64,000 bases of DNA from Protonemura montana (lineage: Eukaryota > Arthropoda > Insecta > Plecoptera > Nemouridae): NCBI GenBank assembly GCA_947568835.1, contig OX387612.1, positions 5,766,001 to 5,830,000 of the forward strand. Reading direction: 5' to 3'. This document shows, piece after piece, positions 1 through 64,000 of this stretch. The notes under the pieces are model-generated. The model made no database searches and was not told the DNA's origin. It saw only the letters and a list, made by a program, of their open reading frames with translations. Positions within the stretch are counted from its first letter, which is position 1; the number at the start of each line of letters is the position of its first letter. A program made the position numbers and the translations under genes.

Positions 1-329
1 ACACAAGTAAAAATTGCATACCCCATAAAGTTTCTCCACTATTTTTTAAATAAATAAATAATTAAGCTTATTTTAATTCGAGACAATGGGTTCGAAAGAA
101 TACGCTCATCCTTGAACGCGTCTCGGATTGCAAAGCGTATGTCTAATACAATCGCAACCGCACGCCGATGGAAGATACCCTGGTCTGGTAGCAACCCCAA
201 AAACCATTGGTGTCGACTTTCCATCACGTTCAAAGACATTTCGACTGTCGTGCTCGCGTTTGTTCATTCCCTGTGTAGGTGGCTGTTCATTTTGCTAAAT
301 GGGAGAGGCTTGTAATTACTGAGCATGTA

Positions 330-720
330 CGCAAAGCACAGAGGCGACACAAAGAGTTTATAGCTAAGTCAGAGGGCCAGCGTTAATGTTAAACTTTCTG
401 CTAAGCATACGAGGCCGGCAACACGTTGTAACAGTTGGTGACCACCAGATGGCGCTTTCGGCCGTACTTTTAACTCTACACTTAAATAATTACGACTCTA
501 AATCTCGATAAATGTATATTAATGGTTGAGTTTAGCATTAATAAAGATCAGTTTATCATAAGCCAGTCCCCAATGATAGTAATCTGCGAGAAATAAGGTA
601 AATAGCATTTCTTAACACTCAAAAAAGACTCCATCTAGTGACATCCTCCATTTTTCGTCAGTAAAGTAGTCATTTGGCAGCCGTTTTTCGCAAATTTCAA
701 AATTAGCGTTGAGGTAGTAA
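330..720. mobile_element. Family B long-TIR MITE-like relic
   Basis: Intronic. It shares blocks with the copies at 46105-46480, 51740-52720 and 60465-60810: a 'gaggccggcaacacgt' then 'ggtgaccaccagatggcgct' block, a 'cttaaataattacgac' block and a 'gtagtcatttggcagccg' end. Both directions of the last block occur elsewhere, which fits terminal inverted repeats. No coding capacity was seen. The rest of 1-760 is receptor intron with an unassigned minus-strand frame at 39-239. Confidence 0.65.
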
Positions 721-763
721 GGTTTTGGATGTGAGTTTCTCAATTCTTTGTCCACTTTCTCAG

Positions 764-3700
764 AGGGCGGACCTGGCCGTGGCTTCGATGACCATCAACT
801 ACGCGCGGGAAAGCGTCATCGACTTCACCAAGCCCTTCATGAACCTCGGCATCGGCATCCTGTTCAAGGTAATTAATCTGCACGCTTGTAATGCACTGAG
901 AGGAGTCAAAATTTGGGTTTTACACTACTAGTATTTTAGGTTAAGAATCACAGACAGCCTTGCAGCAAAATTCACACTTAAAAGCTAATTTATAAGGCTG
1001 TGAGTCCAACACAGAGACGACGGCGAGTGTCCGCTCCTTTGCGTGGAGCGAAACAAGCACCCTGTCACGGAATGTCCAGCACAGAGGCGACGGCGAGTGT
1101 CCGCTTCTTTGCGTGGAGCGAAACAAGCACCCTGTCATGGAATGTCCAGCACAGAGGCGACGGCGAGTGTCCGCTTCTTTGCGTGGAGTGAAACAAGCAC
1201 CCTGTCACAGAATGTCTAGCACAGAGGCGACGGCGAGTGTCCGCTCCTTTGCGTGGAGCGAAACAAGCACCCTGTCACAGAATGTCTAGCACAGAGGCGA
1301 CGGCGAGTGTCCGCTCCTTTGTGTGGAGCGAAACAAGCACCCTGTCACGGAATGTCCAGCACAGAGGCGACGGCGAGTGTCCGCTCCTTTGAGTGGAGCG
1401 AAACAAGCACCCTGTCACGGAATGTCCAGCACAAAGGTGACGGCAAGTGTCCGCTCCTTTGCGTGGAGCGAAACAAGCACCCTGTCACGGAATGTCCAGC
1501 ACAGAGGCGACGGCGAGTGTTCGCTCCTTTACGTGGAGCGAAACAAGCACCCTGTCACGGAATGTCCAGCACAGAGGCGACGGCGAGTTTCCACTCCTTT
1601 GCGTGGAGCGAAACAAGTCACGGAATGTCAAACGGTATTCTCGCGTTTTTTTCCAGTATTAGTGAAAGTTATTCAACTGTATTAACCTTGAATTACTCGC
1701 TAACTTCGCAGGTTCCGACCAGCCAGCCCACCCGTCTATTTTCTTTCATGAATCCGCTAGCCGCAGAAATCTGGATCTACGTCCTCGCCGCTTATCTCCT
1801 CGTCAGCTTCACCTTGTTCGTGATGGCACGTTTCTCTCCGTACGAGTGGAACAACCCTCATCCGTGTCTCGCCGAATCGGACGTCGTCGAGAACCAGTTC
1901 TCGGTGTCGAACAGTTTTTGGTTCATTACGGGCACGTTCCTTCGGCAGGGTTCCGGGCTGAATCCGAAGGTGATTCTTGGTTCAATTCGATTTTATTGTC
2001 TTTTTAGCATCTCGTTTAACACGTGATATGATGACATGTTGGTGAGCTGCGAGGCAGTATTGGGTTTTTAGAATTGTTCAGAGTGCCAAGTGTTATAATG
2101 TTTACCGATCAACGAAAAACAAAATCACCAACAGATTTTTACTAGGTATCAAAAAGAATTGGAATTGCTTCTTGGTGAAGTAACCGACTTTCTTGATTGT
2201 TCAACATTTGCAACGGGTTTACGCTTTTAAATCTTTATACTAAAAATAAACTTGTATCAATATTTTGAATAGAGATTTATTTAAAAAAGCGACCTCAAGC
2301 GTCAGGGTGGCACCTAACCCGTGGTTACCACGGGTTACCGGCTTGACTGCTCAGCAGAAAGATTAACATTGGCACTGGGACTCTGATTAAATCTTAACCC
2401 CCAATAATGGTAGGAAATTGGTGAACATGGACTAACATTTCTGCTATGATCCGAATTACTATTGTGTGTCAGCGCCTAAGAGGGATACAAGCCAATGGTT
2501 AACAACAAGTAACCCGTGCCCGGCATCGGGCAGTTCGTCACAATGTAATAGTAATGGGTGGGTGAACAAGGGTTGTCATGGCAATCTAAAACAAGTAACC
2601 CGTGCCCGGCATCGGGCAGTTCATCACAATGTAATAGTAATGGGTGGGTGAACAAGGGTTGTCATGCCAATCTAAAACAAGTAACCCGTGCCCGGCATTG
2701 GGCAGTTCATCACAATGTAATAGTAATGGGTGGGTGAACAAGGGTTGTCATGCCAATCTAAAACAAGTAACCCGTGCCCGGCATCGGGCAGTTCATCACA
2801 ATGTAATAGTAATGGGTGGGTGAATCAAGGGTTGTCATGGCAATCTAAAACAAGTAACCCGTGCCCGGCATCGGGCAGTTCATCACAATGTAATAGTAAT
2901 GGGTGGGTGAACAAGGGTTGTCATGCCAATCTAAAACAAGTAACCCGTGCCCGGCATTGGGCAGTTCATCACAATGTAATAGTAATGGGTGGGTGAACAA
3001 GGGTTGTCATGCCAATCTAAAACAAGTAACCCGTGCCCGGCATCGGGCAGTTCATCACAATGTAATAGTAATGGGTGGGTGAACAAGGGTTGTCATGCCA
3101 ATCTAAAACAAGTAACCCGTGCCCGGCATCGGGCAGTTCATCACAATGTAATAGTAATGGGTGGGTGAACAAGGGTTGTCATGCCAATCTAAAACAAGTA
3201 ACCCGTGCCCGGCATTGGGCAGTTCATCACAATGTAATAGTATGGTTGGGTGAAACAAGGGTTGTCATGGCAATCTAAAACAAGTAACCCGTGCCCGGCA
3301 TCGGGCAGTTCATCACAATGTAATAGTAATGGGTGGGTGAACAAGGGTTGTCATGCCAATCTAAAACAAGTAACCCGTGCCCGGCATTGGGCAGTTCATC
3401 ACAATGTAATAGTATGGTTGGGTGAACAAGGGTTGTCATGCCAATCTAAAACAAGTAACCCGTGCCCGGCATCGGGCAGTTCATCACAATGTAATAGTAA
3501 TGGGTGGGTGAACAAGGGTTGTCATGCCAATCTAAAACAAGTAACCCGTGCCCGGCATCGGGCAGTTCATCACAATGTAATAGTAATGGGTGGGTGAAAC
3601 AAGGGTTGTCATGGCAATCTAAAACAAGTAACCCGTGCCCGGCATCGGGCAGTTCATCACAATGTAATAGTAATGGGTGGGTGAACAAGGGTTGTCATGC

Positions 3701-6700
3701 CAATCTAAAACAAGTAACCCGTGCCCGGCATTGGGCAGTTCATCACAATGTAATAGTATGGTTGGGTGAAACAAGGGTTGTCATGGCAATCTAAAACAAG
3801 TAACCCGTGCCCGGCATCGGGCAGTTCATCACAATGTAATAGTAATGGGTGGGTGAAACAACGGTTGTCATGGCAATCTAAAACAAGTGACCCGTGCCCG
3901 GCATCGGGCAATTCATCACAATGTAATAGTAATGGGTGGGTGAAACAATGGTTGTCATGGCAATCTAAAACAAGTGACCCGTGCCTGGCATCGGGCAGTT
4001 CATCACAATGTAATAGTAATGGGTGGGTGAAACAAGGGTTGTCATAGCAATCTAAAACAAGTGACCCGTGCCCAGCATCGGGCAGTTCATCACAATGTTA
4101 TATATGTAAGTGAACTCAGCACGTAATGTTGCGCCATGTTACCTGTTTCCTAACGCGTCCAGCAGCGGTCTTTGGTTGGAATGGTAACTTTATCGATTGT
4201 CTGTCTCTGCTCGTTTTGTCTGTTTATAGATGTACGTTTGTCTTGCTTGTATCTTCAACTCGTTTGCATGCAAATACGTTTTTTTGTCTCTTGATGTCCG
4301 CAGACAGCTTCCAGGCCAATCCCAACACAATCCTAAAATGATCCTTTCCATTTGAGTCTGAAATGGTTTCCGTAAAGACAATTGATTCCGTAACTGAAAG
4401 TGTTCTAATTGCCAGCTTTTTGATCGGTCTTTTTTAGGCCGAATTCGTCTGGAGTGAAAACTTTCATTCGCCAAAAGTTAAAAATAAGCCCACCGTAATA
4501 ATCTTGTCATCATTTAATTGATTGAGTGATCAATTGATTGCTTTGAGGGGTTTAACGACGCAATGTTTTCTCAACTGGTACTGTGGCTCCGGCTTAATGG
4601 CGTCGGTGAATGAGTTGGTGATGATTAACCTAACCTAGCCTAGAAGGGAGAAGTTGAAACCCAGTGTTAGCACGTAGATAACTTAAGTCGGAGAGTGCCA
4701 AGAGCACCACTGGCTTTAAGTCCCTTCCGAAGGACGGTACAACGTGAACAGCAGGATTCCTCCACAAATCCATGCTGTCGAGAGGTTGATAAGCAAGGCG
4801 AGTGAAGTTGCTGTACTAACTTTCATCCCTCCCATCTCTCTCCCGAACAGAACTGGTCATGTGTATGATAGTCACCCATCCAATACCTGACCCAGCGCAG
4901 TGTTGCTTAACTTTGGTGATCTCACGAGGACTGGTGTTTCCAACTCGTCAAACCAATCGCTTTTTTACATGAAATGAAGGAATCCTCTTCATAATCAAGT
5001 TAATATAGAATGAAAAATAATTCAAAAGAAATTGATGAAAATAAATAATCTGAATATATGAATTTAATTTGTTCATTGTGAACGCACTGCGACAGCCAAA
5101 AATCTGATAAAATTTTATTCGATTCAGTAGCTTTTATTCAACAAATCAAAAATTCCTAAAATAAGCTGAATATGCTGAATTTTTCAACTTTGCACAGCCG
5201 ACAGTTGGTAATGTTTTACAAAACGAGACCATGCGAGTACAGCATCGCGTTGTGTGCACTTTTCAGATGTTTAGCCAACAAAACTTTTTCACTATTCGCA
5301 ATACGCATTTTCGCGAACATATCAGGCAATTGATACTGGCTGGCAAACCCTAGACTACATAAAAATGTATTTCTAATAACTTGTCTTCCAGAAAAAAAAC
5401 ACTGTAGTTGGTATCCAGATATTTGTTTAGATTAACTGCCCCAGTTGCCAATTAACCAAGATACCATAAAAAAAAATAACAAAAAAATGCAAAATTATCA
5501 GAATACGGTTGAGCGTATAGAAAACACCGGTGCAAGTCACCGAAGTTAAACAACACTGCGCTGAGTCAGGTATTGGATGGGTGACCATCATACACATTAC
5601 CAGTTCTGTTCGGGAGAGAGGTTGGAGGTATGAAAGTTAGTTCAGCATCTTCATTCACCTTGCTTATCAACCTATCAACAGCATTGATTTGTGGATACAT
5701 CCTGTTTTTCGTGTTGTACCGTCCTTCGGAAGTGACGTTAAGCCAGTGGTCCCCTTGGTGCTGTTCTACAGGAGTAGGCTACGTGTCAGCACCAGGTTTC
5801 CCCTCCTCCCTTCTAGGCTATCTTATATTCATCATCATCATCATCCACTCATTCACCAACGCCATTAGACCAGTGTCGCACGACCAGATATCAAAACAGT
5901 GCGTCGTTAAACACCACAAATCAACCAACGAAACGCAACACCCATCTCTTTCAGACCTCCGAAAGCATGTCATCGCGAATATTCTCCTTCCTGAACCCAC
6001 TGGCGGTCGAGATCTGGTTGTACATGTTTGGTGCCTACGTGATCGTCTCGCTGACCATCTGGGTGGTCGCCCGATTCAGTCCGTACGAGTGGCATGACCC
6101 CCCTCAATGCGCATGCTCCGGTCACAGTAGCGACGACCATCTTGTTGTCGAGAACGACTTCACAATTGCGAACAGTTTCTGGTTCGCCATCGGGACGTTG
6201 ATGCAACAAGGATCTGATATCAACCCCAAGGTGTGGTATGGCTCGTCGAGGGTTGCGCGTTTGGTGGTGGTTTTGCACCTGTATTGGCTAAAATATCAGT
6301 AGGATCATAGGGTTTCTGGTTAGTCAAAGTCTCAGCGCTAGTTTTAAGCTTTCTTCGCGAAAAATAGCTGCCAAATGACTACTTTACCGTGCGACAAGAA
6401 TTAAGGATGCTACTAAGTGAAATCGCCGTCGTTTCGGGTGTTTAAAAAATTTAATTTCGTTATTTCTCGCAGATAACTCGCATTTAAGACTGGTTAACCT
6501 TCGATTAAACTCTATTAATTCGAAACTTAACAATCGATGCAAATGTATCTATACTTTGAATCGTTATTATTTCATTGCAGTGGTTTTTACGCGCCATCTG
6601 TTGACCATAACCGTTACCACGCGTTGCCGGCTCGTTTGCTAAGTAGAACGTTTAAGATTAGCGCTGTGACTCTGACTGAACTATAAACCCGATGCTGGGA

Positions 6701-9700
6701 CGTATTTTTGTTTTGTACTGGTATATTTATAATGAGAAAATTGTGCTCAAAGCGTAGCGAAAAGATTTTAACTAAATATCTGTACGTGTACCCTAAATTG
6801 AATAGAATATGGCTGTCACCCTTAGAACTGAACAAGATAATATCGCTAATTTTCTTGAACTAGATCACCTTTTGATCTCCAAGTATTTAGAGAGTTGAAA
6901 AACGGGCAGAAAAGTGAAAGACGAAAGTGAAATCTTTAAAATTGTTCGAAGCGTTGTTCTAAAATAAGCTGTGGTCTTATTTATTTCAGTTTCAAACTGT
7001 TCCCCTTAGTGTACCTATATCAACCATCCGCTTGAAACTAATTCGAAAATCCCACCATTTTGGGACCAGTCTTACAATGGCCAGTTAAAAAGATAACAGT
7101 CAGCTAATGACACATCTCCATGGTCACAGCCAATCAGATAAGTTCATTTTCTGATCACTCTAGTTATCTTTTTCAATTGACATTGTAAAACTGGCTCAGT
7201 TCAACAACGCTCTGTTGTTAAAGAAAAGTCATGTACCTACCGCCAGTTTAGACAAACCCATTTAGATAAACGAGCCATACTACACCTACGATGGTTTTTA
7301 GACTCGTGTCTACTTGATTTATCCTTGGCACTAGTTTTAACAAAAACTATTTGAAATGGGTTTTGAATGCTAAGTAAAGGGCTACTAAAATTTCCCGACG
7401 TTTCGTAACATGTACTAGTTACTTCTTCAAGGGTTAGAGCAGGTTTAGGTTTAGAACAGCTCTAAACCTTGAAGAAGTAACTAGTACATGTTACGAAACG
7501 TCGGGAAATTTCAGTTGTCCTTTACTTAGCTTTCAAAACCCATTTCAAATAGTTTTTTTAATATTACACCTTGATTTTTTTTAATGAAAATTAAACAACC
7601 AATCTTGTCACGTGCTTTCCTTTGCCAAAGAAAACGTTTCCTCGTCGCAAAATTTTACTGCATTATTTTCTTTAGCTGTCTTCTTTAATACTCATTTCCC
7701 CGCTTATTTGTCTAGAAACTAATCAGTCTTGATGATATATCCCGGCCTAGGTATAATAAAAGCTTATATATAAAGACCCGACGGAAAACTTCTCACTGCT
7801 CGGAAAAGTGGTGCTTTTGTTTTAGCAGCACCTTGAAAGTAGATTAAATTTTCAGCTTCGCTAGCCCCCCCGTTAATGAACGTTCCTCTGGTGTTGTTAA
7901 CGCATTCGCGTGCCGAATTAAGAAGCCCATTGAAAGATTACTTAAGGCACGCTTATTGGAATAGTTTGCGAAACAGAATAGAGCCGTACAATTTTCAAAG
8001 AAATTCGTAAGAAAGGTGTGAAAATTAGAAGCGAATAGCTGATTGGCTGATAGATGTGGGTATTTTTTAGAGAAACTGAAAAGAAAAAATAAGACTGCTG
8101 TCAGGACTGCTCTAACCCTTGAAGAAGTAACTAGTATATATGTTGCGAAACGTCGGGAAATTTAGTAGCCCTTCACTTAGCATTCAAAACCCATTTCAAA
8201 TAGTTTTTGTTGAAAAAAAAAAAATTGGTTTATTTAAGGTAAAATTGATGTGTTTTAAAAAAGTTATTGAATGCAATCAAAATTTTGACGATGACTTTTT
8301 AAACACCAAAATATATGCAAAAAAACGTGGTTTGACTTTGACCAATCACGGTCAGCGTCTCTGCATTTTTTCCCCGAGAAACTAGCGTTTACCAGAGATT
8401 TAGATGCAAGTTTTGAAATCCTTCATAACGGTCTAAAATATTGCAAACGTTCGCCACAACGCTCACCTGTTTCACGGTTGAACAGAGTATAGTTTCCAAT
8501 TAACACTAGTTGCATTGTATGCACCTTGGTGCAGTATTTAATTGACAGGCTTAAACAGCAAAACCGTTCACATGACAGAAACTCGATAGCCATTGCATTC
8601 GGGAACGCCGCCTTTTATTTGTCGATGAAAGCTTGAACGCGATTCGGCAAACAGTTTTGTTTGTTTAGGATTCAAAAAAAAACAGAGCGCACAAAATTGT
8701 ATGGATTTATCCTATATTTACTCTAATTAGATCGAGGAATCGCATTTTCGGTTTAACTTTTCCTTTTGTTTCGATTCCATGGGTTTGGTATCGAAACAAA
8801 GGTTGTGTTGACAAAGGCTGATTGGTGTGTCTAATTCGGTTCTGTATTTCACCTGTGTGGTTGGTGACAGTGTTATTGGAAATGCGTACGCCTGTGTGAA
8901 ATAGGAATTAAATTGCAAACGCTTGCAATGCGCGGGGTATTTTATTATTAGGAACACTGCTACCCTATCACAAATTGATGTCGAAAAGGAGATAATTTTT
9001 GAAAGTCTGGTAGTTTTCCTTATATGCGTACGCCTATCCTTGTGATATCCTATAATTAAAACCCTTACCTAGTGCGTACTAAGAAAATTGGCTATGGATA
9101 TATCCAAATATTTCTGTAAATAATGTATGTACTTTAGAAAGAAAGTATTTAATTGATTTTGCATGGTTGTAAAGATGATTTATTTTTTATTTACGGTAGT
9201 GCTCTAGTTTGGAAAGGTTTGCGGTTCTCAAAAAGGCCTAAAGTCTCATTTATTTTTGTAGAATTTGTTCTTGTTTGTGGACTATTCGCACGCTATTATT
9301 TCCGTTATGTTGTGGATGTTAACATTACAAAAAAATATATATATTTATCGACTAGTAACAAATTGTCCAGTTTAGAAAATTGAAACTCATCTCCACGGTC
9401 AGAGCCTATCAGAATGTTTGCATCTCAACTTCCAGTTGCTTATTTTACAGAATATTTTAAAATTGGCCGTTAAGGACCGATTTCACCAACGCAGTTTAGG
9501 GGTGATTTTAATCGGCGCAGTAATTTGCTTTAAAACAATGATATTTTAATAATTGCAAACCAAGAATCTAAGACAACACACAGAGAACATGAAAAAAATG
9601 TGTTTGCTCGAAACGGAATATTTAGTGACTTGGAAATACAAACAAAATATCAATGAGACTTCTTACTTTGACCTCCAAATGACAGTTTAAAAATTAAACC

Positions 9701-12700
9701 CCGTCCTTCCAGGTTCAAATATTAAACGGTGATTAGATCAGAGAGAAAATAGTGACAGCTGCTAAATAAAATTTATTTTATTTGACAGAACAAAGCCTTC
9801 CTGAATCATTACCAAATTTAAATTTAAATTAACATCTTTTTTGTGTATTTTTCTGAAAATCCTCTTTCAAATCTTTCAAAATGTCGGCTAAACAGGAAAA
9901 ATTAACTTTGGCCTCCGTTGAACGCCAATTAAGCAAGACTTAAACGGCGTTGGTGAAATCATCCCCTAAGCTGTAATTTCAGTTCACCAGAAATGTGATC
10001 ATAAACTAATTTAGGTGTAAATTTTTATAAGCCATGGCATCAGCAACCTTGACCAATAGAAAATATCCGGTCTCAGCTTTCCAAAATTTTAGTTAATATT
10101 TCCATTTTTCTTGCTCTTCACTGCTTCTCGGACTTTTATCATTACTTTGAAAAAATCTGCTGTTCTATGGATACAGGACCCACGCATGAGCAGAAATTTC
10201 ACCAAAAAAAATCTAATAGAAAAATGTAGAAATGTTATTTTATTTGCAAAGACTCTAGAAAGGTAATGGTATTTCTAGATCTTGATCTGATCTTGATAGA
10301 AGGTAATCCTAGGATAGAAGAGTATCGCTAACCACTCTATGCTTCAGGCCACCTCCACGCGCATCGTCGGCGGCATCTGGTGGTTCTTCACTTTGATCAT
10401 CATCTCGTCGTACACTGCAAACCTGGCGGCGTTCCTGACCGTCGAACGAATGATAACGCCCATCGAGAACGCCGCCGACCTCGCCGAACAGACAGAGATT
10501 GCCTACGGGACCCTCAACGGGGGTTCGACCATGACCTTCTTTAGGGTGAGCCGTTTGCAGTTTTTAAACTGGACTCGTAATTAATTTTTTTTTGCGAATT
10601 TTCAGCTTTGGAAAAATATATTTACGACGGCAACAAACATATTTGTGCTCGTTATCATTAAAAAAACACTGTTACTCCTCAAAAATGAGTGCCTAACTGG
10701 GGACTCGATTCGTAAACTTCGCGGGTGTTGCTCTAACCAATTGAGCTACTTGGGCATAGCCTGTTTGAAAGGATTTTAGTGCATCTGATGAGAATGACGG
10801 ACCTCCAAGGAGTAGAACCATGCGGCTGTGAATACTCACAGTCACTCTGATTCTAGTGACACTATACCACGTCACAACCTGTCAATCTCGAGTCACTTCA
10901 ATTTGACGAAGTTTTACGCTGTGAAATTTAGAAGAATTATAAGAATCGTCAGTACAGAGTGTATGTGCAGTACCTACTATGTCCATTACAAGTATTTGCA
11001 ATTTAAATCAGATTACACTTTAGCTGTTCTGGTATTGAGCACCCCGCACCTCCCACCCTACCTCCCGTTGAATGTTTACTGATGACGACATCAATACACA
11101 AGCCCAGGCTTAGCATAAGCACCTTTACCTATAGTTATAAATTGGTTAATCTAACACAAGCCTTATTATCCTATATTACAAATGCAATGTAAGTAGCTCA
11201 ACTAACCAGAAAGGAACCGTGGTACACTTTCGTTCGCTACGCTATATAGTATTAATTTGATCTCTGAAGAAATAAACTCCCTAGAGAGAGGAAATCTTTG
11301 TCTTCCATCGTTTATAATTGGGTGTACAGAACCACTTCAACAGCAGTTTGTTCGTCGCTGTCTTTGATCTTTGCCGAACTTTCTGAATCGGGTTAAGAGG
11401 CTCTCAAGAAAATTCAAAAATCGTTGCTATATTCCTCCACGGAACCTCTCGACGTAACGAAGTCCTGCCTCAGCCGAATTGTCAAGTCACACACAACTTT
11501 TTGCAGATAGAGATAACGAAGTTTTACATTTTAAGTGGATTTCCAATTCCTTAGTGTTTCAATTTAATGCCATGTTCGACTGGCTGCCCCGGTGCGCCCC
11601 GGGTGTGCACTGGGAGCGATCTGGGCATGTGACTCTGCCCCAGTGCAACTTTCACGTGTTCGACTGGGCATGTGACTCTGCCCCAGTGCAACTTTCACGT
11701 GTTTGACTGGGCATGTGACTCTGCCCCAGTGCAACTTTCACGTGTTCCACTGGGCATGTGACTCTGCCCCAGTGCAACTTTCACGTGTTCCACTGGGCAT
11801 GTGACTCTGCCCCAGTGCAACTTTCACGTGTTCGACTGGGCATGTGACTCTGCCCCAGTGCAACTTTCTCGTGTTCCACTGGGCATGTGACTCTGCCCCA
11901 GTGCAACTTTCACGTGTTTGACTGGGCATGTGACTCTGCCCCAGTGCAACTTTCACGTGTTCGACTGGGCATGTGACTCTGCCCCAGTGCAACTTTCACG
12001 TGTTCGACTGGGCATGTAACTCTGTCCCAGTGCAACTTTCACGTGTTCGACTGGGCATGTGACTCTGTCCCAGAGCAACTTTCACGTGTTCGACTGGGCA
12101 TGTGACTCTGCCCCAGTGCAACTTTCACGTGTTCGACTGGGCATGTGACTCTGCCCCAGTGCAACTTTCACGTGTTCGACTGGGCATGTGACTCTGTCCC
12201 AGTGCAACTTTCACGTGTTCGACTGGCAGAGTTGTTCGCTCTCGGGTCACTCCCGGTGCACTTTTCTAGCACCGAGAATTTCGACGGTGCATTTAGAAAA
12301 CAAATAAATGCACTGACAGCCAGTGATCAGGTGTTCGGGTGGGAGCGCTCTCGCTCGGAGCTGGTGCAAACCAGGTGGAGAGCATGACGTCATCGAGCAA
12401 GTTTCAAACCCACCCTGGTGCAGGCCAGTAAAAAACGTCACAAGAAAAGCGGAAAAGGGCGGGGGGCTTAGTTAATTGCCTTCATATTTTTATGATCCAA
12501 TTATCTGTCAGATACATCAAAGAAGAAACTTTCTCTTTCGATAAACAGACGCATTACGCATGGTGCTTCCAAAAAAGTTTAGGTTCAGTGTTTTTAAACC
12601 CTTTGTCCTGGCATTCGTAGAAGTCAACTTCAGAAACATTGACAGCTTACAGAATTTATTGATTGGCTGACTTGTCGAATGTATTGCATTGCACTGCTAT

Positions 12701-15700
12701 TATATTTCAGGTATTTACCTGTCGAAAAGGGGTAGGGATAGGTACGCGAGTTGGTAACACGGCTTCGATGGTCGTTGACACATGACACGATGAACATGAA
12801 TCGAACAAGGCGGCCTAATAAAAGCATTCTAAAAAAACCTCTTAATGCCACTTGATAATTTTTAAACTCAATGCTACTGAGATGAAGGAATACACTACAC
12901 CACAGAGCATAGTACACGTTGATGCAAATAGCAGAAAAGAATTAAATAATAGGTTATGTGAGATCTGATTTACATTGCAAACGCTTGCAATGCGCGGGGG
13001 AGTAGTGTTCCTAATAATTAAATAACAGGCTCTATCAACCTTATTCTGTACATGCCAATCGGTTTCCTACCTTGGATAACGGCGAAGCCGGCGTGAGGGT
13101 TAATAACCATAAGAAACCGAAAGACACACGAGCCAGCTTCGAGAGCATTTTGCTACAAAAACACAACACACGATAAATGTATATTTGATAAAAGTTTAAA
13201 TTCCTCGAAAACGATTTGAGCACTTGACTATAAAAACGACTATTTAATAACACGACGGATAAATCATAGCACATGTGCTTCACTCGGCTTGGTCAAATAG
13301 TATTACGCATAAATTATCAACCACGTTAGAACTCGATCACTGTTATGCACTGACTGACCAACTGACATGCTGTTCAACCTGTCACCACTTTTATTCAATA
13401 CCCAATCGACTCTTCCAAACCTGTATGACCGATTTACCCTGCTCTGACCTCTAACCCATACTAACAATAACAAAGCTAGTGTATTTCTACCCATAAGTAC
13501 ACTTAATTCTAAAACATATTGACCCGAAAGATAGATGATAAAAGTAACCAACTTTTGGCTTTGATGAAATTACGAATGCTTGTATAATATATCGTGGCTA
13601 TTTACATTTTTAAATGATACATTAATATAAGAAACGTAATTATAAGTTCCATGGGAGCGGAGGAATGGAAACAGAGAATTTTTTTCAAAATAAGTAAACT
13701 CATATTGAAAGATAAATTGGAGTTACCTGATCTCAAATAACCTCGATAGAGCATAGGATCCAGCCAGCTGATCTCAAATAACCTGGATAGAGCATAGGAT
13801 CCAGCCAGCAGATCTCAAATAATCTGGATATAGCATAGGATCCAGTCAGGTGATCTCAAATAACCTGGATAGAGCATAGGATCCAGCCAGCTGATCTCAA
13901 ATAACCTGGATAGAGCATAGGATCTAGCCAGCTGATTTCAAATAACCTGGATGGTGCAGGATCAAGCCAGCTGATCAAAATCGAAGATAGGCAATTAATT
14001 TTTATCAAATATTAGCAGTCCCTCAATTCGAGTTGTCCGTGGGATTGCAATGCTAATTTTAGAGTTCTTGAAATACATTTTCAACCAATTTTGACCATTC
14101 AAGTGCTGAAAAATACCTAAGCAATGATGAAAACTCCTCAACTTGATATTATTTTGTTTACATCTCAAAGCGTTGCGTCTAATATTCCATTTTCTCTTCA
14201 CAGGACTCCAAGATCGGAATCTACCAGAAGATGTGGAGATTCATGGACTCAAAGAGGTCGGCAGTGTTCGTCGAGACGTACGACGACGGGGTGAAGAGGG
14301 TGCTGGAAGGGGACTACGCGTTCCTGATGGAGTCCACCATGTTGGACTACGCGGTCCAGAGGGACTGTAATCTAACGCAGATCGGTGGTCTGCTGGACTC
14401 GAAGGGATACGGCATAGCCACGCCTAAAGGTTCGACAGGATTTTGTAGTTTTGGGTTAGAGAAAAGTTAGTTTGGTGGCATAGTTGAAGGTCCGAAGGCA
14501 TATCCAATGGTTAGATCTACTGTCTGGTAATCCCTTGAACATTTCTTCAAAATCGGATCAGGTATTGAGCCTTAAAAAGTAGACGTAAGTTGACTTATTG
14601 TTCTTGAAATATCTCTTTAAGACAAGCTAATTCTGGTGTTCCTTTGGCTGCAGCGCTCGCGGGTCTTTTGCCCCTTTTTACCCTTCCTTGTCAGTGGCAC
14701 GGGCAGAAGTCATTCACTAAAACTTTGCAAATTACTTGAAAAGAGTTGAAAAACAAGTAATCCGTGTCTGGCATCCGACAGTTCATCACAATGTTAAAGT
14801 AATGGGTAGGTGAAACAAGGGTTACCATGGCAATCTAAAACAAGTAACCCGTGCCCGGCATCGGACAGTTCATCACAATGTTAAAGTAATGGGTGGGTGA
14901 AACAAGGGTTGTCACGGCAATCTAAAACAAGTAACCCGTGCCCGGCATCTGGCAGTTCATCACAATGTAATAGTAATGGGTGGGTGAAACAAGGGTTATC
15001 ATGGCAATCTAAAACAAGTAACCCGTGCCCGGCATCGGGCAGTTCATCACAATGTAATAGTAATGGGTGGGTGAAACAAGGGTTGTCATAGCAATCTAAA
15101 ACAAGTAACCAGTGCCCGGCATCGGGTAGTTTATCACAATGTAATAGTAATGGGTGGGTGAAACAAGGGTTGTCATGGCAATCTAAAACAAGTAACCCGT
15201 GCCCGGCATCGGGCAGTTCATCACAATGTAATAGTAATGGGTGGGTGAAACAAGGATCGTCACGGCAATCCAAATCAAGTAACCCGTGCCCGGCATCAGA
15301 CAGTTCATCACAATGTAATAGTAATGGGTGGGTGAAACAAGGGCTGTCATGGCAATCTAAAACAAGTAACCCGTGCCCGGCATCGGACAGTTCATCACAA
15401 TGTAATAGTAATGGGTGGGTGAAACAAGGGTTGTCATGGCAATCTAAAACATGTAACCCGTGCCCGGCATCGGGCAGTTCATCACAATGTAATAGTAATG
15501 GGTGGGTGAAACAAGGGTTGTCATGGCAATCTAAAACAAGTAACCCGTGCCCGGCATCGAGCAGTTCATCACAATGTAATAGTAATGGGTGGGTGAAACA
15601 AAGGTTGTCATGGCAATCTGAAACAAGTAACCCGTGCCCGGCACCGGGCATCGAACATGCAAACCTAATCCAGACTTAAATGCATTAATTCCCATCTCCC

Positions 15701-18700
15701 TGCAGGTTCAGTTTGGCGAGACAAGATCTCGCTGGCGATCCTGGAGCTGCAGGAGAAGGGGGTGATCCAGATCTTGTACGACAAGTGGTGGAAGAACACT
15801 GGAGACGTGTGCAACAGAGATGACAAGAGCAAAGAGTCGAAGGCCAACGCACTAGGCGTAGAAAATATCGGTACGTTGAATAGAAGTTCGTTTTATTTCA
15901 GTGTTTACAAAACAAATATGTGTGAAAATGTTTTAAGTCACGGAGGGAGAAGGCAATGATCTTTACTTAAAAACAGAACTTAATTTAAAAAAAAATATTT
16001 TATTTGGTATTTCTGTGTAAATACTTTGTTTTGATCCAAATTATCTTTTTACTCATCCAGAAAGCCTGATGGCCTCATGGTTTTTAGACTCATATCTACT
16101 TTAACTAATCTTAGCACTAGTTTTGGGAAACACTTTTTTAACTGGGTTTTGAATGCAAAGTGAAGACTGAAGAACTGAAGTGAAGAATTCTTCAATTATA
16201 GCATTCAAACCCCAGTTTAAAAAGTGTTTGTTCTTGTTGTCTTTTTGACAGATATCTGTTCTTGTTAAACAGGTGGAGTATTCGTAGTTCTTCTGTGTGG
16301 CCTTGCCTTGGCCATCTTGGTCGCAATACTAGAGTTCTGTTGGAACTCCAAGAAGAATGCTCAAACTGACAGGGTGAGTACATTTTAAAATATTGTTGGA
16401 AATATTCTCAATACATTGCACAAAATACGGTCGAATTATAATGCTTTTATTTGTTTGTAAAGTGTATTTACTATAAGCTATTAGGTACATTATAATTTCT
16501 GCTATTTTCCATTCTCTCACATTTTTCTCATTTTTCTTAATTTTTTTCATTCGTTTCATTTCATATCTTCCCAATTATTCCATTATAATTTCTCAACCCT
16601 TTTGTTAATATCCTGTGTTCCCTTCCTGGGCTTATGAATAACATATCTTTGTTCCTCGATAACGTCGATACTCATGTACGTCACTTACTAAGGTAGTTCA
16701 TTTTTATCGACAACGAAATGTAAGAAAATGTCTTGTCCAGGTAAAAAACGAATGAGACTTAGATGAAAATATTTTCTTCTGATTGACTATGGTCGATGAG
16801 TTTTTCGCTGACAGTTATTGTAAAACTTGCCCTAATGGACTTACTGCTAAATTAAGATGTGAACAGTCTGATTTCAAATTTGCGTTTGCCTTAACGTAGA
16901 TTTAATGCTCCGTTAGTTCTGAAAAGGCCTCAGTAATAGGATGAAATCTTATTTTAAATTGCAAACGCTTCCAATGCGCGAGGTATTTTATTATTAACAT
17001 CACTATAACCGTCTCAAAAATGTATGCCCAAACGCGGACTCGAACCCCGATCTCCATGGGTGGAGATCGGGGTTCGAGTCTGCCTTTGGGCATCAATTTT
17101 TGAGACGGTTATAGTGTTGTTAATAATAAAAGGCCTTAGTAACGTCACAACATACCAGTAAATAACATCCTGGCATTGATCATAGTATTTAAGCAACTGA
17201 CAGCTGATGCAAATCTGTATGTGCCACAGCAATCGCTGTGCAGCGAAATGGCCGAGGAGCTTCGTTTTGCCGTTCGCTGCCACGGATCTAGACAGCGTCC
17301 TGCGCTGCGCAGGTCCTGCACACGCTGCTCGCCGGCAGCCACCTACGTTCCAGCAGCGATGGACTTGCCACACGTCAACGGGGTGAGTGCGTCTTGGCGG
17401 TCAGGTTAGGTTAGGTACAGTAGTGGCATAGATAGAGATTATTTGTTTATTTAGTACAATTTACAACAATAATAATAAGAAAAAAAACACAGAAATTGGA
17501 TTTTATGTTGTCAATTGTTTTCTTTCAAAAATTGAGTACACATTTTTTAGCTTTCTAGGATATAATCGTATTTTTTTTATCATTTTATATCCTCTATAAA
17601 AAATTAGTACTGGGTCCAAGTTTTTTTTTTAACAAAAGTTTACATTAACCTTATATAAAAGCTTTAAAATTGCGATGTTCAACTTTTTAGTTTGTATCTG
17701 ACCAGCTGACCAGCTGACCAGCTGGGGTAACATTTTTCTGTACATGTTGATTTAAATTGCGAAATTTGGTTAAAAACGTGTGCAATTGGGTTATAATTGT
17801 TCAAAATTAAAATCTCTATCCTATTGTGACACTTTGAGGGTGATTTGAAAGCGTTTTTTTGGTGAAATATTGATAATTGTGTTTGAAATTTCCTGCCTAG
17901 GAAAATTGGAGCCATGTCTCACAGTTCGATTTTTATTTCATTCAAAACTTGCCTTTAAATGACCTGCAGCAGTTTGGTAATACTCTTCATGCATGCCTAT
18001 GAAAGTTATTGAAGAAATTGAGCACAAACGCTGTTATTTACGTTCGTTTTAAGTGAAATAGAAATAATTTTGCAAAAAGTTTGACAGATGCATTCATTTG
18101 TTTGGTTTTTTGACCACTGCAGGGTGAACGAATTCTTAAACTTATCTTTGAGGCAGTGCATTCAGGATATTCAAACGTCAAACGGGATTAGAACGTCAAA
18201 TACTTTAAGAAATCGGTTAAACATTGCTGGAAATAATTTTAAATGTTACATGGCTTCAGAGCATGACCCAACGCGACATTTCTACGCTGATTTGATGGGA
18301 TTTTCATAATAAATTTTATTTCAAACTGGGTGGCAAGGAAAGATTTTGACAGTTCTCAAACAATGTCAAACAACTTAATTACCAAAGAAACCTACATTTT
18401 GTCAATTTTAAGTGCTTATCCGTTCATTAAACATGTTTTTAGGAAGATCTGGTGGAGATGTAAAAGGTATTTCACAAGTTTCACTCCCTAAGAAATATTT
18501 CACGAAAATCTTTTGACAGCCAACGTCGTTTGTTTTCGAAATTGTCATCGTAGTCACTTTGGAATTCACAGAGTTTCCACAATGCAGTGACCCCGAGTGA
18601 CAGAAGCGGCAAATTTGAAATAAAATAAATGGGGGTACTTTTGGTTGTGGTCCCCAAAATGCACACTCCCTCAAAATCTTAAGGTGCCGTTAGGCATCGG

Positions 18701-20824
18701 GTTCTGCTAGTTAACCTTATATAAAAGCCTTAAATCTGCGATGTTCAACTTTTTAGTTTGTATCTGGCGACCGACCAGCTGGGGTAACATTTTTCTGTAC
18801 ATGTTGATTTAAATTGCGAAATTTGGTTAAAAACGTGTGCAATTGGGTTATAATTGTTCAAAATTAAAATCTCTATCCTATTGTGACACTTTGAGGGTGA
18901 TTTGAAAGCGTTTTTTTGGTGAAATATTGATAATTGTGTTTGAAATTTCCTGCCTAGGAAAATTGGAGCCATGTCTCACAGTTCGATTTTTATTTCATTC
19001 AAAACTTGCCTATTACTCACCCGCAGCAGCTCGGTAATACTGTTTATGCATGCCTATGAAAGTTATTGAAGAAATTGAGCACAAACGCTGTTATTTACGT
19101 TCGTTTTACGTGAAATAGAAATAATTTTGCAAAAAGTTTGACAGATGCATTCATTTGTTTGGTTTTTTGACCACTGCAGGGTGAACGAATTCTTGAACTT
19201 ATCTTTGCGGCAGTGAATTCAGGATATTTAAACGTCAAAAAGGATTAGAACATCAAATACTTTTTAGAAACCAGTCAAACATTGCTGGGAATAATTTTAA
19301 ATCTTACATGACTTCAGAGCACGACCCAACGCGACATTTATACGGTGATTTGATGGGATTTTCGTTTTGAATTTTATTTAAAACTGGCTGGCAAGGGAAG
19401 GTTTTGACAGTTCTCAAACAATGTCAAACAACTTAATTACCAAAGAAACTTACATTTTGTCAATTTAAGGTGCTTATCCATTCATTTAACAGGTTTTTAG
19501 TCAGATCTGGTGGAGATGTAAAAGGTATTTCACAAGTTTCACTCTCTAAGAAATATTTCACGGAAATCTTTTGACAGCCAACGTCGTTTGTTTCCGAAAT
19601 TGTCATCGTGGTCACTTTGGAATTCACAGAGTTTCCACAATGCAGTGACCCCGAGTGAAATAAACGGCAAATTTCAAATTAAATAAATGGGGGTACTTTT
19701 GGTTGTGGTCCCATTAGAGGCTTTACATTTAAACCAAAATGCTCACTCCCTCAAAAGCTTAAGGTGCCGTTAGGCATCGGGTTCTGCTAGTTCCCATTAA
19801 AATTGTAAGAGTTGAAATCAGTAAAATTTCTTAGAGGAATTCTAGTTTAGGTACCTACAGAATTGTGCGGTCACATTTTCACCCCCCATCTTCCCTCCTG
19901 TTGAAAGAAAAGAAGTGGTCATGTTCCCCAACAACATTTTTGACCGTAGTTTCAATTTAAAACATTTTTTTTCCCGAATAATACAAATTTAAACTTGGCA
20001 CACTTAAAACTGGCGTTTAATTTATAAAAGCATTTCTAAGAATTTTTAAGATAAGTCCATTTTCAAGCGACTACTTAAAAAGAACTAGCTGCGTAAATGC
20101 CTATGACGTCTTTCTTTTCATTTCGTTTCAGATTGAAAAGATAGATTGGACTTTTTGACATGACTGCTTCTTTCTCTCATTTGCCAACTACTGCCGTCAA
20201 TTGGGGCGTACGTACAAGAAAATTACTCTAGTACTTTGCTTTTGTACTTTTTTTTTTTAATATCTATTTTTTTTTTCTGTGCATGAATTTTATGATTACT
20301 ACTTTTTTATGGTTTACTGTCATTATAACATTTTCATACAAATCAAATGTCATGACAAACTCCATTGATATTCCTATTCCATTAAATCAATTTAGAATTT
20401 ATCTTGCTATGTGTCTGTGGGCCAATTTAGAGATCTTGGCACAGCTTGGTGACTTTTGATCAAAACTGGCATTTTTTCTATGGATACCATTAGCAACAAT
20501 TTGAAATATCTATTGATTAATAGTTGTCGAAATCAAAAAAAAAAACTTGGAAACACAGTTCTGAAGCAATTTTTTTTAAAGTTTGGATAAAAATATGACT
20601 TGAGATCTACCTAAAATTAGTGCAACAAAACTAATTTTGAATCAAAAAATAAAATCAACAAACGAACTTGTCCTTTTTTCCATGATAGGCCTTAACTTTG
20701 GTGCGATTCATACCCAACACCTTAAGAAATATGTAACAAACCATGATTTAATTCACAGGAGCCTGGAATTCTTCAGATGATAGAAATGAAAAAATCCTCG
20801 CTAAGCTATGATCAAGACTCATAG
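764..20824 (+). CDS. Grik2: Ionotropic glutamate receptor, kainate type (5' partial)
   Basis: Glutamate-gated cation channel subunit of the plasma membrane. Exons: 764-868 (end of S1, with the [13 protein letters not shown] motif), 1712-1969 and 5955-6230 (alternative M1/M2 exons, described separately), 10348-10545 (M3, with SYTANLAAF), 14204-14429 and 15706-15870 (S2 ligand-binding lobe), 16273-16373 (M4, [17 protein letters not shown]), 17230-17382 (cytoplasmic tail) and a final short exon 20759-20824 coding 21 residues and TAG. All junctions have AG/GT ends and matching phases (0,0,0,1,1,0,0). The N-terminal domain and start lie left of the window. The residue pattern ([36 protein letters not shown]) is that of arthropod kainate receptors; assignment to the kainate 2-like group is from memory. 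The last exon is the least certain: it rests on a good acceptor, phase 0 and a [10 protein letters not shown] motif. Confidence 0.9.
1010..1640. repeat. 70-bp minisatellite array in kainate receptor intron
   Basis: About nine tandem copies of a 70-bp unit (acagaggcgacggcgagtgt ...), with starts near 1081, 1151, 1221, 1291, 1361, 1431, 1501 and 1571 and a truncated last copy. Because 70 is not a multiple of 3 and the unit is GC-rich without stops, it creates overlapping spurious reading frames. It ends about 70-80 bp before the exon at 1712. Confidence 0.95.
1712..1969 (+). CDS. Grik2: Kainate receptor alternative exon 'R' (pre-M1, M1, pore loop; Arg at Q/R site)
   Basis: Exon of 86 codons with phase 0 at both ends, acceptor cag at 1709-1711 and donor gtgatt from 1970. 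It encodes the S1-M1 linker ([15 protein letters not shown]), M1 ([19 protein letters not shown]), the RFSPYEW motif and the pore loop [19 protein letters not shown]. The residue aligned with the AMPA/kainate Q/R site is Arg, coded CGG at 1943-1945. It is paralogous to 5955-6230, and both are flanked by compatible phase-0 exons, so each could replace the other. A 70-bp minisatellite ends about 80 bp before its acceptor. Confidence 0.9.
2270..2400. mobile_element. Family B relic fragment
   Basis: A short piece with 'gtggcacctaacccgtggtt' and 'gcttgactgctcagcagaaa', matching in reverse the 'ctgagcaaacgagccggcaa' and 'ggtaacagtaggtgccac' blocks of the other family B copies. It sits in the intron just before the 86-bp array. 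Confidence 0.5.
2470..4100. repeat. 86/87-bp minisatellite array, first locus
   Basis: Roughly nineteen copies of an 86- or 87-bp unit (acaagtaacccgtgcccggc ... tggcaatctaaa) between the two alternative exons of the kainate receptor. Units differ by one base (tgaacaagg versus tgaaacaagg), giving mixed 86- and 87-bp periods. The same unit recurs in the same orientation at 14745-15660. Reading frames inside it are repeat artefacts. Confidence 0.96.
4580..4948 (-). mobile_element. 5S-rRNA-derived SINE (SINE3-type), reverse orientation
   Basis: Read on the minus strand it starts with a 5S rRNA internal promoter region: 'cgtgagatcaccaaagttaa', 'gcaacactgcgctgggtcag', 'gtattggatgggtgac'. This matches the 5S rRNA segment GATCACCGAAGTTAAGCAGC ... 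GGATGGGTGAC. A non-5S body follows (gaccagttctgttcgggaga ... ttgtaccgtccttcggaag) and a tail with 'accaacgccatt'. It forms an inverted pair with the copy at 5535-5885. Confidence 0.85.
5535..5885 (+). mobile_element. 5S-rRNA-derived SINE (SINE3-type)
   Basis: The 5S-like head 'gtcaccgaagttaaacaaca' and 'gtattggatgggtgaccatc' is followed by the shared body and a (atc)n-rich tail ending near 'cattcaccaacgccattaga'. A frame at 5630-6097 is SINE sequence running into the Q exon, not a gene. The element ends about 70 bp before the Q-exon acceptor. Confidence 0.87.
5955..6230 (+). CDS. Grik2: Kainate receptor alternative exon 'Q' (pre-M1, M1, pore loop; Gln at Q/R site)
   Basis: Exon of 92 codons, phase 0 at both ends, acceptor ttcag ending at 5954 and donor gtgtgg from 6231. 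It encodes the same segment as 1712-1969: [15 protein letters not shown]1, RFSPYEW, then a longer Cys- and His-containing linker, and the pore loop [19 protein letters not shown]. The Q/R-site codon is CAA (Gln) at 6204-6206. The M1-M2 linker is six codons longer than in the other exon and has two extra Cys (CAC). The open frame and intact splice sites argue for function. Including both exons would give two M1/pore segments, so mutually exclusive use is inferred. Confidence 0.88.
6310..6690. mobile_element. Family B MITE-like relic
   Basis: Contains 'gctgccaaatgactacttta', 'cgcagataactcgcatttaa gactggtt', then 'gttaccacgcgttgccggct cgtttgct'. These are the same ordered blocks, in reverse, as at 330-720 and 38030-38260. 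Intronic, directly after the Q exon of the kainate receptor. Confidence 0.62.
7288..7565. mobile_element. Family A fold-back element, both arms present
   Basis: The left arm 'gatggtttttagactcgtgt ... actatttgaaatgggttttg aatgctaagtaaag ... cccgacgtttcgtaacatgt' is followed, after a short centre near 7440-7465, by its reverse complement down to 'aaacccatttcaaatagttt'. The two arms could fold into a long hairpin of more than 100 bp. No coding capacity. This is the cleanest copy in the window. Confidence 0.88.
8098..8215. mobile_element. Family A fold-back element, right arm only
   Basis: 'ctaacccttgaagaagtaac ... gttgcgaaacgtcgggaaat ... cattcaaaacccatttcaaa tagttttt' matches the right arm of the element at 7288-7565. 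The left arm is absent. The stretch 8220-10345 holds no exon that I can see; it contains only a family D tail at about 8890-8955. Confidence 0.75.
10690..10985 (-). mobile_element. Family D tRNA-derived SINE, reverse orientation
   Basis: On the minus strand, 'caagtagctcaattggttag agcaacac' resembles a tRNA A box, and a degenerate B box lies in 'gaatcgagtccccagtt'. The body contains the invertible segments 'tactcacagtcactctgatt' and 'gacactataccacgtcac' seen again at 42745-43145 and 46755-47060. It lies in the intron after the receptor M3 exon. Confidence 0.72.
11600..12225. repeat. 43-bp minisatellite array
   Basis: About fourteen tandem copies of a 43-bp unit (gtgactctgccccagtgcaa ctttcacgtg ttcgactgggcat) in the intron between the kainate receptor exons at 10348 and 14204. 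Each unit carries a CACGTG palindrome; one copy has CTCGTG instead. Degenerate flanks contain further 'gtgcaccgggag'-like pieces up to about 12420. Confidence 0.95.
12960..13022. mobile_element. Family D SINE tail fragment
   Basis: 'attgcaaacgcttgcaatgc gcggg' then 'gtgttcctaataattaaata', the shared 3' tail of family D (compare 8925-8955, 16955-17000 and 56900-56960). The surrounding stretch 12226-13720 shows no exon. Confidence 0.6.
13722..13980. repeat. 41-bp minisatellite array
   Basis: Six copies of a 41-bp unit (ctgatctcaaataacctgga tagagcatag gatccagccag) about 220 bp before the acceptor of the exon at 14204. Single diverged copies of the unit occur at about 53142-53170 (direct) and 53415-53452 (inverted) near the GEMIN5 start, so the unit also exists outside the array. 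Confidence 0.92.
14745..15660. repeat. 87-bp minisatellite array, second locus (same unit as 2470-4100)
   Basis: About ten to eleven copies of the unit at 2470-4100, here almost uniformly 87 bp. Because 87 is a multiple of 3, long repetitive open frames appear on both strands (up to 256 codons on the minus strand). They are read here as non-coding. The array lies in the intron between exons 14204-14429 and 15706-15870 and stops about 45 bp before the downstream acceptor. Confidence 0.95.
16075..16225. mobile_element. Family A fold-back element, short copy
   Basis: 'catggtttttagactcatat ... ttagcactagttttgggaaa' and 'ggttttgaatgcaaagtgaa', followed closely by the reversed 'gcattcaaaccccagtttaa aaagtgtttg'. 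It ends about 45 bp before the acceptor of the M4 exon at 16273. Confidence 0.7.
16940..17145. mobile_element. Family D SINE pair forming a palindrome
   Basis: A reverse-orientation copy (ttgcaaacgcttccaatgcg ... tcactataaccgtctcaaaa ... gcggactcgaaccccgatct) meets a forward partial copy (gtggagatcggggttcgagt ... tttgggcatcaatttttgag acggttatagtgtt). The centre, at about 17050-17070, is in the tRNA B-box region. It lies in the intron between the M4 and tail exons. Confidence 0.75.
17645..18710 (+). mobile_element. Helitron-like non-autonomous element, tandem copy 1
   Basis: A unit of about 1.07 kb runs from TTAACCTTATATAAAAGC to GGTTCTGCTAG. Its 3' end has a 4-bp stem hairpin (TGCC-gtta-GGCA), ten bases, then CTAG followed by T, the layout of a Helitron 3' end (hairpin, then CTRR). 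The 5' end does not begin with TC, so the class is tentative. No Rep/helicase frame was seen. It lies in the receptor intron 17383-20758. Confidence 0.6.
18711..19790 (+). mobile_element. Helitron-like non-autonomous element, tandem copy 2
   Basis: A directly abutting second copy of 17645-18710, starting with the same TTAACCTTATATAAAAGC and ending with the same hairpin plus CTAG, again followed by T. Differences are scattered substitutions, a shortened 'ccagctgaccagctg' motif and a 23-base insertion near 19715. By eye the copies are highly similar throughout. Confidence 0.6.
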
Positions 20825-22330
20825 TTGTTACCAACGGATGCAAGAAGAATTCTTTGTGTTCTCGAGAAACGTCGGAAAACTGTGATATCTTACAGCAACC
20901 TGGGCCCATCTGACTAGCCTAGCGAACGTAGCAGGAAGGAGACTGACTGTCCTTCGAAGAAAATCTCCGTAAAAAGTAAAAACTGTCCCCTTGACGAGAT
21001 AGCCGATACGAATCTACGCTGCTAGACAAAACGATTGTCATTTTTAAGTGTAATTGATGTGTGGACATGAATATTCTAGGTGAGATCGAGCGAATGTACT
21101 CGTCATACATAAACCGAAGCCAGTTGGATTTATCAATTTAACTTACCGATTAATGTTATATACGTGTTGGTTGTGTTTCATTTTTAAAATTGTTGTATGA
21201 TATTTTTCTTGGTTTACAATAATGGTCTACCCCAAAATAAGCGCTAGCGGAAGCGAATGGCGTGAGACGGAAGGCAGACATTAGCAAGTTTCCACAGTAA
21301 AGATACTGTGACATTATCGGAGATGTTATTAGGGATTATTATCAAAATTACCGCAAAATGTCGATGAGATACTTATTTCGATTGTAATTTTTTTTTATGT
21401 ATTGAGTGTAACCAAGGAGTAAAGCTTTGGTATGTTTTGGAAATTGTGTGGTTGATTATAAGAAAAACTATTTGAAATTGGTTTTGAATGCTAAGTAAAG
21501 AACAATTTAATTTCCTTTACTTTTCTTAGTTGTCCTTTACTTAGCATTCAAACCCCATTTCAAATAGTTTTTCTTAAAACTAGTGCTAAGGATAAAATCA
21601 AGTAGACATGAGTTTAAAAACCATCATGTGTGGTTGATTGATTTTGATATTGATAAAAGATGGTGTTAGTTTCTGAAAATAAAAAATGTTGCCAATTATT
21701 TTTCTAGTTCAAGTGACGCTAAGCTTTTTTGTTGAATGGCATCTTTTGTGTATAATCTTATTTCAAATTGAAAGTTGAATTTATTCCGTTTTGTGCCATT
21801 GGACATCTGATTCTGCTTGAACTTGTGAGTTGTGGGTGGACCTAAATACCCTAAAAGAAATCGGTAAGATAAACGAAAAAATGTTAAATTCTTATTTTTA
21901 TTTTGGATAGATCACAGACCATGATGAAATCTAAATTAAAAATGGGACTGGTTACTTTAGATAATTCTTGGTTCTCCATGTTTGTCAGAAATCTTTTTCT
22001 AACAAAAATGACGCAGGTAAGTCTAGCCGTTGACAAGTAAATAACAAGAATGAGTATCGTTAAAAAGGAGAAAAAAGCCACAAAGAAATGTATGTGACAC
22101 TAATTTATCATTGTTAAAACAGACCTGTTTATGTTATTGATAACGATACGTATCACATTGTAATTATTTCGTTGTAATCGTTATGAAATAAAAAGGAAAC
22201 AAAGTGTAGTTGATTATTTCTGCCCTTCATAAGAACTCATCAGTTTTTTATACCAAAATAGAACTGTAATTGAAATTGAAAATAATACAAAATTAATTCA
22301 ATGTAATGCAATGTGATGCAACGTAATTTT
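20825..22330. other. Convergent intergenic region (kainate receptor / MEI4)
   Basis: It separates the 3' ends of the receptor (+) and MEI4-like gene (-). It holds one family A copy (21460-21645), AT-rich sequence with candidate AATAAA signals for the + strand near 21678 and 22185, and no reading frame that I would call a gene. Confidence 0.6.
21460..21645. mobile_element. Family A fold-back element
   Basis: A short left arm 'aaaaactatttgaaattggt tttgaatgctaagtaaag' is followed within about 30 bp by the complete right arm 'tcctttacttagcattcaaa ... ctagtgctaaggataaaatc aagtagacatgagtttaaaa accatcat'. This defines one outer end of the family. Confidence 0.85.
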
Positions 22331-23791
22331 TCAACGTTTACCTAACGCTTTAGTCGATGTTATATGTTCTTCTAACAAACTAAGGCACTCAAAATTCAAG
22401 AACAAGATGTTGGTTAACTTTTTGCCAAAAAACTCGTTCAGTTCTTCCAAGCGAGCTTTCCATTCCGAAAGCATACTTCGCTCTGCAATATCCGCATCGT
22501 CTTCCACTGCATTGCCTTTCCAGAGAGCACACATGTTCAGCGGTTTCGATGTTTTAGTCTTTCGAAGAGGTGGACATTTTATTTTTCTTCTTACGTACAA
22601 AAACAGCAACTCCTTGAGAAGTTTGTATAGGATGAATAACGAATCCTCCTCAACCATATCCAATGAGAACATCTCGAAGTGGTCTTCACCCACACTGTTT
22701 ATTTTACTACAAATACTTTCCTTCATTGTAGATATCTGACGGAGGGCCCAACTGACGCTATCTTTGCAAATGTAAGGACTCGCGGAAAGTTCTCGAATCA
22801 CTGTGCACCGTAGGCTACAACATTTGTTGTCGACAACTGAAGGTATCGCTTCAATAAGCGACTTGACAAAAGTTGAACATGTGTCGCGAAAACTGTTTCT
22901 CTCGTCGATTTTACTAACACAATCGACTAGATTGATAAGAGACTTCACAGACGTCTCTAATGTTGAACCTGATCGCCAACAGTCTTCGTCGAAGGTTTTT
23001 GAGTCGATAATTCTGGTCAATGAATGCAAAACCACCTGTACAGATTTAGTCAATATCAAATCAGTTTTGTGTTTTCTTATCACTTGGTTCACATCACTAG
23101 AGAGCACATACGAGTTCTGAGAAGTATGTTGTGCTTGTTCCAAGCTTGTATATCCAGAATCTTGAGATTGACAAGTCAACCTTTGTTGACACATTTCTGG
23201 TGAGCTGAGAGAGAACTTTGCAAACAAAGATTGAAAACAATCAGTAGGATCAGTGTCTTTGGAGCACAATAAGCCCCTGTAGGTATCGAGCGATAATTTT
23301 TCTTTGCATTTGTCATTTCGTCTCTTGCTATTTTCCCTCACGTTTTTCGAGACGAGCGATAAAAAAGCCTGAAACTTTCCCAAAGGAATGCAATCTTTTG
23401 AATTAGTGGCATTTTTTATGTGAACGAGTGCTTCAATGAATCTAAGGTTTGGCTCAACTTTTCTAGCATCTTCATTAGTATTCTCATCAATGTGTTCTTC
23501 GTCATTCAGCTGGCCATTGTTTTGATGACTCTCCGATTGGGTATCCATTGGAAGCTGGATGTTAATCTCAGAAATGCTTAATAAATCATTTATGAGGGTT
23601 TCCTTCTCAGTTTCAAAAATTGCTTCCTTGGACTTTATGTTTGAAAAAAATACCCTTTTTAAATGTAAAGCGTAGTCTTTGGATGTGGCGAATTCAGGAG
23701 GCTTACATTTAATCACGTGAATAGCCGCAGCGATTGTAATCTGCAGTGTATCTGGGTAACAAAATATTTGATTTACAAACTCATAAAACAT
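22331..23791 (-). CDS. MEI4: MEI4-like meiotic double-strand-break protein
   Basis: Single-exon frame of 486 aa. MEI4 acts with REC114 and IHO1 on meiotic chromosome axes to promote SPO11 double-strand breaks. The N-terminus (TLQITIAAAIHVIKCKPPEF, then KDYALHLKRVF) follows the vertebrate MEI4 start as I recall it (LALALAIIRSKP ... REYTEHLA). Further collinear similarities are FIEALVHIKNATNSKDCIPL with the human FLQYLLELKNLTESGNL segment, CWRSGSTLETSVKSLINLV with the RFWTEAVGTLASLI segment, a FILYKLLKELLFLY helix, and a C-terminal helical ending LEELNEFFGKKL. It is about 100 aa longer than human MEI4 because of a Ser/Asp-rich insertion. The start at 23791 is the first ATG before the conserved helix; lack of introns is unusual against the neighbours. 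A tissue profile cannot be read from the sequence. Confidence 0.75.
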   Translation of the reverse strand: MFYEFVNQIFCYPDTLQITIAAAIHVIKCKPPEFATSKDYALHLKRVFFSNIKSKEAIFETEKETLINDLLSISEINIQLPMDTQSESHQNNGQLNDEEHIDENTNEDARKVEPNLRFIEALVHIKNATNSKDCIPLGKFQAFLSLVSKNVRENSKRRNDKCKEKLSLDTYRGLLCSKDTDPTDCFQSLFAKFSLSSPEMCQQRLTCQSQDSGYTSLEQAQHTSQNSYVLSSDVNQVIRKHKTDLILTKSVQVVLHSLTRIIDSKTFDEDCWRSGSTLETSVKSLINLVDCVSKIDERNSFRDTCSTFVKSLIEAIPSVVDNKCCSLRCTVIRELSASPYICKDSVSWALRQISTMKESICSKINSVGEDHFEMFSLDMVEEDSLFILYKLLKELLFLYVRRKIKCPPLRKTKTSKPLNMCALWKGNAVEDDADIAERSMLSEWKARLEELNEFFGKKLTNILFLNFECLSLLEEHITSTKALGKR

Positions 23792-24136
23792 TTCATCAAA
23801 GTAGTTAGGATTTCAATACATTTTAAACTTAATTATTATTATATGAGCTTTTGTCTCGACAAGTTATTTACATGTAAGTAGAAAAGTATATACATACAGT
23901 AATTCTGCATACAGCAATTGTTTGTCCAGTCCATTTTAGCCGAAAGACTTTTTGAAGACTCCTCCTGTGATTATTTTTGACATTTGGTTTTCCAACTCTT
24001 CGCGGACTCAAACAAAAAAAACGAGTCAAATAAAAACCTCTAGATGGCGTAAAGTTTAGTTGCTGTTTTGGATCGAAATTCACTCCTTTGTCGGCAACTA
24101 CAGCCGATTTCGTTAATTATCAATAATTTTATAAAT
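23792..24136. promoter_or_regulatory. Bidirectional promoter region MEI4-like / TIMM13
   Basis: A 345-bp divergent spacer between the MEI4-like start codon (-) and the TIMM13 start codon (+). It must hold both 5' UTRs and any shared promoter. No clear TATA box was found. A minus-strand frame at 23868-24083 lies here and looks fortuitous. Confidence 0.5.
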
Positions 24137-24526
24137 ATGGAAGCAGCACTAACTGGACAGTTAACAGGCAACCAAAAGGATGAGTTAATGGACCAGGTCA
24201 AACAACAAATAGCCGTCGCAAACGCACAGGAATTACTAACGGTAAGTTGGAAGATGTCGTTTTTAGGTTATGTAACACATGGCCAAAATCTAGCTCATAG
24301 AATAAGGAATTCCTGTTCATTTCCCATACCCAGAAACTGACTCTTCATTTTTTTTCAGAAAATGACAGAGAAATGCTTCAAGAAATGTGTTGGCAAACCT
24401 GGAACATCGTTAGACAGCACAGAACAGAAATGTGTCGCAATGTGTATGGACCGATACATGGATTCTTGGAATCTAGTCTCGAAAGCGTACAGTAATCGAT
24501 TGCAACGTGAACGACATGCAATGTAG
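24137..24526 (+). CDS. TIMM13: Mitochondrial import inner membrane translocase subunit Tim13
   Basis: Two exons, 24137-24241 and 24359-24526, join at phase 0 to give 90 aa. Tim13 pairs with Tim8 as a hexameric intermembrane-space chaperone that hands hydrophobic precursors to the TIM22 pathway. The twin CX3C motifs are present (CFKKC and CVAMC, eleven residues between them), with the family-specific [15 protein letters not shown] helix before and [20 protein letters not shown] after. Length matches the family (about 95 aa). The first exon would end in ELLT. An in-frame read-through of the intron is possible but would lose the Cys motifs. Confidence 0.97.
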
Positions 24527-25080
24527 ATCAACATTCTTTATGGCTGTAGTGAGACGATAGAAGTAACTTTGGACAAACGTCATCGACTTTTTTCTCATTT
24601 TGAAGATAATTGCATCATTATTACTAGCGTATACTATGTATGCACACCGCTATGTATTCTGGGTACAGGCCAACCTTGTTGCATTTGCATTTAAATGTAT
24701 CCCGATTATGATGAGTTCAGTCGTTACTACTATATTATTGTAAACATCAGACTTAGAAGAAATGAAACCAAACTTTAATTCTGGCAATTGATATTTATTA
24801 ACAGTATCGGAGAGTTTTAAGAGATGTTGTAAATTGCTACTGCAAAATGTCGGTGAGCCACTCGTTTTAAGTGTAGTCAATTGTATAAGGCACACTCTCG
24901 ACTGGCCTTTTGACGGTTCAATCAAGGGGAATAATTAACAGTTATATAAAAATATCTGAGAGATGTCGTCAGTAAAATTGAGTGTGTAGACCATTAAAGA
25001 GATGAACTATTGAAATATTGATAAAAATAATTTTCACACATAAGGTACAACGCGCTCCTCTATCTTCAACTCCTCTATCT

Positions 25081-26740
25081 TCAAAGATCTTCCACATAAT
25101 CAGCAACATTTGAGAGATTGGATGTGGTTATTGCTGTATCCACCGTCACATTGTCATCCTGCTGTAATTTAAAGAAAATTGTTTGTCAACTTTTTTGCAT
25201 CTAGTTGGAAATAGTTAGTTAGATTTAGAAATAGACAAATAGAATTATTCTTGAGTGAAGAGGTGGAAAATTTGCTCACAGCAGACTTTTCGTCGATGGA
25301 TTCGTCTCCAACTGATGCTACCTCTTCGATTTCGCTGCGATTTGATTTTGAGGACTCTTCTCTAGGGCTCTCGCTTGCTGACGATTGGAAATCTTCATCG
25401 TAGTTTTCCAGGGAATCTAAACCAAATCATGAAATAAATAATGAACATTACCTATATAATGAAAGTAATCATTGGCAATTTATGAATATTATCAATAATA
25501 AATAAACTGTAAATGACAATTTTCATTAATAATTATGATTCGATAGGATGGTAAGTATTGTTAGTAAGCAATTGTGTGCAGTTGCTTTTACTGTCGTTTT
25601 ATGAGAGGGCATGAGCTACAAGTAGATACCGGAAAACAAAAGTATTGAACTAATTCGATGCAATTAGGACGATCTTTGTGTGTAAAGCAGCTATCTTGTA
25701 GTCTTTTTTTTTCTTGTAGGAAACTTACCTAGACCAAGATTTAGCAGGTCAGATTCCAGTTTGTTTAAGTCTTGTCCTTTTTCCTGCTTTCCTGATGCTT
25801 TGGACAAATTTGCTCCTGTTAAGGGTGGTAAAGAACCAAGGAGGGATCCTGAACTTGGCAGTGTATTCAGAGGATGAGAATCAGATAAGCTTATGGCACC
25901 ATTAGTGAAAGCTGTTTTCTTGTGGACTTCATTTGGCATGGCTTCGTTTGCTGTTGTAACTTTCGTGTTCACGTTCGATGATTGATGGTCAATGGAACTT
26001 GAATGAAACTTGTCTTGTGAAATAAAATCCTGTTGAATAAGTTGCACTATATGGCCGAGTAATGGACCTTTCCTTCCATTGACATTGCTTAGTTTGAGGT
26101 CTCTAAGTATTTGATTTCGATCGAGGTAGTTGTAATCTTTTCCATAGTTTGTTTCAGGATCGAACACAGCTAGGGTGTTTTCGAGCTCGTAAAATTCTAA
26201 CAGCTCTCGGATCAGCGATAGAACCAATGATCCTTCACTTGATGATACGTAGTCTTTTAATGGTTGATTTATTAGTGGACATTTCTGGAAATGAAACAAG
26301 CAAAATTGTTATAGCACATAATGTCGCTAAAATATATAATAAAATATTGTAGATTCATATTGCAGCTGCGATGGAATCAAAGACATCGAATTGAATTTGA
26401 AGTGCAGGTCTGCGATCGTTACAAATTGACGGTTCTAATTTCAAGAAAGGAGTTGATAAAACTAAGTGTACTCACTGATAATTCTTGGTCTTCCAGAGTT
26501 AAAAATACACTGGCTCTAAGCTGGGCCTAAAATAAATAAACGTTAAATATGTTAGCGCATTTTTAGGTTAGTGAATTGATGGACCGGAGAGTATGCAATA
26601 CATTCTTTTAAATAATCAAATTAGTGGAAATACAGGCGTGAATTCTATCTCACCCTAATTTTCGGTAGAACACCATTCTTTTCTAGTGTTTGTGCTACCA
26701 ATTCGCGCAATTCAACGTCTTGACTCTCATCTCCTGACAT
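25081..26740 (-). CDS. CEP43: Centrosomal protein 43 (FGFR1OP/FOP)
   Basis: Five exons: 26740-26654, 26526-26476, 26284-25729, 25416-25280 and 25161-25081, with phases 0,0,1,0; 303 aa against about 399 in human. FOP is a centriolar/centrosomal protein needed for microtubule anchoring and cilium assembly. It has the N-terminal FOP helices (VELRELVAQTLEKNGVLPKI, AQLRASVFLTLEDQE), a LisH dimerisation motif (SLVLSLIRELLEFYELENTL, then AVFDPETNY) and PLLGHIVQLIQQ. A Ser/Asp-rich middle is followed by an acidic C-terminus ending DYVEDL. Exon 3 carries most of the protein. The start is the first ATG, four residues before the conserved ELRELV motif region. The gene lies tail to tail with TIMM13. Confidence 0.95.
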
Positions 26741-28103
26741 GTTCAAACGGAATCAGCTTGATGTATTTTATTTGTTGATTTTTTCAGTTAGGTATGTGGA
26801 GTTGGAGAGGGGCGGTTTGAGGGGTTGGAGAAATGAATATTAAAATACTTTTAAGGCGGGCCGTTCAATCAATGAGGACAGGCACTGCGATTAAATTAAC
26901 GCATTAAGAATAAAATATTTTTTTAAATATCACACAATAATCAATAACCATCTAATTAATTACGTGTATTTGCGGTAACATTCATTATAGGATTATAGGT
27001 ATGTACAACTGTCCTTACATTTTGAAGTCCCAGATCACAGCAATTGGCCTGAATTGACATTTTATTTTGAAGCAATGAAATGCACTCAAGTTATTTGGTG
27101 ACTTGTGCTGCTAAAATTCGTTTACAAAATACAGTGTTCAGTGTTCACTCAGTAGCTTAAAACAGCAAAAATCATAATATGAAATCAAACATTGCATTTG
27201 CAGTTTGTTTTTCAAGTTGAAAAATCTAAAAATCAGAGACATCATTTTAAACATGGGGTTACATTGCAAAAAACAACATATCCTTCCACACTCACAGTAG
27301 GAATCTTTCTCACTATGGTTTGAGTAGTTGAAAACAATCTAAACAAATTAAGAATATTTACTCTTAGCAATCACAATCAGAAAGCAGTAATAAAAGGGCA
27401 TAAAATAAAGTGTTGTAACTTATAAATAATCCATGAGGAACATAAACATCTTACAAATTTCTATAAAAACATCTAAAATTTCACAAGATAAAAAATAAAC
27501 CCAAAAATCTAAAAAGAAACCTGCCAACCTAAACTAGAATTGTAGCTCAGGCATTCGGTCTCTCTTCTTGTTCAGCCAACAATCGCAAAAGCGATCAAGC
27601 TTGTCAGTGCAAAACACGAGTAAGCGAACAACTAGCAAACAACTGTCGAAATTAATGAAGTGCAAAAACGGAGGAATTGCCATTCTAGTTGGGAAAATCT
27701 CATCTATAAGGAGAGAAATTCAGTCAACTTTTAAGTCACATACATCGTGCAGAACAATAAATCCTGAATTTACAATGATATTGAGCCGAAACTTAAAAAA
27801 CCTTAAAACGAAAGGAAACGAATAAGGTCATTAGTCTATTAGACAGACTTCGTACGTAGTTAAACGTTACTTCCACTTCCAGTATCATCTTAACATTCAC
27901 TCTAAGAGAGATCCTATAAATATCTTTTACAGTAAGGCCATCTATCTCTCTTTCTTTAGAGCGATGCTCAGTAAAACCAAATAAAATCAACAAAATACCA
28001 AGTAGAACACTAAGAATTTGACACGAAAAGCTTAACAAATATAAGTTTCCTGCGTTGGTCTCAGCGACTCCCTCATGACTACTTCGGGCCGTTGCTCCGG
28101 CGC
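26741..28103. other. Intergenic region CEP43 promoter / ENPP 3' flank
   Basis: AT-rich spacer between two minus-strand genes. It should hold the ENPP 3' UTR and the CEP43 promoter. Frames at 27568-27825 (+) and 27793-28038 (-) show no recognisable protein and are not called. No repeat family was recognised. Confidence 0.5.
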
Positions 28104-31100
28104 TTACACTATTTCGGACCGTTGTTCTCCTGTACCCGGGTCAAGTAGCGGGTTGTCTTCCGGCTTGGCGCCCGTAGGATCCGAATCGGCGGCTTCGTTG
28201 CGTCTGCAAGCATTACAGGATAGGGGAACACAGTTAGATTGAGGTAAGCGAATTCATGTTTTAGTGAAGAAGAAAAGAGAGAGCTCTACTTTCCACACAA
28301 GCGTTGCTTGGTGCACTTGTCGAGAATTTTAACATCTGTGCAAATAGCCCTTATCATCTGTCACGTCCACTTTACCAGTGACAATAGCTACTTGCCAAAA
28401 CCTTTCAGTGTGTATATTATAATCTATGTAAGTTCAAACGCCAAAACGTTAAAATTCTAGACAAGAGCACCGTGCGGCGCCATTTTTCATCTCCAGTCCA
28501 GTAGGTAGCGCTCCCTCTCTCTTTCCTTTTTCACCACAACATTATTCAGCATCTTGGCACCCTATTCTCAATAAGCAAATTTAAGTAATATATCACATTT
28601 AAACAACAATGGTAGGAATGCCAAAAGGCTGGCAAATGTGATGGGAAGGAAGAAAGAAGAAACGAAACATATCGAAATTGAAAAATATGGTTGCGAACTT
28701 GCGACAGCCGCAGAGAGTTGAGCTATGTTTCGGGTGCATTTCATTCTACACGTAGTTCTATGGCAACCAGATTTTTAAACCGCGGTAAGTTGCATTACAT
28801 TTCTGCTACATTCACCCAAATATTTACCACGTTCCAGAGAAAATCACCGACTGAATAGTCTACATATCGGAAACACTTTACGATGTTGTAGTGGGGGTTT
28901 GACGACATACTGTTTTGACACAGGTCCCTGTGGCCTGTATTTTTACTGGTAATTCTTATCATGAAAAATACTACATATAATTTAATTTTGGTAATTTTGG
29001 GAAAGGTTTTGGAACCCTCGACTACGAGGTCCGCTACTCCTACGTGCAAGCCAAATGATCAGCACTGGCATACACGGTAAAAATGTTGCAACATGCTAAA
29101 CAAACTCTCCTTCGCATAATACGAAGAATCATAAATGATTTTCGGGATTAGCTTTGTAACAAATCACCGCCAACCAATTACAAACCAATTGCATCAATTG
29201 TCTAACGTCACGTTTTGATTTACTTACAGGATTTTGTTTATTTCCATATCCAATGTGGCCAAACTATGAAGGTCAATTACAAAGCATTAAAAAATAAATA
29301 TCACAGGCAAGAAGGGGAAAGGGGGTGGGGGCAAGAAGGTATCTTAGGTACTTTTAAGCTCTTTTTTAGAAGGTACCTAGTGTAGAACAGTTGAGCATTG
29401 TCTGTGTTATTTAACGTGTACACTTAACGACTTGGAGTGGAGGAATTTCGTACACTCCCTGATTAGAGATGACTGATGGATGAGGTATTTGGAAATCCAG
29501 ATTATTAGATTTATTTTGTAAAACCAGTAGAAAAAGGTAAGAGTGTAAAAAATCGAGTAAATGGGCTGACGAAGAGTAAAGAAGAAACGACAATTTACCG
29601 AAGTTAAAATAACCTCTTCCCTAAGAAACCAGTTCGTCTGGAGCAAACTAATCACGGATAAAATTAACCTAAAAGAACAAAACAAAAGCCAAATCTTTTT
29701 ATCCGTCTTTTTCTTTGAAAATGGGCCAAATTAAAACTATTATATTGCATTTCTTTCCCTTACAACTCATCAACAACTAGTTACATACAAATAGTACACA
29801 ATAGTGTATAAATTATCTTAAGCTGATTTTTATGTTAATTCTTTGACTAAGTGCCAGATTTCCAGTGACAAGTTAAGTTTTTAACAGACTGTTTGGAAAC
29901 AAACTACTCTGACTGGCTGTTGACAACGAATAACAAATGAAAGGTCTATTGATCGTTTGATATGCCACTTAAAAATCTGTCCTCTATCACAAAAATATGA
30001 TATTGACAGCAATATGTCTTATTAAACCATCTCCAGGATTTGCCCGATTTAGGTTTCACCCCCGTTTCATTTCCCAACTCCCATCAGACCCCAATCCCCT
30101 GTCGGAGAATATTCTGAACTAGCATTATCGCAGAGAAAAGTCTTGTTATTCCCATTTGTTGCCTGCAAAGGTAAGTAGATTCCCGTCGTTTTTGCTTGGT
30201 TCAACGCATGCATATTATCAAACATTTCATCAATCAGAATGACATAATTTGGAATGTCAGATATAAAAATAGAGCTACCGTAATGTTAGCGCTAAACGAG
30301 AGATTCTTAAATAAAAGATACTGTAAATAAAGTTAAAAAAAAACAGCATGAAACAGATTTTCGACATTTAGATTACGTTTTGATTTTTTGGTGGCACTTT
30401 AAGTACATAACAAATCGTTAACTTGTTAACTATTTCCTTGCCTTCTTTTTGCGTTTTATTAAAAAAGTATTTTTTAGTCCTTTTTAGGACCGCAAGTCAA
30501 TCTCAACACAGCAAGTCTGTTACTCACCACATCATTCACTCACGGCTCTGAACAACTTCGCAAAACCAAACGAGAAGATGACAAAACATGATGTCACTAA
30601 AGTTGTACACTGAGAGCACTCAAAGTGCCCCAACCTTTATGGGCATTGGAATGGGAGGACAAAGTTGGATATTCCTAACATTCCTAACATTGCATTCAGG
30701 ACTCTCTAATTTTTTATTTATTTGAAAGTAATCAACCCTTATAAACAACAGCAATGAAACTGCGTTGTCAAAAAGAAAAAATTCCAAAACCTAAGTGAAG
30801 TTAAACTTTGTTTTTTTAACTTTTTAGCATGTACCAGTTACTTTTTGGAGGGCAAAGTAGATCTTTCACCCAAGTAAAGGTAGATGCTACAAAAAGTTAC
30901 GCAGTCAAACCCGGTTAGGATTTTTTTTCAACTAGAGTCCAGGTCAGATTACGTCAGACTCAAAATCATAATAATCTAGCAGCTTTTTTCCCATCGCTAA
31001 CTCAACTCAGGGCAAAGAAATCAGTGAGACAGGTTTTCGGGATTTAGGCAGGGTGGAAGTAAAACAGTCTATTGCGGCTAGATAATTACCGTGGCCTCTT

Positions 31101-34094
31101 GAGATCTGCACGACGCATCAGGTAAGCGATGACAAGTCCAATCACGATAATCAAGCCGACAAAAAGGCAGATGAAGATCACTGTAACCAGCCAAAGAACA
31201 AAATTAGAAAGCTTTACGCTTGCAAGTTCAATTGCAAATGTACTATAAGATATTTAAGTAATACCCCTTAAGGGGATCTCTTATCCCACCCTGCAATAAC
31301 TGGAATATGTTTGACCGGATAGCTCAGTTGGTAGAGCACCCGACCAGCAATTGGGAGGTCCTGGGTGCGTAACCCTATTCGGTTGCAAATTTTTCCAGTC
31401 TAGCCTCATTTCCATTTAAGAGATAGTTGCTTTTTAGTACAAAATATAAAGGCTGTAAATCAGAATCTTTGAAGAGACAAAGCCAACTTCTCGGAAACGT
31501 AAAATCTCAGCAAGTGCACCTCGTGACTCCCTTCTTTATCTTCGGAAAGTTGAGCTCCCTCTCCCTTCCCTTCTTCACCACAGCACTATTCAATTGTATA
31601 CCTTAAAAGTGCAAAAATCTCACAATAACTTACAAAAATCTTAAAATAGAATTATTTTAACTGTTAAAAAGGGGTTAAAAGTTTTAACTAACATTGTTGA
31701 CAACAGTTAAATGTTAAGCTTGACAAAAAATTCTTGTCAAAAGGATATAATATCTGTTAAAGCTTTATCTGTAGTCGCCTTTCTCTCATGTTTGTTTTCT
31801 AAGCTTTATCTGTAGTCTGATCCTTGCCTGCAGTCTGCGACATTGGTTCTTCAGCGGGCACCACGAACCCGCTGACCACCTCCATCGTGCCGTTGGTCTC
31901 GTGCTTTGGTGTCAGCCGCAGCAGCTCGGCAAACAGCAGGTAGAGGTCGACAGTGTGGAACGGCAGCGACTTGTGGTCAGCGAGGAATTGAGGTCCGAAC
32001 GCGAAGAAGAACGGCCACATCTTTGGGTCGGCGTTGTCGTAACCGTGGACTCCCCAGGTAGCGTTATCCACTGGGAAAATCAGTCCTCATTTCGAATATC
32101 ATCGGCGCAGAAGTTAAAATTATTTGTCATCATATTTCGTTAGGTTTGTTTTCAGTGAGAGGGAGAGGAAAGCTAGACCCCTTGGTAAGGCCACTTTCTT
32201 CTTCCCCTTTGACACACTACACACCAATAGTTTGGTTAATTAAGGTCTTTTATATCCTAAAAGCTGTTTTGTAATGCTATTAGTACGATTTGCCGCATAT
32301 CCTGGGTTGAAATTGCCCAGGTACTTGAAACCTTGCAAGACAGAGATCTACACAAGTCTTACGGCATTCATTTTACCGAAATAATGCTAACATTACACAC
32401 TCAGTGTGGTTTACACATTGGTTACCACTTTGTAGATGAGTAGAAGGGACTGTCACCATTGATGTCTGATTACAGCTAAGTTTGTTGTCGGTACACCAAT
32501 TGTGTATTGTAAAATCAGTATAATTGAAGCTGAAATTTAAATAATTTCTTTAGCAACCAAGCCTACCTGAGAATCCTGGGATGTCCCACTTTAGCAAGTC
32601 CTGAAAGCCACAGCCTTCGTTGGCAACGACGAGGATCGGAGGAATTCTAAAGTTGTCGCGGTAATGCCAGCGCTCGGGGATCTCGTCCTTGCGGTAGACG
32701 CTGAATCGGCGGTTTTTTTTTGACTCGTCCTTTAGCTTGTTGTAAATTTCTGTGATGTCGCTCTTGCCTGTGAAAAATGCAGAAATTGTGTCTTTAGGTG
32801 AGAGGTTAGAGAAAAGGTAGAGAAAACCAAAAATCTAAACAAAAATAAGACACAATCTGACAGAAGAATACATTAAAACTGCTAAGAGGTGGAGAAATTT
32901 CTGTCATCATACAGGCTGATTGATGAAAATCTACCTGCGTCTGCTGTTTCCGGCCAGATGTGATAGACAGGCGATGTTCCGATGATGTTAAACGGTTTCT
33001 TCACAGTATTTCCCACATCGACGACTGTGGATTTGTTTACGGAGGTCATTCCGTGATCGCTCAACAGAATCACGTTGATGTCAGTGAGTTTCTTTGAATT
33101 CATCTGATCGACGATATACTTGACAGTGTTGTCAACACGTTTTATCTGCTCCAGAACCTGATTTCAGACAAAAATTTTACTGTCAATAATCTTTTATCTA
33201 ATTTTACTAACTGCTTAATTATTAGATAATATATGATAATATATAAGCATTGGGTTTGCACGTTTTGAGAAATAAAAAAATTAATAGTTTTGGGTTATTA
33301 GGCAGATAGATATTTCCTAATTTCCTAATGATTGATGATTTAAGATTATAATTTGATGATGATTGAAGAATATAATTTTGTGTAATTGTAATTATGTAAT
33401 TGGCTTCTGAGCTATGAATAAACAATTATTATTATTATTATTATTATTATATAGTAATTTCATGGTGTTTCTCTCAATATTTATCTTCGTAACAACTCAC
33501 CTGCTCAGATTCTGGTCCATATCTATGTGATAGATAGTCGGGTTGTTCAAAATAAACCATTACAAGATTGGCTGGGGTTTTGGAATCAGTAAACCAGGCG
33601 AGGGCAGTATCCACACGTTTTTCCCATGTTTGGTTGCGATCATAACGAACGTTGAATGTGTTCGATATGTTTTGGTAAGGCACGTTTCCTCCGGGCCACA
33701 TAACTGTACCACTGTGGCATTCTTCATCTTCCATTTGATTCAATGTCCAAATAGGTAAGATTTCCTTGCTAGTATTCCACATCTCATTAAACTCAAGTTT
33801 CCTCCCAAGGTTTGGATCGTACACCTCATTCAATAGGACACCATGTACTTCTGGGAAAACTCCCGTTGCTATCGAATGATGATTTGGAAATGTTTTTGTA
33901 GGGAACACATTTTTCATGTGTTCAGCATAAGTTCCCTTTGTTCGAAGATCCATCATGTGCGGAGTAACATTCTTGAGAAAGTAATCGTGTCGAAAACCAT
34001 CAAAGGAGACTACGAGAAGCGATGGTCGGTGACACTTTCCACTAACCAATGAGCATATGGCCAAAAAAGCTACAAGAGTTATTTGTTTCTTCAT
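28104..34094 (-). CDS. Ectonucleotide pyrophosphatase/phosphodiesterase, ENPP4/5-like
   Basis: Six exons: 34094-33501, 33157-32935, 32767-32567, 32070-31828, 31180-31090 and 28203-28104; 483 aa, phases 0,1,1,1,2. It is a type I membrane ectoenzyme cleaving nucleotide or related phosphodiester bonds with two zinc ions. A signal peptide ([18 protein letters not shown]) is followed by the catalytic motifs: [11 protein letters not shown] (metal Asp), [15 protein letters not shown] (nucleophile Thr), [22 protein letters not shown] and VHGYDNADP (metal His). A membrane helix ([20 protein letters not shown]) is followed by a cytoplasmic tail ending SEIV. Exon 4 ends at a GC donor (GCAG|gcaagg), supported by phase agreement. 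Reading through exon 4 or exon 5 would give shorter C-termini. An in-frame ATG at 34106 would add four residues. ENPP4 versus ENPP5 cannot be settled here. Confidence 0.92.
28445..28575. mobile_element. Family C MITE-like fragment
   Basis: 'cgccaaaacgttaaaattct' through 'gcgctccctctctctttcct' to 'cagcatcttggcaccctatt', sharing its right end with 39816-40070. It lies in the ENPP intron between exons 5 and 6, which otherwise (28204-31089) holds no recognised feature. Confidence 0.6.
31305..31400 (+). mobile_element. tRNA-like SINE head
   Basis: 'gaccggatagctcagttggt agagcacccgac' has a tRNA A box, and 'aattgggaggtcctgggtgc gtaaccctattcggttgca' has a degenerate B box and acceptor-like 3' end. 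The mismatched stems argue against a functional tRNA. Intronic in ENPP. Confidence 0.65.
31465..31605. mobile_element. Family C MITE-like fragment
   Basis: 'ctcggaaacgtaaaatctca gcaagtgcacctcgtg' then 'gagctccctctcccttccct tcttcaccacagcac', the family C body without its outer end. Intronic in ENPP between exons 4 and 5. Confidence 0.55.
33424..33451. repeat. (ATT)n microsatellite
   Basis: About nine ATT/TTA triplets (attattattatta...) in the first ENPP intron, in an AT-rich stretch. Confidence 0.95.
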
Positions 34095-34739
34095 TTTGTC
34101 TTCCATCAGTTTAGAGCAATAACTTGTGATTGTATATCCATGAGCGATTGTTTGCAAACTTGCTGAAAGCAATACCGAAAAACGCGACTGAAGTGAGGTT
34201 AATATCACGACTTCAATTCTGAAACTCGTGACAAATAAATCAGAACGCACGGCAATGAGCCGGATTTTGCAGATAACACAAGAATGTGAATGGCCTTTAT
34301 TGTTTCTTACACTAAATTATCACATACTGACCTATGGACTCGATAAAACCGAAATATAATCGCGTGTTCCTACCAATGCCCACGCGACGCCAAAGGATTA
34401 GTGATCACTCAGCACTTAATACTCACTGGGAACTACAAGAGAAACATGACGTGGGGATTGGTGTGGTAATTCTGTATCCGAGTCTTTAAACCCCCACGAT
34501 TCAATCAATTATTTTATGATAGTAGCTATTAAAAGAAATGGTAGGAAGCAAAAAACTCACATAATTTGCAGCCTTACTATGACTTTCTGACATTTATGCA
34601 ATTCAATTCTATTGTGTTTTTATTTCCATTTCTTTAAATACAGACAAAAAAAGAACACTCTTGGTACATGGTAAATGTAAATGAGCATGGAAACAAGTCA
34701 AATTTATTAGGTCTTATAATTCTAGATAATAGCTAAACA

Positions 34740-34995
34740 ATAATCACAGTTACAATCCCTTGCTGATTCCCATTTGTCTGTTATATAAAAACCATGATTC
34801 AATCAAAACTGACCTTTTGATGTTGTACCTTTTAATTTTTTCTGGTAGTTTGTTAAAAATCTTTGCTCCCACGCTTTTTGGTGTATTTTCTGTAATTTTA
34901 AGTCTCGTTCTTGGCTGGCGGTAATTTTGCCCTCCTCTTAGATTAAAATCGTGAATGTCTTTGTTTTTCGTAAAATCATCAGGGTTGTCAAACAA
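34740..34995 (-). mobile_element. Non-LTR retrotransposon (LINE) 3'-end fragment
   Basis: The minus-strand frame encodes a peptide with NYRQPRTRLKITENTP and VGAKIFNKLPEKIK. The pattern G-x-K-(I/L)-(F/Y)-N-K-L-P-x-x-I-K is typical of the C-terminal end of LINE ORF2 proteins of the jockey/CR1 type. Only this end is present, as expected from 5' truncation. It lies between ENPP and a tRNA-derived SINE. Confidence 0.6.
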
Positions 34996-35410
34996 ATAAA
35001 ACTAATTCTAGTATGTAAATACAAGTCATAGTTAAAATCCTGTTCTTAATAAATAGTGCTTTGCATGATTGCATATTTTCTACCCGGTATATTATCCACA
35101 ATCCACTATGCAACCACGTCACGCATTCGTCCCTTAATATCCAATTTCCTGAAATTTTCCACAGAAACCTCTCAAATTTTAGTTACCTTTGGCATGTGAT
35201 CGATGTGCGTGCTGTTGCCGCTCTTACATCAGAAACTAGATTGACAGGAAAAAGAAACGGAAGGAAATCGATGCGTTACATACCGAAAGTGAAAAAACCG
35301 GTTGCCCAAGATGTGAAGAGAACACAAATCTGTATATTATTAGCTATAAGCTTTTTTTCACATTTACAACACATTTATAGCCTTTTCAGACTCCTGACCA
35401 TCTACAATCT

Positions 35411-35668
35411 TAAATAGAGAGCAGGGTAGCGTAGTGAGAGCGCGTCTGCCTTGCATTCGGGAGGTCCCGGGTTCGATCCTGGAGACCGGCTATCCTGGTT
35501 GTGGTTTTTCCGTGATTTCCCACAACCATTCCAGGCCAATGCTGGGATAGTTCCACCACCAAAAAGGGCACGGCCGTCTCCTAAACACCATCCCTTACTG
35601 ATCCCTTACATCCCGTTATTATATGGCACTAGTGGGTAAATACCTGTCTGTCATAAAGGCTAAATAAA
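35411..35668 (+). mobile_element. tRNA-derived SINE with conserved central domain
   Basis: The tRNA-like head has an A box (gggtagcgtagtgagagcgc) and B box (gtcccgggttcgatcctgga). The body has 'ggttgtggtttttccgtgat ttcccacaaccattccaggc caatgctgggatagtt' and 'aagggcacggccgtctccta', and the end is A-rich (ggctaaataaaaaga). The central 'attccaggc-aatgc-ggga' segment is one I associate with SINEs of several insect orders. Not a functional tRNA. Confidence 0.8.
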
Positions 35669-36019
35669 AAGATATGTGATCATCTTCGAGATCTGGGATT
35701 TTAGTATTTAAAGATGAGGTACAGAATCAGAATACAAAACTTAGTAATAAGAATAAATCTAATTGTTTTAATTTTTATTTCACTGCGCAGCTTCGACAAG
35801 ACAACGGGAGATGAGCTGTCCTCGAAGAGATTGAGGGTTTCTCTGCCACATTGAATGCGGAGATCACCTCATTTCAGGCTTTTTAAGCGGCGAAACCTCT
35901 GAACACTCCTACAAAAAACAGGATTGTATCAGAAAAAAACCTTACCTTTATTAGCCACTAGGATGTGGTATTTTTCAGCAAGGTATAAGTAGTAATAATT
36001 ATGGTACACAAAAATAAAG

Positions 36020-36210
36020 TTGGTGGGAGGGCAAGGCTGGAAAAATATGCAACCAAACCGGGAAACAATCCGGGGTCTTTCAATTGCCAGTCGAGTGCTC
36101 TACCAACCGAGCTATCTGCGCACACAAAGTTCCAGCCTCGGTGAATGGGACAAGAGGTCTCAAGAAGAAGGAAAAGCCAAGGTGACTTGTACACGAACAA
36201 GTACTTAGCA
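36020..36210 (-). mobile_element. tRNA-like SINE, reverse orientation
   Basis: On the minus strand, 'tgcgcagatagctcggttgg tagagcactcgactggcaat' (A box and anticodon region) and 'gaccccggattgtttcccgg tttggttgca' (degenerate B box). Its 3' part (gcatatttttccagccttgc) resembles the head at 31305-31400, so the two may be one family. Confidence 0.68.
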
Positions 36211-37236
36211 ACTTAAGAGGGAGTAACAATTCAATAACATCGTGAGCAGACACGGCTCTCTCTGTTCCAAAAATCACGAGCAATTTCTGAAAGATTTACA
36301 GTTTTTGCGTGATTTTTTGGTTAAATTAGAGAAACCATTTTTTTTTTCTTAGATTATAATAAAATGAAAGAGCCCACCAATAAATCTACACACATTACTT
36401 TTAACTCTCAACTCAGTAAAAACAAGACACTTAAATGCAAAACTGGGTCAATAGCCACTTACTTGTTAGAAATCTGCGCTCTGATTACGATTCTGCTCAG
36501 AATCCCAGAAATGAGCGATGACATCGTTTTGTTCATCAAACAGATCGTCTGTTGGGAAAAAAATCAACTATTCAATCAATCAATTAATTCAATCAATTAT
36601 TCTAATCATACTTTAAAATATTTGCTACAAAAGTCAAAATGCTGGTGAGTGACCTGGGGAAGAATATTTGAGAGGTTATTAAAGTTCCTCATAATAAAAT
36701 AAAACCCATTGCAAGTGTTTCCAATTCTAATGATATTTCACAGCATAAAAAGCATCCAACATCAAATCTGAGTTACTCGAGAGCAAATTGCAGTGACGTA
36801 GTATAGCGTTACTACACCTCTCTTTCCTTCTTCACCACAATCAATTTAAACAAGATTTTAACAATGTGCTTTCTTGCAACACAATCTACAACCCTTCTAA
36901 ATCTACAGATATCAGCACCATTCCCCATCATACCACACTATTCACTGAAATCCCTTTACATATCTCCACCAAAATCTACAACCACCTTTCACCTTTGCAT
37001 TCGCTACTTACTATTCAATAATCCATACTATCACCTTGATGAATATCTCCAATAGATCTTCCAACTATCACAACAATCATCAAGTTATCTCCCACTTCAT
37101 CTTTATGGAAGTTACATTTTATTAGGGCCTATAAATACCCTGCTCTTGTCAGTAGCCAAATAAATAAACAAATAAACAAGTAAACCCTATGATACCTTCC
37201 CAGATTTATTTAGAATTTCATCTGTGTCATTGACAG

Positions 37237-40200
37237 TTAAGACAATAACGCATCAGTACCTGGCTGCTGCAACACCTTGGTCCAGATCTCCGAAATGGCA
37301 GCCTCCCGCTTTTTCCATGCGGTTTCCAGGTATCCAAGCAACTCTTGCACAACCTCCCTTTCCTTGTACTGCGTTAGAACTCTCACAAGATCTAAGTACA
37401 ACGCGTACGGATTCGGGGCTGCGACACGCGTCTTTTCAAAGTACGATTCAAACTTCTTTAATCGCAACAACGTTAACGCAGGAGATATTTGGCTCTCGTC
37501 CTCTAGCTCCGCTTTCGAAGAGCCGTTCAAAGATAATTCACTGAAGCCGTTCTCAACGGAAACTTCTTCCGATGTGCGGTCTAATCCGTTTTCAGAAGAC
37601 TCGATCGTCGCAGTTTCCGTTCCGTAAGCCAGTTTAGGTGCCAAAATCATTTTCTCGTATTTTGCGTATTGCGAGACGGCATTGCTGTAAAACAGGGCTC
37701 TTGTGTCGAGAGCAGATGGCAGAATAAACTTGATCGTAGCGAGGATCTTTCCCAAGATCGTAGTTGTATCTTCGTCGTCTTTTGAGGGCGTCGAAGAGCA
37801 CTCTTGGTCCATCCAACGTACGAGTCCTGCGCACATGAATGCTTCTATGCTGATATTCGGTCCCGTGGGATTATCCAGTCGCTCCACTAAAAAACAGAAC
37901 GTTGATGAGAAATGGAATTAACGTGACGTACGGAGGCAGTACGGTCTTTCACCACACATCAGTAAATATTGAAAACTAGAGGTTGATCAAGGAAGGTTTA
38001 CATTCTATTTAATTTTGCCACGACAGTGCATACTACCATAGCGCTAATTTTAACTCTCTTCCCGAAAAATTGCCTCGAAAAACTAAGTTACTGCGACAAA
38101 AATAGAGGATGCGTCTAGGTTATGTTACCATCGTTTCAAATGTTAAGAAATTTCAATACGATATTTCTCTCAGATAACTCGCATTTAAGACTGGTTCACG
38201 CTCAATTAATCTTTATTAATTCCAACCTCAAAGATTGATATACGAGTATCGATATTCTGACTCGCCATTTGGTAACAACACACTCAACGGTTTCGATTGA
38301 GGAGGGTTATGATATTTCACACAAAAGAAATTTTATTCAGCAAATGTCACTTTCTGCTCGACCCTAATTGCCATTTAATATTTCAAATCTGGAGGACCAG
38401 GGGCATACATTTGAAATTGTAATTGTGTCCCATTGATTTTGATTGTATTTCTATGTCACTAAATATTCCGTTTCAAAGCAAATACAATGAAAAAAAATTT
38501 TTTTTTTGTTCTTTGCGTGTTATATGAATGTTTTGGTTTGCGAAGATAAAAAATTTCAGTATTTTCAAGTCACCCCTAAACGTCGAAAAAGAGCGTTTGA
38601 CACGGAGTTGGTGAAATCGGCCGTTAGCCATGACTTTAACAGAAAACGGAAAAGTAGTCGAATATTTAAATAACTCACTGTTAGGAGAAGGTGTCACAAA
38701 TATGATAGCCGCTAGCAGCAGCCGACTACGGGTAAAGACAGTGTGGTAGCGGTAACAAACTTCAAATGCTTTCACCAGGTACACCTCCTTTGACTGATCC
38801 GTTTTCGTCGACAGACTTGCTGCCACGTGGGCGGCTACGCTGAGCAGGACCTGGAAAAACAGAGCATGCCACGATCTTAAAAGAAAAAAAGAAACTATTT
38901 AACAATTAATTCTTGAATGCTCAGTAAAAAATGATAAAATCCTTTTAGAGGCTGTTGAATCACAACTGCTTTCACCCTTGATGAAGTAAGAGGCCTACAT
39001 TTTCTTATTCCCCTCTTCCAACCTATGTTCATTCCACCCAACCCCTGCCTCACTCCTACCACACAGTAGGGAACAGGTTCTCATCAAATTTTGATACATT
39101 TTGGCTTAATTTTAACACATGCCTTAGAATACTTGTGTAGAAATCAATTCTACGCATAAACTTAGAACAACTGGACGAGGATAACTAATAACTTTACCTC
39201 GTTCTTAGCCTTGGGGTTGCCGTCGATGCTGCAGAGGATGCACGACGCATCGGCACTGGTCTCTCCCACCTTCTCCTTGCACAACCCGACAATCCCGTCA
39301 ATCACCGCGGCACAACTCTCCTTTTCATTCAACCAGTGATCGATTCTCTGCGCCTCGAAAGCAGATTTTCGCAACGACTCCAAGTTTTTCATCATTTGTT
39401 CGTGAGTAATTATCAGCCAGGACCACAACTGTAAGAAAATCTTCGTTTACAGTCATCGACATGTTTTGAACGTCACGTTCGTGATAGAAGTTTAGCCATG
39501 TCAAGAATGTCAGCAACGCATAGTCGTGATATATATACGCCCAGAAACTCTCATTGGACAGACCCAACAAAACATTAAAAAAAAAATGTATTTCATGCAT
39601 TTTATTTTATGGTAGGCTGTTTATGACGTCAAAAAAAGTAAACATTGATAATGTAAAATAATATATAGTGATACATGCAATTAACGGGGAGGTGGACGTC
39701 TTTTTTGACACCTCAAATCAGCTGCAGAATTTCAATTTATGTACTGTTAACCTAAAAAAATTAGATGTAAATGCAATTAGGGTGCCAATAGACAAAATTA
39801 GATGTAAATGCAATCAGGGTGCCAATAGGCCTAGTATTTGATGTAGTGAAAAAAGGAAAGAGAGAGGGAGCACAGTTTTACTTTCTTGCAGTATTAGTTA
39901 TCACTTCTCTAACAGTGACAAAGACAACGTGCCGAAACGTCCAAATTCTCAGAATTTCTAGAAATTTCTCAATAATTGCACCCCACGGCATTAAATTTCT
40001 TCTTTGATGAGTTGTGCTCCTTCTCTCTTTCCTTCTGCACCACAACAAATATCCAACCTCTTGGCACCCTAATCGCATTATGAAAATCAAATGAAATTAC
40101 AAACACATACCACAAAACCGTTGAGCCTGTCCACCAAAGCCTGCGCCTGCTTGTAGCTTTGCTCGACGACGTTTCTTTGAATTGCCTGCCCCGCCAACGT

Positions 40201-43200
40201 GGAAATCAGCGAGTAGTTTCCGGACGCCTCCGCTAGTGCGACGGCTAGTTCCAGAGACTTGGGGTCTTTACGGAAACCCTGAGTTCTTGCAGCTTGGTCA
40301 AAATTTCCCACGCTGATGTAACTGCAAAACAAGCGGTGCTCAGTCGAGTGCCCTATTCCTGCGTCCTCAACATACCATTCGGATGGCACAACAGCAGTGA
40401 TAAGCAAATGGCAATCACTATAGAGATACCTATATTAGAGGCAATTTCACTAAAGCCGTTTAAATCTTGCTTTATCGGCATTTAAAGATTCTCTCCGTTT
40501 AGCCAACATTTAAAAAAAAACAATGAGAACGTTTAAATTCATAAACAAAAAGAATTTGAATTTACTTTTGAATTTACAGGTGATATAGAAAGGCTTTGTC
40601 CTACTCCTGTCACATGAAAGAAATTTTATTTAGCAGCTATCACTATTTTCTTTTGACCCTTCTGTCTTTTTATCTCAAGGGATAAACTGTAGCAATGCTG
40701 GGGGACAGTCTTTGTGCTGGTATCTTCTCTCACGGGCTAGACTGTAGCAATGCAGGGGACAGTCCTTGTGCTGGTATCTTCTCTCACGGGCTAGACTGTA
40801 GCAATGCAGGGACAGTTCTTGTGCTGGTATCTTCTCTCATGGGCTAGACCGTAGCAATGCAGGGGACAGCCCTTGTGCTGGTATCTTCTCTCATGGGCTA
40901 GACTATAGCAATGCAGGGGACAGTCCTTGTGCTGGTATCTTCTCTCACAGGCTAGACTGTAGCAATGCAGGGGAGCAGTCCTTGTGCTGGTATCTTCTCT
41001 CACGGGCTAGACTGTAGCAATGCAGGGACAGTCCTTGTGCTGTTATCTTCTCTCACAGGCTAGACTGTAGCAATGCAGGGGACAGTTCTTGTGCTGGTAT
41101 CTACTCTAAAAAGCTAGTTTGTAAGTTTTTTGCCTGCCAACAACTGAAACAAGACGTACCTTTGTACCGCCAGCTCGTAGTCTCCCACGAACTCGGCGTG
41201 TTTAGCCCACTCTGTGAGAATCCGTATCCTCAATTCGGTGTCCTCGGGTAGGTGGCAACGCGCAATGCAGACAGCCTCTCGGTAAAGACCGCCGGAAATC
41301 AACATCTCTATGGCTTCCAGAACCTCGCGGATGACAGTCAGCATCGTGGCAGCGTCCTGTAGTCGGCCCTCATCGCGTAACTGCTCCGCGTACGTGTAGA
41401 CCAGGTCGCGCCACAATCTGAAGTCGTACAAAATAAGCCGTTTACAACTGGGCAATGAATGCAACGAAACAACTTATTTGCCAGACGTTTTGCAACTTAT
41501 TTCTGTTATTTCATCAAGGGTGATAGCAGATTTATATCACCCTTTATGAAGTTACTAAAGTTAACTTCGGGAACATTTTTTGTTTTTTACTAAACCATTA
41601 AAAACCCAGTTGTATAATTTTTTCAAAGCTAGTGCTAAGGTTAGATAAAGTAGACATGAGTCTAAAAACCATAATAGTTGTCTTAGCCGATTTCACCAAC
41701 GCTGTTCAAGTCGTGCTTAGGGAATAAGGAATAATTCCCATTTGAGGGAATTTTAAGGGCAGAATATATTTTCACTTTTTAGGCAATATTTTTAAAGGCT
41801 TAAATGAGAATTTTTTAACAGATTTAGAAAACCAACTCGATCTGCTCTAACACTGACCTGAGACTTTTGCCATCTCTTCTAATTAAGAAAGAATTAAAGA
41901 AATAATTACCTAGAGGACACCATCGGTGCAATGGAAATATGCCAAAGAGTGACCTTCTTCTCCGAAATGGCCTTCTCGAGGGTTGCAGTCAGGTCATTTG
42001 ACCTCCAGAGGTTGACGTTCTGGGCGGGCCCGGGAAGATTCAACTCCAAAAGCTGCTTTTCTGCAAAATATTAGAAAAGGATTCATCAAATTACTAGATT
42101 CAGGCTAGAGAGATCAATACCTATACAGGTTAGCGACAAATACCAAAACAGAGAAGATCAACGGGGCTTTGAAAACATGAATCACTTCATGAATGCACTT
42201 GAACTTCATCTTTTTGCCTTTCTGGCAATTATGCCCTTTCTATCCCTCTCATTTTTTTCTTATCACAACACATCTTTAACGTTTTGCCACTCTAGCTAAA
42301 TAAAACAATAATTTTGGTTAATTTCCTTGCAGACTACTCTAGAACAACTACTTCTCTAGTAGGAACAACATTAAATAAAATAAATACAATTATATGTGTT
42401 CTTTACATTTTTATGTTCCTAGCAATTATATTTTATATTAGATATTTTTGTTGTACCTTACCACAGTGCAGCAAATGCACACTTGTAAGAGAAATACATA
42501 AAATACAATACAATACAATACAAGGCCTGTAAGAAATGGGACCTATTTCTCAACATCATAAGTCTACCAACTAAGCACAAATATAATAATCTTCTTCTAA
42601 ATAATAACAGAAAACAACACAAAATGAACTAACCCTCTACATCCAGCATCCGTTCCATGGCAGCCTTGTCAGTAAAGAAGCCGAGATGGACCAGTTCCCC
42701 AGAACCGATCAGCGACTCTTCCTTTTCTTCGTCCGTAACCACCCTAAAACATCAGTACTCGGTTCCAGTAATTCTGCGTTGGCACTTCCAGAGAGTTCCG
42801 CAGGGCAACGAGCATCTGCTTTCTTTAGGAACACAAATTACCTCTCAAAAATTGGTACCCAAACAAGTGCTCGAACTCTGATCTCCACCGGTCGCTGGTG
42901 TTGCTCTAACCAATTAAGCTAATTGGATCTTTTTAGAGAAGTTTTTAGTGCATTTGATGACAGAATGACAGATCTACAAGAATTAGAACCAGCTGTGAAT
43001 ACTCACAGTCACTCTGATTCCAGTGACGCTATATTACGTCACAACTATTCAATCTCTAGTAACTCCTATTTGACGCTGAATACTTTTGATGCTGATTTAA
43101 ATTGCAATTGCTTGCAATAGGCAAAGTATTTTATTATTAGGAACACAAATAAAAATAGAATAAATTGCAATCATTTACAATTAAAATTGGGTTTCACAGC

Positions 43201-46200
43201 ATCTACTTACTTTGTGCGGTTTCGCAACAGAGCGTACGTGCTCGCTCTCAGCGAATCTTTGCCAAGATTTCGGACTCGCGACGAAACGGGGAAGTGCGAC
43301 TTTTTTAAACCAGCACGTCCGGCGGCAGTGGTGGCACCTAAACACACATTTCAAAACTTTAAGCAAGGCTTGATTTTTAAGGACAATTTTCTTTTCATTT
43401 AGGTTGTGCTCCCTCCCCCTTTCTTTCTCCACCACAACAAATATCCAGTCTCTTGGCATCCTGTATAAAAAGGCAAAAAGCCACAAAAGTTAAAAAAAAA
43501 CCAAAAGGTAAACGAACAATCACCTTCTATTGCGGCCTGCCACTCTCGCTTGGTAAGTTCTGTACTCTCCTTTTACCTTTATTAGACAGTTATTGCATCA
43601 AGTTTCATCCCACCAGCCTCTCTCCCGAACAGAACTGGTCATGTGCACAATTGTCACCCATCCAATACCTGACTCAGCGCAGTGTTGCTTAACTTCGGTG
43701 ATCTCACGAGAACTGGTGTTCTACTAACTATTACCGTTTTAAAGTTATATAAAGAATACACAAGTCTACAAATGCAAATAGGGCGCCAAGAGGCTGGATA
43801 TCTAAATTATAAAGGTAGCAATACAAACCTTGGAAAATCCTCCTTCCTATCCACAGCAACCAAGCTTTGGAATAAGATGCCAGATAGCGTAGTAAATCCA
43901 TGGCCAACAAATTTAAATAGCTTAAAATTAAGATTGAAAGATGCTAGATGTAAGATATGAAATGTAACCTAGAACTAAGAGATTTTTTTTGTAACCCAAC
44001 GAAACAAGGGGGAATAAATAATATTTGTACTGCACGCCACTTTGCGAGAAACAAATAAAACTAAACCAATTCAATTCAATAAAACAAAACTAAGATTTAC
44101 CTTCGACCTGCGCTTCTACAATGGGTTGAGTCGGTTTCTTCCCTTTCGACCGCACGACAGCCAAAGCCGGGTCGGTCACAGGAGGCAAGACGTTGAGTGG
44201 TTTCACACGTCTCTCCGTGCCCTGGCTCGAGACCCTCCACACGCGCAGAGTGAAATCGCTGGAGCCGGTGATGACGAAGTCGGAGTCCATGGGACACCAA
44301 GTGACGGACACGACCCAGCCGTTGTGACCGGGATAGAGGGCGAGCAAGGTCACTCTGCCTCCACGGACGTCCCAGATCTATCAAACGAACCGATTTAACT
44401 TTGATTAACAAACATTTATTTGCGCTAGGGTTTCGCCAACGCGATTTGTGTTTGTGTTTTCTCTCTCTTCAGTGAAAATGTTTGGCACTGAAACTTCCCA
44501 GATGCCCCCCTTCGGGCCATTTGGCACATTACAAAAAACAGAGTTATTTTATGAGAGTAGTGAATAAAGCAAAGACTCAATTAGAGATATTTTTTTTTGT
44601 ATTTCTTTAAAATCACCATCTTTTTTTTAAACACTTAGCCAGATCTGTGGCCAGATGTTATTTTTTGAATGATATTTATACAAAACAAAATTATTTTCTG
44701 CAAAATTTGAATTTTTTTCTTTGTCAAAACACCTAAAAAAACTTAATTCAATTTTGGAAATACGTTGATCGCGTTGAAATGTATCATCCCCGACAATTAC
44801 AAATTATTTCAATCTTTTTTTCATTTCAGCGTTTGCAATTTAAATAAGATTTCATCCTAACTTATCGCTCTTTAGCGCTTATCCTTCAACGTGATAAACA
44901 GCGTTCGAGAATCCCTAGTTGTATCCAATGCAAAGGAGACGACTGCCTCACCTGAGATGACCCGTCATAGGATGCAGTTGCCAGCAGACCTCCAATGTGA
45001 GGACTCCACGCAATCTGGGTGACGCGCTCCAAATGTCCGGATATCGTTGTGAACGACCCCGCACCATCTACGCTTGGCTCCTCTGCGAAAAACAAATTGC
45101 GGTGACGGTATACATATTCAAATCTTGAAAAGCAAGTCAGTTTTTTTAGAAATTAGAAAATATTGCCAGACAAAATTTTAGGATCTTGGAAGGTAAGGGA
45201 TTTATTTATCGTCAGCCAGGTATATTCCGTGTGGCATGCAGATTATCAGAATAAATCTGATGATAAGGGAGACGGTAAGGAGATACCGACAATTATTAGA
45301 TTATTACACTCAAGACTGCAGTCTCCCCTGCAGGATTATTAGATGATTTGTTGTATTTAACGATGCACTCTTTTGACTACGGGTTCTGCGGCACTGGTCA
45401 TTAGGCATTGGTGAATAAATGGATGATGATGAACTTACTCTAGTATAAAAAAGGCCTACTCCTGTCGAAGAGCACTAAGGGGACCACCGGCTTAACGTCC
45501 CTTCCGAAGGACGGTACAACGCGAACAACAGGATTCCTCCACAAATCCATGCTGCCGAGAGGTTGATAAGCAAGGCAAGTGAAGTTGCTGTCCTAACATT
45601 CATCCCTCCAACCTCTCTCCCAAACAGAACTGGTCATGTATATGATGGTCACCATTTAACGCCTAACCCAGCAGGTGTTGCTTAACTTTGGTGATCTCAC
45701 AAGGAACGGCATTTCCAGCACGCCACCCATGTCCCAAAGTGCCAAAACAAGTTTAAAAAAATAAATAAATCATTGTAATCGATGAAATGCTTACTGGAAA
45801 ACAGGTGTTCGAAGTTGAAGATCTTGACAGTGTTCTCTGTAGAAGCAAAGGCCAGAAGATGACAGAGTGGCGAGCCCGTCGGCTCAGTGGTCGTGGCCAT
45901 CGGGTGCCAAGCCAGGCTCTGTATCATTTTCTTGTGCGGATAAACGGTGGCTTGAATGTCAAGGTTGGGCGCGGTGCACAGGTGTACGCAGCTGTGGGAT
46001 GTCAAGGAATCTTGTTACTACTAACTGGAATCAAGCGCAATTCAAACAGGAAACTTTGTCATCTTTATTTTTTGTTTTCATATTCAGTTTCATATACAGA
46101 GCCACAGCTGTAATTGTAAAATTTTTGACGAGCAATCTAGCCGGCAACACGTGATAATGATAGGTCCCACCCGATCGCGCTTGCAGCCGTCCTTTTTAAC

Positions 46201-49200
46201 AAACCTCAACAGTTAAATAATTACAAATAAAAATATCGATACATGTAAATCAATCGTTGAGGTTAGCATTACTAAATATTGTGCAAAAACAGTCTCAAAT
46301 GCAAGTAATCTAAGTGATATTAGAAAACGCAATTTCTTTACATTTGAAAAGACAGTGTCTCTTTCTCTGGCTGACCACCATTTTTGTCGATTTAGTAGCC
46401 ATTAAGCCATCATATACCACAAAAAATGATAAACATTAGTGCCGAGGCTCTAACTAATAGAAAACTCAATGCCAAAACCTACTTTTAACAAATTCGGTCG
46501 ATAGATTCAACATCGCAGATTTTCTAATTACTTACCCGGTATCGGTGCCGATGGCCACCATGCTGTAATCAGCTTTCCACGAGAATTCCGTGACGTGCAA
46601 CGCCAGCGGCTCTCCCTTCAGGTAGCAACTAGTCTGTACATCCGCAAAAGCTAGAACAGAAAATATTTTGACTTCAAACTGCATTCGTTGGCAATTAATA
46701 AAATACTGTGCCCATTATAAAATCAAATTTTTAAAGCATAAAGCATATCCAAAGACAAAATGGAGGTACTCGAAATTGAATTGATTCCAGTGACGTGGTA
46801 TAGCGTCACTAGAATCAGAGTGACTGTGAGTATTCACAGCCTCATGGTTCTACTCCTTGCAGATCCGTCATTCTCATCAAATACACTAAAATCCTCTCAA
46901 AATGGCAGTGTCCAAGTAGCTCAATTAGCTCACCTGCGACAGGTGGAGATCGGGGTTCGAACCCTTGCTTAGGCACCAATTTTTGAGAGCGTATTAGCGT
47001 TCCTACAAGTAAAATACGCTGTCCATAGCAAAACATTTTTACAGTGTAAATCAAATTTCACATAATCAAAATTTCTCAAAAGAAATGCAATTAATCACTT
47101 ACCCTCTTCAGTTTTCTGTAGATTGTAACACAATAGCATGTTGTCACCGCACGAGTACAGAAAGTGCTTCTGATCCGATGTCCGTGAGGTCCCTGGAACC
47201 AGGTACGTAAGCAATCAACGACCGAACGGTTTGACGTGTTGGAAACGCCGGTTCTCGTTAGATCACCGAAGTTGAGCAACACTGCACTGGGTCAGGTATT
47301 GGATGGGTGACCATCATACACATGACCAGTTCTGTTCAGGAGAGGTTAGAGGGATGAAAGTTAGTACAACAACTTCACTCGCCTTGCTTATCAACCTCTC
47401 GACAGCATGGATTTGTAGAGGAATCCTGTTGTTCGCGTTGTACCGTCCTTCAGAAGAGACGTTAAGCCGGTGGTCCCCTTGGTGCTCTTTTTTCGATCTC
47501 ATTTAATAAAACCATTAAAACTGGGTTTTGAATGCTAAGTGAAGAACAGCTAATTTTCTCAATGTTTTGTAACTTGTACCTGTTACTTAATCAAGGGTTT
47601 ATCAAGGGCTTGTGCATAAGGAGAAGAGAAAAGTAGAATGGCAACAGATCTTACCAAGAGAAGAGAAACTATGCATTCAAAATCCAGTTGAAATAGTGAC
47701 CGTCAAAACAAGCGCTAACCTTAGATAAAGTAGACATGAGTCTAAAAACCACAATAACCTTATTTAATCTCCACTCGATGAAAAAGTCGCATAATCGCAC
47801 TCCAGTCCACGATTGATGGCTTAGCGCATCACTCACCTCGTTTTGACACTCCCGGACCCCACCCGAGGCTGTAGACAGACTTCCTGTGGAAGCTCCACAT
47901 GAAGATGGGACCTCTGCCCGGGTTTGCCATGTCGTAAACACCGACCCGTCCCTCGGAAGTACCATAGGCCAGCCAGGAGTCGTGCGTTGGATGCCAAACC
48001 AGCTGTACACCGATAAAACACTTGTTTCTTATGATGAACACTAAAAACCTCTCAAAAATTGGTGCCCAGGCATCGAACCCAGGAAAGTGAAGTAGTTACA
48101 TAACTTGCCGAGAGAAGCGTAGAGATAATGCCAATCTGCGATAGATTTAGTTTTACTAAAGCAAACATTAACCAAACTAAAGCTCTCGCGGCGTACCTCC
48201 GTAGTTTCCTTTCTCTCGGCAAGATCTGTTACTATTTCACTTCTCTCTTTTCTTTACGCAAAAGACTCTAATATAAAGAGATCGCCAAAATGTGTAAGCA
48301 TAATCTAAAGTGTAGCGCAACAAGAGAGATATTTGGAAATCCGTTTCCGATTTCAAAAATTACATCAGAGACTTTGATGTTGAACCTTCTCTCACGGGAT
48401 GGACAGCAGTCATCACTCACCGTGGTAACCCGGCCCTTGATTTTAAGCCACAACGAACGTAGCTCGATGTTGGTAACGTTGGCCATGTTCCAGACTCGAA
48501 TGGTGCCATCGCCGGCACCGATGGCCACCTTGTGACAGTCCAACTTGGAGGCAGCCATGCAGTACACGAATCCGCCCAACGTGGGCAGAGCCAGCCGCGA
48601 CTCCGTCACTCCAGTTTCCGTAGCGACCAATAGACGGTCTTTGCTTGTAGTCCAAACCAGCACGCGCGGTTCCTCCGCAGGCTACACCCAAAGCATCGTT
48701 AACATCCGGGAACACAAAATAGAAACCGAGCATGTATAGTAAGTATTACTATCTATTAAACACTCGGCCCAAGACTGAGAAAAATCTATTTTTCGGGGGG
48801 GTTTTAACTGTATTTGTAAACTTTTGAGGAGCTAGCCAACACCATATTTGACGATATCAGTGACACAAGAGGAACCTAAAGACCCATGATCGGGCAAGGG
48901 GGTCCTGCTGGTGTTCTTCCATTTAGCCTCTGATGCATCCTTTTCGAGAAAGATTGTAGCAAATGGTTAACTCCCATATTTTGGTTTGGCCAAGTGCCCC
49001 TGCACTGCTTGGTGTTGGAGCTCTTGTGTGCGGGAAAGAATAATATTCCACCCTGATATTATATAAGTGGTAAATATTTTATTAAGGTAATTTCCCAGAC
49101 TGCAAAGCAGATGATTTTAGCACGGAATTGACGGGTGCTACTTTTGAATAGCAATTTATATCCAAGATGGAATATCTGTGGCGGCTAAATCAGAGGTTGC

Positions 49201-52200
49201 AGTTATCAGCGACTGCTGACACCGCTAAAATCGGATAGGAGACACTTTGTAATTTTTCCCGTCTAACTACCAAAACTTAACAAACTGTTCAGATATTACT
49301 GCATTCTGAGCTATCAAAATTTACTGATGACATTGCAAAGCAAACATGTGCAAACAAGTAACCTTTCAGATTCTTGAATAAACTAACAAAATTTGTATCA
49401 AACTCTACCTGTTCCTTCTGTCGCCAGTCGATGGCACTTGATTCGGGTGCCACTGGAGGGAAAATCTTCTTGCAAGAAATGCTAAAAATGCTTTGTTGAT
49501 GCGTCCGAGTTAAGGTAGTTCTTCCTAGAGTGTTACGATGAGCCTGGAAGATAAACTCAAACATATTACTGTCGGGTATTATGTCTAGGAAAGAGCATAC
49601 ATATTCAATCTCAAGGGTAGTGTATCAGTGGGATGAAAAAAAATCCGTACGTTAAACATTGTCTTTCCGTTGGCTTGCTGCCAAGTGGCAAGCTCGGCCA
49701 GGTTCCAGCAGAGCAGCTCGCCCCACATGGTAGATGAGAGGAGTGTGTATCGACTGGCCCAGCATACGGCGGTTAGGTTACCCTGACCGACCAAAGAAGT
49801 GCCGGCATTCCTGCAAAAACAGATAGAAAAATGAGATAAATGATGAAAAAAGTAAAAAACAACTAGATTAATGTATCGATCGAGCAAGTTTAAAATCCAC
49901 TCTGGTGCAGGCCAGTCGAAAACGCCATACATTTTCAAAAGAGCAAAAATAAATAATGAGATTCTTTATGGTGGTTTTTAGACTCATGTCTACTTGATTT
50001 ATCCTTAGCACTAGTTTTAAGAAAAACTATTTGAAATGGGTTTTGAATGCTAAGTAAAGGACAACTAAATTTCCTGACGTTTCGCATCATATACTAGCTA
50101 CTTCTTTAAAGGTTTGAGCAGTCCTGACAATTTTCCGATAACAAAAGAACCACATGTAATTATAACAATTACCTAGTTCAATCATCCTAAATGCACCTAA
50201 ACAAAATTACTGGCCCTATCAAAAATTAACTTGGTTTAAATAGTTTTTCTTAAATTATGAGATATTGTATTAAAATGTACAAACCTGTGTTAAATATATT
50301 AATACCTTGACTTGGGTGGTCCTGGGGGTGCTGTTGGTGGCAACATCTCCATCTGGCACTGACCATCAGAGCCAGCTCGCCAGATGATCACGCTTCGAGC
50401 CCCGGCACCCGAGGCAAGCAGCAGTTCGGAGGATTCCCGACTCCGATTAGTGGCGTTCACGAAAGGGTTCCCAGTGACTGGACTCCACGACAACGACATA
50501 ACCGCATTGTCGTGACCACGCATCTTACGGATTACCGAACCTGTGCCTGGCGTTTCGGAATGAGCAACAAATTAACAAAGACAATCAACGATGGTTTTTA
50601 GACTCATGTCTACTTGATTTATCCTTAGCACTAGTTTTAAGAAACTCTGAAACCTCTGAAGAAGTAACTAGTATATGTTACAAAACGTCGGGAAATTTAT
50701 TAGCCCTTTACTTAGCATTCAAAACCCAGTTCAAATAGTTTTTCTTAAGACAATCAATGTTTTTAAGGTTTAATTTTTACTTTCAACTAAATTATGTTGA
50801 AATGAAATGCAAGCAATCAGTGTTTTGTGTTAGAAAAGGTTGCCTGAATTGCATGCATTTAGTGCAAGTTTCCACGTTCACAAAAACAGAAAATTTATCT
50901 TATAAACGGAGAAAAAAAAGACAGTGAAATTTCTTGCTGAGCAAACGAGCCAGCATTTGGTGACCACCAGAGCGGCTGCGGCCGTCCTTTTTATTGCCAT
51001 TTATTCAGAATAAGTAGATACGTTTAGCAAAACTGGTTGCTAGCTCTTAAAGGCAAATGTTGTGAATATGCAGGGGCGTGCAGTTAGGGTATGCTGGGTA
51101 TGTGGCACATACCCACCATAAGGTTACCAAGGTACAGGAAGGTACCAAAGTACCAAGGAAAACAAAGCCGGAAAATAGAATTCGACTAACAGTAGTTAAG
51201 TTAATCAATTTAACTGGTATTTTTAAGATGGGAGCATACCCACTTCCGTACCCCACTGCACGCTACTGTAAGTAAGCTCTGAAAGGTTTTTTTTTGTTCT
51301 GATCTTGAAATAACTGTATCAGTACACTTCTTGCCTACTTCTTTCCTTCGTGCTTGCCAGGACATGGAACCGAACTTGCACTTAACTTAAAAATAAATAA
51401 ACATACCTGAGATGCTCACGATTAAGACCAGCCCCGACGCGTCCCCGACTGCCACCCACTGCCATTTGTGCGGACAGCAAGCCAGAATCGTAGCGTGCAG
51501 CTTCGGGAAAACCAATTTATCGGACTTGTTTGCACCTACGTCGAACAGTACAAGAACGCCCGACTCATCGACAGAGACAATCAATTGGCGGTTAGCGGAA
51601 GACCAGTCCATTCCACGGAGTTTTGCAGCTGCCTGTAAGAATTGTAGGTGGAATTAAGTACTCTGAACTAGGGATGGAGAAAATATCAAAAGAGTATTCT
51701 CAAGTTGCTTCATTCCTACTCTAGACTGGCCTAATCCAATTCTCTTTACTTTCAACCATCGCGTGAATAGGTACAGTCAGAAGGCCAGCGTTCATTTTAA
51801 ACTTTCTGCTGAGCAAACGAGCCGTCAACACGTGGTAACAGTAGGTGCCACCCGATGGAGCTTGCTGTTGTCCTTTTTAACAAACCTCTACACTTAAATA
51901 ATTTCGACTCAAAATATCGATACACAACTTTCGCTGAGCGAAAACAGGTTTCAAATGCAAGTAATCTACAAGAAATAACGAAATTAAATTAAACTTGAAA
52001 GGACGGTGACTCTATGTTGTAGCATCCTCAATTTTTGTCGGGATGTAGTGGTAATTTGGGGCCAATTTTTACAAAGACAGTTTAACGTCAGTGTTCTGGT
52101 AGTACCGTTGAGTGTAGGTTATAGGTAGAGAAACAACGACAATGTTACAGTCTTTGCGTGAAAGATGGCCGCCAAATGACTACCTTACCGACAAAAATGC

Positions 52201-53048
52201 AGAGTACCGGAACATCACGTTAAGTGGAGCCACTGTGGTATGAAATTTAATTTCGATATTTCTCGTTACTTAACTCGCTTTTGAGACTTTTCATGCTCAA
52301 AAAATCTCCATCAATTTTTTTTTTTTTTTTTTTTAGAAAAACTATTTGAACTGGGTTTTGAATGCTAGGATAGATGGTGTTGGGAAATTTAGTAGCCCTT
52401 TACTTAGCATTCAAAACCCAGTTCAAATAGTTTTTCTAAAAACTTGTGCTAAGGATAAATAAGTAGACATGAGTCTAAAAACCATCATAATCTCCATCAA
52501 TATTTACCTCAACGATTATTAAACGGTATTAAAAAGCGAGTAACCTACTATAAATATTGAAATTAAAATTCATACGACAGCGGCTCCACTTAACGTGACG
52601 TTTCGGTACTCTGCATTTTTGTCGGTAAGGTAGTCATTTGGCGGCCATCTTTCACGCAGAGACTGTAACATTGACGTTGTTTCTCAACCTATAACCTACA
52701 CTCAACGTTCGTACGGTTTCAATAACTCACCCCATGACTTTGATGCACCTGACTCATGACCCCCGTTACCGAGTCCCAAACTTTGACGTATCCATCGCCA
52801 CCAATTGTCGCGATCATCTTCCCATACCCTCCCGGAGGTCCAAACGCAACCACACTGATACGTTCTCGGTGAACATGTGGGATGATTTCTAGCTTGTCGA
52901 CTTTCAGTTTCTTATCGTTACCGTTGTCGGTAACGTTCATGAGCACGAGGCTCGTGTTCGCACCGTAGCAGACGGAGCCATCGCAGGCTACGTCCAATAC
53001 GTTTGGCAGAAACCAGTTCGGTGACGGTGGGAATAATGTCTCCTCCAT
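37237..53048 (-). CDS. GEMIN5: Gem-associated protein 5 (Gemin5)
   Basis: Twenty coding exons give about 1406 aa (human about 1508): 53048-52731, 51632-51407, 50540-50306, 49810-49651, 49543-49409, 48681-48421, 48002-47837, 47192-47103, 46650-46536, 45991-45795, 45082-44952, 44377-44101, 43337-43211, 42743-42634, 42060-41910, 41417-41160, 40321-40111, 39428-39198, 38850-38679, 37886-37237. All phases agree. Gemin5 binds snRNA Sm-site and cap for the SMN complex and also modulates translation. The N-terminus PPSPNWF corresponds to human PPSPNWY (snRNA-binding residues). Two WD40 propellers follow (for example GGDGYVKVWD, GAGDGTIRVWNM, GSSDFTLRVW), then the TPR-like dimerisation part (LISGGLYREAVCIARCHLP) and the helical C-terminal region. 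The start is the first ATG, preceded by an acceptor-like ctttaag, so a 5' UTR intron is likely. Confidence 0.95.
38030..38260. mobile_element. Family B MITE-like relic
   Basis: 'ccatagcgctaattttaact', 'acaaaaatagaggatgcgtc', 'ctctcagataactcgcattt aagactggtt' match 6330-6560 block by block. It lies in the GEMIN5 intron between exons 38850-38679 and 37886-37237. Confidence 0.6.
39816..40070. mobile_element. Family C MITE, complete copy with TIRs and AATC duplication
   Basis: It starts agggtgccaatagg and ends ctcttggcaccct, giving inverted ends, and is flanked by AATC on both sides (a 4-bp target duplication). About 255 bp, no coding capacity. A partial direct repeat of its left flank and end lies at 39764-39790. 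Intronic in GEMIN5. Confidence 0.75.
40690..41105. repeat. 54-bp minisatellite array in GEMIN5 intron
   Basis: About eight copies of a roughly 54-bp unit (gggctagactgtagcaatgc aggggacagtccttgtgctg gtatcttctctcac) between GEMIN5 exons 41417-41160 and 40321-40111. The array begins about 55 bp from the 5' splice site at 41159. A minus-strand frame through it is a repeat artefact. Confidence 0.93.
41490..41690. mobile_element. Family A fold-back element, diverged
   Basis: 'ccagacgttttgcaacttat', 'catcaagggtgatagcag', then 'ccattaaaaacccagttgta' and 'gctagtgctaaggttagata aagtagacatgagtctaaaa accataat', the right-arm outer end. Intronic in GEMIN5. Confidence 0.68.
42745..43145. mobile_element. Family D tRNA-derived SINE
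   Basis: 'ggtacccaaacaagtgctcg aactctgatctccaccggtc' (reverse B-box part), 'ctaaccaattaagctaattg' (reverse A-box part), 'aatactcacagtcactctga ttccagtgacgctatattac' and the tail 'aattgcaattgcttgcaata ggcaaagtattttattatta'. It sits directly before GEMIN5 exon 42743-42634 in transcript order. Confidence 0.72.
43395..43462. mobile_element. Family C fragment, right end
   Basis: 'ggttgtgctccctccccctt tctttctccaccacaacaaa tatccagtctcttggcatcc', the right end of family C. Intronic in GEMIN5. Confidence 0.6.
43590..43722 (-). mobile_element. 5S-rRNA-derived SINE, truncated
   Basis: Head and early body only, reading on the minus strand from 'gaacaccagttctcgtgaga' through the 5S-like 'accgaagttaagcaacactg' to 'ctcccgaac' in reverse. 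It lies in the GEMIN5 intron between exons 44377-44101 and 43337-43211, directly next to a LINE 3' fragment. Confidence 0.82.
43785..44045 (+). mobile_element. Non-LTR retrotransposon (LINE) 3'-end fragment
   Basis: It encodes NLGKSSFLSTATKLWNKMPD then SVVN and a LNSLKLRLKD ending. The order NLxKxSFxxRxxxLWNxLPxxVV ... FKxRL is the usual C-terminus of jockey/CR1-type LINE ORF2. 5'-truncated and non-functional. It directly follows a truncated 5S SINE. Confidence 0.68.
45390..45722 (-). mobile_element. 5S-rRNA-derived SINE, near full length
   Basis: Minus-strand copy with a diverged 5S-like head (aaagttaagcaacacc), the gaccagttctgtttgggaga body, the ttgtaccgtccttcggaagg block and a tail with atcatcatccatttattcac. 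It is intronic in GEMIN5, about 70 bp from the exon at 45991-45795. Confidence 0.83.
46105..46480. mobile_element. Family B MITE-like relic
   Basis: 'agccggcaacacgtgataat gataggtcccacccgatcgc', 'caacagttaaataattacaa', 'gcaagtaatctaagtgatat tagaaa'. Same block order as 330-720 and 51770-52000. Intronic in GEMIN5. Confidence 0.62.
46755..47060 (+). mobile_element. Family D tRNA-derived SINE
   Basis: 'attccagtgacgtggtatag cgtcac', 'gtgagtattcacagcctcat', then the tRNA-like part 'gtccaagtagctcaattagc' (A box) and 'ggtggagatcggggttcgaa ccc' (B box), and the tail 'accaatttttgagagcgtat tagcgttcct'. Intronic in GEMIN5. Confidence 0.75.
47243..47500 (+). mobile_element. 5S-rRNA-derived SINE, 3'-truncated, best-preserved 5S head
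   Basis: It begins 'gaaacgccggttctcgttag atcaccgaagttgagcaaca' and continues to 'gtattggatgggtgaccatc', the clearest match in the window to 5S rRNA (GGTTCTCGTCCGATCACCGA). It ends at 'gtggtccccttggtgctctt' and lies just upstream of GEMIN5 exon 47192-47103 in transcript order. Confidence 0.87.
47505..47755. mobile_element. Family A fold-back element, diverged
   Basis: 'aaaactgggttttgaatgct aagtgaagaacagc', 'aatgttttgtaacttgtacc tgttactt', then 'gcattcaaaatccagttgaa' and 'gataaagtagacatgagtct aaaaaccacaat'. Intronic in GEMIN5, directly after the 5S SINE at 47243-47500. Confidence 0.68.
49970..50125. mobile_element. Family A fold-back element, left arm
   Basis: 'atggtggtttttagactcat gtctacttgatttatcctta gcactagttttaagaaaaac' through 'gacgtttcgcatcatatact agctacttctttaaagg'. 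A short right-arm remnant (ggtttaaatagtttttctta) lies at 50232-50255. Intronic in GEMIN5. Confidence 0.78.
50590..50750. mobile_element. Family A fold-back element, short
   Basis: Outer left end 'gatggtttttagactcatgt ctacttgatttatccttagc', then the right arm 'gaagaagtaactagtatatg ttacaaaacgtcgggaaatt' to 'caaaacccagttcaaatagt ttttctta'. Most of the left arm is missing. Confidence 0.78.
51740..52720. mobile_element. Family B element with long inverted repeats and a nested family A insertion
   Basis: The left arm near 52108-52265 (ccgttgagtgtaggttatag ... agatggccgccaaatgacta ... cacgttaagtggagccactg) is repeated in reverse at about 52545-52710 (cagcggctccacttaacgtg ... tagtcatttggcggccatct ... 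ctataacctacactcaacg). Another family B body precedes it at 51770-52080. A family A element at 52330-52490 sits between the arms. Intronic in GEMIN5 (intron 1). Confidence 0.78.
52330..52490. mobile_element. Family A fold-back element nested in family B
   Basis: 'agaaaaactatttgaactgg gttttgaatgctagg', a short centre, 'ctttacttagcattcaaaac ccagttcaaatagtttttct' and the outer end 'taagtagacatgagtctaaa aaccatcat'. Preceded by a T tract. Confidence 0.82.
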
Positions 53049-54289
53049 GGCTCCTTAAAGATTGAAAAAAAAGTAAATTAGATTTGACAGTTTCATAGCA
53101 AAAATTAAACATGATAGCCAATAGGTATTGCTTGAAATTATTTTACTGATCTCAAATAACCTGGATAGCGATTGCCATAAAGACTGGATTTGACTGATTT
53201 TGTATTCTCTCTCAGAATCTGTACTATTTTTATTGTTTTCATACGTAGCATTCACAGTTTTTGGTAGTTTTTGTCACTTTAACAATATAAATTGCTAGTA
53301 AATATGTTTCAAAAACTCTTAAATTAACATTAAAATCTTAAAAGGACACCTTGAGTTTAGAGACTCCTACATGTTGCCAACAATGGATTGCCTGACTTCA
53401 AATTTGATCAGCAGCCTGGATCCTATGATCTATCCAAGTTATTTGAGGTCAGTGTATTATTATCCCCAATTTTAAAGTTAGCTACTTAATAGTAATAGGT
53501 CCTTAATAAACTGGATTACTGACAATTAAGAGAAAAAGAGTAGTTGGCATGTCACATGCAGCAGTTTATCAGCAGCTTCACCACATTTCTAAACACATTT
53601 CTTCTTATTATTTGGTCCTATTGTCAATCAAGGTTCTAAAAAGATCAACCAACCCCCTACATTGGTATGGCTATACCTCGTCCAGCATCACGACCAGGCA
53701 GTAGATTCTAAGATCACCAAAGCCAATAGTTTCGATCAAAGACTAGTTTCGATGCAGCGTGACGATTAACACAAGGTGACATCTGTCAGTGGTCAAATCT
53801 TTTACCGTAGATTTGCTGCGTGCAAACAGTGGCATGCAAGTGAACGGAAGCGTGTATAGTGTGTATTTGATGAATTTGTGCAAACAGGACTTTACTGATG
53901 AATAAACTAAGGTAAATAGTTTAGTCAAGCATACTAAAGCACATGGCATGCCATGTGCTTGGTATACAGGTAGGTACTACCTTGATTGTAGCATAGATAG
54001 TACTTACCTTACCTACCTTTCCCATATTGTTAGAAATCCAAATTAACCAGACTTCAACATATTTAAAGCACCTATCATTTTTACGTGTTAACATAGATCT
54101 AAGCAAGTATTTGGGTCCGCAAACTTACCTGTTGTTTGGGAACCCTAACCCCACTTTTCTTTTCAAAGCGTATACCCCTTCGTTGCTTAAGTTGCTAAAT
54201 TATGAAGTAAATTAAACGCTTGTTTATTATTAAGGTACACAAGTACGATTTACAAGTCCAAATATTACCACATTCCGCTAAATAAACAT

Positions 54290-54445
54290 ATTACCAACGT
54301 CCTAACCACAAATCGTAGCAGAACTTTGCTTCGGACCGCCTGCTCCCGATCAGCGATCGATTCAAAACGATTGACGTTCATTGCCGCCGGTGGTGCGGGT
54401 TGCCGTTTGAGTTTTCGTAAGGCGTAAAATTGTACTATTTTTCGA
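54290..54445 (-). promoter_or_regulatory. Possible GEMIN5 promoter / non-coding first exon
   Basis: A GC- and CpG-richer island in AT-rich DNA, 1.25 kb upstream of the GEMIN5 ATG. On the minus strand it offers a donor-like 'gttg|gtaatatg' near 54290, and an acceptor-like ctttaag lies five bases before the ATG. A small upstream ORF (ATG near 54381) would not be in frame with Gemin5. Inference only. Confidence 0.35.
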
Positions 54446-54829
54446 CTACGAAATGGTCTACAATCTACAAGGCAATAAATAGTAGGATTAAAAACAAAGA
54501 AATTAAAAAAAAATACAGTGAAAAATATAGTGACAAAAATACATAATGAGCAGTCAAAAATGAAAGGGAAACAGATTCCCAAAAAGATTTGCAATGCTGC
54601 TCATCAAGCAAAATTCATTTTAGAGTTCAGTTCTGATGAATGTATTTTCTTTTCTCCTTATTTTATTTGGCAGAATGTTAAAGGGTATTACAACGGTATG
54701 AGGGGACCTTTGAAGAATCCCTGTCGATGATCTTCTACAGAAATCTTTAGAGAATGACGTACTCTTCACCTAGAAAAATGTTAAGAAAAATACAGAATAC
54801 CTAGCAATGGCAAAGGCAGCACGCAGAAA

Positions 54830-54960
54830 CTTTTAAATTCTTGGGGTTTTTACAAATTGTTTGACAAGTGAACCACATGACTCCAACTGTCTTGTCTAGT
54901 AAGTAGCTCTCCCTTTCTCTCACCTTCTTCAACACAATTAGGACAATTCTAGACGCTGGG
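54830..54960. mobile_element. Family C fragment
   Basis: 'aattcttggggtttttacaa', 'aagtagctctccctttctct caccttcttcaacacaatta' and 'ctagacgctgggcat': a diverged family C body. The surrounding 54450-57570 is AT-rich, with no recognised gene. Confidence 0.45.
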
Positions 54961-56324
54961 CATGTAAAGAAAGTCTACAAAGTGAGATAATAAAACAGGC
55001 TTTTTATACCATATATGTATTGTATTTTTATTGTATAAATGCATACCCAACCTTATATATGCTTCACTTCTTTATTACACTTACACAATTAATAAAATAG
55101 CAAGCCGTGCAAATAACAACATAACTTTGCTTATATTCACTAAATATTCCACCTAGAATTAATGTAAACTTTAACGAATAGATTTTCATTTAAGATTTAT
55201 AAAACAATCGGTGGTGACTAGCCCAAAAATCTGACAAAACTCCATTAGACAACATAACCTAATTCAAATATTTTTACAACAATTTCATAATACTATTATT
55301 ATTACTTGGAAATCATTATGATTTAATGAAATGATGTTTTGTTATTTATTCTGATTATAAATGCCCGTACCCTTGTATGCTTTATCACAACCTTACACTG
55401 ATTAACATACTTTCCCTGATATATTTTATTTTGTATGATAAGACAAGTTAGTAACTAATATGCATTTATTATTGTAACCGTCATTTCGATTTAAAATTGC
55501 TGCCAACTCTACAACTATTTTTTTTTTTTATTATTATGATTAGGACCAGCCTTCCATAGTGTAAGACAAAACATGTACCTCATTTTTAGACCAAAGCACC
55601 ATCTGTGACTAATTACAATAGGAATGAAACATGTTTTAAATTTAATTTTTGTATCTCACATAACCATATTTGCATTTACCGCCTGAAAACTTGCACACTT
55701 TATTACATTTTTTTTTAAATTATGTCAATTAACAAATCTTTTGACCTTTTCATTGTCACGGAGATTTTTAACAGAATGTCCTTTTACTACTTGGAACAAT
55801 TAAAGAAAAAAACTAAATAAATAGATTTAGGTTAATGGTCATTAAATGGATTCTGCTTTAAATCTATGAACTTACTACAAAAAATAATCCCTATTCCTGG
55901 TAATGAAAAGAAATTTAAGGGTGATATGAATATACATGTACTAACTGCTAGGTAGATAGTACATTTTGTACTTAAATCAAGTTTAGTTCAATGCTAACGA
56001 GTTCTTATGGAACATAACATAAAAAAAGTGGACAACAATGTACCAGCCATTCCCACACACTTCCACAACAATGAGTATTTGATTATCTTTTTTTCAACAA
56101 CACAGTGATATGCTGAATGACAAAATGCTAAATATTTTCTATCACAACAGCTTGTTTAACTAAACTATTCGTGTAAATAAAGAAATAGCGCAACGATTAT
56201 AATAAAGAGTCACTTTCGAATTGAATCACAAGGGTTTTAGTGGTTTGCTTATTTATTAACTTATCATCGAACCTACCATTTAAATGATAACTTCGCTTGT
56301 CGCTTCGTATTGCCGGTTTGACAA

Positions 56325-56455
56325 TAGCAACACGCCGAAACGTCTAAATCTGCAGGATTTCTAGAAATTTTACGACAAGTGCACCACTCGTGCCAATTTT
56401 CTTCTCCGGTAAGTTATGCCCCCTGTCTTTCCTTCTTCAATATAATCATTACAAA
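56325..56455. mobile_element. Family C fragment
   Basis: 'cacgccgaaacgtctaaatc tgcaggatttctagaaattt', 'gacaagtgcaccactcgtgc', 'ttatgccccctgtctttcct tcttcaa'. The 'ccgaaacgtc' start is shared with 39935-39960. Confidence 0.6.
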
Positions 56456-56779
56456 TTAAATGCAATCATGATAAACATTTGTATACAGCATTGTAATGGA
56501 TTGTCTAATTAATGATTTGCTTCTGGGCTGAATCAATAAAGCAGAGTTCAACCATAACCTCAGATTTTTTAAATTATCAGCCAATCACAGACTGTGTTTC
56601 CAGAACATCAGGAGTCGTTTCCATGGTGATAATAACTTAACCTCTAAATTTATAGGGGTAAAGCTTAAACTCTGCTTTGTGGGTCCCATCCTAGAACTGC
56701 AAAACTTGATTGGTATCTGTTAGTCTGTTAGTCTGCCAGCGAAGTCAAACAGCGCAATCTACGCTTCACCCATAAGAGC

Positions 56780-56965
56780 TCATAGGCAAGAAGCCACTGA
56801 GTGGCCAGTTTTGTTGGCTCAATGTGTTAAAGCAACACTTGCGATAGGTGGAGGTCGGGGTTTCGAGTCCCCGTTTGGGCATCAATTTTTGAGACGGTTA
56901 TAGTGTTCATAATAATAAAATACCCCGCGCGTTGCAAGCGTTTGCAATTTAAATAAGATTTCGAA
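56780..56965 (+). mobile_element. Family D tRNA-derived SINE
   Basis: 'tttgttggctcaatgtgtta aagcaacac' (A-box region), 'ggtggaggtcggggtttcga gtcc' (B box), 'gggcatcaatttttgagacg gttatagtgttcataataat aaaataccccgcgc' and the tail 'tgcaagcgtttgcaatttaa ataagattt'. This is the most complete head-to-tail copy. Confidence 0.8.
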
Positions 56966-57574
56966 CTGCACAATATGATATGCATCCAGCCCAAGTAACT
57001 GCTATTCATCAGATTCTACATTTTTACATGATCATGCAAACAACATTTGATATTAGTATTGAAGATTGGGGAATCGACGCAAACCACAAAAAAAAAACAG
57101 TTAAGGGCAGATTGAAACTAATATTTTTTAGATTCATTCCCATGACTTTTTAGTTAAAAGTAAAAAAAAAAAAAATATCGGATATTACATGCTTTGTAAA
57201 AGACTAATTGCTAACGCCTAGTTGCAATTTCTAACAGCAACCAAAGTAACACACTTCACTTAGCATTTGATATCTATTTTGAAACGTTATTGATACGGAC
57301 AAAAACCGGTTGTCGTATTCAACGCATGCACAATCTATAAAAACACTGGGCAAATGCTCGTTTAAGTAATATTTACAAAATGTCAGCATCATAAATTAAT
57401 TTAAAGATTTTGTTTCAACGAAGTGACTCTTTATAATACTTGGAAAACCGTAACGTAGCTCTCATTACCCCCCATGCCTGGTCTATACTCTCTAAACTCT
57501 TACCCTGTGTTTTGTTACCCAGGGCACTTCTCGCACGACGCCGACCGGCACTAATACCGTCGGCTAGCCTCTGA

Positions 57575-58799
57575 TCAGCTGGTCCAGTCGCCTGTCTCTC
57601 TCAAAGCCCGCGAAGTTAGTCGTTCGATCTCGGACAGAAGTTGCTCGGTCTCGGGATCGAGCCCGGACGAGAGCGGTGCCTCCGCGGGATCCCACTCGAG
57701 TGAGTCGGGAGTCGAACCACGGGACCAACGCGTCACCGACTCGTCTTCGGTGGCAGCAACGCTCGGACATCGGACTTGGCTCGCTGCACCTGTGAGCGGT
57801 TAGCGGTGGGTTAGCGTTAACGATGAATCTTTACTTCTTTGAGTGATTTATGGGCAATTTCACCAACTCGATGTTAAACACTCTTAAACGAAATTTGGTG
57901 CTGACTTTAGCAGGCGCAAGTTGTGTTATTTTAAATTGCCGTTAGTCTGCGGCGAATAAAACTATGAGATTCTCAAAATTGGATTACCTTCATTCTCCCA
58001 TTCGAGGTCTAGGGAGCTGGCAGGAGTTGATGTTCTGGATGACTCTCGCATTAGTCCTTTGGCTAGCAACGAGCGAGCATCCAATGGCTGGAATCGACGC
58101 GAATTTTGCCAAGAATCATCGGCTAATTCCAAGGACACCTCTCGAGGTGGCCGCTGCAAACAAAATAGGCGTTCTCAATCGCGTTATATTGAGATTTCCT
58201 TTTTTTGAAGTTGAAATATTCCCAGAGCTACAAGATTTTGGTTTGACAAACCTTTTTCTTCTTAAATGAGAGCAAGTAGGAAATGCTGCTCCAGAAAGGC
58301 ATGTTAGAAGCATGTTAGAATAAAAAATTAAATGTACACAATATAAAGTAGGTACATGCAATGAATTTTGTGAAAAATTTAAACTAAACACAGCACCTAT
58401 AAACAAGATATAACTCACCCAAGCTGTGGTCGGGCCTCAGTTTTGTTTGCCTCCTAAGAAATAAAAACAATTTACATTTCAGAAAACTGTAACTCGCTGC
58501 CTTTGGTTATTTTCTGGATGGAGTCTTGCCCCATCTCTATAGAGAAAATTGCTTACCTCGTTATCCACGAGGAAATCAAACTCAACATTGTCAGATGCAC
58601 GGTAGTACATGCTTCGCTGTGATCGGGAAGATCTGAAAGTTCAGTCAACATCCAGTCCAACAAAGATTAGACATAAAGGCAAACTCATCAACTGAAACAT
58701 TTATCTGTTCAGGATCAAATAATACGCTATGGAAATAGGCATTGTATGCATTTACCTTTTGGTTTTGGATGTGACACAGCGGCCAAAACAGGATCCCAT
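57575..58799 (-). CDS. AP1AR: AP-1 complex-associated regulatory protein (gadkin)-like, myristoylated
   Basis: Four exons: 58799-58756, 58632-58557, 58153-57988 and 57789-57575; phases 2,0,1; 166 aa. Gadkin tethers AP-1 vesicles and kinesin-1 and restrains ARP2/3. The match rests on short collinear motifs: N-terminal MGSCFGRC (Gly2 myristoylation, Cys4 and Cys8 palmitoylation; human MGNCCWTQCFG), NVEFDFLVDNE (human TIEFENLVES) and two W-acidic motifs, SSLDLEWENE and DSLEWDP (human SLDLEWEDE and GLEWEND). W-acidic motifs bind the TPRs of kinesin light chain. The vertebrate coiled-coil part is missing, which explains the shorter length. The C-terminal helix (ETEQLLSEIERLTSRALRE) has no match that I know. 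Other shadow frames in the last exon are not supported by phase. Confidence 0.68.
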
Positions 58800-60233
58800 A
58801 CTACTACTAGGCTACCTCTTCCGTCGGATAAGGTGCCGTTTTCGACTAAATAAACCTCCACAATCATAACAGTGTTCAGTAACTATTGGCAGAACCTCGT
58901 CTGCTGCAAAGTCTTCGTATTTTAATTAGTTACGAATTATTTCGAACCGCACCCGACCAAACCAACACTCTCCGCCATTGTTCCTGTCAGTGTGCTGAAG
59001 TGTGCTGTCATATTCTATCTCTCTCACGCATCAGCTGCATTGAGCTGCATCAGCTGTACGCAAACACGTGGTTTTAATGGAGGGAAGTTTTAGAAGCATT
59101 CCTATAATTAATTATTTTATCATCTTACTGTATGGCCAAAACTAAAGATGGAGTAAAGCTCAAAGTTATGAGAACAATTTTTCACGTTCTTTGTAAATTA
59201 AACAGTGAATTTCAAATCAATTGCCCAACTAAAATTGTATCGTTCATAATTGTTCTGCCTTTGTAATAATAGTACCTAACTAATATATCAGACCAATGTA
59301 TTATCACATCCGAATCTAATTGATAATTTTCTAATTGTAGATGTCATAGAACCTCTGTTAAATTACTTATATTGTGAAGGCAAAGATAAACAGCCAACAG
59401 TATGATGCATTAAGTTACAAAAAAAAAAAAACTTGTAACATTTGATAGCCCTTGGATTAGGTGAAATGAGAATTAGGAATATTGACAAATACTTTAAATT
59501 ACATTGCATTTACCAAACCAGTTGAATGAAACTAGAAATTTATTTGATTAAGTTTTGATAATTTATTTGTATGTGACCAATCTAACCTTATGTTCAAAAC
59601 TTTCACATCCAATTTATTTGGACTTTTTTTTTTTAACAAAAACTATTTGAACTGGGTTTTGAATGCTAAGTAAAGGGCTACTAAATTTCCCGACGTTTCG
59701 TAACATATACTAGTTACCCCTTCAGGGGTGACGGTTTTCTCTGACCCTCTTCCTTCTGCCCCCTTCTTCAGAGGTTTGAGCAGTCCTGACAATTTTCCAA
59801 TAACAAAACATTTCATCAAATCTACAGCGGTGCCCGTATTATTTATAAAAAGTTTGGCGGCAACAGCCAAATTTTGCTGCATTCAATTTATAGAAACCAA
59901 TAACCAAACCAATAGCAAGCAATTAGATATATTTATTCTTACCTGACAATTTCATAAACCGCTTAGCCTAAAGGCAAACAAATACAGCTAGAAAGGCACC
60001 TTCCAATATTTATCATAGATTTATCGATTTGAATCATTAGTTATCTTAAGATACATTTATTTCAATGTCTGAATCCATTATATTCTAAATGCATCATTAT
60101 CACTACAGGCATAGTACCAGTCATAACATCATCAAAAGTTCTGTCTGGTACTGTCAAAAACAAAAATATCCCTACGATGCTCGCAGGCAACAGATTGAAT
60201 TAAAAAATCATTATCTCTCTATACTTATTATTG
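58800..60233. other. Divergent intergenic region AP1AR-like / silk-like gene
   Basis: About 1.4 kb of AT-rich DNA between divergent genes. It holds one family A element (59630-59800) and no supported exon. The frame at 58886-59077 has no recognisable features. Confidence 0.5.
59630..59800. mobile_element. Family A fold-back element, left arm
   Basis: 'aacaaaaactatttgaactg ggttttgaatgctaagtaaa gggctactaaatttcccgac gtttcgtaacatatactagt' and then 'cttcagaggtttgagcagtc ctgacaatttt'. Confidence 0.8.
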
Positions 60234-60270
60234 TATATAAGCAAATGAGGTATCTTATACTCAAGTCAGT
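60234..60270 (+). promoter_or_regulatory. TATA box and TCAGT initiator of the silk-like gene
   Basis: TATATAAG at 60234-60241 and an arthropod-type initiator TCAGT at 60266-60270 place a start at A60268, about 32-34 bp downstream of the TATA element and nine bases before the start codon. The spacing and both motifs fit a strong, focused, tissue-specific promoter. Confidence 0.7.
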
Positions 60271-60276
60271 CTCAAG

Positions 60277-63200
60277 ATGTTGATTTCTTTACTGAATCGA
60301 GCTTTGTACTGCGTGGTGTTGATATGCTTAGCAACATCTACGCTTGCTTCAGGTGAGTCCACAAATTTAAATTTAGTTGAAAGAAAAATCAACAAAATTT
60401 AACTATTTATATAGGTATAGTCCAATTACATTAGGAGGTCCTAGTCTAGGACCGTTGAGTTTATTGGTATTGTCAGAAGGCCACCGTTAATATTAAATAT
60501 TCTGCTGAGCAAACGAGCCGGTAACACCTGGTAACGGTAGGTGCCACCAGCTGACAGCGCTTGGGGCCTTAGGTTTCAACAAACCTCTACTATTAAATTG
60601 TAACGATTAAAAATTGTTCTGTTTAGCTTCAGTAAAGTTTAATTACACTTAAAATATTTTAAAATGCGATTAACCTGCAAGATAGATTTATAAAATGTAC
60701 AATATACTATATACAAAATACATTTTGTAATTCTAATCGACATTGACTCTACTAAGGTTCATATCCTCCATTTTTGTTGGTAACAAAGTCAATTGGTGGC
60801 CATTTCTCGCATTAGCATTTTTTGTATTAGCGCTATGTTTATGTACTTGGACTGATTTTTTTTTTTACCTTTATTATCTGTATTTAACTAATTTTGAAAA
60901 TTTCCTGTATAAAAATGCCAATACACAGCCTATAATTGTCTTTTTTTCCTTTTTAGTGCCTATATTTTTCAGGATAACTTGGCTTACCTGTTTACAATAC
61001 TACGTACCTAACGAAATCTACACATTAAAAGATATATATATCAGACAGTAGGATTGGGCAAAAGAGATACTGTGAAAATACCACTACAAAGAACTGTTTT
61101 TATAGCAGTTACAAAATTATTGCAAACTAGAAAACTTTTCTGAAAGAAACCTAATGCTTAGATTATTTAAAGTAGACGTGAGTCTAAAAATCATTCAAAA
61201 AACCTTTCTCTTTATTTTACAGATGCATACTCGTTGGTGAATGATCAAGTAATTTCTGATGGAAACACGCAACGTCACTTGCGTGCAGATATATCTCAAT
61301 CGGAGAAGATTGCTCGTTCCACTGACCCGCCCTCTCAAGACAATGCTTTTCTTAGCTCGAGACAATCGCGAAACCTTCACGCCGGAATCAACGATTACCT
61401 TCAAGGCCGACTAGTGCAAATTGGCCAAAGAATCGTCGAAGTCTCTACCAGAATGAAAGACATACTCAATTTACCATTTCCCGACGGCACAAAATCACAA
61501 AGTCTCCACCCTAACTCGTTCACACGGCTATTTACTGAATTCAAAAGCGACCTAGAACGACTAGCCACGGAACGAAAAGACATTGCCAACTTTTTCAAGT
61601 GTTACAACTCGGCGATTCACGAATGCAGCCCGTCTCTCATGCAAGCCGTCCTGAAAAATTCGCCATTTCACGGAAAAGTGCCGTTTTCGGCCAGTTTGTC
61701 ATCGAAACGGAAGGGGTCGTCTGATTACCGCGACACTTTCGAATCTTCTGAATCCGAAAAGAGAGTCAACGGGAATGATGGCCTAAATTTTGGCTCCATC
61801 ACGGTCGGCTCGTCGGAAAATCGAGGGAAACTCGTGAATGGCAATTCGGGTCTCAATTTCGGCTCGATCAAAGTCGACCAGAGCAACGAAGACAAAAAAA
61901 GCTGGCACCAAGGAAATAGCGCCTCGACAATCTCCGCCGAATACAACAGTAATTACGGGCACCAACACGCCAACGGGATCTCGCCGCAAAGCTACGTACA
62001 GCCTCACCCCTATCCTCTGAGCTACCATGGATCTGGTCAAAACTATAACCAAAACTTACTGGCATCAAATAATTTCAATGCCGCAGCTTACGGAAACAGC
62101 GCAGTTGCAAACTCCGCAGTTTCTGGCCTGCACCAAAACCAAAATTATTTAGCCGCAAATAATTTCAATGCTGCGACATACGGAAACAACGCAGCCGCAA
62201 ATACCCTCATTTCTGGTCAGTCGTACAACGGCTATGGAAACGGAAACCTTCTCGGAAATGTAGTTTTGCCTCAAGGTGTGGGAACTGTGGCTGGAATACA
62301 CCAAATTCACGGAGTTTCGGACATTGACTTCTCCCACGGCAGTGGACTACAGATGCAAGGTTCAGCCACTGGACAGCATGTCGCAGCTTCGACCAACCAC
62401 GGATCGTCGTCGGGCCATCAATCGTCATCATCGAACGTTGCTGTCGGAGCTGAAGCTCACCAAGAAAACGTCGATGCAGCCACCAATGCGTACACCATCG
62501 AGAGCGGAATGCAGACCCAAGCCGAGTTGATAGAATCTTCCTCCGCGGCGTCAGCTGCAAATACAGAGTCTGCTCTGAGCTATCATCAACATCAAGGTGC
62601 AGTAAATGGCGGCGATCATTTGAATGTTGCGCCCCAATACGTCACGTCCGCCACGAACGGAGCTCTCGAGGCACAGTACCAAGCTGCGGCTCAAAACGGC
62701 CTGGTCGCTCAAGGTTTTCTGAGTCGTCCGAGTCTAGTGCCCAACTCAGGAAGCCAACTTTATGATGGTGGTCACAACCAGTACCAAGCCAACGTTGGGC
62801 TTATTGGAAACAACGTCAACCACTTCACCACTAATGCTGCCAACATTCTAGCTAATTCACAAGCCCCTGCTGGGACCAACTTTGCTTCAAACCAGGGGTT
62901 GATGTACAACAACAATTTCAATGCCAATGCTGCCAACATTCTAGCTAATTCACAAGCCCATGCCGGAAACAACTTTGCTTCAAACCAGGGGTCGATGTAC
63001 AACAACAACTTCAATGCCAATGGTGCCAACAACTTCGCAACAAGCCAAGGGTTCACACCTAGCAATAACTTCAATGTCAATGGTGGCAATTTTTTGGTGA
63101 ATCCCCAAGGTTACGGTTCAAATAACGTTGCAGCTGGCCAGGGCTTTGTGGCGCACGGCCAAAACTTCAACCAGAATGGCGTAAATAATCCAATCAAAGA

Positions 63201-64000
63201 TCTAATAGCAAGTAACATCGACAAATATACGACGAATCAAAACATCTTTGGCGCCAACCAAGAAAACTCTGAAATTGTTGAATCGGCTCTGAAAAATTAC
63301 GTGAACGGCATTTTAAACGGTCAGAACGTTGAAGAAAGCTATGGGAATGTTTACAACGGAGAAGTAGGTTCGAGCGGGGTTAGCCAAGCAACGATGCTCG
63401 CTTTGGGCAGCTTGTTGACCAGTAGCGGTCAATCAAATGAGTTCTCAGATAACTCTGCGAGTTACGGTTCGAACCTTTACGCAAACAACTTCTTTACAAA
63501 CCAAGCGCCGTACCCTTATAACCCTGCAACAGACATGCAATACCCCACTAACCAATATTACACGCAAAACTATCCCGTAAATACCGCAGGGCAATACCCT
63601 AGTGTTAATTATCCTTTTGCTAGCAATCTTAATAATTTACCCTTCAACTATCAACCAAATAGCTACCCTAACATGAACAACTACAATCCTAACCTTCACC
63701 AAACGACATTAGAACTTTCAACATCTGCCAACAATGCACAATCGTTAGGCAGTTCTATGCTAACGTCCAGCGGTGGAAATAATTACGCAACCTCAAACTA
63801 CTCGCCGTACAACCCATACGTTAACTACAATCCCAACGTTCACCAATCAACGTTGGCCATCTCTTCTGCAGGCAACAATGCCCAATCGTTAACAGATTCT
63901 TCATTAGCTTCAAGCGGGATTAATAATTACGCGTCACCTACCTTCGTTGGTAATGTTAACGTTGGGAATCCCGGCTTGGGATTTTACGTCGGTGGCTCCA
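60277..64000 (+). CDS. Large secreted Asn/Ala/Gln/Ser-rich silk-like protein (3' partial)
   Basis: Exon 1 is 60277-60352 and exon 2 runs from 61223 beyond the window end, joined at phase 1; at least 950 aa so far with no stop. Exon 1 is a signal peptide (ALYCVVLICLATSTLA). A 120-residue folded-looking N-terminal part follows, charged and helical, with a CX7C pair (FKCYNSAIHEC). The rest is low-complexity, rich in Asn, Ala, Gln, Ser, Gly and Tyr. It has internal repeats: GLNFGSI twice (60-nt spacing), NNFNAA-YGN twice, a 31-codon repeat (NAANILANSQA) three times near 62836-63030 and a 48-codon repeat (NYNPN-HQ-TL) near 63682 and 63826. This design (signal peptide, non-repetitive N-domain, long repetitive body, TATA promoter) is that of silk, glue, eggshell or cuticle proteins. 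No named family was recognised. One huge exon behind a tiny first exon is also typical of silk genes. Confidence 0.85.
60465..60810. mobile_element. Family B MITE-like relic in silk-like gene intron
   Basis: 'gtcagaaggccaccgttaat', 'tctgctgagcaaacgagccg gtaacacctggtaacggtag gtgccacc', 'caaacctctactattaaatt' and the end 'tcctccatttttgttggtaa caaagtcaattggtggccat'. It fills much of the intron 60353-61222. Confidence 0.68.

What the first reader, a model, noticed from the sequence alone, without database searches (positions are those of the whole stretch)
1712..6230. Mutually exclusive pore exons hard-wire Arg or Gln at the Q/R site of a kainate receptor
Exons 1712-1969 and 5955-6230 are paralogous, both phase 0/0, both with intact splice sites, and lie between single-copy exons (764-868 and 10348-10545). 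They encode the same M1-to-pore segment. At the position of the vertebrate Q/R editing site one has CGG (Arg, 1943-1945) and the other CAA (Gln, 6204-6206). In vertebrates, ADAR editing changes CAG to a codon read as CGG, and this lowers calcium permeability and polyamine block. Here the same switch could be made by exon choice, and M1 and the linker (two extra Cys in the Q exon) would change with it. The Arg pore sequence may occur alone in other insect kainate receptors (a memory I cannot check). The apparent novelty is both forms in one gene.
Basis: partly seen in the sequence, partly recalled or inferred. Interest (0 to 1): 0.88.

Follow-up and report, generated by a model that had tools for sequence, protein, structure and literature searches.

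The report
Insect kainate receptor with alternative pore exons
An insect glutamate-receptor gene carries two versions of the exon that forms the channel pore, one with arginine and one with glutamine at the site that controls calcium flow, so splicing could do what RNA editing does in vertebrates, although how the two exons are combined in transcripts remains to be measured.

Summary
Confirmed. Exons 1712-1969 (A) and 5955-6230 (B) are intact phase-0 paralogues between single-copy exons of a kainate-receptor gene. A has Arg (CGG), B has Gln (CAA) opposite GluK2 Q621.

The switch is larger than reported: A also has Gly where B has Asp, four residues downstream. Both sites are reported to act on calcium permeability and polyamine block. 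In 113 two-cassette proteins the first cassette is Arg+Gly in all; the second is Gln in 112 (Asp 109, Asn 2, Glu 1 at +4).

The pair occurs across insects and crustaceans, including Drosophila; in this genome a paralogue also has it (Lys/Gln). Annotated D. virilis isoforms X3 and X2 use A alone or B alone and are otherwise identical.

Mutual exclusivity is not shown: those 113 proteins, of 338 retrieved (best 120 of each of three searches), carry both cassettes in one chain, nearly all as gene models, and the frame allows it.

Best reading: alternative splicing sets the pore's calcium and polyamine properties, mainly by single inclusion; tandem inclusion is minor or spurious. Channel effects are inferred. 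Ten searches of an incomplete open-access library found no description. New variant of a known kind.

The parts
764..868 (+). constant exon, end of the S1 ligand-binding half, phase 0/0
   Evidence: splice sites and frame; tblastn to Melipona P0101, 92%
1712..1969 (+). exon A: pre-M1, M1, linker and pore loop with Arg (R cassette)
   Evidence: homologues
1943..1945 (+). CGG, Arg at the Q/R position
   Evidence: aligned with GluK2 Q621
1955..1957 (+). GGG, Gly at the +4 position (GluK2 has Glu there)
1970..5954 (+). intron between A and B, 3985 nt; holds a minisatellite 2504-4102 and inverted repeat arms 4534-4919 / 5537-5928
5955..6230 (+). exon B: pre-M1, M1, longer linker and pore loop with Gln (Q cassette)
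   Evidence: homologues
6204..6206 (+). CAA, Gln at the Q/R position
6216..6218 (+). GAT, Asp at the +4 position
10348..10545 (+). constant exon with M3 (SYTANLAAF) and start of S2
14204..14429 (+). constant exon, S2
15706..15870 (+). constant exon, end of S2
16273..16373 (+). constant exon, M4
17230..17382 (+). constant exon, cytoplasmic tail
20132..20158 (+). last coding exon with stop codon

Best explanation
This is a kainate-type glutamate receptor gene with a tandem pair of alternative M1-pore exons. Splicing exon A or exon B between the S1 exon and the M3 exon gives a subunit with an Arg/Gly pore or a Gln/Asp pore. By analogy with vertebrate AMPA and kainate receptors, the Arg/Gly form should have low calcium permeability and little polyamine block, and the Gln/Asp form should be calcium-permeable and inwardly rectifying. 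M1 and the M1-pore linker change along with the pore. Shown: sequence, splice sites, phases, deep conservation of both cassettes and both residue pairs, and annotated single-inclusion isoforms in orthologues. Inferred: use of both exons in this species, predominance of single inclusion, and the channel properties.
For: Intact exons and matching phases. In the 113 two-cassette proteins of 338 examined, the first cassette is Arg+Gly in 113 and the second is Gln in 112, with Asp (109), Asn (2) or Glu (1) at +4; the exception is Bombyx, R then R. Single-inclusion isoforms of one gene: D. virilis P0256 (R) and P0279 (Q), identical at residues 1-217 and over the last 289; Popillia P0003/P0056 and Anoplophora P0270/P0289 for the paralogue, and mayfly Cloeon P0271/P0253 for this gene. 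Among the 338, 22 records (several per species in places) have S1-A-M3 joined directly, and 6, plus P0260 by inspection, have S1-B-M3. In one search, limited to short proteins, 1 of the 120 listed is tandem (P0120). Exon A is 99% identical to termite and grasshopper orthologues. [quoted passage not shown]
Against: Two-cassette records are common: 113 of 338, of which 15 belong to the paralogue. They outnumber the records with one cassette and both junctions seen for this gene (22 R, 6-7 Q). One of them, P0204 (Clastoptera), comes, as I recall, from a transcriptome assembly and joins both the pore pair and a duplicated S1 pair. Double inclusion keeps the frame, so nothing in the sequence enforces exclusivity. 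No transcript of this species was seen.
Confidence: 0.73

Rival explanations
1. Both exons are normally included together, so the mature subunit has two M1-pore cassettes in tandem (R then Q), with the first pore loop perhaps crossing the membrane.
For: 113 of 338 retrieved proteins have two cassettes in one chain, from decapods to flies; the frame is open through both; P0204, transcript-derived as I recall, has both; 1 of 120 short records (P0120, amphipod) is tandem.
Against: Single-inclusion isoforms exist for both cassettes. The lists favour tandem records, because two matches score more and, I assume, the longest member represents a 90% cluster. Models of the paralogue also join a duplicated S1 exon in tandem, which is hard to fit to a ligand-binding domain. 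The expected topology would put S2 on the wrong side of the membrane unless the first loop spans it (reasoning, not computed). Structure prediction could not decide: mean pLDDT 55.4 for a tandem and 52.9 for a single-cassette control.
Confidence: 0.1
2. Only exon A (Arg) is used in this species and B is a relic kept open by chance.
For: B is less conserved than A: 78% against 99% to termite. A few taxa show only R in the records retrieved: Periplaneta (3 isoform records) and Lepidoptera (3 records: P0127, P0281, P0292).
Against: B is open with splice sites, and the second cassette keeps Gln in 112 of 113 two-cassette proteins. B-alone records exist for a fly, a bug, a mayfly, a shrimp and a lobster.
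Confidence: 0.06
3. The Q/R state in this gene is still set by ADAR editing of the CAA in exon B, and exon A serves some other purpose (gating, assembly).
For: CAA can be recoded to an Arg codon by A-to-I editing; long inverted repeats (304 nt, 83% complementary) lie just upstream of exon B and would form a duplex.
Against: Arg is encoded outright in exon A together with Gly at +4, which editing of one adenosine cannot give. The inverted repeats look like a pair of recent repeat copies; their conservation could not be tested.
Confidence: 0.04
4. Two genes were misassembled together.
For: Not tested directly with reads.
Against: Same strand, single flanking exons, and the same cassette order in orthologues of many species.
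Confidence: 0.01

Closest known systems
Vertebrate Q/R-site editing in GluA2, GluK1 and GluK2
   Same: Gln or Arg at the same pore position, two forms from one gene, predicted effect on calcium permeability and polyamine block (passages).
   Different: Made there by A-to-I editing at one adenosine; here by choice of an 86- or 92-codon exon that also changes M1, the linker and the acidic +4 residue.
AMPA receptor flip/flop mutually exclusive exons
   Same: Alternative homologous exons in an ionotropic glutamate receptor gene (PMC8257547 passages).
   Different: Flip/flop lies at the end of S2; its 115-nt exons change frame if both are used, these do not.
Alternative ion-channel exons of insects (Rdl, para, nAChR alpha-6, slowpoke; recalled)
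   Same: Tandem exon choice tunes channel properties in arthropods.
   Different: I know of none at the selectivity site of an ionotropic glutamate receptor.
Drosophila CG11155 and its orthologues
   Same: Orthologous R and Q cassettes; D. virilis X3 and X2 use one each. The D. busckii record P0224 is named CG11155 and is a tandem model.
   Different: Known to me only as annotation. Of the 20 CG11155 papers listed I saw passages of one on that gene; it does not mention isoforms.

Membership tests
Kainate-type ionotropic glutamate receptor | Lig_chan pore domain with SYTANLAAF and M1-P-M3 order | tested here: met
Kainate-type ionotropic glutamate receptor | closest solved relatives are kainate receptors | tested here: met
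   GluK2 chains are best for both exons
Kainate-type ionotropic glutamate receptor | channel gated by glutamate or kainate | not testable with these tools
   needs recordings
Mutually exclusive exon cluster | neighbouring homologous exons of like length and same phase between constant exons | tested here: met
Mutually exclusive exon cluster | each exon used alone in some transcripts | tested here: inconclusive
   annotated isoforms of orthologues use each alone; no transcript reads were seen, and none of this species
Mutually exclusive exon cluster | never or rarely both together | tested here: inconclusive
   113 of 338 retrieved proteins carry two cassettes, mostly gene models; 1 of the 120 hits
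Mutually exclusive exon cluster | double inclusion blocked by frame shift or a very short intron | tested here: not met
   lengths 258 and 276, intron 3985 nt; one possible mechanism, not a requirement
ADAR Q/R-edited receptor | Arg produced by editing a genomic Gln codon | tested here: not met
   Arg is encoded by CGG in exon A; editing of exon B was not testable

The most novel reading that the evidence does not exclude
Arthropod kainate receptors keep an in-frame double-cassette form in which one subunit carries both an Arg/Gly and a Gln/Asp M1-pore unit in tandem, conserved from crustaceans to flies, giving a receptor topology unlike any known glutamate receptor, in addition to the single-cassette forms.
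Probability: 0.07. Interest if true: 0.95.

Novelty: new variant of a known kind. Interest (0 to 1): 0.78.

Why it matters
The Q/R site is the classic example of a channel property set by RNA editing. If one arthropod gene makes both states by exon choice, and changes the second determinant (+4) at the same time, then two lineages reached the same control by different routes, and the arthropod route can be followed by counting splice junctions in each neuron type. It also predicts that Drosophila CG11155 gives calcium-permeable and calcium-poor subunits from one locus, which is directly testable in a model animal.

Tried and rejected
Misassembly of two genes and chance similarity were rejected on orthologous cassette order and conservation.

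Single origin of the pair before the two genes split: with all columns the A1+A2 cassettes (with a springtail R cassette) form a clade, 100/99; holding A1+B1 together is just rejected (p 0.046), A2+B2 is not (p 0.10). With the pore columns removed the signal is gone: A1+A2 p 0.446, A1+B1 p 0.398. So the support rests on the pore motif itself, and convergence or gene conversion is not excluded.

Structure prediction of a tandem model and of a single-cassette control both came out with low confidence; uninformative, so no fold search was run.

Placing the species: the constant-region tree did not resolve it; in the exon tree exon A lies with Polyneoptera. It is an insect, order unproven; a stonefly would fit the 258 Mb genome (recalled, untested).

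Literature: ten searches listed no paper that I recognised as describing these exons; most listed papers were not opened. Passages only were seen of PMC6307864, PMC3391646, PMC8257547, PMC3923563, PMC12875582, PMC11188076, PMC5769321, PMC2924276, PMC4521455 and PMC4245912. The library lacks most subscription journals, and supplementary tables could not be opened, so a catalogue of exclusive exons may list the Drosophila pair.

My first reading that none's hits was tandem was wrong (P0120). The first residue counts (Arg+Gly in 134 A1 and 17 A2; Gln+Asp in 91 B1) covered only cassettes at least 60% identical to a reference, with labels that partly rest on the pore; one search replaces them. In one search, 3 of 338 proteins (P0093, P0302, P0332) had no recognised pore. 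Of 10 labelled B1-alone with both junctions I count 6 and leave out P0026, P0085, P0091 and P0314, unnamed or not clearly this gene; P0260 is added by inspection.
Full report
WHAT IS THERE. The window lies at C15:5766001-5830000 of a 258 Mb genome. Two exons, A (1712-1969) and B (5955-6230), encode the same segment of a kainate-type glutamate receptor: pre-M1, M1, linker and pore loop. Both have AG and GT boundaries and phase 0 at both ends, and lie between single exons for the end of S1 (764-868) and for M3 (10348-10545). The gene continues through 14204-14429, 15706-15870, 16273-16373 and 17230-17382 to a stop at 20158. It starts upstream: an S1 exon lies in L010, and amino-terminal-domain exons were read by eye from open frames in L021 and L010. 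The whole-genome Pfam search lists no third M1-pore hit in the window.

THE SWITCH IS AT TWO SITES. The alignment of exon A with a GluK2 chain ends at residue 629, which places the Arg (CGG, 1943-1945) opposite Q621; exon B aligns over the same stretch with Gln (CAA, 6204-6206). Four residues further A has Gly (GGG) and B has Asp (GAT). [quoted passage not shown] I examined 338 retrieved proteins, which are the best 120 listed by each of three searches, overlaps removed (2081, 793 and 1822 hits in all). 113 of them hold two pore cassettes. The first is Arg+Gly in all 113. The second is Gln in 112, with Asp at +4 in 109, Asn in 2 and Glu in 1; the exception is a Bombyx mandarina model with two Arg cassettes. 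These records include many isoforms and close relatives and are not independent.

HOW WIDE. The pair is found in decapods, Daphnia, Artemia, mayflies, dragonflies, orthopteroids, bugs, Hymenoptera, beetles and flies including Drosophila. Exon A is 99% and exon B 78% identical to a termite orthologue. Within this genome a paralogue on the other strand, its pore exons about 290 kb away (L009), also has two cassettes in the same order, Lys+Gly first and Gln+Asp second, both with AG/GT and phase 0. The exon tree with all columns joins the Arg cassettes of both genes, but removing the pore columns removes that signal; a single ancient exon duplication is plausible, not shown.

ARE THEY ALTERNATIVES? 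Annotated isoforms answer for orthologues. In D. virilis, isoform X3 joins S1-A-M3 and isoform X2 joins S1-B-M3, and the two records are identical at residues 1-217 and over the last 289 residues. Popillia and Anoplophora show the same for the paralogue (the Anoplophora pair also differs at residues 47-114), and the mayfly Cloeon for this gene, its Arg record lacking the S1 junction. Of the 338 proteins, 22 have A alone with both junctions and 6 (plus P0260 by inspection) have B alone with both junctions. Against this, 113 carry two cassettes in one chain, 15 of them for the paralogue. The searches favoured such records, since a second match adds score; 90% clustering may also hide shorter isoforms. 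In one search, limited to proteins of about 103-327 residues, 1 of 120 listed hits is tandem, the amphipod record P0120. In one search none of the 26 listed proteins sourced only from lgn, ena or jgi is tandem, but 17 of these have His or Lys at the site and only one has an R cassette (P0274), so this says little. P0204 (Clastoptera) is a tandem record that I recall to be transcriptome-derived, so double inclusion probably occurs at some level. Gene models of the paralogue also run two S1 exons together, which suggests that in-frame tandem joins are partly an annotation habit. The AlphaFold comparison could not help.

MECHANISM. The best-supported account is regulated splicing that puts one cassette into most transcripts. 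Nothing in the DNA forces exclusivity: both exons are multiples of three and the intron between them is 3985 nt. Inverted repeat arms (304 nt, 83% complementary, with a further 92-nt pair) lie between A and B and end 26 nt before exon B, and fold into a long duplex. They look like a repeat pair of this lineage, and any role in splicing or editing is speculation. By analogy with vertebrate receptors (PMC3391646 and PMC8257547, passages seen) the Arg/Gly form should pass little calcium and the Gln/Asp form more; no recording was available.

COMPARISON AND NOVELTY. It works like Q/R editing but is not a member of that class, because Arg is encoded. It is anatomically a tandem alternative exon pair, like flip/flop, but at the pore. 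Database isoforms already contain both forms, so the sequences are not new; the two-site pore switch, its conservation and its presence in two paralogues were not described in any paper recognised in ten searches of the library, which is incomplete.

Noticed in passing
L023 7407-7225 and 3400-3212 (minus strand; own-genome paralogue): The paralogue also has two S1 ligand-binding exons in tandem. Other species' models use either alone (Lycorma X3 P0189; Tribolium P0230) or both, so this gene could combine two S1 choices with two pore choices.
   Followed up: partly
L012 about 2770-3088 (C2:6.822 Mb): A third glutamate receptor gene has two adjacent linker-pore exons about 44 nt apart, both Gln+Asp: pore-exon duplication without a Q/R change.
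   Followed up: partly
L009 5796-5545 (minus strand): The paralogue's first cassette has Lys at the Q/R site and a run of eight Arg in the linker; it is open with splice sites but on a long branch.
   Followed up: partly
retrieved chelicerate proteins (P0278, P0284, P0288, P0322) and unnamed relatives: Spider and pseudoscorpion relatives carry His at the Q/R site, and some unnamed sequences carry Lys.
   Followed up: no
window 4534-4919 and 5537-5928: Long inverted repeat arms ending 26 nt before exon B; a possible dsRNA and ADAR substrate next to the Q exon.
   Followed up: partly
window 2504-4102 and 14750-15650: The same 86-87 bp minisatellite family occurs in two introns of the gene; other arrays at 1004-1617 (70 bp) and 11621-12226 (43 bp).
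   Followed up: no
P0127 (Bombyx mandarina model): Two R cassettes with the same sequence in tandem; the three lepidopteran records seen (P0127, P0281, P0292) show only R cassettes.
   Followed up: no
window about 24137-24526 (+): Small two-exon gene whose reading looks like a mitochondrial Tim13-type protein with twin CX3C motifs (read by eye; family recalled, not searched).
   Followed up: no
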